Shown here in pieces: positions 1 to 39,477 of a stretch of DNA of 39,477 nt. The translations under genes were made by a program, and so were the position numbers. Below the pieces are notes generated by a model that ran no database searches, had not been told where the DNA came from, and was given only the letters and a program-made list of their open reading frames with translations. The stretch is from Acidimicrobiia bacterium (GTDB lineage Bacteria; Actinomycetota; Acidimicrobiia; Acidimicrobiales; CATQHL01), in contig VXNF01000094.1 in NCBI GenBank assembly GCA_009840735.1, positions 1 through 39,477 on the forward strand. The letters are read 5' to 3'. Numbering within the stretch: the stretch's first letter is position 1; every line of letters begins with the position of its first letter.

Positions 1-37
1 GGCCGGGGCGCGGGCGGGCGGGCCGACCCGGCCCCGG

Positions 38-43
38 TAGGGT
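38..43 (+). promoter_or_regulatory. -10 element (TAGGGT) of leaderless rhomboid gene
   Basis: TAGGGT fits the actinobacterial TANNNT consensus and is followed by exactly six bases and then the GTG start at 50. That places the expected transcription start on the start codon, so the mRNA is probably leaderless. No Shine-Dalgarno and no clear -35 are visible. Confidence 0.55.
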
Positions 44-49
44 GACGGG

Positions 50-976
50 GTGAGCGCCCGGGCAGCCTCGGAGGCGGTCTGCTACCGGCACGCCGACCGT
101 GCCGCCGGGGTGAACTGCCAGCGCTGCGAGCGGCCGATCTGCCCGGATTGCCAGATCATCGCCCCGGTCGGGTTCCACTGCCCGACCTGCCTGGCCGCCG
201 CCCGCCGGGCGAGGCCGGCGGTGGCCGCGGGCAGTCGAATGGCCGCGCCCGCTCGCCGCAGAGTTCGGCCGGTGGTCGTCAGCGGCCCGGCCGCTTTCGA
301 CCTGGCCAAGCGTCCGGCGGTGCTGACCGGATCGCTCATCGCGGCCAACCTAGTGCTGTTCGTCATGTCCGCTGCCACACGGCGGTCGGCTTGGCGCGGC
401 TTGGGCGACATCACCGAGAGAGGCGCTCTGTGGGGGCCGGCGGTGGATGTCGGAGGAGAGTGGTGGCGCCTGTTCACGAGCGGGTTCTTGCACGCCAACA
501 TCCTCCATGTGGGGTTCAACGTGCTGCTGCTGGGCCTGCTGGGGGCGTCGCTGGAGCGACAGCTGGGGGTGGCGCGGTACGTCCTGCTGTACTTGGCGGC
601 GCTCCTCTCGGGGTCGATGGGCGCCCTGCTGGTATCGCCGCGGGCGCTCACGATCGGGGCCTCGGGCGCGGTGTTCGGCCTCATGGGGGCGCACCTGATG
701 GTCAGTCGGGCTCTGGGCCGGCGGGCTCGGGACTCCGGCGTCATGGGTCTGTTGGTGTTGAATCTGGTGACCACGTTCCTGTTTCCGAACATCTCCATCG
801 GCGGCCACATCGGCGGGCTGGCCGGGGGCCTGCTGGCCAGCTGGATCCTGCTCGCGCCCGACCGCGGCGGCCGGGTGCCGCGCTGGTTGGCCTCAATGGC
901 CGGGCTCGGCCTCGCTGGGCTGTTCTTCTTCACGGGCCTGGTGACTGCGACGACCTGGATCGACCCGATCTTCTGA
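50..976 (+). CDS. Rhomboid-family intramembrane serine protease with N-terminal zinc finger
   Basis: This is a 308-residue membrane protein expected to cleave transmembrane substrates inside the bilayer. Residues 11-47 carry a B-box-like zinc finger (CYRH, CQRCERPICPDC, HCPTC). Several membrane segments follow from about residue 90. The rhomboid hallmarks are all present: HANILHVGFN (148-157), the serine motif GASGAVFG with catalytic Ser205, and GGHIGG with catalytic His253, so the Ser-His dyad is intact. The GTG start is chosen because a TANNNT box lies six bases upstream. The gene converges on the SRPBCC gene with an 17-base gap. The physiological substrate cannot be told; this zinc-finger plus rhomboid layout is common in actinobacteria. 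Confidence 0.92.
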   Translation: MSARAASEAVCYRHADRAAGVNCQRCERPICPDCQIIAPVGFHCPTCLAAARRARPAVAAGSRMAAPARRRVRPVVVSGPAAFDLAKRPAVLTGSLIAANLVLFVMSAATRRSAWRGLGDITERGALWGPAVDVGGEWWRLFTSGFLHANILHVGFNVLLLGLLGASLERQLGVARYVLLYLAALLSGSMGALLVSPRALTIGASGAVFGLMGAHLMVSRALGRRARDSGVMGLLVLNLVTTFLFPNISIGGHIGGLAGGLLASWILLAPDRGGRVPRWLASMAGLGLAGLFFFTGLVTATTWIDPIF

Positions 977-993
977 CCGGCAGGCCTCGTGCG

Positions 994-1440
994 TCAGCGG
1001 GCCTGCTCCAGTCGGCCCTTGAGACGGGCGAGGTTCCCGCGCCAGACGCGCCGCAGCACAGGGCGCGCCCCAGCGGTACCCAACGGCCCGCCGAGCCACC
1101 ACGGAAGTCGCAGGGTCTCGGTCCAGGTCATCCTGGTGTGCTCGCCGGCGGGCCCGGCGGGATGCAACTCGAAGCGGCCCTCGCCGGAGACGGCGCCGCT
1201 GTGACGCACCCCCATGCGGCTCGGCGGCGACCACTCGGTGATCTCCATGAGGTCGGTCACCCGCAGCGGCCCCACCCGTGTCTCGCAGGCGAAGCGCGTG
1301 CCGGCACCTTGTCGCTGGTCGCTGAGAAACTCGATCGAGGCGGCGTCGGCCATCCATTCGGCGTGCGAGGCGATGTCTGACAGGTGCTCCCAGACCGACT
1401 CGCGGGCCAGCGCGATGGTGGTCTCGATGCGCAGCCTCAT
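994..1440 (-). CDS. SRPBCC / polyketide cyclase-like family protein
   Basis: The 148-residue product begins MRLRIETTIALARESVWEHL and has the SRPBCC (START-like) pattern: a first strand, a helix with VWEHLSD, an alternating hydrophobic middle, and a long C-terminal helix (PVLRRVWRGNLARLKGRL). Such proteins form a helix-grip pocket that binds lipids or other hydrophobic ligands; the ligand here is unknown. A longer open frame upstream exists, but the ATG at 1440 gives the standard N-terminus and overlaps the stop of a 35-codon ORF by ATGA, suggesting translational coupling. There is no membrane segment, so the protein is probably cytosolic. Confidence 0.8.
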   Translation of the reverse strand: MRLRIETTIALARESVWEHLSDIASHAEWMADAASIEFLSDQRQGAGTRFACETRVGPLRVTDLMEITEWSPPSRMGVRHSGAVSGEGRFELHPAGPAGEHTRMTWTETLRLPWWLGGPLGTAGARPVLRRVWRGNLARLKGRLEQAR

Positions 1441-1544
1441 CGGATGTCGTCCATCGGCTTGGCCGCGCCGGTGACCTCGGAGTACCAATCGTCGGAGACG
1501 TCGGCGAACGCCTCGCCGTACGCCCGGGGGTGGTAGTCCTCCAC
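1437..1544 (-). pseudogene. 35-codon ORF resembling the N-terminus of a SAM methyltransferase
   Basis: The short ORF starts GTG at 1544 and ends at a TGA that overlaps the SRPBCC ATG (ATGA). Its peptide contains YHPRAYGEAFADVSDDWYSE, a pattern like the first 20-30 residues of small class I SAM-dependent methyltransferases (YG...YADVYDDWY), but it stops before any glycine-rich SAM motif. I read it as a truncated methyltransferase kept because it couples translation to the next gene, or simply as a relic. A genuine small protein is also possible. No Shine-Dalgarno or TANNNT box is visible upstream. Confidence 0.4.
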
Positions 1545-1660
1545 GGGGCAAGCCTGTCGTGCCGCACGCCGAATGCCACGCCGCCTGCGAGGCGAACCGC
1601 GCCGGGCCGACATCCCCTCGCCTGTCGCGCCGCGAATCGAATGCCGCGCCGGCGGCCTCC

Positions 1661-1666
1661 TAGCCT
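1661..1666 (+). promoter_or_regulatory. -10 element (TAGCCT) of leaderless cysteine desulfurase gene
   Basis: TAGCCT is followed by six bases and the GTG at 1673. The TAG is also an in-frame stop, so no start further upstream is possible. Both facts support the chosen start. Confidence 0.55.
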
Positions 1667-1672
1667 GGAGAG

Positions 1673-2836
1673 GTGGCCGCCGTCGCCTACCTCGATCATG
1701 CCGCATCGACGCCGATGCATCCCGAGGCCTTCGAGGCGATGGGGGAGTACTACGAGGGCTGCTACGCCAACCCCACCGGAGCGCACCGCATGGCCCGCGA
1801 GGCCCGGCGGGCCACCGACGACGCCCGCGACATCCTGGCTGAGGCGCTGGGCGCCCGCCCGGGGGAGATCGTCTTCTGCGGCAGCGGCACTGAGGCCGAC
1901 AACCTGGCGGTGTTCGGCGCTGCCGCCGGTTCGGGTGCCGTCGTGTGCAGCGCGGTCGAGCATCCTGCGGTGCTGCGCCCCACCGAGCGGCTCGACGGGC
2001 GCATCGTCGGGGTGGACGGCGACGGGATGGCGGATCTAGAGGCGTTGGCCGCGGCCCTCGACGGCGACGTGCGGTTGGTGTCGGTGATGTTGGCCAACAA
2101 CGAAACGGGCGTGGCTTGGTCGCTGGAGGAGGTGGCCGAGGTGATGGCGCGGCACGCCCCGCAGGCGTTGCTGCACACCGACGCCGTGCAGGCCTTCCCA
2201 TGGCTGGACGTGGCCGCACGGGCGGGGCGGGCCGACCTGATTTCGGTGAGCGCCCACAAGTTCGGCGGCCCGAAAGGGGTGGGCGCCCTGGTGGTGCGTG
2301 GGGGCGTCGGGCTGCAGGCTCAGATCGTGGGCGGCGGCCAGGAGGCCGAGCGCCGCAGCGGCACGCCGAACGTGGCCGGCATCGTGGGCATGGCTGCGGC
2401 GGCTGCGATCACCGTCGCCCGGCGCGCCGAGACCACCGAGCGGGTCGGTCGGCTGCGCGACCGTCTCGCCGACGGTCTGCGGACGGCCATCGACGGGGTG
2501 GTGGAGTCCGGCGTGCGGCCCGCCTCCGGCACAGGGGTGCCGGTCGACCGGTCGGCGAAGGTGGCGGGGTCGTGCCATCTGTGCTTCGAGGGCGTCGAGA
2601 GCGAGGCGCTGCTGTTCCTAGCCGAGCGGGGCGGCGTGTACGCCTCGGCGGCGTCGTCCTGCGCCAGCGGCGCCGAAAATCCCTCCCACGTCCTCGCCGC
2701 CATGGGCTACCCCCGCTCGCTGGCGCGGGGGTCGCTGCGCCTATCCCTCGGCGCCGCCAGCACCGATGCCGACGTCCACACCGCGCTGAACGTGATTCCC
2801 CAAGCAGTAACCCAATTACGTCGAGCAGTGGCATAG
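1673..2836 (+). CDS. iscS: Cysteine desulfurase (NifS/IscS family)
   Basis: This 387-residue class V aminotransferase-fold enzyme uses PLP to convert cysteine to alanine and pass sulfur to acceptors. Motifs in order: YLDHAASTP (6-14), GSGTEADN (70-77), EHPAVL (96-101), NNETG (142-146), HTDAVQ (168-173), the PLP lysine in SAHKFGGPKG (Lys196), and the catalytic-cysteine loop SSCASGAENPSH (Cys330). Length is normal for the family. It lies upstream of mnmA on the same strand, so it most likely supplies persulfide sulfur for tRNA 2-thiouridine, as in other actinobacteria, and possibly for Fe-S assembly. Transcription probably starts at the GTG itself. A strong hairpin follows the stop. Confidence 0.92.
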   Translation: MAAVAYLDHAASTPMHPEAFEAMGEYYEGCYANPTGAHRMAREARRATDDARDILAEALGARPGEIVFCGSGTEADNLAVFGAAAGSGAVVCSAVEHPAVLRPTERLDGRIVGVDGDGMADLEALAAALDGDVRLVSVMLANNETGVAWSLEEVAEVMARHAPQALLHTDAVQAFPWLDVAARAGRADLISVSAHKFGGPKGVGALVVRGGVGLQAQIVGGGQEAERRSGTPNVAGIVGMAAAAAITVARRAETTERVGRLRDRLADGLRTAIDGVVESGVRPASGTGVPVDRSAKVAGSCHLCFEGVESEALLFLAERGGVYASAASSCASGAENPSHVLAAMGYPRSLARGSLRLSLGAASTDADVHTALNVIPQAVTQLRRAVA

Positions 2837-2843
2837 CGGTTTA

Positions 2844-2870
2844 GAGGCTTCTGTGCCCCGCAGAAGCCTC
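2844..2870 (+). terminator. Perfect 10-bp hairpin after cysteine desulfurase
   Basis: The arms GAGGCTTCTG (2844-2853) and CAGAAGCCTC (2861-2870) are perfectly complementary with a 7-base loop. There is no T-run after it. Hairpins without a U-tract are frequent at actinobacterial gene ends, so it is probably a terminator lying eight bases after the stop codon. Confidence 0.6.
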
Positions 2871-2915
2871 GGCTCGGTGTCTACTCCTGGACCCGTGTGC
2901 CGTCGTCTGGCCCGG

Positions 2916-2921
2916 TATTCT
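2916..2921 (+). promoter_or_regulatory. -10 element (TATTCT) of leaderless gene at 2928
   Basis: TATTCT is followed by six bases and the GTG at 2928, the same geometry as the other leaderless starts in this window. Confidence 0.5.
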
Positions 2922-2927
2922 TGAAAC

Positions 2928-3317
2928 GTGACGCGTCCCGTGCCGCCGTGCATGACCGAAGACGAGTGGTTTCCCCCTGGGGGGCCGCATCCGACGATGG
3001 TTTCACCGACTCTCATGGTGTCGCGCCCGCCGGCGCAGATTCCCGAAGATCTGCTGAATCGGGCGCTCCCGAAGGCCTCGGGCGTGGTCCGTCTGCCCCC
3101 CCACGTTGCCTGGTCGCCGCCCTACGAGTACGACTTGGCAGACCGCCGTCAGCGCTGCCGTGCCTACCAGCGGACGATGACCGAGGGGCTCGCCGACGAC
3201 GTGCTGTGGTTCATCGATGTGGACGAGGTAGTTGCCCTCTGGTCGGACTTGGTGCTGTCACCGCATATTCGGGCGCCGTGGGAGCGGTGGCTGCAGGTCC
3301 ACGGGCTTCTTGACTAG
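2928..3317 (+). CDS. Hypothetical protein, possible partner (antitoxin-like) of the AbiEii-like remnant
   Basis: This 129-residue soluble protein is of unrecognised family. Its second half contains RCRAYQRTMTEG, FIDVDEVVALW and DLVLSPHIRAPWERW. As far as I recall, actinobacterial proteins of about 100-130 residues with an arrangement of this kind (RAYE...LREG...VD...LWDDLVLP) are encoded just before AbiEii-type nucleotidyltransferases. A remnant of such a nucleotidyltransferase begins three bases after this stop. The start rests on the TATTCT box; an internal ATG at 2952 is an alternative. The role as antitoxin is inference from position and distant resemblance only. Confidence 0.6.
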   Translation: MTRPVPPCMTEDEWFPPGGPHPTMVSPTLMVSRPPAQIPEDLLNRALPKASGVVRLPPHVAWSPPYEYDLADRRQRCRAYQRTMTEGLADDVLWFIDVDEVVALWSDLVLSPHIRAPWERWLQVHGLLD

Positions 3318-3320
3318 CCC

Positions 3321-3458
3321 GTGTTGACACCGCTGCAAGAACAGATACGGGCGATCCTCGGCGATGTCGCCGACGAAGTCGACCTCGCGCTCGCGGCCGC
3401 TGCCGCTGAGGTGGCCCGCCTCCATCCCGGCCTCGACCCGTCGGGCCTCGACATCTAG
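3321..3458 (+). pseudogene. Truncated AbiEii-type nucleotidyltransferase (45 codons)
   Basis: The ORF starts GTG three bases after the preceding stop and ends TAG at 3456-3458. It begins LTPLQEQIRAILGDVADEVD and continues LALA, resembling the start of AbiEii/AbiGii toxin-family nucleotidyltransferases. There the next residues should be a GG-(A/T)ALI stretch and a DxDF catalytic motif. Instead it continues AAAAAEVARLHPGLDPSGLDI and stops. I infer an internal deletion that removed the catalytic core, leaving the start joined to a short tail. It is unlikely to be an active toxin. Confidence 0.45.
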
Positions 3459-3485
3459 GCGGGGTCCGGGGTAAGGGATCGGCCG

Positions 3486-4508
3486 ATGCAGGTTCTGGCG
3501 GCGATGTCTGGTGGCGTGGACTCCTCGGTTGCGGCTGCGCTCCTGGCTGCTGAGGGCCACGAGGTGGTCGGCGTCACGATGAAGTTGTGGGGCGGCCCGT
3601 CGGACACCGGCTGCTGCTCGGTGGCTGACGTGATCGACGCCCGCCGGGTGGCAGACGCCTTAGGCCTCGATCATCACGTCTTCAACTTCGGCGAGGACTT
3701 CTCCGCCCGGGTGGTGGAGCCGTATGTCGCTGACCACGCTGCGGGCCGCACCCCCAATCCGTGCGTGGAGTGCAACCGCCACATCAAATTCGAGAGGCTG
3801 CTGCGACGGGCCGAGGCGTTGGGGTTCGACGCCGTGGCGACCGGCCATCACGCCCGCGTTGTGCTGCGGCCCGACGGCACCCGACGCCTGGCTCGAGGGG
3901 CCGACGCCGCCAAGGACCAGTCCTACGTGCTGTACATGCTGGGCCAAGATGCTCTCGCCAAGGTGTTGTTGCCGGTCGGGCACATGACCAAGGACCGGGT
4001 GCGGGCGCTGGCCGCCGAGTTGGGGCTGCGCACCGCCGCCAAGCCCGACAGCACCGACGTGTGCTTCATCCAGCGCGGCGAACGGGGCTCGTTCTTGGCC
4101 GAGCGAATAGTGCCGACCCCCGCTCGGGTCCTCGACACCTCGGGCCGGTGCCTCGGTGAGGTCCCCTCGGTGCAGATAGTGACTCTCGGCCAGCGCAAGG
4201 GTCTCGGCGTGGGGGGACAGCAACGACCGATGTATGCGGTTGATGTGGATGTGGCCGCGGGTGTGGTGACCGTCGGCGACAGGGCCGATCTGCTCAGCGA
4301 TCACCAAGATGTGCGCGAGGTGACGTGGGCCGCCGAGCCACCGCAGGGGCCGGTGCTGGTGCAGGCGAGCGCCCACGGCGCACCCCGCCCAGCGACCCTC
4401 GACGGCGCCCGGGTGTGCTGGCAGGCACCGCAGCAGCGAGTGGCGCCCGGTCAGAGCGTGGTGTTCTACGACGGCGACGAGGTGCTAGGCGGCGGAATCG
4501 CCGCTTGA
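3486..4508 (+). CDS. mnmA: tRNA-specific 2-thiouridylase MnmA
   Basis: This 340-residue enzyme activates U34 of Lys, Glu and Gln tRNAs with ATP and inserts sulfur. The PP-loop SGGVDSS is at residues 8-14. The two cysteines that act in catalysis are found in NPCVECN (Cys96, equivalent to E. coli Cys102) and DVCFIQ (Cys193, equivalent to Cys199). GHHARV and KDQSYVLYML are further family signatures, and the C-terminal beta-barrel region ends at GGGIAA. The ATG at 3486 has AAGGG eight bases upstream. The cysteine desulfurase upstream is the likely sulfur donor. A GC hairpin follows between this gene and the convergent membrane-protein gene. Confidence 0.95.
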   Translation: MQVLAAMSGGVDSSVAAALLAAEGHEVVGVTMKLWGGPSDTGCCSVADVIDARRVADALGLDHHVFNFGEDFSARVVEPYVADHAAGRTPNPCVECNRHIKFERLLRRAEALGFDAVATGHHARVVLRPDGTRRLARGADAAKDQSYVLYMLGQDALAKVLLPVGHMTKDRVRALAAELGLRTAAKPDSTDVCFIQRGERGSFLAERIVPTPARVLDTSGRCLGEVPSVQIVTLGQRKGLGVGGQQRPMYAVDVDVAAGVVTVGDRADLLSDHQDVREVTWAAEPPQGPVLVQASAHGAPRPATLDGARVCWQAPQQRVAPGQSVVFYDGDEVLGGGIAA

Positions 4509-4515
4509 CCGACGC

Positions 4516-4533
4516 GCCCCCGGTGCCGGGGGC
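4516..4533. terminator. GC-rich hairpin between convergent genes
   Basis: GCCCCC (4516-4521) pairs with GGGGGC (4528-4533) around the loop GGTGCC. It lies exactly between the stop of mnmA and the stop of the opposite-strand membrane-protein gene, so it may serve as a bidirectional terminator. There is no U-tract. Confidence 0.45.
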
Positions 4534-7598
<3,065 letters not shown>

Positions 7599-7641
7599 GC
7601 GATCTTCGTTGTTTCTCAGTTGGCGCACGGGGGTTGCCGGG

Positions 7642-8003
7642 CTACGGCGGGCGTGGTCGCAGGCCGGACTGCAGCGCCCAGTCGAGGACGGCGCGCCGGC
7701 GTACGGCGAGGTGGCTGGCGGCGAGGCGGGGCCAAGCTTCGATCATTCTGTCACTGAGGACGTCGCTGTAGTCCCCGATGGCGGTCAAGTCAGCGCCTCG
7801 ATGGCCGCCGCGATCAGCTTGGGGGCTACTGAGTTGGCGTCGGGATAGCGGTCGTGGCAGGCGGCGAGCTGCTCGACTGTGAAGCTCGACAGCACCCAGG
7901 ATCAGGCCTCGGAGTCGAACGACTCGATGAGGCGGCAGCCCACGAGGGTGGCGTCGCGGGGCCACAAGCGCAGCACCGACAAGATCGCTCTCTCGCCGGG
8001 CAC
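7642..8003 (-). pseudogene. Degraded minus-strand gene of unknown family
   Basis: This fills the 437-base gap between ligA and the next gene. Reading the minus strand from GTG at 8003 gives convincing protein (ERAILSVLRLWPRDATLVGC) until an in-frame TGA at 7904-7902. The same frame then continues with FTVEQLAACHDRYPDANSVA and APKLIAAAIEALT up to a second TGA at 7787-7785, and the neighbouring frame continues without a gap as AIGDYSDVLSDRMIEAWPRL to a stop at 7644-7642. One nonsense change and one frameshift therefore break an ORF of about 120 codons. I do not recognise the family. Confidence 0.5.
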
Positions 8004-8035
8004 CAAGGCCCCAGCCGGAGCAGCGGAGGCGCGGC

Positions 8036-8458
8036 TCAGGCGGCTCTGAAGCACCAGCGGACCTCTCCCCGGCGGGGCGAGGCGGCGCCTTCGGCGAACG
8101 GGTAGAAGACCGCCCGGGCGCAGTTTTCCCCGGCGCGCAGCCTCTCGACGGCTCGATCCTGGCCCGGCTGGTAGACGACGCGGTTCACCGAGCCGGCCTG
8201 CACGATCTCCTCAGCGGGCATCCGCTCGCCGTTCAGGTACAACTCGATGACGTACCGGGGGGTGTCGGTCAGGTCGAGCCCGAAGGCCTGCTGCGCCAGC
8301 ACGTCGCTGTCCGACGCCGGGATCAGATCCTCCACCCGGGAGTCCAGCGTCGGCCCGCTGCCGCCGTCGCGCACCAGCACGGCGGCGGCGATCGAGGCGA
8401 TTCCGGCGGTAGCGATTGCGGCGGCGATGAGCGCCTGGCGTCGTCTGCTCAAGGCCAC
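8036..8458 (-). CDS. Hypothetical membrane-anchored or secreted protein
   Basis: The 140-residue product has a short basic N-terminus (LSRRRQ) followed by a hydrophobic stretch (ALIAAAIATAGIASIAAAVLV), typical of a signal anchor or uncleaved signal peptide. The rest should lie outside the cytoplasm. It holds two cysteines (in NCARAV and RWCFRAA) that could form a disulfide. No domain was recognised. The GTG start at 8458 follows a TAGCCT box by seven bases. The gene is divergent from the PASTA pseudokinase, sharing a 55-base promoter region, so the two may be co-regulated or act together at the envelope (inference). Confidence 0.7.
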   Translation of the reverse strand: MALSRRRQALIAAAIATAGIASIAAAVLVRDGGSGPTLDSRVEDLIPASDSDVLAQQAFGLDLTDTPRYVIELYLNGERMPAEEIVQAGSVNRVVYQPGQDRAVERLRAGENCARAVFYPFAEGAASPRRGEVRWCFRAA

Positions 8459-8465
8459 AAGCGTC

Positions 8466-8471
8466 AGGCTA
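8466..8471 (-). promoter_or_regulatory. -10 element (TAGCCT, minus strand) for gene at 8458
   Basis: On the minus strand TAGCCT is followed by seven bases and the GTG at 8458. It sits 28 bases from the plus-strand TAATCT box, making a compact divergent promoter pair. Confidence 0.5.
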
Positions 8472-8499
8472 GAGCCGGTCCGCTCGCCAGCCGCGGCGG

Positions 8500-8505
8500 T
8501 AATCT
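8500..8505 (+). promoter_or_regulatory. -10 element (TAATCT) for PASTA pseudokinase gene
   Basis: TAATCT is followed by eight bases and the GTG at 8514. This selects the start within an open frame that runs far upstream, antisense to the divergent gene. Confidence 0.5.
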
Positions 8506-8513
8506 CGATCCTC

Positions 8514-10115
8514 GTGGAACCAGGCGCCGTCGAGCCTCCCGACAGGGACCCAGGCGAGGACGCACACGAGGACGCGCCGGAGTTCCCAGCGAGCGACGGG
8601 ACCGGAGGACCCGAGGGGGACCCGGAACCCTCCGAGCACCTTGCCAGCGGTGGCTCTCCGGCAGCGGGCGCACCTCTCTCCGCTGAAGTCGGCGAGGCGG
8701 ATTGGGCCCCGGCCCCGATCGCGGGGCGATACCGGATCGGCGAGTTCGTGGGGGAGAGCCGGCTCGGACGGACCTACCGCGCTACCGCCGGCGACGACGA
8801 TCAAGACGTGGAGGTCACGTTTCTGGACCCCGAGGTGGCCGCCGGTGCCGAGGGCGCTGCGGAGCGCCTCGAGCAGTTGTGCAACCTGCGGCACCTGCAT
8901 GTCCTGCCGCTCCTGGACTGGCAGCTCGGTTCAGTGCCGTACCTCGTCTACCCGGCGGCGCCGATGCGGCTGCAGCGTCTCATCGCCGCCGGTTCCGCCC
9001 TGAGCCCATCCCAGACGATGCTCATCGGCCTGCAGGCGGCCGAGACGTTGCACAGCCTGCGCCAGAGGGGCATCACCCACGGGGCGATCACGCCGGCGAG
9101 CTGCTGCGTCGACGCGCGCGGCAGGCTCCGGCTGGCGGAGATGGGCGTGGACTTCCTGCGGGGCCCGCTGCAACCTTCCGAAGCGACCCGCTACGACGCC
9201 CCCGAGAGGATCGAGGCTGCCGACGCGGATGGCGAGCCCCTCGATAGCGGCGAAACGGCGGCCGCCGCGGCCGACGTGTTCGGCTTGGCGGTGGTGCTGG
9301 GGGAGTCCGCGGCGGGACACACCGTGTCGCCTCAGGAGATCGGCCGACTCGGCCGCACGCTCGTTCCGCGTGGCGCCGGGTCTGGCACCGTCCGGAATCT
9401 CGCTCGGCTGGCGCCGCTGCTGGTGCAGGCATCGGCGCCGAGACCGGAGAATCGCCTGGAGGCCGACGAGCTGGCGCTGGCGCTGCGAGCGACCGCCGAG
9501 ATGTTCCCGCCGCCGAGCAGGCTCGACGAGGCGTTCCGGCGCGCCGAAGAGTTCGAGGTGCAGCAGGCGGCGCCCGAACCCGAGGAGGTCGAGACGACGC
9601 CGAGACCCGCCCGGACCCGTGGCCGTGCAGTGAGCTGGGCGGCGGCGGCAGCGATCGTCGTCGCCAGCGTCCTTCTGGTAATCCTCAGCGCGCCCGACGA
9701 TGACACGCCCGCGCACGTCATGCCCAGTGTGGTCGGCATGGGCTGGCCCGAGGCCGCTGACTCGCTCGGGGAGGCGGGTTGGGAGGTGCGCCGGCTGGAG
9801 GTGCGCGTGGCCGACGCGGCGGCCGGCGAGGTCGTGGGGCAGCTTCCCGAAGCCGGCGGCCTGCTGGACGAGGGCCAGATCGTCAAGGTCCAGGTGAACC
9901 TGGGGGCGCCGCTGATCGTCATCCCTGCCGATGTCGTGGGGATGACCGTCGAGGAGGCCCGGCTGCGGCTCTCCGCCATCGGCCTCGGGGTCGGGCGCGT
10001 GCAGACACGGGTCGATCCGAGCGTGCCGCAAGGCTCGGTGATCGCCGTCGCCGAGGCGCTTCCCGAGTTGCCACGCGGTTCGACAGTCGATCTGGTGGTG
10101 GCCGTCGCCGGGTAG
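8514..10115 (+). CDS. Membrane pseudokinase with two extracellular PASTA domains (PknB-like)
   Basis: This 533-residue protein has an acidic, disordered N-terminus (1-68), a protein-kinase fold (about 71-335), one membrane segment (about 374-392) and two PASTA repeats (about 401-464 and 468-533). The kinase glycine loop region (IGEFVGESRLGRTY) is present, but every catalytic landmark is altered: the VAIK lysine position reads VEVTF (Thr102), the HRDLKPSN loop reads HGAITPASC (189-197), and DFG reads EMG (209-211). It should therefore bind partners rather than phosphorylate. PASTA domains normally bind muropeptides or lipid II, so a cell-wall sensing or scaffolding role is likely, as for the actinobacterial pseudokinase MviN. 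It precedes gatC by ten bases. Confidence 0.85.
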   Translation: MEPGAVEPPDRDPGEDAHEDAPEFPASDGTGGPEGDPEPSEHLASGGSPAAGAPLSAEVGEADWAPAPIAGRYRIGEFVGESRLGRTYRATAGDDDQDVEVTFLDPEVAAGAEGAAERLEQLCNLRHLHVLPLLDWQLGSVPYLVYPAAPMRLQRLIAAGSALSPSQTMLIGLQAAETLHSLRQRGITHGAITPASCCVDARGRLRLAEMGVDFLRGPLQPSEATRYDAPERIEAADADGEPLDSGETAAAAADVFGLAVVLGESAAGHTVSPQEIGRLGRTLVPRGAGSGTVRNLARLAPLLVQASAPRPENRLEADELALALRATAEMFPPPSRLDEAFRRAEEFEVQQAAPEPEEVETTPRPARTRGRAVSWAAAAAIVVASVLLVILSAPDDDTPAHVMPSVVGMGWPEAADSLGEAGWEVRRLEVRVADAAAGEVVGQLPEAGGLLDEGQIVKVQVNLGAPLIVIPADVVGMTVEEARLRLSAIGLGVGRVQTRVDPSVPQGSVIAVAEALPELPRGSTVDLVVAVAG

Positions 10116-10118
10116 CGT
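10113..10118 (+). promoter_or_regulatory. -10 element (TAGCGT) for leaderless gatC
   Basis: TAGCGT begins inside the stop codon region of the preceding gene and is followed by seven bases and the gatC GTG at 10126. It suggests that gatCAB has its own promoter besides any read-through. Confidence 0.5.
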
Positions 10119-10125
10119 CCGAGCC

Positions 10126-10428
10126 GTGGCAGAGCGGATCTCCCGTGACGAGGTGGCGCACGTGGCCTGGCTGGCTCGCCTGCAGCTCAGCGCCGCCGAA
10201 CTGGAGAGGTTCACCCCGCAACTCGGCGACGTGCTCGACCACGCCGCCGACGTGGCGGCACTCAACCTTGACGACGTGGCGGCCACGTCGCACCCTTACC
10301 CAGTGACGAACGTGCTGCGAGACGACGTCGTGGGGCCGGTCTTGGACCGGGACGAAGTGCTGGCTCAGGCGCCTAGCAGCGAGGACGGGCAGTTCCGCGT
10401 GCCGCCGGTGCGGGGCGAGTCTCCGTGA
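10126..10428 (+). CDS. gatC: Asp-tRNA(Asn)/Glu-tRNA(Gln) amidotransferase subunit C
   Basis: The 100-residue GatC subunit wraps between GatA and GatB and stabilises the amidotransferase. The typical sequence is visible: [18 protein letters not shown] near the start, a coiled helical stretch ending [14 protein letters not shown], and the conserved tail beginning LRDDVVGP with FRVPPV near the end. Length is normal. Its TGA overlaps the GTG of gatA (GTGA), so the two are translationally coupled. The start is supported by the TAGCGT box and by position relative to the family. Confidence 0.95.
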
Positions 10429-11900
10429 GCTTCGACGGGCCGGCGGCGCGCATCGCTGCGGCGGTGCGCGCCGGTGAGCGCTCCGCGACCAGCGCCGTGG
10501 CGGAATCGCTGGCTGCCATCGACGCTGCCGGTGAGCTCGGCGCCTTCAACGCTGTCACCGCCGACGCGGCGCTGGCCCGGGCCGAGGCCATCGACGACGC
10601 GGTGGCGGCCGGGGATGATCCCGGTCCGCTGGCCGGGGCGCCGGTGGCGCTGAAGGACAACATCTGCACCAGCGGGGCGCCGACCACCTGCTCCTCCCGC
10701 ATCCTCGAAGGCTGGACGCCCCCCTATGACGCAACCGTCGTGCGCCGCTTGGAGGCCGCGGGCGCCGTGGTCGTCGGCAAGACCAACATGGACGAGTTCG
10801 CCATGGGCTCCTCCACGGAGAACTCGGCGTTCGGGCCGACCCGCAACCCGCTGGACCCTGAACGGGTGCCGGGCGGGTCCTCCGGCGGCAGCGCTGCGTC
10901 GGTCGCCGGCGGCCTGACGCCCCTGGCGCTGGCCAGCGACACCGGTGGATCGATCCGCCAGCCCGCCGCCCTGTGCGGGATCGTGGGGATGAAGCCCACC
11001 TACGGGCGTGTGTCGCGCTACGGCTTGGTGGCCTTCGCCTCCTCGCTGGATCAGATCGGCCCGATGGCGCGCACCGTCGGCGACGCCGCCCTGCTGTACT
11101 CGGTCATCGCGGGCTGCGATCCGCTGGACTCCACGTCAGTCCCCGAGCCGCTCGGCGACCTCAACGGCGCTCTCGCTGCGGACGTGGACGGCCTGCGGGT
11201 GGGCATCGTAAGCGAGCTCAGCGGCGAGGGCATCGACGGCGACGTGCTGTCCCGGCTGGACGCCGCGGCGACCGCGCTGACCGGCGCCGGCGCATACGTG
11301 GGCGAGGTGAGCGTCCCCGCGGCGGTGTACGGGCTGTCGGCCTACTTCCTCATCGCCCCGGCCGAAGCCTCCAGCAACCTCGCCCGCTACGACGGCGTGC
11401 GCTACGGCCTGCGGGTGCCGGCAGCCGGGGCCGTGGACATGAACGTCGCCACCCGCACCGCTGGCTTCGGCGACGAGGTGAAGCGGCGCATCATGCTCGG
11501 AACCTTCGTCCTCTCCGCGGGGTACTACGACGCCTACTACGCCAAGGCGCTGCAGGTCAGGACCCTGGTGGTTCGGGACTTCGCCGCAGCGTATGAACGC
11601 TTCGATGTGCTGTTGGCGCCGACGTCGCCGTCGGTGGCGTTCCGTTTCGGCGAGCGCACCGCCGACCCGCTGACCATGTACCTCTCCGACGCCTGCACTG
11701 TCGCCTCGAACCTGGCCGGGCACCCGGCCGTCTCGGTGCCCTTCGGCAGCGGCGCTGACGGCCTGCCTGTGGGGGTACAGGTGATGGCCCCCGCCTTCGG
11801 CGAGGACGTGATGTTCCGAGCCGCCGCCGCCTTGGAACGCCTGCTGGCGGACGTGCCGCGCCCCGATGGCGCAGCCGCGACGGCGGCGGCGAAGCCGTGA
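10425..11900 (+). CDS. gatA: Asp-tRNA(Asn)/Glu-tRNA(Gln) amidotransferase subunit A
   Basis: This 491-residue amidase-signature enzyme releases ammonia from glutamine for transamidation of mischarged tRNAs. The Ser-cis-Ser-Lys triad is complete: Lys77 in VALKDN, Ser152 in GGSSGGSAA, and Ser176 in [22 protein letters not shown] and [12 protein letters not shown] follow as expected for GatA rather than other amidases. It overlaps gatC at the start and gatB at the end by four bases each (GTGA), so gatC-gatA-gatB form one tight operon. The product acts in the cytosol as part of the GatCAB complex. Confidence 0.96.
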
Positions 11901-13408
11901 GCGATCGGCCCGGCTTTGGCGCCGACCGAGTGTGGCAGTCGGGTTCGCCCGGCTTGGGGGCGCCGGCTGGCACCGAGTGGGAGATGGTCGTGGGCCTCGA
12001 GGTCCACGCCGAGTTGCTGACGGCGACCAAGCTCTTCAGCGCCAGCCCCAACGCCTTCGGCGGCCAGCCGAACACCCACATCGACCCGGTGTGCCTTGGA
12101 TTGCCGGGCACGCTGCCGGTCCTCAACCGCCGGGCGGTGGAGCTTGCCATCCGCGTCGGGCTGGCCCTCGGCGCCGAGGTGCGGCCGTCGATCTTCGCCC
12201 GCAAGAACTACTACTACCCCGACATGCCTAAGAACTACCAGATCAGCCAGTACGACCGGCCCATCAACACAGGCGGCAGCCTCGAGCTGCCGTCGGGCAA
12301 GGTAGTGGGCATCGTGCGGGCGCACCTGGAGGAGGACACCGGTAAGTCCACCCACGTGGGCGGGGCGGGGCGGATCGACGACGCCGCCTGGTCTCTCGTG
12401 GACTACAACCGGGCCGGGGTGCCGCTGCTGGAGATCGTGAGCCATCCTGACCTCCGCTCGGCCGCTGAGGCCCGCGAGTACGTCACCGAGCTGCGGGCGA
12501 CGCTGCTGGCTGTGGGGGCCTCCGACGGCAAGATGGAGGAAGGCTCGCTGCGGGTGGACGCCAACGTCTCGGTGCGCCCGCGGGGATCCGCCGAGCTCGG
12601 CACCCGCTGCGAGGTGAAGAACGTCAACTCGCTGCGCTCGCTCGGACGGGCGCTGGAGCACGAGGCCCGCCGCCAGATCGACCTGTTGAGCTCGGGTCAA
12701 CGGGTCGCCCAGGAGACTCGCCACTGGAACGAGGACACCGGGCGCACCTCGCTGCTGCGATCCAAGGAGGAGGCGACCGACTATCGCTACTTCCCCGAGC
12801 CCGACCTCGTGCCGCTGGTGCCGGAGCCCGCCCTCATCGAGCGCATCCGAGCCGACCTCCCGCTGCTGCCCCGCCAGCGCCGGCACCGGCTGGCCGCCGC
12901 TGCGGGGCAGTCGCCGGCGCGGGTGGCTCTCCTGGTCGAGCGCGGCCAGGACGATCTGGCGCTTGCCGCCGTCGAGGCCGGGGCGACGCCCGAGTCCGTG
13001 CTCAAGCACCTCGAGCAGCACCTAGCCGACGGCGCCGGTGCGCTGACCGCAGCGGGCCTCGCCGGGCTGATCGCCATGGAGCAGCGCGGCGAACTGAGTT
13101 CCAACCAGTCGAAGGCGGTGCTGGCCGAGATGGTTCGCAGCGGCGGGAGCCCCTCAGAGGTCGCTCAGCGGGCTGGCTTCGAGGCCGTCGCCGCCGGCGA
13201 GCTGGCCGGCGTGCTCGAACGGATCATCGCCGAGCATCCCGCGGAGTGGCAGCGGCTCTGCACCGGCGACGAGAGGGAGCGCAAGAAGATGCAGGGGTTC
13301 TTCACCGGCCAGGTGATGCGTGCCACGAAGGGTCAGGCGAACGGCCGCGACGTGGCGGCGCTGCTGGAGGACCGGGCTGGGACCTCCGCAGACTCAGCCC
13401 CCGGCTAG
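11897..13408 (+). CDS. gatB: Asp-tRNA(Asn)/Glu-tRNA(Gln) amidotransferase subunit B
   Basis: The 503-residue GatB activates the tRNA-bound Glu or Asp and passes it to the ammonia channel. Signatures are [11 protein letters not shown] near residue 30, [32 protein letters not shown] and [15 protein letters not shown] helical and YqeY-like tail ([20 protein letters not shown]) ends the protein. About 27 residues precede the usual family start, a slightly long N-terminus set by the GTG that overlaps gatA. The 3' end overlaps a small opposite-strand HTH gene by 15 bases. Confidence 0.96.
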
Positions 13409-13603
13409 GCGCCCCACCTCGGCGGCGCGGAACCTTATGTGCCCGCCGAGTCGGTAAGCGGCGAGCTTGTCGCCGTTGACCAGCTCGAGCAGCTCGGCCT
13501 CATCGACGACGAGCATCTGGCAGGCTTCCAGCGGTCCCACAAGATCGATGTCGGGGAGGGTCCGGTCGGGGTGTGTTCTCTCTGCGAGGGTCATTTGGGT
13601 CAT
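13394..13603 (-). CDS. Small excisionase/MerR-type helix-turn-helix protein
   Basis: The 69-residue product ends with an HTH_17-like region: the segment DEAELLELVNGDKLAAYRLG and then HIRFRAAEV match the turn and wing of excisionase-family DNA-binding domains (normally ...GELPAYRLGGRIRIRREDV). Such proteins serve as excisionases or as antitoxins of PIN toxins. No partner is encoded downstream, because the gene runs convergently into the end of gatB with a 15-base overlap. AAGGAG lies 12 bases before the ATG, a long spacing; the ATG at 13594 is an alternative start. Its origin as an orphan of a lost module is inference. Confidence 0.6.
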   Translation of the reverse strand: MTQMTLAERTHPDRTLPDIDLVGPLEACQMLVVDEAELLELVNGDKLAAYRLGGHIRFRAAEVGRLAGG

Positions 13604-13877
13604 GGTCGTTCAACACTCCTTGGTGTCTTGAGTCCCGAGGACTGTCGAGGTGGCAGTCGAGTGTCCGCCCCTGCCCCCGCGAGGTCGGCTGGGCGACGAT
13701 GTGGCACCAGCTTGAACGCAGCGTCCTCTGCTGATCCCCCCGATATTCCCAGAAGCGTTGTGGATATCGGCCGTGAGCCGGGAGTTGAGACCCCTGTGCC
13801 CTGGCGCTGGTCGCCCCGCGGGCACCGGCGCCGCAGGCCGGGACCGAAGCGAGGGCCGATCTGATAGACCTGTAGCC
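13604..13877. other. Intergenic region between HTH gene and catabolic block
   Basis: This 274-base stretch separates divergent genes and should hold both promoters. I see no convincing ORF. A TAGACC hexamer (13865-13870), an imperfect -10 match, lies seven bases before the ATG of the FAH-family gene at 13878. An operator for the catabolic block might lie here, but no clear inverted repeat was identified. Confidence 0.3.
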
Positions 13878-14711
13878 ATGCGAATGGCAGCAATCGATCA
13901 TCGTGCCGTGGGCCTGGCGAGCGACCGGGCGTGGGACATCGCCGAGGCCTCCGGGGGTGCCTTCGGGGCCGACCCGATGGAGGTCCTGGGCAGGTGGGAC
14001 GAATTCTTGGCGTGGGCCGCCGCCGACGCCCCCGACGGCGGCGACACCTACCGCTCCGAGGACCTGACCTGCCCGGTGCCCCGTCCGCCGCAGGTGTTCG
14101 GCATCGGTCTCAACTACGCCGACCACGCTGGCGAGTCGGCAATGGAGATCCCCGACGATCCGCTGGTGTTCACGAAGTTCCCCTCCTGCATCGCCGCGCC
14201 GAACGCAGAGGTACCGCTGGTGGCTGGCAACTGCGACTGGGAGGTGGAGCTGGTGGTCGTCATCGGCCGAGCCGGGCGGGACATCGCGGCCGGCGACGTG
14301 GCCGACCACATCGCCGGCTTCACGGTGGGCCAGGACGTGAGCGAGCGGGTCGGGCAGTTCGCCGGCGGGGTCCCGCAGTTCAGCCTCGGCAAGTCCCATC
14401 GCAACTTCGCGCCGATCGGCCCCGCGGTGGTCACCCTCGACGAGCTGGACGACCCTTGGGACCTGCGGCTGACCTGCGACCTCAACGGCGTGCGAGTGCA
14501 GGACTCCCGTACCACCTACCTCATCAACGACGTCCCCCGCCTGATCACCTACCTGTCGTCGATCTGCGAGCTCCTGCCCGGCGACATCATCTTCACCGGC
14601 ACACCGTCGGGTGTGGGCATGGGCATGGACCCGCCGCAGTTCCTGGCGGCTGGCGACGTCATCGTCTCGGCCGTCGAGGGGGTCGGTCAGATCACCAACC
14701 GGTGCGTCTGA
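13878..14711 (+). CDS. Fumarylacetoacetate hydrolase (FAH)-family protein
   Basis: The 277-residue product has the FAH-fold catalytic domain. GIGLNYADHAGE opens it, DWEVELVVVIGR supplies the ExE metal ligands, GFTVGQDVSER supplies the ligand Asp, and FTGTPSGVG is the usual C-terminal signature. Members hydrolyse or decarboxylate C-C bonds of oxo acids such as fumarylpyruvate, acylpyruvates, oxaloacetate and 2-oxo-3-deoxy sugar acids, with Mg2+ or Mn2+. The exact reaction is not decidable here. A longer open frame upstream was rejected since the ATG at 13878 matches the family N-terminus and follows a -10-like box. It is the first gene of a 14-kb co-directional block. Confidence 0.85.
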   Translation: MRMAAIDHRAVGLASDRAWDIAEASGGAFGADPMEVLGRWDEFLAWAAADAPDGGDTYRSEDLTCPVPRPPQVFGIGLNYADHAGESAMEIPDDPLVFTKFPSCIAAPNAEVPLVAGNCDWEVELVVVIGRAGRDIAAGDVADHIAGFTVGQDVSERVGQFAGGVPQFSLGKSHRNFAPIGPAVVTLDELDDPWDLRLTCDLNGVRVQDSRTTYLINDVPRLITYLSSICELLPGDIIFTGTPSGVGMGMDPPQFLAAGDVIVSAVEGVGQITNRCV

Positions 14712-14793
14712 GGGCACCGGCGTTTCGGGCGGCTGGCCGCGGCGACCCGCGCCCACGGCGTCGCCGGACCTGCTCGGAGACGGAGGTGCCGCC

Positions 14794-15753
14794 ATGAGCG
14801 ACGAACATTTCCTCATCACCGGGGCTATGGGATGCATCGGCGCGTGGGCGGTGCGCCAGCTGGCCCAGGAGGGCGTCGAGATGACGCTCTTCGACATCAG
14901 CACCGACGACAAGCGGCTGCGCCTGATCGTGGACGCCGACGACCTCGCTGCGCCGCGGCGCATCCAGGGTGACCTTACGGTGACCGAGCAGGTGCTGGCC
15001 GCCGCCGAAGGGGCCAGCCACATCGTCCACTTGGGGGCTCTGCAGGTGCCGACGTGCCGGGCCGACCCGCCGCTGGGCGCCGCCATCAACGTGGTCGGCA
15101 CCGCCAACGTCTTCGAGGCGGCGCAGGCCCACGGCGTCCGCAACCTGGTCTACACCAGCAGCGTGGCCGTCTTCGGCCCTCCCGAGGCCTACGACACCGA
15201 CCGTCTGCCCAACGACGCCCGGCGCGCCCCCACCACCCACTACGGCGTCTACAAGGTGGCCAACGAGGACACCGCCAAGGTGTACTGGCACGAGAACGGC
15301 ATTTCCAGCGTGGGCCTGCGCCCCCACACGGTGTACGGACCGGGCCGTGACCAGGGCGTCACGTCCTATCCCTGCCAGGCGCTGCTGGCGGCAGTGCGGG
15401 GCCAGCGCTACCACATCGAGTACGGCGGCTGGATGGACTTCCAGTACGCCCCCGACGTGGCCCGCACCGCCATCGCCGCGGCGCGGGCCGAACCCGGCGG
15501 CTGCGACGTCTACAACATCAGCGGCAGCGTGGCCACGGTCGCCTCGTTCGTCGAAGCCATCATCGGGACCACCGACTTCGCGGGGGTCACCTGCGGCACC
15601 GAGCAGCTGCCCTTCCCCCGCGGCCTCCAGGACAGCGCGCTGGAGGCGCGGTTGGGTGCCGTGCCCCGCACACCGCTGGCCGAGGGCGTGGCACAGACCG
15701 CCGAATGGTTCCGGGCGGCGATCGCCGACGGCCGCCCGCTCCCGCCGCCGTAG
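14794..15753 (+). CDS. NAD-dependent epimerase/dehydratase (extended SDR)
   Basis: This 319-residue Rossmann enzyme has GAMGCIG (residues 10-16) for NAD binding, the serine stretch YTSSVAVFG, and catalytic Tyr150 and Lys154 in HYGVYKVANE. HTVYGPGRDQGVTSYP is typical of extended SDRs that act on sugar nucleotides or sugar acids. A perfect GGAGGT lies six bases before the ATG at 14794. Eighty-two bases separate it from the FAH-family gene. Next to FAH and LarA-like genes it is more likely to be a sugar-acid or hydroxyacid dehydrogenase/epimerase than a cell-wall enzyme, but that is inference. Confidence 0.85.
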   Translation: MSDEHFLITGAMGCIGAWAVRQLAQEGVEMTLFDISTDDKRLRLIVDADDLAAPRRIQGDLTVTEQVLAAAEGASHIVHLGALQVPTCRADPPLGAAINVVGTANVFEAAQAHGVRNLVYTSSVAVFGPPEAYDTDRLPNDARRAPTTHYGVYKVANEDTAKVYWHENGISSVGLRPHTVYGPGRDQGVTSYPCQALLAAVRGQRYHIEYGGWMDFQYAPDVARTAIAAARAEPGGCDVYNISGSVATVASFVEAIIGTTDFAGVTCGTEQLPFPRGLQDSALEARLGAVPRTPLAEGVAQTAEWFRAAIADGRPLPPP

Positions 15754-15913
15754 GCAAGCCCGGCCCGACGCCGTCTCCGCCCCCGACAGCCGTTCCGAAC
15801 GTCATGGCGGGGACCGCACTGGCTCGCCGGCGAGGATCGAGGCGCCGCGGGCGGAGGATCCCGACGGCTGAGCCAACCGTCAGGGAGCCCGGAAGAGGCC
15901 TTGGGCGGCGCAC

Positions 15914-15919
15914 TATGCT
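15914..15919 (+). promoter_or_regulatory. -10 element (TATGCT) upstream of LarA-like gene
   Basis: TATGCT fits TANNNT; a start near 15926 would give a leader of about 35 bases containing the Shine-Dalgarno GGGAGG. This suggests an internal promoter in the catabolic block, in a 208-base gap with no ORF. Confidence 0.4.
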
Positions 15920-15961
15920 CGGGGCGGGTTTCGTGTGGACCGAGGACCACCGGGAGGAACG

Positions 15962-17377
15962 ATGGGCCGCTACTCCATTCCGTACGAGTCGCTCGATCCG
16001 CTGACGATCGGGGCCACCGACGACGAGTCGAAGGTCTACCGGGAGACGCTCGAACTGGAGATCCCCGATGCGAACCTGCTGGCCGCCATCTACCCAGACG
16101 AGCCGCCGCCGGTACACGACGCCACCGAGGCGGCGCGGGCCGCTCTGGAGAATCCCCACAGCGGCCCGCGCTTCAGCCAGCTCCTGGCCGGCGCCTCCAG
16201 CGTGGCCGTCGTCATCGACAACCAGTTCCGCCCCACCCCGGCCTCCAAGCTGCTGCCGCCGGTGTTCGACGCCATCGAGGCCGCCGGGGTCAGCGACGCC
16301 CGGGTGGTGTGCGCCAACGGCAAGGTCTTCCCGATGTCCGACAGCGACATCGCCCAGAAGCTCGGCGCCGACAACCTGGCCCGCATGGAGCGCCTCGGGA
16401 TCGGCTTCTTCCAGAACGAGCCCCGCAACACCGAGAACTACAGCTACGTGGGTGTCACCTCCCGGGGCACGCCCGTGTGGCTGCACAACGAGGTGGCCCG
16501 CTCGGAGGTCATCATCACCATCGGCCACGCCCAGGCCAACCACTGGGGCGCCGGCGGCGGCGGGAAGCTGATCCTGCCGGGGGTGGTCTCCGACGAGACC
16601 GTGGAGTCCAACCACTGCGCCTTCGTGCCCTCGCCGCAGACCCACTACGGCGCCTACGCCGGGCCGATGCGGGCCGACATCGACGAGACCGCCACGATGT
16701 GCGGGCTGTCGGCCACCATGAACGTGCTGCTCGACACCCGCGGCCGGGTGATCGACTGCATCTACGGCGCCCATCCCGACGCCCACGTCGAGGCGATCAA
16801 CCGGTTCAACGACATCTACGCCTACGACAACCCGGTGACCGAGGCCGGTCCGGCCGACATCGCCGTCTGCGGCGTGTTCGCCCCCACCGACCACCTGTTC
16901 TTCCACACCGGCTGGGGCTGCATGTCCTCGGACTTGGTAGTGCGCGAAGGCGGCTCCATCATCTACTGCTCGCCCTCGCCGGGCGTCTCCACGGCCATCG
17001 GCGACTTCCCGGGCCTGGCGCTGATGGACCTCATGAAGCCGTACATGCCGGCCTCGCCGGAGAACTACCAGAAGGTGCTGCGCGACATCCACGGGCGCAA
17101 CATCCAGATGTGGGCCGGCTGCATCTGGGTGCCCATCTACGAGGTGATGACCCGCAAGCACCTCACGATGGTCACCCTGGAGGAGAACTTGGAGATGGCC
17201 GCCGACATCGGCCTTGACGCCACCGTGAGCCTCGATGAAGCCTTCTGGGCGGCGATGGAGCGCCACGGCCCCGACGCCAAGGTGATCGTGCTGCCGTTCG
17301 CCCGCTATCAGCTGCCCCGCAACGCCATCCGCATGCACGCCGCCGACGTGCGGGCGCTCGAGCAGGTGCGCCTCTGA
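15962..17377 (+). CDS. LarA-like (DUF2088) nickel-pincer racemase homologue
   Basis: The 471-residue protein aligns by motif with lactate racemase LarA, whose relatives racemise or epimerise 2-hydroxy acids with the nickel-pincer cofactor. FRPTP (89-93) matches the DxTRPTP region, His194 and the cofactor-binding lysine Lys202 sit in NHWGAGGGGKLILPG, and His218 (ETVESNH) lies 16 residues after the lysine, as for the LarA Ni ligand. However, the usual GTHR motif holding the first catalytic His reads GKVF (120-123), and the His-to-Lys spacing is two residues short. It may have a different substrate or chemistry. GGGAGG sits four bases before the ATG. Cofactor genes larB, larC and larE are not in the window. 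Confidence 0.75.
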   Translation: MGRYSIPYESLDPLTIGATDDESKVYRETLELEIPDANLLAAIYPDEPPPVHDATEAARAALENPHSGPRFSQLLAGASSVAVVIDNQFRPTPASKLLPPVFDAIEAAGVSDARVVCANGKVFPMSDSDIAQKLGADNLARMERLGIGFFQNEPRNTENYSYVGVTSRGTPVWLHNEVARSEVIITIGHAQANHWGAGGGGKLILPGVVSDETVESNHCAFVPSPQTHYGAYAGPMRADIDETATMCGLSATMNVLLDTRGRVIDCIYGAHPDAHVEAINRFNDIYAYDNPVTEAGPADIAVCGVFAPTDHLFFHTGWGCMSSDLVVREGGSIIYCSPSPGVSTAIGDFPGLALMDLMKPYMPASPENYQKVLRDIHGRNIQMWAGCIWVPIYEVMTRKHLTMVTLEENLEMAADIGLDATVSLDEAFWAAMERHGPDAKVIVLPFARYQLPRNAIRMHAADVRALEQVRL

Positions 17378-17394
17378 ACCCGTCGAGCGCGTCG

Positions 17395-17715
17395 GTGACG
17401 GTGCGCGGCATCAGCGGGCGCGGCGCCGCGGGGCCAGCAGCGCCGCCCGGCAGCGCGCGGGAGATCAAGGGCAAGACGACCGTCGTGGAGGTGCTGCGCA
17501 TGTTCCCCGGCGGCGAGGCCGCCCGGCTGATGTCGCGCCTGAGCTGGCCCTGCGCCCACTGCAGCGGGGCGTTCCATGAGCCGCTGGCGGTCGCCGCCAA
17601 GCGCCATCGCAACTCGCCGGCGGCGGTGCTGGAGGCGTTCCGGGCGCTGTGCAGCGCGGAGGGTCCCAGCGAGGAACTGCTGCAGCGGGCGGCCGTCAAG
17701 TCCACGGACCGCTAG
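17395..17715 (+). CDS. Small DUF1858-like CxxC protein
   Basis: The 106-residue product has a Gly/Ala/Pro-rich start and then a DUF1858-like module: TTVVEVLRMFP, RLMSRLSWPCAHCSGAFHEP and a helical region ending AVLEAFRALC. DUF1858 domains are small helical units with a CxxC that often accompany redox or hybrid-cluster proteins. It lies 17 bases after the LarA-like gene and 63 before glcD, on the same strand, so it may assist the neighbouring Fe-S or Ni enzymes (inference). The GTG start at 17395 is uncertain; GTG at 17401 is equally possible. Confidence 0.65.
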   Translation: MTVRGISGRGAAGPAAPPGSAREIKGKTTVVEVLRMFPGGEAARLMSRLSWPCAHCSGAFHEPLAVAAKRHRNSPAAVLEAFRALCSAEGPSEELLQRAAVKSTDR

Positions 17716-17778
17716 TGGCGACGCTCCGGCCGGATTGGTCCCCGGCGCCGCCGCGGCCGTGACGTCCGCGGACCGGTG

Positions 17779-19284
17779 ATGGCGACGCTCTTGGGCGCCG
17801 CGGCGCGCCGTCTCGGCCGAGGCGCCGACCGGGCCGCGCCCACAGCGGACCCCGACGCGGCGTTGGCGGCCGACCTCCGCGCCGCCATCGGTTCCGAGCG
17901 GGTGCGAGCCGACGCCGCCGCCCGCTACCTGGTCTCCCGTGACGCCTCCATCTACAGCGAAGGGACCGCCGGACCGCTGTGCCTGCCCACGAGCACCGAG
18001 CAAGTGGCCGCCTGTGTGCGCATCGCCGCCGACCACGGCAGGGCCGTCGTGCCCCGCGGCGCCGGCACGGGCCTGGCAGGCGGGGCGGCGCCGCTGGGGC
18101 GGCCCGTGGTGCTGTCGCTGACCCGCATGAACGAGCTGCTGTCGGTGGACCTCGACAACGGCGTGGCGTGGGTGCAGCCGGGCATGGTGAACCTCGAGCT
18201 GTCGCGCCGGCTGGCCCCGTACGGCATGCACTACGCCCCCGACCCGTCGAGCCAGCAGGCCTGCACCATCGGCGGCAACGTGGCCACCAACTCCGGCGGT
18301 CCGCACTGTCTGGCTTACGGCGTGACCAGCGCCCATGTGGTCTCCCTGGAGGTTGTGCTGTCCGACGCTTCGGTCGTGACCCTCGGCGACCTGACGGCCG
18401 AGCCCGCCGGCTACGACCTGCGAGGCGCGTTCGTGGGCTCGGAGGGCATGTGCGGGATCACCACCGCCGCCGCGGTGCGGCTGACCCCCGACCCCGCCGC
18501 GGTTCGCACCCTGCTCATCGCCTACGACGACGTGTCCTCGTGCGCAGCCACGGTGGGCGCCATCATCGCCGACGGCATCGTGCCGGCCGCCATTGAGATG
18601 CTCGACCAGCGCTGCGTCGGGGCTATCGAGGACTTCGCTCGGGCCGGCTACCCGCGCGACGCCGCCGCCGTGCTGCTCGTGGAGGTGGACGGTCCGCCGG
18701 GCGGGGTGGCTGTCGCCGCCGACCGGGTGGCGGAGATCGCCGCGGCCAACGGGGCGGTGAGCGTGCGGGCCGCGGCCGACGACGACGAGAGGGCGCGGCT
18801 CTGGAAGGGGCGCAAGAGCGCCTTCGGGGCGGTGGCCAACATCCTCCCCGACTACTATCTGCACGACACCGTGGTGCCGCGCAGCCGCTTGGTTGAGGTG
18901 TTGGAGCAGGTCTACGAGATCGCCGACCGCTACGACCTGACCGCCCTGAACGTGTTCCACGCAGGCGACGGCAACCTGCACCCCATCCTGGCCTTCGACG
19001 CCCGCGTGCCCGGCACGATGGAGCGCGTCCACGCCGCCGGTCGGGAAATCATCGAAGCCTCCCTCGCGGTGGGGGGCGCCCTGTCGGGCGAGCACGGCAT
19101 CGGCGTGGAGAAGCGCGACTACATGGAGCGCATGTTCAGCGACGCCGACTTGGATCAGCAGAGCCGGCTGCGAGCCGCCTTCGACCCGCACTGCCGCCTG
19201 AACCCCGGCAAGGTGCTGCCCAGCGCCCACAGTTGCGCCGACATCGGCTCTCTGCGCGCCGCCGACGGCAAGATCTGGGGCTGA
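17779..19284 (+). CDS. glcD: FAD-linked 2-hydroxyacid oxidase subunit GlcD
   Basis: This 501-residue flavoprotein has a PCMH-type FAD-binding domain (VPRGAGTGLAGGAAP, then TIGGNVATNSGG) and a C-terminal FAD-oxidase domain with the usual FHAGDGNLHP, GGALSGEHGIGVEKR and RLNPGKVLP. GlcD oxidises glycolate or D-lactate, and close relatives use D-2-hydroxyglutarate. It is followed by glcE and glcF on the same strand. A GTG codon directly precedes the ATG (17776) and could also be used; no Shine-Dalgarno is apparent. With the LarA-like gene upstream, the set could racemise and then oxidise a 2-hydroxy acid, feeding electrons to the membrane through GlcF. Confidence 0.92.
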   Translation: MATLLGAAARRLGRGADRAAPTADPDAALAADLRAAIGSERVRADAAARYLVSRDASIYSEGTAGPLCLPTSTEQVAACVRIAADHGRAVVPRGAGTGLAGGAAPLGRPVVLSLTRMNELLSVDLDNGVAWVQPGMVNLELSRRLAPYGMHYAPDPSSQQACTIGGNVATNSGGPHCLAYGVTSAHVVSLEVVLSDASVVTLGDLTAEPAGYDLRGAFVGSEGMCGITTAAAVRLTPDPAAVRTLLIAYDDVSSCAATVGAIIADGIVPAAIEMLDQRCVGAIEDFARAGYPRDAAAVLLVEVDGPPGGVAVAADRVAEIAAANGAVSVRAAADDDERARLWKGRKSAFGAVANILPDYYLHDTVVPRSRLVEVLEQVYEIADRYDLTALNVFHAGDGNLHPILAFDARVPGTMERVHAAGREIIEASLAVGGALSGEHGIGVEKRDYMERMFSDADLDQQSRLRAAFDPHCRLNPGKVLPSAHSCADIGSLRAADGKIWG

Positions 19285-19296
19285 GAGAGGTGCGGC

Positions 19297-20262
19297 ATGC
19301 CGCCTAGCGCGTTTAGCACCATCGACGCAGCGCTGGCCGGCTTCGCCGCCGAAGTCGGTGCCGACGGGCCGGTCTGTGTCCGGGGCGGGGACACCCGGCG
19401 GCGCGCCGGCGGCGAGCCCGCGCCCGGCACACGGGAGCTGCGGGCCCCGGCTGGCATCGTGGCACTGGCGCCCGCCGAGATGACGGTGCGGGTACGCGCC
19501 GGCACCACCGTCGCCGAGCTCCACGCCAGCCTGGCAGAAACCGGCCAGCGCACCGCTCTGCCGGAGCGATCCGGCGGCACAGTCGGCGGGGCGCTGATGG
19601 TGGGGGAGTCGGCGATCACCCGCTTGGGGTTGGGGCCGGTGCGCGACGCCTTGCTGCAGGCCCGCTACGTGTGCGCCGACGGTCGGGTGGCCACCGGCGG
19701 CGCCGGGACTGTCAAGAACGTCAGCGGCTTCGACCTGTGCCGGCTGCTAGTGGGCTCCCTCGGCACGCTCGGCCTGCTCGGGGAGGCGTTGCTGCGCACC
19801 GTGCCGATCCCCGAGTCCGAGGCGTGGTTCCGCCTTCGGGGCGGCGATCCGCAGGAGGTGCGGCAGCGCTGCCGGACAGCGATCTCGATCCTCTGGGACG
19901 GCGCTGAGACCTGGGTGCTGCTGAGTGGTTACTCGCCTGATGTGGCCGAGGACCGGCAGGTGCTTGCCCGTCTGGGTGATGTGGCCGACGCGGCGGGGCC
20001 GCCGGCGCTGCCGCCGAACCGCTGGTCGTGTACACCGGCTGAGGCCGCGGCGTTCGCCGGCGGCAACGGCGCGGGACCGCACGGCGCCACCGCGGGCATC
20101 GACTGCGTAGCTGAGGTGGGCGTCGGCGTCGTACACGCTGCGGCCCCCCAACCGCCTCGCCCCCCAGAACCCGGCGTGGCCGAACTGAATCGGCGCATGA
20201 AGGAGACTTTCGACCCCACTGGCCGTCTGAACCCCGGCCGAGACCCGCTGCGGCGGAACTGA
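19297..20262 (+). CDS. glcE: Glycolate oxidase-type FAD-binding subunit GlcE
   Basis: The 321-residue product is a second, shorter FAD-binding protein. GGTVGGALMVGES and GAGTVKNVSGFDLCRLLVGS are the GlcE signatures, and the tail KETFDPTGRLNPGRDPL is shared with the family. It is slightly shorter than the E. coli protein. GAGAGG lies six bases before the ATG at 19297. Its TGA overlaps the ATG of glcF by one base (TGATG), indicating coupling. GlcE works as a partner of GlcD in the oxidase complex. Confidence 0.9.
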   Translation: MPPSAFSTIDAALAGFAAEVGADGPVCVRGGDTRRRAGGEPAPGTRELRAPAGIVALAPAEMTVRVRAGTTVAELHASLAETGQRTALPERSGGTVGGALMVGESAITRLGLGPVRDALLQARYVCADGRVATGGAGTVKNVSGFDLCRLLVGSLGTLGLLGEALLRTVPIPESEAWFRLRGGDPQEVRQRCRTAISILWDGAETWVLLSGYSPDVAEDRQVLARLGDVADAAGPPALPPNRWSCTPAEAAAFAGGNGAGPHGATAGIDCVAEVGVGVVHAAAPQPPRPPEPGVAELNRRMKETFDPTGRLNPGRDPLRRN

Positions 20263-21437
20263 TGCGCCTCGGCCTTGACGACGACGAACTCACGTCCTGC
20301 GTGGCCTGCGGCCTGTGCCTGCCGCACTGCCCGACGTTCGTGATCACCGGGCGGGACACCGAGTCGCCGCGCGGTCGCATCGCCCTCATGCGGGCCGTCC
20401 AGAACGAGGGGGCGCCGATCACCGCTGAGGTGCTGCGGTCGATGGAGACCTGCGTGCAGTGCCTCGGCTGTGAGACTGCCTGCCCCAGCGGCGTGCCGTT
20501 CGGCCACCTCATGGAGACGACGAGGGCCGCATTGGCCGCCGAGGGGCGGATCACGCCGTGGTGGCAACGCTTGGGGCTGCGGCTGCTGCGCCACCGTCGC
20601 CTGCTGCTGGCCGGTTCCACCCTGCTGGCGCTCGCCGGGCGGCTGGGCCTCGTGCCCGCGCGGCGGCTGGGGCTGCCGGCGCGCCTGCCGCTGCGACGGG
20701 GACGCCACCGCGCCTCGGGATCCGACGTGTGGCTCTTCACCGGCTGCGTCATGGACGCCTGGCAGCGCCACACCCATCTGGCCGTCCAACGCGTGCTCGA
20801 AGCCACCGGCGTCGGCGTGGCCCCCACCGCAGGCGCGGCGCCCTGCTGCGGCGCGCTGCACGCCCACGCCGGTCTGGCCACCGACGCCGGCGCCATCGCC
20901 CGGCAGGTCATCGCCGCGCTGTCGGTCGACGGCCGGCCCGTGCTCGTGGACTCGGCCGGCTGCGGGGCGGCGATGAAGCACTACGGGCGCCTGCTGGGCA
21001 CCGCCGAGGCGCGGGAGTTCTCGGCGCGGGTCCTCGACGTTCACGAGTGGCTGGCGGACCGCCTCGATGCGCTGCTGGCCAACCGGCCTGCCGCGCCGCT
21101 GGCCTTGACGGTGGCCGTGCAGGACCCGTGTCACCTGCGCCACAGTCAGCGCAGCCACGAGGCGGTGCCGACAGTGCTGGGGCCGTTCGTGCGGGAGTTG
21201 GTCAGCCTCGACGACGACGGCCTCTGCTGCGGCGCCGGCGGCGCCTACTCGATGCTGGAACCGGAACTGGCGACCGCGATCCGAAGCCGCAAGACCGCCG
21301 CAGTGGAGCGCTCCGGGGCGTCGGTTGTGGCCAGCGCCAACCCCGGTTGCTCGCTGCACCTGGCCGCAGCCGGCCTCGATGTTCGCCATCCGCTGGAGCT
21401 GGTGGCCCAAGCTCTGGACTCCGATGGGGACAGCTGA
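20262..21437 (+). CDS. glcF: Glycolate oxidase iron-sulfur subunit GlcF
   Basis: This 391-residue protein carries two 4Fe-4S motifs (CVACGLCLPHC, Cys13/16/19/23, and CVQCLGCETAC, Cys64/67/70/74). Two CCG domains follow (FTGCVMDA ... APCCGALHAHAG ... SAGCGAAMK and QDPCHLRH ... GLCCGAGGAYS ... NPGCS), the heterodisulfide-reductase-like cysteine-rich units of GlcF and LldE. It passes electrons from the flavins to the respiratory chain at the membrane; a mid-region hydrophobic stretch (LLLAGSTLLALAGRLGL) may dip into the membrane. It is translationally coupled to glcE. Confidence 0.92.
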   Translation: MRLGLDDDELTSCVACGLCLPHCPTFVITGRDTESPRGRIALMRAVQNEGAPITAEVLRSMETCVQCLGCETACPSGVPFGHLMETTRAALAAEGRITPWWQRLGLRLLRHRRLLLAGSTLLALAGRLGLVPARRLGLPARLPLRRGRHRASGSDVWLFTGCVMDAWQRHTHLAVQRVLEATGVGVAPTAGAAPCCGALHAHAGLATDAGAIARQVIAALSVDGRPVLVDSAGCGAAMKHYGRLLGTAEAREFSARVLDVHEWLADRLDALLANRPAAPLALTVAVQDPCHLRHSQRSHEAVPTVLGPFVRELVSLDDDGLCCGAGGAYSMLEPELATAIRSRKTAAVERSGASVVASANPGCSLHLAAAGLDVRHPLELVAQALDSDGDS

Positions 21438-21486
21438 GCGTCTCGCTGTGACAACGGCGACGCGGCCGCGGTGTGAGGCGGGTGAC

Positions 21487-23895
21487 GTGAGCGGCGCGAA
21501 GACCGCGCTTGGATGGATCGGCGCCACCCCGCACCGGGTGGAGGACGAGGCGCTGCTGCGCGGCCGGGGACGCTTCATCGACGACCTGTCGCCGGTTCCG
21601 GGGGCGATGCACCTGGCGCTGGTGCGGTCACCGTTCGCGCATGCCCGCATCCGCGCCATCGACGCCTCGGCCGCGGCGGAGTCCCCGGGCGCCCTGGCGG
21701 TTCTGACCGGCGCCGACCTGGCCGCGGTCAGCCGGCCCCTCGGGGCGGTGATCCGCGGCGCCGCCGAGCACTACGCGGCGGCCGTCGACGTGGCGCGCTA
21801 CGCCGGCGAGCCGGTGGCGGTCGTGGTGGCGGGCGACCGCTACTTGGCCGAAGACGCCGCCGAACTAGTCGAGGTGGACTACGAACCGCTGGAGGCGGTC
21901 TTGGACCCACTCGTGGCTGCCGAGGCGGGCCATGTGGTCTCGGACCGGTCGTTCCGCTACGGCGACCCGGAGGCGGCACTGGCCGACGCCGCGCTGGTTG
22001 TGCGGGGCCGGTACCCGTTCGGTCGCTGGACCGCGGCGCCGGTGGAGTGCTTCGGTGTGATCGCCGACTGGGATCACGCCGCGGATTCGCTAACGGTTTG
22101 GGCCAACTTCCAGGGGCCGTTCACGCTGCACACCGTGGCGGCGGGGGCGTTGGGCCTGCCCGCCGCCCGACTGCGCCTCGTGACTCCGCCCGATTCCGGC
22201 GGCAGCTTCGGCGTGAAGGCGGGCGTGTTCAGCTCCATCGTGCTGGCGGGGCTGACCTCGAAGATCTGCGGCGTGCCGGTGCGCTGGATCGAGGACCGCC
22301 TCGAGCACCTGGCCGCCGCCGGCTCGGCCACCCATCGGGTGACCGACGTGGAGGCCGGCTTCGCTTCCGACGGCGAGCTGCTGGCGCTTCGCTACGACGT
22401 GATCGAGGACGTAGGCGCCTATCTGCGGGCGCCGGAGCCGGCGACCCTCTACCGGATGCACGGCTCGCTGACCGGCGCCTACGGCGTGAGCAACGTGGCT
22501 GTGCGCAACCGCGTTGTTTGCACCAACCGCTGTCCCACCGGTCTGAACCGGGGGTTCGGCGGCCCGCAGCTCTACCTGGCGTTGGAGCGCGTCATGGCGC
22601 GCGGCGCCGCCGGGCTGGGCCTCGATCCCGCCGAGGTGGCCCGCCGGAACCTCGTCCCGGCGGAGTCGTTCCCCTACCGCACCCCGACGGGGGCGCTGTA
22701 CGACTCCGGCGACTACGCGGCCTGCCTGAACGACGCCCTCGACGCCGCGGACTATCGGGGCCGCCGACAGCTCCAAGCCGCTCGCCGCGCCGGCGGGGAG
22801 GGTCGGCACCGTCTGGGGATCGGGCTGGCCTGCGTGGTGGAACCGTCGATCTCGAACATGGGCTACATCTCTCTGGCCGAGACGGCCGCCGAGCGCGCCG
22901 CGGGCTGGCCGAAGTCGGGCAACGCCGAAGGCGCCACCTTGGCCATGAACCCCCTCGGCGGGGTGACGGTGCGCCTCTCCACGGTGCCCCAAGGCCAGGG
23001 TCACCGAACTGTTGCCGCACAGGTCGCTGCGCAGGCGTTGGGGCTTCGGCCCGCCGATGTGGAGGTCCAGAGCGAGATGGACACCCACGTGAACGCCTGG
23101 ACGGTGTCCTCGGGCAACTACTCGTCCCGCTTCGCGGGCATCGGGGCAGCGGCCGTGGCCGAGGCGGCTGAGCGGCTAGCCGAGAAGCTGCGCTGTATCG
23201 CCGGCGACGTCCTGGAGTGCGCGCCTGCCGACATCGAGCTGCGCGACGGGCAGGCCCGCGTTGTCGGCCAGCCCGACCGCGGCGTCTCGCTGCGGCGCCT
23301 GGCCGGGGCGGCGCACTGGAACCCCGAGTCGCTGCCGTCGGGCCTCGAGCCGGGCTTGGCGGTCACCGCCTTCGTGTCGGCGCCCAACCTCGACCCGCCC
23401 AACGAGGCCGACGAGGTCGCCTCCTCGGCGGCGCACGGGTTCGTGGTCGACGTGGCGGCCGTGGAGGTGGACACCGTCACCGGCGCGGTGCGCGTCCTCG
23501 ACTACGTCACGGTGCACGACGCGGGCACGCTTCTCCACCCTCGCCTGGTTGACGGGCAGATCCTGGGCAGCTTCGCCCACGGTCTGGGCCCGGCCCTGCT
23601 GGAGCAGACGGTCCACGACGATGAGGGGAACCTGCTGACGGGCAGTTTCATGGACTACTTGTGCGCCACCGCCACGGAGGTCCCGCCGCTTCGCATCCTG
23701 CACCGCTGCACGCCGAGCCCGTTCACGGCGCTGGGCGCCAAAGGGCTCGGGGAGGGCAACACGATGAGCGCCCCCGCCGCGCTGGCCAACGCCGTCGGCG
23801 ACGCCCTCGGGCTCAGCGATCTGGACCTGCCGTTCACCGCCCCCCGAGTCTGGGAGCGCCTCGCCGCCGCCGGCGAGGGTGGCGACCGCCCATGA
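21487..23895 (+). CDS. Molybdenum hydroxylase large subunit (2-furoyl-CoA dehydrogenase-like)
   Basis: The 802-residue xanthine-oxidase-family subunit binds the molybdopterin cofactor. ALLRGRGRFIDDL opens it, SGGSFGVKAGVF and PQGQGHRT are Moco-binding motifs, and GAKGLGEG near the end holds catalytic Glu756. The active-site loop reads LNRGFGGPQ (353-361), like xanthine dehydrogenase RGFGGPQ and not the AYxCSFR loop of carbon-monoxide dehydrogenase. Its TGA overlaps the ATG of the FAD subunit. The five-gene order matches hmfABCDE for 2-furoate, with this gene as hmfA, so hydroxylation of a heteroaromatic acyl-CoA is likely; the substrate is inferred. The start is GTG 21487 (GAGG eight bases upstream), or GTG 21448. 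Confidence 0.88.
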   Translation: MSGAKTALGWIGATPHRVEDEALLRGRGRFIDDLSPVPGAMHLALVRSPFAHARIRAIDASAAAESPGALAVLTGADLAAVSRPLGAVIRGAAEHYAAAVDVARYAGEPVAVVVAGDRYLAEDAAELVEVDYEPLEAVLDPLVAAEAGHVVSDRSFRYGDPEAALADAALVVRGRYPFGRWTAAPVECFGVIADWDHAADSLTVWANFQGPFTLHTVAAGALGLPAARLRLVTPPDSGGSFGVKAGVFSSIVLAGLTSKICGVPVRWIEDRLEHLAAAGSATHRVTDVEAGFASDGELLALRYDVIEDVGAYLRAPEPATLYRMHGSLTGAYGVSNVAVRNRVVCTNRCPTGLNRGFGGPQLYLALERVMARGAAGLGLDPAEVARRNLVPAESFPYRTPTGALYDSGDYAACLNDALDAADYRGRRQLQAARRAGGEGRHRLGIGLACVVEPSISNMGYISLAETAAERAAGWPKSGNAEGATLAMNPLGGVTVRLSTVPQGQGHRTVAAQVAAQALGLRPADVEVQSEMDTHVNAWTVSSGNYSSRFAGIGAAAVAEAAERLAEKLRCIAGDVLECAPADIELRDGQARVVGQPDRGVSLRRLAGAAHWNPESLPSGLEPGLAVTAFVSAPNLDPPNEADEVASSAAHGFVVDVAAVEVDTVTGAVRVLDYVTVHDAGTLLHPRLVDGQILGSFAHGLGPALLEQTVHDDEGNLLTGSFMDYLCATATEVPPLRILHRCTPSPFTALGAKGLGEGNTMSAPAALANAVGDALGLSDLDLPFTAPRVWERLAAAGEGGDRP

Positions 23896-24788
23896 AGCCG
23901 CCGCCGTTCCGTTACGTGCGCCCCGACAGCGTCGAGGAGGCGCTGGAGGTGCTGGGCGAGCACGGTGAGGAGGCCAAGGTCCTGGCGGGCGGCTGCAGCC
24001 TCGTGCCGATGCTGAACATGCGCCTGGCCCGCCCCGAGGTGCTCGTGGACGTGAACCGCCTGGAGGCGCTGAGCGGCGTCGCCTGCGACAACGGCAGCGT
24101 GACGATCGGCGCGACGGTCCGACAGGCGGCCTTGGAGCGCTCGCCGCAGCTGCGCCGGGAGCTGCCGCTGGCGGCAGCCTGCACGCCCTACATCGGCCAC
24201 TTCGTGACTCGCAACCGGGGCACGATCGGCGGCTCGCTGGCACACGCCGATGCCCGCGGCGAGCTGCCGCTGGCGCTGGTGACCCTCGGCGGGTCGGTCC
24301 TGGCGCAGTCCCAGCGAGGGCAGCGCAGCATCGCCGCGGAGGACCTGTTCGTGTACCACTTCACCTCCGCCCTGGCGCACGAGGAGTTGCTCACCGCGGT
24401 TCACTGGCCGGCGGCGGGGCCGGGCTGGGGCTACGGCTTCGCCGAGACGGCCCAACGCCACGGCGACTACGCGCTCGCCATGGTCGCCTGCGCGCTGGCG
24501 CGACGCGACGGTGCTGTCGTCGAGGCGCGGCTGGGGCTGGGGGCGGTGGCTGACCGGCCGCTGCTGGCCTCCGAGGCGGCGGAGGTTCTTGTTGGCCAAG
24601 ACCTGGGAGGCCCGGCTGGCGACGGAGCGGTGGCCGAGGCTGCTCGGCTAGCGGCCGCCGCGGCCGAACCGTTCGACGACCTGCACGCCTCGGCGGCCTA
24701 TCGGCGCCGCCTGGTGGCGGTGCTGGGCGAACAAGTGATCCGTGCGGCCTGGGAGTCGGCGAGCGGGACGAGCGGGAGTGCCGGATGA
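23892..24788 (+). CDS. Molybdenum hydroxylase FAD-binding medium subunit (CoxM/HmfB-like)
   Basis: The 298-residue subunit binds FAD and relays electrons from the Fe-S subunit. AGGCSLVPML (32-41) and TIGGSLAHADARGELP (111-126) are the two FAD-binding signatures of the CoxM family, the second normally reading TIGGSIAHADPAAELP. A CO dehydrogenase flavoprotein C-terminal domain follows from about residue 170. The ATG overlaps the stop of the large subunit (ATGA). A 103-base stretch without a recognised gene lies between this and the 2Fe-2S subunit, unusual for such a tight operon. In the hmf comparison it is hmfB. Confidence 0.9.
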   Translation: MKPPPFRYVRPDSVEEALEVLGEHGEEAKVLAGGCSLVPMLNMRLARPEVLVDVNRLEALSGVACDNGSVTIGATVRQAALERSPQLRRELPLAAACTPYIGHFVTRNRGTIGGSLAHADARGELPLALVTLGGSVLAQSQRGQRSIAAEDLFVYHFTSALAHEELLTAVHWPAAGPGWGYGFAETAQRHGDYALAMVACALARRDGAVVEARLGLGAVADRPLLASEAAEVLVGQDLGGPAGDGAVAEAARLAAAAAEPFDDLHASAAYRRRLVAVLGEQVIRAAWESASGTSGSAG

Positions 24789-24891
24789 ACTGGCGTCGCC
24801 CGGACGAACGTTGCGCCGCCACTCGGTCGCCGTCGCGCGGCCCGGAGGGTGACGACACGCGGCGGCCAGCCGGATGCCCGGAGGTAGCGAG

Positions 24892-25368
24892 GTGAGCAGC
24901 CATTCTGAGATCGCCGTCACGGTGAACGGCCGCCGCTACCGCGAGGCTGTCGCAGAGCGGATGCTGCTGTCGGACTTTCTGCGCCAGCGCCTCGGGCTCA
25001 CCGGCACGCACGTGGGCTGCGAGCACGGGGTCTGCGGTTCCTGCACCGTTCACCTCGACGGCGCGGCCGTGCGCTCGTGCCTGCTGCTGGCCGTGCAGAC
25101 CGACGGGGCCGACGTGCGCACCGTGGAGGGCCTCGCCGACGGCGAGCGGCTGCACCCGTTGCAGGAGGCCTTCCGGGAGCACTTCGCCTTGCAGTGCGGG
25201 TTCTGCACCCCCGGCATCCTGATGGCTGCGGCGGACTTCCTGGCCCACAATCCGGCGCCCGCCCGCAACGAGATTGCCGAGATGCTCGCGGGGCACCTCT
25301 GCCGCTGCACCGGCTACGCCCCCATCATCGACGCCATCGCAGCCGCATCTGGGTCAGGAGCCGAGTAA
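24892..25368 (+). CDS. Molybdenum hydroxylase 2Fe-2S small subunit (CoxS/HmfC-like)
   Basis: The 158-residue protein has the plant-type ferredoxin cluster (CEHGVCGSC, Cys43/48/51, with Cys63) and the helical second cluster (CGFC, Cys102/105, and CRC, Cys137/139). Both [2Fe-2S] sites are complete, so it can carry electrons from the Moco to FAD. The GTG at 24892 is chosen over an ATG at 24874 because a perfect GGAGGT sits six bases before it. Family length is normal. In the hmf comparison it is hmfC. Confidence 0.92.
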   Translation: MSSHSEIAVTVNGRRYREAVAERMLLSDFLRQRLGLTGTHVGCEHGVCGSCTVHLDGAAVRSCLLLAVQTDGADVRTVEGLADGERLHPLQEAFREHFALQCGFCTPGILMAAADFLAHNPAPARNEIAEMLAGHLCRCTGYAPIIDAIAAASGSGAE

Positions 25369-25411
25369 TGCCGATCCACTGCCGCTCAGCCACCCGGCCC
25401 GGGCGGTTGGC

Positions 25412-26992
25412 ATGAACCTCGGCCTCTCGCTGCTGTACGCCGCCGAACGCAACCCAGAGGCGGAGGCTGTTGTGGACGGACAAGCCCGGCTCGACTATCG
25501 CAGCTTGCAGCGGGCTGCCGCCGGCCTGGCTGCGGGTCTGGCGGCTCTGGGCGTCGGTCGCGGCGACCGGGTGGCCCTCGTGTTGAAGAACCGCCGCCAG
25601 ACCGTCGAGCTGTACTGGGCCTGCCAGTGGCTCGGGGCTGTGGCGGTGCCTCTCTCGTGGCGGGCCGCGGCTGCCGACGTGGCCTACTGCGTGGCCGACT
25701 CCGGCGCTGCTGTCGTGGCCTTCGAGGAGGTCGGCCTCGACCACGCCCGGGCGTGCCTTGAGGCGGCGGATCGATTCGTGGCGGTCGGCACGGCCGACGC
25801 GGGCAGTTCGGCGGCGCTTGCGGCGCGGTTCTGCGCCGACGGCGGCGCACCTCCCTGCGAGCTGTACGAGAGCCTGCTGATCGCCGGCGAGGCGTCCGGT
25901 CCGCCCGAGGGGCTCGACGACCGGGAGGCGTCCATCTTCCTGTACACGTCCGGCACCACGGGGCGGCCCAAGGGCGTCCCCCGCAGTCACGCAGCTGAGC
26001 GGGCGGGTGGGCTGTCCCAGGCGCTGCACCAGAGCTACCGCCCCGGCGAGCGCACGCTCGGGGTGATGCCGCTGTACCACACCATGGGTATCCACACGCT
26101 GCTGGCGACACAGGTCGTCGGCGGGTGCTACGTCTGTCAGCCCGATTGGAGCCCCGCCGTAGCGCTGGATCTCATCGCCGCCGAGCGCATCGGCTCGCTA
26201 TACCTGGCGCCCACGCTGTTCCACGACCTCGTCCACTCGCCGCAGGCGGCCACAGCTGAGGTGCCGTCGGTCCGGTCGCTGGCCTACGCCGGGGCGGCGA
26301 TGACCAGCGCCCTCGTGGAGCGCTGCGTGGAGGTGTTCGCCCCCGAGGTGTTCGTGAACCACTACGGCTCCACGGAGATCTACACCTACTCGGTCGACTT
26401 CGACCAACGTGCCGCGCCGGGCTGCGCGGGTCGCCCCGCCACCAACGCCCGGCTGCGGCTCGTGCGGCCCGAGCCCGGCGCCGGGCCTGACGATGAGGTT
26501 GAACCAGGCGAGACCGGCGAGATCATTTGCCATCTCAGCTCCGACGAGGCGTTCTGTGGCTACTGGAACCGCCCTGGCGCCGACGCGGAGACGATCCGCT
26601 GTGGCTGGTACTTCACCGGCGACTTGGGCCGCCTCGACGAAGACGGCGCACTCTGGATCGTCGGGCGGATCGACGACATGATCATCAGCGGCGGCGAGAA
26701 CGTCCACCCCCTCGAAGTGGAGGACGTGCTGGAACGGGCGCCGGGCGTGCGGGAGGTGGCGGTTGTGGGCCTGGCCGACGACCGCTGGGGCCAGGCGGTC
26801 ACCGCCTTCGTGGTGCTCGAGGACGGCGCTGCCGAGGCGGGCGAGGAGGCCGCGGCGGCGGGCCTCGACGCCTACTGCCTGGCGTCGGCGGAGTTGGCCC
26901 GCTTCAAGCGTCCCCGCCGCTACCAGTTCTCTGACTCGCTGCCGAAGAGCCCGTCGGGCAAGATTCTGCGCCGTTTGCTGAGGGAGGAGTGA
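25412..26992 (+). CDS. Acyl-CoA ligase / AMP-binding enzyme (2-furoyl-CoA synthetase-like)
   Basis: The 526-residue ANL-superfamily enzyme activates a carboxylic acid with ATP and CoA. The P-loop YTSGTTGRPKGVP is at 178-190, YGSTEIYTY is the A5 motif, YFTGDLGRLDEDG and GRIDDMIISGGENVHPLEVE are the A7/A8 motifs, and the catalytic lysine near the end is Lys517 in SPSGKILRRL. Residues typical of benzoate-type ligases cannot be judged by eye. A longer open frame upstream runs through the 2Fe-2S gene; the ATG at 25412 gives the family N-terminus. In the hmf comparison it is hmfD, making the acyl-CoA substrate of the Mo hydroxylase. Confidence 0.88.
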   Translation: MNLGLSLLYAAERNPEAEAVVDGQARLDYRSLQRAAAGLAAGLAALGVGRGDRVALVLKNRRQTVELYWACQWLGAVAVPLSWRAAAADVAYCVADSGAAVVAFEEVGLDHARACLEAADRFVAVGTADAGSSAALAARFCADGGAPPCELYESLLIAGEASGPPEGLDDREASIFLYTSGTTGRPKGVPRSHAAERAGGLSQALHQSYRPGERTLGVMPLYHTMGIHTLLATQVVGGCYVCQPDWSPAVALDLIAAERIGSLYLAPTLFHDLVHSPQAATAEVPSVRSLAYAGAAMTSALVERCVEVFAPEVFVNHYGSTEIYTYSVDFDQRAAPGCAGRPATNARLRLVRPEPGAGPDDEVEPGETGEIICHLSSDEAFCGYWNRPGADAETIRCGWYFTGDLGRLDEDGALWIVGRIDDMIISGGENVHPLEVEDVLERAPGVREVAVVGLADDRWGQAVTAFVVLEDGAAEAGEEAAAAGLDAYCLASAELARFKRPRRYQFSDSLPKSPSGKILRRLLREE

Positions 26993-26996
26993 CGAC

Positions 26997-27809
26997 ATGG
27001 CTTCGAAGGAGACCGAGCCGGTGAGCTATCCGACGGTGCTGGACGGACTGCGCTTCGAGCGCGAACCCGAGGTCGGCACGGCCACCATCACCCTTGACGT
27101 GCCGGGCAAGCTGAACCGGGTCTCGATGCTGGCCCGCGAGCACCTCTCGGCACTCTTCGAGGCGTGCGGCCGGGACCCGGAGGTTCGGGTCGTGGTGCTG
27201 GCCGGGGCGGGGGAGCGGGCCTTCACCGCCGGCGGCGACATCGCCGGTTTCTTGGAGGCTTCCCCGGAGGTGCTGACCCGGCTGCACCACAACGTGGCCG
27301 CCCCCGAGCGCTGCCCGAAGCCGGTGATCGCCAAACTGCACGGTTTCACCTTCGGCGTCGGGCTGGAACTCGCTCTGGCATGTGACTTCCGCATCGCCGC
27401 CGACGACCTGCAACTCGGCCAGCCCGAGGTCTCCATCGGCATGATCCCCGGAAGCGGCGGCTCGCAACGGCTGGCCCGCATGATTGGCCTGGGCCGCGCC
27501 AAGGACATGGTCATGCGCGGCCGGCGCATGGGCGCCGCTGAGGCCCTGGCCGTCGGGTTGGTGTCCGAGGTCGTCCCACGAGCCGAACTCGACCAAGCGA
27601 CTGACCGACTCGTGGCCGAACTCACCGCCCTGCCCGCCCTGGCCACCCGCATGGCGAAGAGGGTCCTCAACCAGGCCTACGACGGCCCCCTGCCGGTGGG
27701 CCTGGAGCTAGAGGGCCTCGCCTACGGCTTCCTGCGCGCCACCGCCGACTTCCGCGAGGGCGTCGAAGCCTTCGTCGAAAAGCGAAAGCCCAACTACACC
27801 GGCGAGTAG
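26997..27809 (+). CDS. Enoyl-CoA hydratase/isomerase family protein (HmfE-like)
   Basis: The 270-residue crotonase-fold protein has both catalytic glutamates: Glu124 in GVGLELALACD and Glu144 in LGQPEVSIG, 20 residues apart as in rat enoyl-CoA hydratase, and the oxyanion region AGGDIAGF (78-85). IPGSGGSQRLARMIG is the family signature. It could hydrate, isomerise or hydrolyse an acyl-CoA; the hmf comparison suggests a 2-oxoglutaroyl-CoA hydrolase role (hmfE), which is inference. GGAGGAG lies seven bases before the ATG, and the gene begins four bases after the ligase stop. It ends the catabolic block. Confidence 0.9.
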   Translation: MASKETEPVSYPTVLDGLRFEREPEVGTATITLDVPGKLNRVSMLAREHLSALFEACGRDPEVRVVVLAGAGERAFTAGGDIAGFLEASPEVLTRLHHNVAAPERCPKPVIAKLHGFTFGVGLELALACDFRIAADDLQLGQPEVSIGMIPGSGGSQRLARMIGLGRAKDMVMRGRRMGAAEALAVGLVSEVVPRAELDQATDRLVAELTALPALATRMAKRVLNQAYDGPLPVGLELEGLAYGFLRATADFREGVEAFVEKRKPNYTGE

Positions 27810-27910
27810 CCCGGCGGGCTCAACCCGGCCACAGATGCCACGAGCGCGCGGCTTCAGCGGGCACCTCGACCCACCCTCGCCGTCAAGCCCGTGCGCAAGT
27901 GACAACGTGC

Positions 27911-27948
27911 GATTACTATCTTGAGTAAAGTCACTCAGAAACGTAATC
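27911..27948 (+). promoter_or_regulatory. AT-rich promoter region with nested inverted repeats
   Basis: GATTAC (27911-27916) and GTAATC (27943-27948) form an inverted repeat, nested around TGAGT (27922-27926) and ACTCA (27933-27937). The stretch is clearly AT-richer than its neighbours and lies just upstream of the TATACT box. It may be an operator or the edge of acquired DNA. Confidence 0.3.
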
Positions 27949-27955
27949 GACGCGC

Positions 27956-28924
27956 CTATACTGTGTGTGTGAGCGAGTTCCGACGGCCGCAGGTGGCGAC
28001 GATCGTCGAGCGGTTGGCGGAGCTGCCGGACTCGAAACGGTCGAAGAACTCCGGCATGACCTGCGGAACGATGCGGATGCCGACTTCCTGCTCGCGTACG
28101 AGGTCGCAGAGCTTTTCGCCATCGATCAGATCGACCATCGGAGTCGTGGCCTGCGATGCTCGGCGCGCTGCTGGCGTGTAGCGCCCGAGAGTCACCATGA
28201 TGGCTCGCTCCGCCCCCGCAACCTCGGCGTCCCGCTGGAACAGCGCCACCTCCTGACGCCCGATTCCTGCCGAGGAGGCAGGGTTGTAGCGCTTCACTTG
28301 GACGGCGACCTTGGCAGAGAGAACCGGCGAGATCGGGGCTACGCCGATCCCATCGATCCCCTCGTCTCCCGAACCGCCCACATGCTCCAGCTCCAGGTCG
28401 AAGGAGCGAAGCAGGTAGAGCACGAAGTGTTCGAACGCCGTCGGCGACATCGAGTGGAGTCGGTCCAACAGCGCGTCGCGCCATTCCGTTGCTTCCCTCG
28501 CGTCGTCATGCGGCAGGTCGTCCTCATCTTCGGCTGTTTCGTCGTCCGACGGTTGGGACGAGGCGGCTCGCCTAGCTGTCGCCGAGGTCTCTCGTCGCAG
28601 GTCCCGGAGCCGCTCAACGGCCTGGTTCTCTGGCAGGGCGAGGATCTCGCGCCCCAGTGGCGTCAGCAGGTACAGGCCTCGCCGGGGTTGTTCCAACGCT
28701 CCGAAGGTCTTGCAGTCGGAGCGAGCCCAGCTGATCCGGTCCAAGAGGATGAAGTCCCCGCTCTTCGGATACCTGAGCGCGAGCAACTCCTCCGATGGGT
28801 TGAGCGTCTCGAGAACCGCCTCGCGAATTTGGCGGGTCTGCGCCGACCCTCCCAACTCCTCGACTTCCCGGAGGATCGGGAGCAGCAAGTCGAACGAAGT
28901 AGGCAGGTCATCCTTGGTGGCCAC
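27956..28924 (-). CDS. Mrr-type restriction endonuclease with read-through C-terminus
   Basis: The 322-residue protein has an Mrr N-terminal winged-helix domain (about 1-95, DDLPTSFDLLLPILREVEEL), an acidic linker (DDETAEDEDD), and the Mrr catalytic domain from about 160. There GDEGIDGIG and VAVQVKRY give the D...QxK variant of the PD-(D/E)xK site. Mrr enzymes cut modified or foreign DNA. The natural end is probably near FFDRFE; the last 24 residues or so are encoded by the antisense of an ATPase stub and look acquired by loss of the stop. GTG 28924 follows a TAGCGT box by seven bases, so longer upstream starts are rejected. Confidence 0.82.
   Translation of the reverse strand: MATKDDLPTSFDLLLPILREVEELGGSAQTRQIREAVLETLNPSEELLALRYPKSGDFILLDRISWARSDCKTFGALEQPRRGLYLLTPLGREILALPENQAVERLRDLRRETSATARRAASSQPSDDETAEDEDDLPHDDAREATEWRDALLDRLHSMSPTAFEHFVLYLLRSFDLELEHVGGSGDEGIDGIGVAPISPVLSAKVAVQVKRYNPASSAGIGRQEVALFQRDAEVAGAERAIMVTLGRYTPAARRASQATTPMVDLIDGEKLCDLVREQEVGIRIVPQVMPEFFDRFESGSSANRSTIVATCGRRNSLTHTV
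27957..27962 (+). promoter_or_regulatory. -10 element (TATACT) of leaderless ATPase remnant
   Basis: TATACT is followed by six bases and the GTG at 27969, the best -10 in the window. It now points into the 3' end of the opposite-strand Mrr gene and so would yield antisense RNA. Confidence 0.55.
27969..28028 (+). pseudogene. N-terminal stub of a DUF4143-type AAA ATPase
   Basis: The frame from GTG 27969 encodes SEFRRPQVATIVERLAELP, closely resembling the start of DUF4143-family ATPases (RPQV...RLAEPRRFIQVxxGPRQVGKTT). The expected GPRQVGKT P-loop never appears. From about 28020 the DNA instead reads as the reverse complement of the Mrr C-terminus (the FFDRFE stretch). The 3' boundary given is approximate. 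I infer a deletion or rearrangement that removed all but the first 18-20 codons. The promoter is intact. Confidence 0.45.
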
Positions 28925-28931
28925 AGACGCC

Positions 28932-28937
28932 ACGCTA
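28932..28937 (-). promoter_or_regulatory. -10 element (TAGCGT, minus strand) of leaderless Mrr gene
   Basis: On the minus strand TAGCGT is followed by seven bases and the GTG at 28924. A second GTG at 28933 overlaps the box and cannot be the start if this promoter is used. Confidence 0.5.
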
Positions 28938-29254
28938 CAGCTGCGTAGCCTGGCACCTCGTGTCCCGCCGCTGGCCGACGCGGCGTTGCGGATCGGCACT
29001 GAAGGTTCACGAGAGGTGCCGCCTTGGTCTCAATGGCTACGAAGCGACCGTCGGTGGCCTCTCTACTAGTAGATTCGTCCGAGTCCTACTGGTAGATTTG
29101 TCCGGCTTCTAATGATCGTTTTGTCCGACGTCGACAGGTCGGAGCGTCCGCTCGGCGAGTTGGCGGATTCTGTTGGGGGCGCTGTGGAGGACGTTGGCCT
29201 CGGGTTCCTCTCGTCGCGTTGACGCCGGATCGCGGCGGTGTCACACTCGGCAGC
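28938..29254. other. Gene-poor stretch with inverted and direct repeats
   Basis: No convincing gene lies here. GGCACCTCGTG (28952-28962) recurs inverted as CACGAG-AG-GTGCC (29008-29020) with a two-base insertion. Three 23-base direct repeats follow at 29070-29138. A 36-codon ORF (29112-29222) is open but unsupported. Confidence 0.4.
29070..29138. repeat. Three tandem imperfect 23-bp repeats with GTCCG core
   Basis: The units are 29070-29092, 29093-29115 and 29116-29138. Units one and two begin TAGATTCGTCCG and TAGATTTGTCCG; unit three has TCGTTTTGTCCG. The GTCCG cores start at 29077, 29100 and 29123, exactly 23 bases apart, and there is a CTACTAGTAG palindrome at 29063-29072. Regularly spaced short repeats occur at ends of IS21-like elements and in regulator-binding arrays. 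No transposase is adjacent, so a transposon-end remnant is only a hypothesis. Confidence 0.55.
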
Positions 29255-29792
29255 GTGAGCAGTCACGACGACGCTTCTGTGCCTTCGACGGACCCCGGCG
29301 GACACGAAGCCGGTCGGGGCGACGCCTCGGGCCGCGCCGACGTGGTGCCGCCGCCGGGCATGGACGTCGCTCTCGGCACCGAGATGTTGACGAAGCCGCC
29401 GTTCGTGCCGGTCGCCCCGGAGGTGTTCTTGGCGGCTGGTATGTCCAGCCAGGCTGAAGCCGAGGACGAGTCGGCCCGCTGGTTGGAGGCCATGGCCTCC
29501 GGCCTCGCCGAACTGGGCTGGACCGACGGCGGCCCGGGGACCGTCGTCGGCCGAGCCGCATCCAGAGCTGCCCTGTGTCGTCTTCTCAGGTGCCCGAGAG
29601 CATGAGGGCGTGTGGGTGCCGACGCTGTTCCTGATGGCAGGCAAGCGCGAGACCAATCGCTACTGGCAGTGGGCGTCTTGCGGCGAGCGGAAGACGCCCC
29701 AGCTCGGCGCTGATGCCGTCGAGGGTGTCGAGTGGGTCATCGCGAGGCTCCTAAGGATCGCCAGCAGCTCCGTCCAGGCGCCCGCCGCGTGA
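29255..29792 (+). pseudogene. Frameshifted hypothetical gene
   Basis: Two overlapping frames together look like one protein of about 178 residues. Frame one starts GTG 29255 and reads coding-like protein through MLTKPPFVPVAPEVFLAAGM and RWLEAMASGLAELGWTDG. Near 29545-29565 coding character moves to the +1 frame, which reads PHPELPCVVFSGAREHEGVW and MAGKRETNRYWQWASCGERK and ends at TGA 29790-29792. Frame one itself runs on to 29605 in unlikely sequence. A single-base indel explains both. I do not recognise the family. A CACACT hexamer seven bases before the GTG is a weak -10. Confidence 0.6.
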
Positions 29793-29922
29793 CTGTCCGC
29801 GTCGCGGCCTACAGGGTGGATGGCAGGCCATCCGCCGATCGCGCCACCGACGCGGCGGAACTCGCTGGGAGTGGCGTGTCGCCCATGTAGTCGGCGTCAC
29901 GCATCGGGTGCATACTGCTCCC

Positions 29923-30153
29923 GTGAAGGCGGTGACGATCACGATCCCCGCGGAGTTGGACGCTGAGGCTGCGGCCGAGGCGCGGCGGCTCGGGATTTCC
30001 AAGTCCGCACTAATCAGGCGAGGCTTGGAGGCTGTTCTGCCCAGCGATCGGCTCGACACGGGATCCGATCCTTGGCGCGACCTTGCCGGGTTTGGCAGCC
30101 GGGGCCTCAGTGTTGCGCCGGGCGAGATCGACACGGTCGGCTACGAGTCGTGA
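29923..30153 (+). CDS. Ribbon-helix-helix (CopG-type) antitoxin
   Basis: The 76-residue protein begins MKAVTITIPAELDAEAAAEA and continues RRLGISKSALIRRGLEA, a standard RHH fold: a short strand that pairs in a dimer to contact DNA, then two helices. The C-terminal half (SDPWRDLAGFGSRG) is of the kind that wraps a PIN toxin. The GTG at 29923 is preferred to one 15 bases upstream because the peptide then begins exactly at the RHH strand, and CATACT sits six bases before it. Its TGA overlaps the GTG of the PIN remnant (GTGA), the classic antitoxin-toxin arrangement. It would repress its own promoter. Confidence 0.8.
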   Translation: MKAVTITIPAELDAEAAAEARRLGISKSALIRRGLEAVLPSDRLDTGSDPWRDLAGFGSRGLSVAPGEIDTVGYES

Positions 30154-30278
30154 AGTTCGCTGACACGAGTTGGTGGGTGGCCTGAACCCCACCCGTTGAC
30201 GCCCGCCATTTGGAGGCAATGGAGATGCTTGCCCGGATCGGCTCCGGCGAGCAGGTCCTGACGACGACGCGCTCGTGA
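30150..30278 (+). pseudogene. Decayed PIN-domain (VapC-like) toxin
   Basis: The frame opens VKFADTSWWVA with the first PIN acidic residue (Asp5 region), then hits TGA at 30183-30185. The same frame continues TPPVDARHLEAMEMLARIGS and EQVLTTTRS, as in PIN toxins, to a second stop at 30276-30278. The TGA stands where Trp (TGG) is common in this family. The central glutamate helix and all later acidic residues are missing, so this is a 5' fragment with a nonsense codon. The RNase toxin is inactive; the antitoxin upstream remains intact. Confidence 0.65.
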
Positions 30279-30426
30279 GCGTCGCGGCCGATCGGACCGA
30301 GCGATTCCTCCAAGACAACCCGGCAGGGCCGCTCTGGGTGACCGTGGGGTTCGCCTCGGCGTCTCGCACGGGGCGGTCTGCGGGACGCGCTGCGCCGGGT
30401 CTTGCCGCGGGAGCGGCTGTTGTGGG
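30279..30426 (+). other. Gene debris, possibly from a PLD-like nuclease
   Basis: From GTG 30275 a frame reads AADRTERFLQDNPAGPLWVT followed by VGFAS, a pattern I associate with starts of phospholipase D-like nucleases found beside helicases (FLxDNPxGxLWVxVGYAS). After that the reading becomes unlikely, while a neighbouring frame has GLRDALRRVLPRERLLWVS. This looks like joined fragments and not a gene. The PLD suggestion is weak. Confidence 0.25.
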
Positions 30427-30927
30427 TCAGTCGCCTTCTTGGGTCCGCGGGTGATCGCGGAGTTCGGACATTGTGAGGCGCTGGCCCTTGATGCGGTTGC
30501 AGGCCGAGCAGAGGAGCTGCAGGTTCTCGTCTGCGTCAAGGCCGCCCTTGGATCGGGGTGTGATGTGGTCGAGGTCGAAGTCGTCGAAGTACTTGGGGCG
30601 GTCGCATCCGGGGCATGGGCGTCGCTTGCCGTCGCCCAGCTCGGCCCAGCGGATGAACCGGATACGCGGCGAGCGCGTCGGCCGGTCGGGGTCGGTGCGT
30701 CGGGGTGGCCGCGGCGGCAGGTGGAGCGACGGCAGCCCTTCGCGCAGCCCGTCCAAGTCGACGTTGTGGACCGCGGCGTCCGATCCGAGCGGTGCGTTGT
30801 ACAGCCGGTTCGAGTTGAACGGTGGATCGAGGCAGATCAGATCGATGCACTCAGAGTTGATGCCGCGCAGCACCTTCAAGTTGTCGTCGATCCACAAGGT
30901 GCGGTTCAAGAAGTTGGGATTGCCCAC
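30427..30927 (-). pseudogene. Internally deleted adenine-methyltransferase/HNH gene
   Basis: The 166-residue reading frame joins two ends of a known architecture. Residues 1-52 are the start of a site-specific DNA methyltransferase (NPNFLNRTLWIDDNLKVLRG, with the catalytic motif DPPFNSNR at 34-41). From about residue 69 it is the HNH tail (LPPRPPRRTD, CPGC, LDHITPRSKGG, ENLQLLCSACNRIKG). The SAM-binding FxGxG motif and target-recognition region of the methyltransferase are absent. The frame is still open, so a small HNH protein could be made, with His121 and the Cys105/108/140/143 zinc pairs in place. The GTG at 30927 follows a TAAAAT box by eight bases. Confidence 0.7.
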
Positions 30928-30935
30928 GGGCTGCG

Positions 30936-30941
30936 ATTTTA
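30936..30941 (-). promoter_or_regulatory. -10 element (TAAAAT, minus strand) for methylase-HNH remnant
   Basis: On the minus strand TAAAAT is followed by eight bases and the GTG at 30927. The remnant thus keeps a plausible promoter. Confidence 0.5.
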
Positions 30942-31012
30942 GAGCCGCCCGCCGCCGGTATCGGACCGCGGGCGCCGGTTCCGCCACCGCCCACCCCCGG
31001 TGCGGGATGCCG

Positions 31013-31018
31013 TAGCCT
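31013..31018 (+). promoter_or_regulatory. -10 element (TAGCCT) upstream of AlbA ATPase gene
   Basis: TAGCCT precedes a 7-codon leaderless-type ORF (GTG 31024 to TGA 31045-31047), whose stop overlaps the GTG at 31044 by GTGA. GGGGAG (31033-31038) is the likely Shine-Dalgarno for the main gene. Confidence 0.4.
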
Positions 31019-31043
31019 CTCGGGTGAGCACCGGGGAGCACCT

Positions 31044-32780
31044 GTGACGTACAGCGACGAGGAAATCAGGCGCCGGCTCGCGTTGGGCGAGGACAGCGGG
31101 TGGGAGTTCAAGGCGGTTGAGTTCGCCGGGGACAGGCCCAAGAGCCCGAGCCGCGACGATCTGGCCGACGAGATCGCCGCGTTCGCCAACGCGGACGGGG
31201 GCACGCTGCTCTGCGGCGTCAGCGACGACGGGCGACCTCAGGACATGTCGCGCCGGCAAATCGTGGCGTTGGACAACTTGCTGGTCGAGGTAGCCACGGA
31301 CGCTGTCCGCCCACCAGTCCGCATCCGCACCCATCACCGGCAAGTCGACGGGGCGGCACTCCTGTTGGTCTCCATTCCGGAGGGCGATGCGCTGCACGAC
31401 AGCCCCGGCGGAGGCTATGTCCGCGTCGGCGGCACGAAACGGAGGATGACCAGCGACGAGCGGTTGCGTCTCTCGCAGCGGCGGGGGCAGGCGCGTTTCC
31501 GGTCCTACGACGAGCGGACGGTTCCCGGCACCGGCTTCGAGACTCTCGAGGAAACTCTGTGGCGTCCCATGCTCAGTGCCGAGGGATCGGCCGAACCAGA
31601 GGCGGCGCTGAGCAAACTGGCGCTCCTGTCTAACGACGAAGCGGGCGTCCAGCGCGCCACGGTCGCCGGCGTGCTGCTGTGTACCCAGAACCCCGAGCGA
31701 TGGCTCCCTGGCGCCGCCATCACGGCGACGCTGTACCGCGGCGGGGACCGTACCTCGGGCCAGATCGACGCGCAGGAGATCACTGGTCCGCTGAACCGCC
31801 AGATCGGTGCCGCGATGGCGTTCGTGGTTCGCAATATGCGCGTCGCCGCCCGCAAGGCGCCCGCGCGGGTCGATCTGCCCCAGTACAGCGAGAGAGCGCT
31901 CTTTGAGGCCATCGTCAACGCTGTTGTGCATCGCGACTATGCGGTGCGGGTCAGTCGGATTCGCCTCTCGATGTTCGAGGACCGCTTGGAGTTGCAGTCG
32001 CCGGGCTCGTTGCCGAACAACTTGACCCTGGAGAGCATGCAGACACGGCAAGCGACGCGCAACGAGGTGTTGGCCTCGGTGCTAGGGCGGCTGCCGGTGG
32101 CGGGAATCCGGGGGTCAGAGGAGAGGAGCTACATCATGGAGCGCCGGGGTGACGGCGTCCCGGTCATCCTGCGCCGCACGCGAGAACTCTGCGGCGCCAC
32201 ACCCGAATACCGTCTGATCGACGGTGCCGAAGTGCTACTCACCGTGCCTGCGGCGCCTTTGGAGGCGAGCGCCGCCCGCGCCGTCATCACCGTGCGATCC
32301 GCTGGCCGGCCCCTGCCAGGCGCCGACGTGTTGGCGCTATTCCCCAACGGGACCTACCAGCGTGCCTCCGCCGACGAGAACGGCGAGGCCGCCGTCGAGC
32401 TGCACACGACTCACCTCCCGATGGCGGTGTTCGCCGCCGCTGCGGGCTACGGCGGCCGCGTCGTGCGGGACTGGGTGCCGAGCCGCCGAGCGTTGGCTGT
32501 GGAACTCGAGGCCCTGCAAGCCGGCGGAAGTGTCGTGTTCGCCGAGTCCGCTGGCTACCTCCCGCGCCTGAAGGGCAGGCTGAACCCCGTACGTGACAGT
32601 CACGACCGCACCTACCTCTACGCCTCGGACATCGCCATCGACGGCGGCAAGAACCAGCCCGTGCATTTCGCTCTTGGCGAGGACCTGCGCCTCACCGACG
32701 CCGACGGTGCCGGGGCGACGGTTCGCATCGTCGATCTCGTCGGCCGATCGGCGCTTCTGGAATACCGTCCGGTCACCTGA
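31044..32780 (+). CDS. AlbA_2/Schlafen-type ATPase with carboxypeptidase-regulatory-like C-terminal extension
   Basis: The 578-residue protein has an AlbA_2 (Schlafen-like) N-terminal domain: WEFKAVEF (20-27), DDLADEIAAFANADGGTLL and GVSDDG. An HATPase-related region (RecG-like C-terminal ATP-binding) follows with EAIVNAVVHRDY (288-299) and FEDRLELQSPGSLP. These two are usual in accessory ATP-binding proteins linked to regulation or defence. Beyond residue 410 lie about 165 extra residues: a beta-rich carboxypeptidase-regulatory-like unit (413-470, AVITVRSAGRPLPGADVLAL) and an unrecognised tail. It has no membrane segment. It is divergent from the methylase-HNH remnant and converges on the ThDP gene. 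Function is unproven. Confidence 0.82.
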   Translation: MTYSDEEIRRRLALGEDSGWEFKAVEFAGDRPKSPSRDDLADEIAAFANADGGTLLCGVSDDGRPQDMSRRQIVALDNLLVEVATDAVRPPVRIRTHHRQVDGAALLLVSIPEGDALHDSPGGGYVRVGGTKRRMTSDERLRLSQRRGQARFRSYDERTVPGTGFETLEETLWRPMLSAEGSAEPEAALSKLALLSNDEAGVQRATVAGVLLCTQNPERWLPGAAITATLYRGGDRTSGQIDAQEITGPLNRQIGAAMAFVVRNMRVAARKAPARVDLPQYSERALFEAIVNAVVHRDYAVRVSRIRLSMFEDRLELQSPGSLPNNLTLESMQTRQATRNEVLASVLGRLPVAGIRGSEERSYIMERRGDGVPVILRRTRELCGATPEYRLIDGAEVLLTVPAAPLEASAARAVITVRSAGRPLPGADVLALFPNGTYQRASADENGEAAVELHTTHLPMAVFAAAAGYGGRVVRDWVPSRRALAVELEALQAGGSVVFAESAGYLPRLKGRLNPVRDSHDRTYLYASDIAIDGGKNQPVHFALGEDLRLTDADGAGATVRIVDLVGRSALLEYRPVT

Positions 32781-32798
32781 GCCGGCACCCGAGATCTG

Positions 32799-34472
32799 CT
32801 AGACCCTCCGCGCCGCTGCGCGGATTTCGCTGAGGGTTGCTTGGGGGAGGATGGCTTCGGGGTCTACTCGGAGCTCGAGAACCGCCGGGACGCCGGAGGC
32901 CAGGGCTTGCTCGAACGCCTCGGCGAACTGCTCGGTGTCTTCGATGGTCGCGCCGAAGCCGCCGAAGGCGCCGGCGTAGGCGGCGAAGTCGGGGTTGAGG
33001 AGGTCCGAGCCGCTGGGACGGTCGGGGTAGGTGCGCTCCTGGTGCATGCGGATCGTGGCGAACATGCCGTTGTTGACCACCACCACGATGATCGGCGCCT
33101 CGTACTGGACGGCGGTGGCCAACTCTTGGGCGGTCATCAAGAAGTCGCCGTCGCCGCAGAAGGCCACGACCGGCGCCTCGGGAGCGTGCAGCTTGGCGGC
33201 CACCGCCGCGGGGACGGCGTAGCCCATGGCGCCGCTCTGGGGACCGAGCTGGGTGCCGTACTGCTTGAAGCGGTAGTAGCGCTGCGGCCACAGCGAGAAG
33301 TTGCCGGCGCCGTTGGTGAGGATCGCCTCGGGCGGCAGGCGGCCGTCCAGCCAGCCGATCACCTCGCCGAAGTCCACCCGGCCCGGCGCTGGCCGCCGGC
33401 GCAGTGACTCCTCGTAGTCGACTCGGGCCGCCGCGGCCCAGTCCCGCCACGGGGTCGCCTCGAGCCCGTCGAGGTTCGCGAGCGCCGCGACCGTCTCGGG
33501 GGCGCCGGCGCAGACGGCCAGACGCGGCCGGTAGACGCTGCCCAGCTCGGCGGGGTCGGGGTGGATGTGTACGAGCGTCTTGCCGGGGACTGGCGGTGCC
33601 AGCAGGGTGTAGCCGCCGGTGGCGGTGTCGCCGAGCCGGGTGCCGATCGCCAGGATCAGGTCCGCATCGCGAATCCGGTTGGCGAGTGCCGGCGTTGTGC
33701 CGACGCCGGCGTAGCCCACGTAGCTGGGCGAGTCGTTGTCGAGGTAGTCCTGGCGGCGGAAGGTCACCGCCACCGGCAAGCGGCTGCGCTCAGCCCAGGC
33801 GACCAGCGCCTGGCCCGTGGCCTGACTCCAGGTGCCGCCGCCGACGATGACCAGAGGGCGGGAGGCGGTCCGCAGCAATGCCCCCAGCTCCGCCAGATCC
33901 TCCGGCGACGGCGCCGGGCGCTGCGGCGGCGGCGCGACCGGAGCGTCTACCACCGCTGCCTCGGAGGCCAGCACGTCCTCGGGCAGCGACACCACGACCG
34001 GTCCGGGCCGTCCCCCCCGAGCCACCCGCGAAGCCTCAGCTGCGGTCTCGCTCAGCGACTCGGGTCGGTCCACCTCCACGGCCCACTTCGCCAGCGGGGC
34101 GAAGAACGCCTCGAAGTCCACCTCCTGGAACGCCCGCCGCCCCCGGTGCGCGCGGGGCACCTGCCCGACGAACAGCAGCAGCGCGGCGCCGCTCACCGAC
34201 GCGTTGTGAACCGCCACCGAGGCGTGTGTGGCCCCAGGCCCCCGAGTTACGAACGCAACCCCGAGGTCGCCGCGCAGCCGGGCGGTCGCCTCGGCCATGA
34301 TCGCGGCGCCGGACTCGTGGCGGCACACCACAGTGCGGATCGCCGGCTCGTCGTGCAGCGCGTCGAGGACGGCAAGGAAGCTCTCGCCGGGCACCGTGAA
34401 GATCCTCTCGACGCCGTGGCGGCGGAGTGCGTCGACCAGCACGCGCCCGCCGTGGCGAACCGGTGCCTTCAC
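32799..34472 (-). CDS. Thiamine diphosphate-dependent enzyme, acetolactate synthase-like
   Basis: The 557-residue enzyme has the three ThDP-enzyme domains. FTVPGESF carries the cofactor-activating glutamate (Glu30), the central domain includes RPLVIVGGGTWSQATGQALV, and the ThDP/Mg motif spans GDGDF (from about 440) to VVVVNN (467-468). Such proteins decarboxylate 2-oxo acids or form acyloins; the exact reaction cannot be assigned, and without a regulatory subunit gene it is probably not the housekeeping acetolactate synthase. The GTG start at 34472 overlaps the cupin stop (GTGA), so it is the last gene of the minus-strand operon. The longer upstream frame is the antisense of nothing useful and is rejected. 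Confidence 0.88.
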   Translation of the reverse strand: MKAPVRHGGRVLVDALRRHGVERIFTVPGESFLAVLDALHDEPAIRTVVCRHESGAAIMAEATARLRGDLGVAFVTRGPGATHASVAVHNASVSGAALLLFVGQVPRAHRGRRAFQEVDFEAFFAPLAKWAVEVDRPESLSETAAEASRVARGGRPGPVVVSLPEDVLASEAAVVDAPVAPPPQRPAPSPEDLAELGALLRTASRPLVIVGGGTWSQATGQALVAWAERSRLPVAVTFRRQDYLDNDSPSYVGYAGVGTTPALANRIRDADLILAIGTRLGDTATGGYTLLAPPVPGKTLVHIHPDPAELGSVYRPRLAVCAGAPETVAALANLDGLEATPWRDWAAAARVDYEESLRRRPAPGRVDFGEVIGWLDGRLPPEAILTNGAGNFSLWPQRYYRFKQYGTQLGPQSGAMGYAVPAAVAAKLHAPEAPVVAFCGDGDFLMTAQELATAVQYEAPIIVVVVNNGMFATIRMHQERTYPDRPSGSDLLNPDFAAYAGAFGGFGATIEDTEQFAEAFEQALASGVPAVLELRVDPEAILPQATLSEIRAAARRV

Positions 34473-35023
34473 GCCAGCGGTTCCTCGAGGAGCACTCGTG
34501 CCCGCTGGCGGGCGGGCCGGTCGGCGTCGGCGGGGTCGGCGTAACAGATGGTGCGCCGACCCGCCCACTCGGCTGGCAGCAGCATCACCCGCACGAAGGC
34601 CGTCTCTTCGACAGCGGAGGATTCGGCGTAGACGGGCTCCGGTCCGCTCTCAAACCAGGCGTCTCCGGCCCGGTAGGTGGTCGTGACGCCGGCGGTGGTG
34701 ACAGTCAACTCGCCGAACAGCAACCGGCGGATGCCCGGACCGGGATGGGTGTGGCGGTAGGCGACCGCGCCGGGCGGGAAATCCACGCGGTCACAGCGCA
34801 TCAGCCACGGCTGCGAGTCGTCCAGCTCGGCGGCGGCGAGGGCGGCGCCGGCCGGCTCGTCGACGGCGTCCGCGCCGGTCAGCAGCGCCCAAGAGAGCGC
34901 CGGGCCGGCGACCGTGGCGCTGCCGCTGTGCGCCGTGTCGGTGGCGAGCTCGTACACGATCCGGTTGCCCGGCTCGCAGGTGACGCCCGCGGGATGCTCC
35001 TGAAGTACGAGGCGAGCGCGCAA
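34469..35023 (-). CDS. Cupin-domain protein
   Basis: The 184-residue product holds a cupin barrel: RVDFPPGAVAYRHTHPGPGI gives the HxH metal-binding pair of motif 1, GELTVTT the turn, and TYRAGDAWFESGPEPVYAES the second motif. It may be a small metalloenzyme (dioxygenase or isomerase) or a ligand-binding protein; the function is not evident. The only start near the SDR stop is TTG at 35023, 18 bases after that stop and without a clear Shine-Dalgarno, so coupling is likely. It overlaps the ThDP gene by four bases. Confidence 0.78.
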   Translation of the reverse strand: MRARLVLQEHPAGVTCEPGNRIVYELATDTAHSGSATVAGPALSWALLTGADAVDEPAGAALAAAELDDSQPWLMRCDRVDFPPGAVAYRHTHPGPGIRRLLFGELTVTTAGVTTTYRAGDAWFESGPEPVYAESSAVEETAFVRVMLLPAEWAGRRTICYADPADADRPARQRARVLLEEPLA

Positions 35024-35041
35024 CGGTCGGTCGGGGAGCGG

Positions 35042-35848
35042 CTAGTGGAAGTACTGGCCGCCGTCGATCACGATCGTCTGGCCGGTCACGAACGAGGCAC
35101 CGGGGCCGCACAGGAACACCGCCGCGGCCACAAGGTCTTCGGGGTACAGGTCGCGCTTGAGCGTCCGGGCGGCGATCGAGACCGCGCTGACCGCCTCGAA
35201 ATCCACACCGGCGGGGTTCTCCAGCACGCCGTCGGAGATCGTGAAACCAGGCGCCACCGAGTTCACGAGAATGTTGTCGTCGCCGAGCTCGCGGGCCAGC
35301 GCCCGCGTCAGCGCCAGCACCGCCCCCTTGCTGGCCACGTAGTGGAGCAGGAGCGGCACGCCGCGGAAGATTGTCCCGGAGGTGATGTTCAGGATGCGCC
35401 CACCGCCCTGGCGCCGCATGTGCGGAACCACGGCCCGGCAGCCCAGGAACGTGCCGATGACGTTGATCTCGTTCACCGCCCGCCACTCCTCGACGGGGAT
35501 CTCGTCGAAGGGCCGCATCGGGATGTTCGTGAACTTGCCGGCGTTGTTGACGAGGATGTCGACACGCCCGGTGGCCTCGATGGCCGCGTCCACCGTGGCG
35601 TCGATGTCGCCGGGCTCCGACACGTCCGCCGCGACTCCGATCCCGTCGGGGTACCTCGCGGCGGCCTCCGCTGCGCCGGCGAGGTCGGCTATCACCAACC
35701 TGGCCCCCGCCCGGGCCAAGCCGTCGGCGATGGCGCGTCCGATGCCCTTGGCGCCGCCGGTCACGATGGCGGTCTGGCCCGCCAGCGAGAAGTCCTCGTT
35801 GCTCGGCGTCACGAGTCCGGACAGCTCGCCGCCCGCCGCACCGCTCAT
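35042..35848 (-). CDS. Short-chain dehydrogenase/reductase
   Basis: This 268-residue classical SDR has the cofactor motif TGGAKGIG (30-37), NNAG (101-104), and the catalytic Ser157, Tyr170 and Lys174 (YVASK). About 20 residues precede the Rossmann fold. It oxidises or reduces an alcohol or ketone with NAD(P). Its ATG overlaps the stop of the NIPSNAP gene by four bases, and the cupin gene follows after 18 bases, so it belongs to the minus-strand catabolic operon. Substrate unknown. Confidence 0.9.
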   Translation of the reverse strand: MSGAAGGELSGLVTPSNEDFSLAGQTAIVTGGAKGIGRAIADGLARAGARLVIADLAGAAEAAARYPDGIGVAADVSEPGDIDATVDAAIEATGRVDILVNNAGKFTNIPMRPFDEIPVEEWRAVNEINVIGTFLGCRAVVPHMRRQGGGRILNITSGTIFRGVPLLLHYVASKGAVLALTRALARELGDDNILVNSVAPGFTISDGVLENPAGVDFEAVSAVSIAARTLKRDLYPEDLVAAAVFLCGPGASFVTGQTIVIDGGQYFH

Positions 35849-36159
35849 TGGATCGGGGAGAAGGCGGTCGGCGTCAGGATCCGGTTCTGCTGGGTATGCA
35901 CCAGCGGGTGCAGCTTCGCCAGAAAGGTCTGCCAGCGCTCGTCGGCGGCAAGCGCGGCCCTCCGCTGCTCCCGGTCGGCGAAGTTCTCATAGCCCCACAT
36001 GGCGCAGATCGACGACAGGGCACCAACCTCGACGGTAAACCAGCCGATGAGGTTGCCGAGCACCTCCTGCTGGATGATGATCCCCTCGGTCTCGTACAGC
36101 CGCAGAACCTCCTTCAGCTTCCCGGTGTAGATGTGGTAGTCCCGCTGCTCGACAATCAT
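35845..36159 (-). CDS. NIPSNAP-family protein
   Basis: The 104-residue protein begins MIVEQRDYHIYTGKLKEVLR, and continues through GWFTVEVGALSSICAMWGYE, the standard NIPSNAP (dimeric alpha-beta barrel) pattern with YENFADREQRRAAL. Bacterial members are often encoded with dehydrogenases and hydrolases of small-molecule catabolism; their chemistry is mostly unknown. GAGGAG lies four bases before the ATG. It overlaps the SDR start and follows the nucleoside hydrolase gene by 67 bases. Confidence 0.88.
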   Translation of the reverse strand: MIVEQRDYHIYTGKLKEVLRLYETEGIIIQQEVLGNLIGWFTVEVGALSSICAMWGYENFADREQRRAALAADERWQTFLAKLHPLVHTQQNRILTPTAFSPIQ

Positions 36160-36189
36160 GTCGCTCCTCGCTCCGAACCTGGGAGATCG

Positions 36190-36195
36190 ATGGTA
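36190..36195 (-). promoter_or_regulatory. Possible -10 element (TACCAT, minus strand) before NIPSNAP gene
   Basis: TACCAT fits TANNNT and lies 30 bases upstream of the NIPSNAP ATG, within the 67-base gap after the nucleoside hydrolase gene. It could give an internal promoter. The match is weak. Confidence 0.25.
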
Positions 36196-36226
36196 GTCGT
36201 GGCGGCGCCGCGGCCTGCCGAGACCG

Positions 36227-37177
36227 CTATCTCCCCGCTGGCAGGTTCGCCAGCCGCTCGCGGATCAGCTCGAAGAACCCGTCGCTGTCCACTTCGCTGA
36301 TCCAGCGGCAGTTCGGCGGTCGCCCGAAGCGATCCCAGTAGTCCACGACGGTCATGCCCATAGTGAGCTCGGACTGCGTCTCCACCTCCACGAAGACGTC
36401 CTTGCCGCCGTATAGCTCCGGGCGCAGCAGGTAGGCGATGGTGGCGGGATCGTGCAGCGGGCCGCCGCGGCTGCCGTAGCGGTCGAGGTCGTAGCGCTCG
36501 TAGAACGACACCATGGCGGCGGTCTTGGCGCCCACCTCGCCGCCGATCTCCCGAACCGACTCGATCCAGGCGGGGCTCATGAGCGCCTTGTGGGTCACGT
36601 CGAGGGGCATCGTGGTGATCGGGACGCCGCTCCGGTACATGACGGCGGCGGCGTGGGGGTCCACGTACACGTTGAACTCCGCCACCGGCGTCGTGTTGCC
36701 GCCGACGAAGAAGCCACCCCCCATTGTCACGATCTCAGCGATCTTGCCGACGATGCGCGGCTCGCGGACCATCGCCATGGCGACGTTGGTGATCGGCCCG
36801 ACAGGGCAGAGCGTGATCTCGCCGTCCTCGGCGGCCATGAGCGTCTCCACCAGCCAGTCCACGGCGTGGACCTCCTGGACGGGCATGGTGGGCTTGTCCC
36901 AGTTGGGGCCGTCGAGTCCGGTCTCGCCGTGGACGGCCTCGGCCGTGACGAGGTCGCGCACCATCGGGCGCTCGCAGCCGGCAAAGATCTTCATGTCGGC
37001 CCGGCCCGCCAACTCGCAGACCAACCGGGCGTTGCGGATCGTGAGTGGCAGTGGCACGTTGCCGGCCACGCAGGTGATGCCGAGCACCTCCAGTTCGGGC
37101 GATCCAAGCGCCAACAGGATGGCGAGGGCGTCGTCCTGGCCGGGGTCGGTGTCGATGATGATCTTCCGAGGTGCCAT
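36227..37177 (-). CDS. Inosine-uridine-type nucleoside hydrolase
   Basis: The 316-residue enzyme cleaves the N-glycosidic bond of ribonucleosides. The calcium-binding motif DTDPGQDDA is at 9-17, CPVGPITNVA and EFNVYVDPHAA are family signatures, and the catalytic His242 sits in GPLHDP. Substrate preference (purine, pyrimidine or a nucleoside-like compound) cannot be told. The ATG at 37177 lies six bases after TAGCCT on the minus strand, so this is probably the leaderless first gene of the operon running down to the ThDP enzyme. It diverges from the RraA-like gene. Confidence 0.92.
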   Translation of the reverse strand: MAPRKIIIDTDPGQDDALAILLALGSPELEVLGITCVAGNVPLPLTIRNARLVCELAGRADMKIFAGCERPMVRDLVTAEAVHGETGLDGPNWDKPTMPVQEVHAVDWLVETLMAAEDGEITLCPVGPITNVAMAMVREPRIVGKIAEIVTMGGGFFVGGNTTPVAEFNVYVDPHAAAVMYRSGVPITTMPLDVTHKALMSPAWIESVREIGGEVGAKTAAMVSFYERYDLDRYGSRGGPLHDPATIAYLLRPELYGGKDVFVEVETQSELTMGMTVVDYWDRFGRPPNCRWISEVDSDGFFELIRERLANLPAGR

Positions 37178-37183
37178 GGCCGG

Positions 37184-37189
37184 AGGCTA
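37184..37189 (-). promoter_or_regulatory. -10 element (TAGCCT, minus strand) of leaderless nucleoside hydrolase gene
   Basis: TAGCCT, six bases, then ATG at 37177. A second TAGCCT on the plus strand (37272-37277) drives the divergent gene. Confidence 0.55.
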
Positions 37190-37271
37190 GACCGCGGCCG
37201 CCGGCTCACCGCTCGACGCCCCCTCCCAAGGTGCAGCGAGAGAGCCCGACACGCCGCGAGCCGGCTCTCTG

Positions 37272-37277
37272 TAGCCT
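37272..37277 (+). promoter_or_regulatory. -10 element (TAGCCT) for RraA-like gene
   Basis: TAGCCT predicts a start near 37284 and a leader of about 70 bases before the ATG at 37353. An ATG at 37281 is only three bases after the box and so is unlikely to be on the transcript. Confidence 0.4.
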
Positions 37278-37352
37278 TTCATGCGCGCAGGCGGTGATCG
37301 GACGACCCCAGGCCAGGCGGCACACGGGCAAGCCCGAGAGACTCGGAGAGAC

Positions 37353-38027
37353 ATGGCTCCTACACACGAGAGATACACCCCCGCACGGCTCGCCGAGTTG
37401 CGGACCCAGATCGGTTCGTCACTTGTGGGCGACGCTCTGGACGAGCGCGGGCGGCGAGATCAGTCGCTGGCGTCGGGGTACGTCCCGCTTGTGGCCGGTC
37501 AGGTGCTCATCGGCTACGCCTTCCCCACGAGGGTTGAGCCCGCCGAGGAGGTCCCGGAGGTGCCGTTCGTGGGCCTGCTGGCGGCTCTCGACGCCATCGG
37601 CCCGGGAGAGGTCTGGGTCGGTGCCACCGACGGGTTCCGCGGCGCGGCTCTCTGGGGGGAACTGCTGTCCACCGCCTCCATCGCTGCTGGCGCCGTCGGC
37701 GCGGTGCTAGACGGTTACGTCCGCGACGTCCGCGTCATTCGCGGCCTCGACTTCCCGGTGCTGTGCCGCGGCGTGGACCCCCGCAACATCAACGGCAGGG
37801 GAGAGGTGGCGGCGCACAATGTGACCGTCGAAGTGGACGGTGTCACCGTCGCTCCCGGCGACCTCGTCGTGGGCGACGACGACGGTGTCGTGATCGTGCC
37901 GCGAGCGCTCATCGACGAGGTCGTTGGCGCTGCCGTGGAGAAGACTTCCGGCGAGAGCCGGTTCCGCCAGGCGGTGCGAGAGGGAATGCCGCCCGGCGAG
38001 GCGTTCAGGCGCTTCGGCGTGCTCTGA
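37353..38027 (+). CDS. RraA-like / HMG-aldolase family protein
   Basis: The 224-residue protein belongs to the RraA-like fold. Class II 4-hydroxy-4-methyl-2-oxoglutarate and oxaloacetate-type aldolases share the pattern WGELLSTASIAAGAVGAVLD then GYVRDV, where Arg124 and Asp125 bind substrate and metal. VAPGDLVVGDDDGVVIVP is the other signature. In a catabolic setting an aldolase or decarboxylase role is likelier than RNase E inhibition. The ATG at 37353 is chosen since GGAG lies four bases before it and the family N-terminus starts there; an earlier in-frame ATG (37281) collides with the -10 box. Confidence 0.85.
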   Translation: MAPTHERYTPARLAELRTQIGSSLVGDALDERGRRDQSLASGYVPLVAGQVLIGYAFPTRVEPAEEVPEVPFVGLLAALDAIGPGEVWVGATDGFRGAALWGELLSTASIAAGAVGAVLDGYVRDVRVIRGLDFPVLCRGVDPRNINGRGEVAAHNVTVEVDGVTVAPGDLVVGDDDGVVIVPRALIDEVVGAAVEKTSGESRFRQAVREGMPPGEAFRRFGVL

Positions 38028-38068
38028 CGCGCCGGTTCCCGGATTCCGCCAGACAAGGAGAGGGAAAC

Positions 38069-38791
38069 ATGCCCAGGCATCTCGACAAACGCACCGCGCT
38101 CGTCACCGGCGCCGCCAGCGGCATCGGCCGAGCCTGCGCGGCGCGTCTGGCCGCAGAGGGTTTGCGGGTGGCCGCAGCCGACGTGCAGGCAGATCCGCTC
38201 GAACAGCTTGCTGAAGATGTGGCCAGCGTGCATGTCCTCGATGTCACCGACTACGGGGCGGTGCAGGCCACCGTTGCCGAGATCGGCCCGGTGGACGTGG
38301 TCGTGAACAGCGCTGGCATCATCGGTCCGCAGCTGCCCATCTGGGAGGTGCCGCTGGAAGGCTGGGAGCGGACCCTGGCGGTGAACCTCACCGGCACGTT
38401 CAACACCATCAAGGCCACCATGGACGGCATGCGCCAGCGGGGCTGGGGGCGCATCGTGAACATCGCCAGCATCGCCGGCAAGGAAGGCAACCCGAACATG
38501 GTGGCCTACTCGGCCAGCAAGGCCGCCGTGATCGGCCTCACCAAGTCGGTCGGCAAGGAGGCCTGCACTGACGGCGTGCTGGTCAACGCGGTCGCTCCTG
38601 CGGTGATCTCCACGCCCATGAACGCCGACACCGAGCCCGACATGATGGAGTACATGCTTTCCAAGATCCCCATGCGGCGCCTCGGCCTCCCCGACGAGGT
38701 TGCCGAGTTGGTGTCCTGGCTGGCTTCGGACGCCTGCGCCTTCTCGACCGGCGCCGTCTACGACATCTCCGGGGGCCGCGCCACGTACTAG
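38069..38791 (+). CDS. Short-chain dehydrogenase/reductase (3-oxoacyl-ACP reductase-like)
   Basis: This 240-residue classical SDR has TGAASGIG (13-20), NSAG (80-83, where NNAG is usual), and catalytic Ser134, Tyr147 and Lys151 (YSASK). It ends with the usual DISGGRATY tail. AAGGAG lies eight bases before the ATG at 38069, and a longer open frame running upstream through the RraA-like gene is rejected. It follows that gene by 41 bases and probably shares its transcript. Substrate unknown; likely a hydroxyacid or sugar-acid dehydrogenase working with the aldolase (inference). Confidence 0.9.
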   Translation: MPRHLDKRTALVTGAASGIGRACAARLAAEGLRVAAADVQADPLEQLAEDVASVHVLDVTDYGAVQATVAEIGPVDVVVNSAGIIGPQLPIWEVPLEGWERTLAVNLTGTFNTIKATMDGMRQRGWGRIVNIASIAGKEGNPNMVAYSASKAAVIGLTKSVGKEACTDGVLVNAVAPAVISTPMNADTEPDMMEYMLSKIPMRRLGLPDEVAELVSWLASDACAFSTGAVYDISGGRATY

Positions 38792-38864
38792 CCGGGCGGC
38801 ATTGGTCACGCCGTTCTGGCCCCGGCCTCGATAGGTCATTCCCAGGTGTGTCTCAGGGCTTGCG

Positions 38865-38870
38865 TAGGCT
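38865..38870 (+). promoter_or_regulatory. -10 element (TAGGCT) before terminal methyltransferase gene
   Basis: TAGGCT lies 27 bases before the GTG at 38898; the leader would contain the Shine-Dalgarno GAGGAGGG (38887-38894). Confidence 0.35.
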
Positions 38871-38897
38871 GACGGCAGGAATCGATGAGGAGGGTGT

Positions 38898-39477
38898 GTG
38901 TCAACGAACGAGGTTGGTGCGATGGGTGTCTGGAACGTATTTCGCGGTGACGCCCTCGACGCCTATGCCGACTGGCCGATGCCGGCGGTCATCGTTTCGG
39001 ACGGCGCGTACGGGGTCGGGGGTTTTCCGGGCGACCCGCGCACGCCTGACGGACTCGGCGAGTGGTACGAGCCGCACGTTGAGGTGTGGTCGAAGCACGC
39101 GCGTCCCGCGACGACGCTGTGGTTCTGGAACACCGAGGTGGGCTGGGCGACGGTTCACCCGCTCTTGTTGGATCACGGCTGGAGGTATGTCCAGTCGATT
39201 GTGTGGGACAAGGGTCTCAGTCACATCGCTGGCAACGTGAACGGGGAGACGATCCGCCGTTTTCCGGTGGTGACGGAATTGTGCGTTCTGTACCGCCGCC
39301 GGTTGGAGTTCGCGACTCCGGAGGGCGTGATGGCGGCGAAGCAGTGGCTGCGACACGAGTGGCAGCGGTCGGGCCTGCCGCTCAGTGCTGCGAACGAGGC
39401 CTGCGGCGTGGCGAATGCGGCTACCCGCAAGTATCTGACGCAGGACTGGCTGTGGTACTTCCCGCCGCCGGAGATGA
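38898..39477 (+). CDS. DNA methyltransferase with variant motif SDGAYG (3' truncated by window end)
   Basis: At least 193 residues are present and the gene runs off the window. VSDGAYGVGGFPGDP stands where N6-adenine or N4-cytosine methyltransferases have (D/N/S)PP(Y/F). The remainder (LGEWYEPHVEVWS, TTLWFWNTEVGWATVHPLL, VQSIVWDKGLSHIAGN, FPVVTELCVLY, ANEACGVANAATRKY) matches a family of site-specific DNA methyltransferases. No cognate nuclease is seen upstream; one may follow. The GTG at 38898 has GAGGAGGG just upstream; ATG at 38922 is an alternative. Confidence 0.75.
   Translation, partial: MSTNEVGAMGVWNVFRGDALDAYADWPMPAVIVSDGAYGVGGFPGDPRTPDGLGEWYEPHVEVWSKHARPATTLWFWNTEVGWATVHPLLLDHGWRYVQSIVWDKGLSHIAGNVNGETIRRFPVVTELCVLYRRRLEFATPEGVMAAKQWLRHEWQRSGLPLSAANEACGVANAATRKYLTQDWLWYFPPPEM

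Follow-up and report, generated by a model that had tools for sequence, protein, structure and literature searches.

The window, i.e., the whole 39,477-nucleotide stretch of DNA from an Acidimicrobiia bacterium that was analysed here, carries on its forward strand a gene whose predicted product joins a Schlafen-type nuclease domain and a GHKL ATPase domain to a two-part, beta-rich C-terminal module. The gene, its parts and its neighbours on one side are as follows:

27956-28999, minus strand: neighbouring gene for an Mrr-type restriction endonuclease, apparently intact (Mrr_cat E 1.6e-22, Mrr_N E 1.1e-13, PADLOC mREase_IV E 3.8e-25)
29908-30153, plus strand: neighbouring gene for an RHH antitoxin, VapB/BrnA-like (domain searches)
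30427-31041, minus strand: neighbouring frame with a weak DNA-methyltransferase-like start (DPPF motif; E about 5e-4 to 2e-3) and an in-frame HNH domain (E 5.4e-12)
31033-31038, plus strand: GGGGAG, ribosome-binding-site-like, 5 nt ahead of the GTG (read from the sequence)
31044-32780, plus strand: coding sequence of 578 residues with a GTG start, comprising SLFN_AlbA_2, GHKL ATPase, a transthyretin-like unit and a conserved C-terminal beta unit
31089-31451, plus strand: SLFN_AlbA_2 domain, residues 16-136 (Pfam PF04326, E 2.5e-17, 63.9 bits against a cut-off of 25.3)
31089-31112, plus strand: Schlafen nuclease motif ExxxxExK, E16/E21/K23 (EDSGWEFK; sequence, and profile alignment to Schlafen 8/5yd0)
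31905-31940, plus strand: GHKL N-box-like EAIVNAVVHRDY, residues 288-299 (sequence; pattern in 65 of 75 rows)
31956-32222, plus strand: HATPase_c_4 (GHKL) domain, residues 305-393 (Pfam PF13749, E 2.6e-17, 63 bits against a cut-off of 26)
32268-32522, plus strand: module part 1, transthyretin-like beta sandwich, residues 409-493 (AlphaFold2 model; Z 11.0 to 3e8v)
32523-32777, plus strand: module part 2, conserved beta unit, residues 494-578 (consensus GRLNPxxDxxDRTYLYAxNIAIxxGxxQPVxF)

The reading frame at 31044-32780 is uninterrupted over its 578 residues, its GTG start agrees with the consensus start in 46 relatives, and its codon-position GC (0.71/0.51/0.84) is coding-like, all of which bears out the claim of an earlier sequence-only reading that the gene is intact. 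That reading had further presented it as the one gene left intact in a region of damaged defence genes, which holds for the studied gene but not for its surroundings, as the Mrr-type gene at 27956-28999 is apparently intact too. The frame at 30427-31041 is probably a deletion remnant. Downstream of the RHH antitoxin gene, a PIN-like sequence interrupted by stop codons and frame shifts can be made out by eye (29908-30540, plus strand, with the antitoxin included). A chance or frame artefact was rejected as an origin of the studied gene on account of its start, its codon-position GC and the 52-68% conservation of its extension; likewise, a 370-residue minus-strand ORF that overlaps it (30939-32051) was taken as spurious, its codon-position GC being mirrored. 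The whole 578-residue protein gave no NCBIfam match at E <= 0.1.

In the body of the protein, the GHKL domain lies C-terminal to the AlbA_2 domain, the order that characterises the Schlafen-GHKL-wHTH architecture, and two features of bacterial SLFN_AlbA_2 RNases, a domain score above the curated cut-off and the ExxxxExK motif, are present; residues 288-299 correspond to what we take to be the N-box. In a full-length model (pLDDT 87.8, pTM 0.58), residues 1-162 resemble Schlafen/SAMD9 nuclease domains (Z 9-10) and residues 223-410 resemble histidine kinases (Z about 9). Further, a profile of 47 rows retrieved 3lmm at E 1.4e-10 and Schlafen chains, with 5yd0 at E 7.7e-6, and in its alignment E16, E21 and K23 fall on the Schlafen motif. 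According to PMC12215978, this motif is defined as ExxxxExK, and SLFN14 is inactivated when the two glutamates and the lysine of the motif are changed to alanine. Among the 75 AlbA-type rows whose module starts at residue 395 or later, a pattern search found ExxxxExK in 72, the strict GHKL N-box pattern in 65 and an RRGDGV-like motif in 71. The three rows lacking ExxxxExK comprise two with substitutions (L027 and L042) and one in which the nuclease start is replaced by HsdM (L094), losses that would fit a protein able to work without RNase activity. The sole PHROGs match, 'DNA helicase' (E 7.4e-47), covers residues 24-391 and leaves the module without any, and PADLOC matched only three Argonaute-type models on this protein (best E 3.6e-13), all of them outside the module.

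The C-terminal module (170 residues, 409-578) was studied on an AlphaFold2 model of residues 400-578, which was predicted with confidence (mean pLDDT 93, pTM 0.86) and is all beta, thereby supplying the structure prediction that the sequence-only reading had proposed as a check. The model alignment comprised the window and 79 of 80 relatives (L082 was left out), and the extension is 52-68% identical across these 79. Residues 409-493 align with 3e8v (VIA-align Z 11.0, rmsd 2.0, 76 aligned residues) and with 5aq0, the transthyretin-like domain of carboxypeptidase D (Z 10.8, rmsd 2.0, 77 aligned), so that in the model the sandwich matches solved transthyretin-like members over most of the domain; Foldseek alone is weak on the module model, with one match at E <= 0.001. 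In sequence searches, CarboxypepD_reg (PF13620) matched residues 417-475 at E 0.0036 (18.1 bits, under the Pfam cut-off of 32.3) and reached E <= 0.001 in 11 of 80 relatives. The general outline drawn from the sequence, AlbA/Schlafen and HATPase domains followed by an extension with a regulatory fold, is thus confirmed by Pfam and by the extension model; of the carboxypeptidase-regulatory-like unit placed at 413-470, the fold stands in the model, while the Pfam score is below the cut-off and the boundary is better set at 409-493.

The roughly 100 residues after position 470 that had been described as unplaceable form instead a second all-beta unit (494-578), which, judging from residue conservation, is the better-conserved half of the module: over 109 modules, 35 columns are at least 95% conserved, 25 of them in 494-578 and 10 in the transthyretin half. 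Likewise, the window module and that of a TIR-containing form described below share 21 of 78 positions (27%) in the first half and 42 of 84 (50%) in the second. Pfam gave no match at E <= 10 for residues 494-578 of the window protein and a single ApaG match (E 0.2) for the second unit of a relative, and a PDB sequence-profile search with the module reached a best E of only 0.23. Rows of the PDB fold search mainly cover residues 10-94 of the module model and hardly reach its second half, hence no new fold is claimed for 494-578; in BFVD, proteins of phage tails and baseplates and surface-type proteins make up most of the best rows. From residue 409 onwards the C-terminus is modelled as all beta with no winged helix, and, on the model, the window protein is therefore a variant rather than an exact instance of the Schlafen-GHKL-wHTH architecture.

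A whole-protein search of 60 related genomes gave a match in 17, with full-length or near full-length copies in G007, G005 and G043 (58-63% identity), and a second copy is found in the source genome itself (contig C106, 60% identity). The source genome (2.7 Mb, 84% complete) has 11 SLFN_AlbA_2 matches, three of them on that same contig. A scan of the genome_contigs collection with two exact peptide patterns, derived from seven sequences belonging to the same order as the window, returned 208 confirmed stretches, the best 80 of which (loci L021-L100) span 13 phyla by title; distant free-living forms can escape such a scan, as did the Sinorhizobium form presented below. Of the 80 listed relatives, 46 from 13 phyla were aligned over their full length and show the entire architecture, with 53-72% identity; it is not a one-off fusion. 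Pfam searches on the 80 frames found HATPase_c_4 in 75, AlbA_2 in 64, CarboxypepD_reg in 11, DUF4143/AAA_14 in 2 and HsdM in 1. Furthermore, profile surveys gave matches in 25 of 397 genomes and 6 of 203 genera of the source's order (one of the 25 matches being weak, E 6.4e-7, to a PKD-domain protein), in 2 of 396 genomes of the source's phylum, both already known, and in 3 of 398 genomes of the phylum of G764, namely G764 itself, a frame-broken remnant (L164) and one weak match (E 7.7e-4). The architecture is widespread but patchy. The sequence-only reading had held that a widespread architecture with a known housekeeping role would speak against it; the first part is the case, with 13 phyla, patchiness notwithstanding, and no housekeeping link was seen among 74 loci with a called module gene. 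An origin as a phage or plasmid gene was rejected, since the module was absent from 50,697 phage records and, by the two peptide patterns, from viral_contigs, and occurred in 1 of 72,556 plasmid records.

On a quick tree of 47 chosen full-length rows, the 13 phylum labels need 24 changes, the minimum being 12; shuffled labels needed 32.6 on average and as few as 24 in 0 of 200 shuffles, and phyla are thus still clustered. The window row is one of 12 rows, drawn from several phyla, that make up a starred set, and has Chloroflexota and Deinococcota rows as its nearest. Forcing the 11 Actinomycetota-labelled rows together cost 45.9 log units (p-AU 0.033), in a test whose group was named after the module tree had been seen and which concerns more than the window row, as two other rows with that label, L118 and L121, are likewise placed outside the main clade. 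The label of the window and its order was itself assigned from the trees, in which the Acidimicrobiaceae loci L098 and L091 group with loci of that order. Altogether, the trees indicate that the gene has moved between phyla.

Habitat was judged from record titles only, for the best 80 of the 208 loci. Titles in the style of sponge-symbiont MAGs are found in 29 of the 80. The other 51 comprise jk18x/p16x titles (26), SB066x, Plut_, CO36, PCPOR, PNGco and ENA assemblies. Within the 29, title codes of 24 loci fit sponge species of PMC8163846 and five loci carry bin names of the Aplysina style; the accession and bin of four of these five (L024, L025, L050 and L070) appear in Table 2 of PMC5649159, and the fifth (L078, MPNB bin80) was not among the entries inspected. 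PMC8163846 and PMC5649159 describe restriction systems as enriched in sponge symbionts, and the former describes them as also laterally transferred. Since the pattern scan can miss distant free-living forms, we do not claim that the module is restricted to sponges.

The module also occurs beyond the Schlafen-GHKL proteins. BLAST found 12 loci in which an AAA_14-DUF4143 ATPase ends in the module (4 of them checked by Pfam), all 12 with a Walker-A-like motif; on the module tree this form needs three changes, of which well-supported branches force one, and independent fusions may have produced it. On a plasmid of Sinorhizobium chiapasense, WP_331375610.1 combines an AAA_31/ParA-like P-loop (KGGVGR, by eye), a TIR_2 domain (E 3.6e-15), the module (38.5% identity) and then a tail of about 100 residues (L131, 6582-8786). 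Its neighbours include a UvrD-helicase-domain protein, an AbiEii/AbiGii-family protein and several other TIR proteins, and one gene of the stretch matches patatin weakly (E 2.1e-5, under the cut-off). No signal peptide was recognised by eye in the window protein, the AAA_14 forms or the TIR form. Two further carriers are apparently membrane-bound or secreted: L123, with two apparent transmembrane helices followed by the module (by eye), and L159, from the same genome as L057 (Poribacterial record OX638316), with a signal or transmembrane segment (by eye), Dockerin_1 (E 5.1e-6) and the module. The latter lies on a long branch among Poribacterial AlbA modules in the module tree and looks like a late derivative. 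Variants of the main form include L067, a divergent GHKL protein with the module and a match under the Pfam cut-off, and L094 (3523-6480), in which one frame encodes HsdM followed by GHKL and the module but lacks the N-terminal Schlafen nuclease. About 300 residues without Pfam match precede AlbA_2 in L093 (5919-8519) and L097 (5943-8519), and may be real or a chance open frame. In the best 80 of the 208 loci the module is C-terminal or followed by a short tail only. The module thus behaves like an interchangeable part, being found also at the end of AAA_14-DUF4143 proteins, of a KGGVGR-TIR protein and of two proteins that are apparently secreted or bound to the membrane.

The genomic neighbourhood was surveyed by greedy gene calls on L021-L100, which returned 74 module genes (L061, L067, L073, L088, L089 and L091 were without one); more than 1 kb of upstream sequence was available in 67 of these 74 loci, some stretches being short. 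Neighbouring gene clusters were named by Pfam searches of one or two representatives each, and the representatives scanned include HsdM, a nucleotidyltransferase-HsdS fusion, HsdR, an NTase_sub_bind protein, TIR proteins and DUF4276. In 12 of the 74 loci a gene of the HsdM cluster overlaps the module gene in the ATGA manner, the last sense base of hsdM being the first base of the module gene start codon; a gene of the HsdM, HsdS or HsdR clusters is present somewhere in the stretch in 23 and in none of the other 51. Nucleotidyltransferases fused N-terminally to type I HsdS form a cluster in 23 of the 80 loci (two members checked by Pfam; examples are L100, 5134-6750, and L024, 8666-10282), and an NTase_sub_bind-type cluster, often just upstream of them, occurs in 10 loci. 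The window contig gave no match to the HsdM, HsdS or HsdR clusters at E <= 1e-6, which sets its copy apart from type I restriction-modification accessories: it is solitary, with no operon link. A restriction link as a property of the module itself was rejected, as a module-free relative on a Klebsiella plasmid shows the same link, lying in an HsdR-TrlF-AlbA-HsdS run; at the other three of the four plasmid relatives inspected (93 records had a match), no type I genes are annotated within 6 kb.

The position of the module at or near the C-terminus of unrelated N-terminal domains, and a conservation mostly within the one compact unit 494-578, would be expected of a docking adaptor that tethers different effectors (Schlafen-GHKL, AAA_14-DUF4143, TIR) to a common partner, as effector-associated domains (EADs) do. 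We regard this as unlikely, given that each of the 80 loci (3-16.5 kb) has one module and no second module protein alongside, that nine genomes (single-chromosome records) carry one or two copies each, one copy being a fragment, and that no gene cluster common to most solitary loci was seen by eye. Alternatively, the AlbA_2-GHKL protein (COG2865, presumably the label for Schlafen RNase-GHKL-wHTH proteins) could be an ordinary regulator acting on host nucleic acids or transcription, with a module that senses a metabolite and with no defence role. The retention of ExxxxExK in 72 of 75 rows, the overlap of hsdM with the module gene start in 12 of 74 loci, the apparent movement between phyla and a C-terminus modelled as all beta, with no DNA-binding winged helix, make this account unlikely in our view, even with 11 AlbA_2 matches in the source genome and 51 of 74 loci without restriction genes in its favour.

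Transthyretin-like folds are common in extracellular proteins, and many of the best PDB fold matches of the module are secreted or surface proteins; together with the signal or transmembrane segment (by eye) and Dockerin_1 of L159, they would suit a sorting or surface-anchoring tag. However, the window, AAA_14 and TIR forms carry domains linked to ATP or nucleic acids, as is typical of cytosolic proteins, with no signal peptide recognised by eye, and the dockerin form, placed by a long branch among Poribacterial AlbA modules, looks late-derived, which renders a role of this kind highly improbable.

The gene is best read as that of a putative defence protein with a new module for binding a ligand or a partner. 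The window protein would then be a defence effector of the Schlafen-RNase/GHKL type, with a module that senses or docks its trigger, a proposal to which we give slightly less than an even chance. In its favour are the domains, the ExxxxExK motif, the type I restriction genes near the module gene in 23 of 74 loci (overlapping hsdM in 12), the Schlafen RNases beside BREX loci in PMC12839542, the module on other N-termini and the spread over phyla. Against it stand the solitary window copy, the 51 of 74 loci and three of four plasmid relatives with no type I gene nearby, the PADLOC matches to Argonaute-type models only, the loss of ExxxxExK in 3 of 75 rows and the presence of the module at the end of L123 and L159, which have no effector domain. 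In this defence effector, the module, occupying the place of the winged helix found in some relatives, would recognise a partner protein or a product of phages or of damaged DNA; the GHKL domain would change state with ATP, and the AlbA_2 domain would then cut RNA (tRNA or rRNA) and stop growth. In some relatives, where its start overlaps the stop of hsdM, the protein would belong to a type I restriction operon as an integral accessory and act as a back-up when restriction fails. That the module replaces a wHTH draws on a minority of module-free relatives (a significant wHTH in one of five scanned, a weak one in a second) and on PMC12839542. More broadly, and still tentatively, residues 409-578 may constitute an exchangeable domain, as yet undescribed, that serves cytosolic defence proteins in trigger recognition (or docking). 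It would have been passed among many phyla of bacteria that live with animals, largely sponges, and have been joined to Schlafen RNases, to AAA_14-DUF4143 ATPases and to TIR proteins, with one signal for all; we hold this to be possible rather than probable. If so, the ligand of the module would explain what several unrelated immune effectors sense, including the AAA_14-DUF4143 ATPases, DUF4143 being of unknown function in Pfam, and the occurrence of one protein across 13 phyla, many copies of it in sponge symbionts, would mark immunity passed laterally within a holobiont.

With regard to known systems, the window protein is of a known kind, the Schlafen-GHKL proteins, and its new part is the C-terminal module, for which, as for the architecture, titles and abstract openings of the literature searched gave no name or description; the accessible parts of PMC5099237, PMC7641849 and PMC8875196 hold nothing on the window protein. 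The uncharacterized protein DIP2311 of Corynebacterium diphtheriae (3lmm) shares the AlbA_2 and GHKL core (362 residues, Z 23.6), yet the rmsd of 16.0 denotes a different domain placement, and the alignment extends only to residue 406 of the window protein, leaving the module unmatched. Carboxypeptidase regulatory-like or transthyretin-like domains (PF13620; 5aq0, 3e8v) share the fold of residues 409-493 (Z about 11); unlike PF13620 domains, the window unit scores below the Pfam cut-off and belongs to a protein with no recognised signal peptide, and the conserved second unit is left uncovered by matches such as 5aq0 and 3e8v. In PMC12839542, proteins with a Schlafen RNase, a minimal histidine kinase and a wHTH, located beside BREX loci, are described as back-up suicidal effectors. 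The window protein resembles these in its AlbA_2 domain with ExxxxExK, its GHKL domain and the defence-operon links of its relatives; in contrast, it has a beta module at 409-578 in place of a wHTH, and its copy is solitary. Lastly, EADs of conflict systems, as presented in PMC7159879, differ from the module, which is all beta and, in the 80 loci, occurs once per locus with no second copy on an adjacent gene; the main text of that article makes no mention of Schlafen, AlbA, transthyretin, prealbumin or DUF4143. The likeness to EADs lies in a small domain common to unrelated effectors and NTPases, a TIR protein included, which in the case of the module are AlbA-GHKL, AAA_14-DUF4143 and KGGVGR-TIR proteins.
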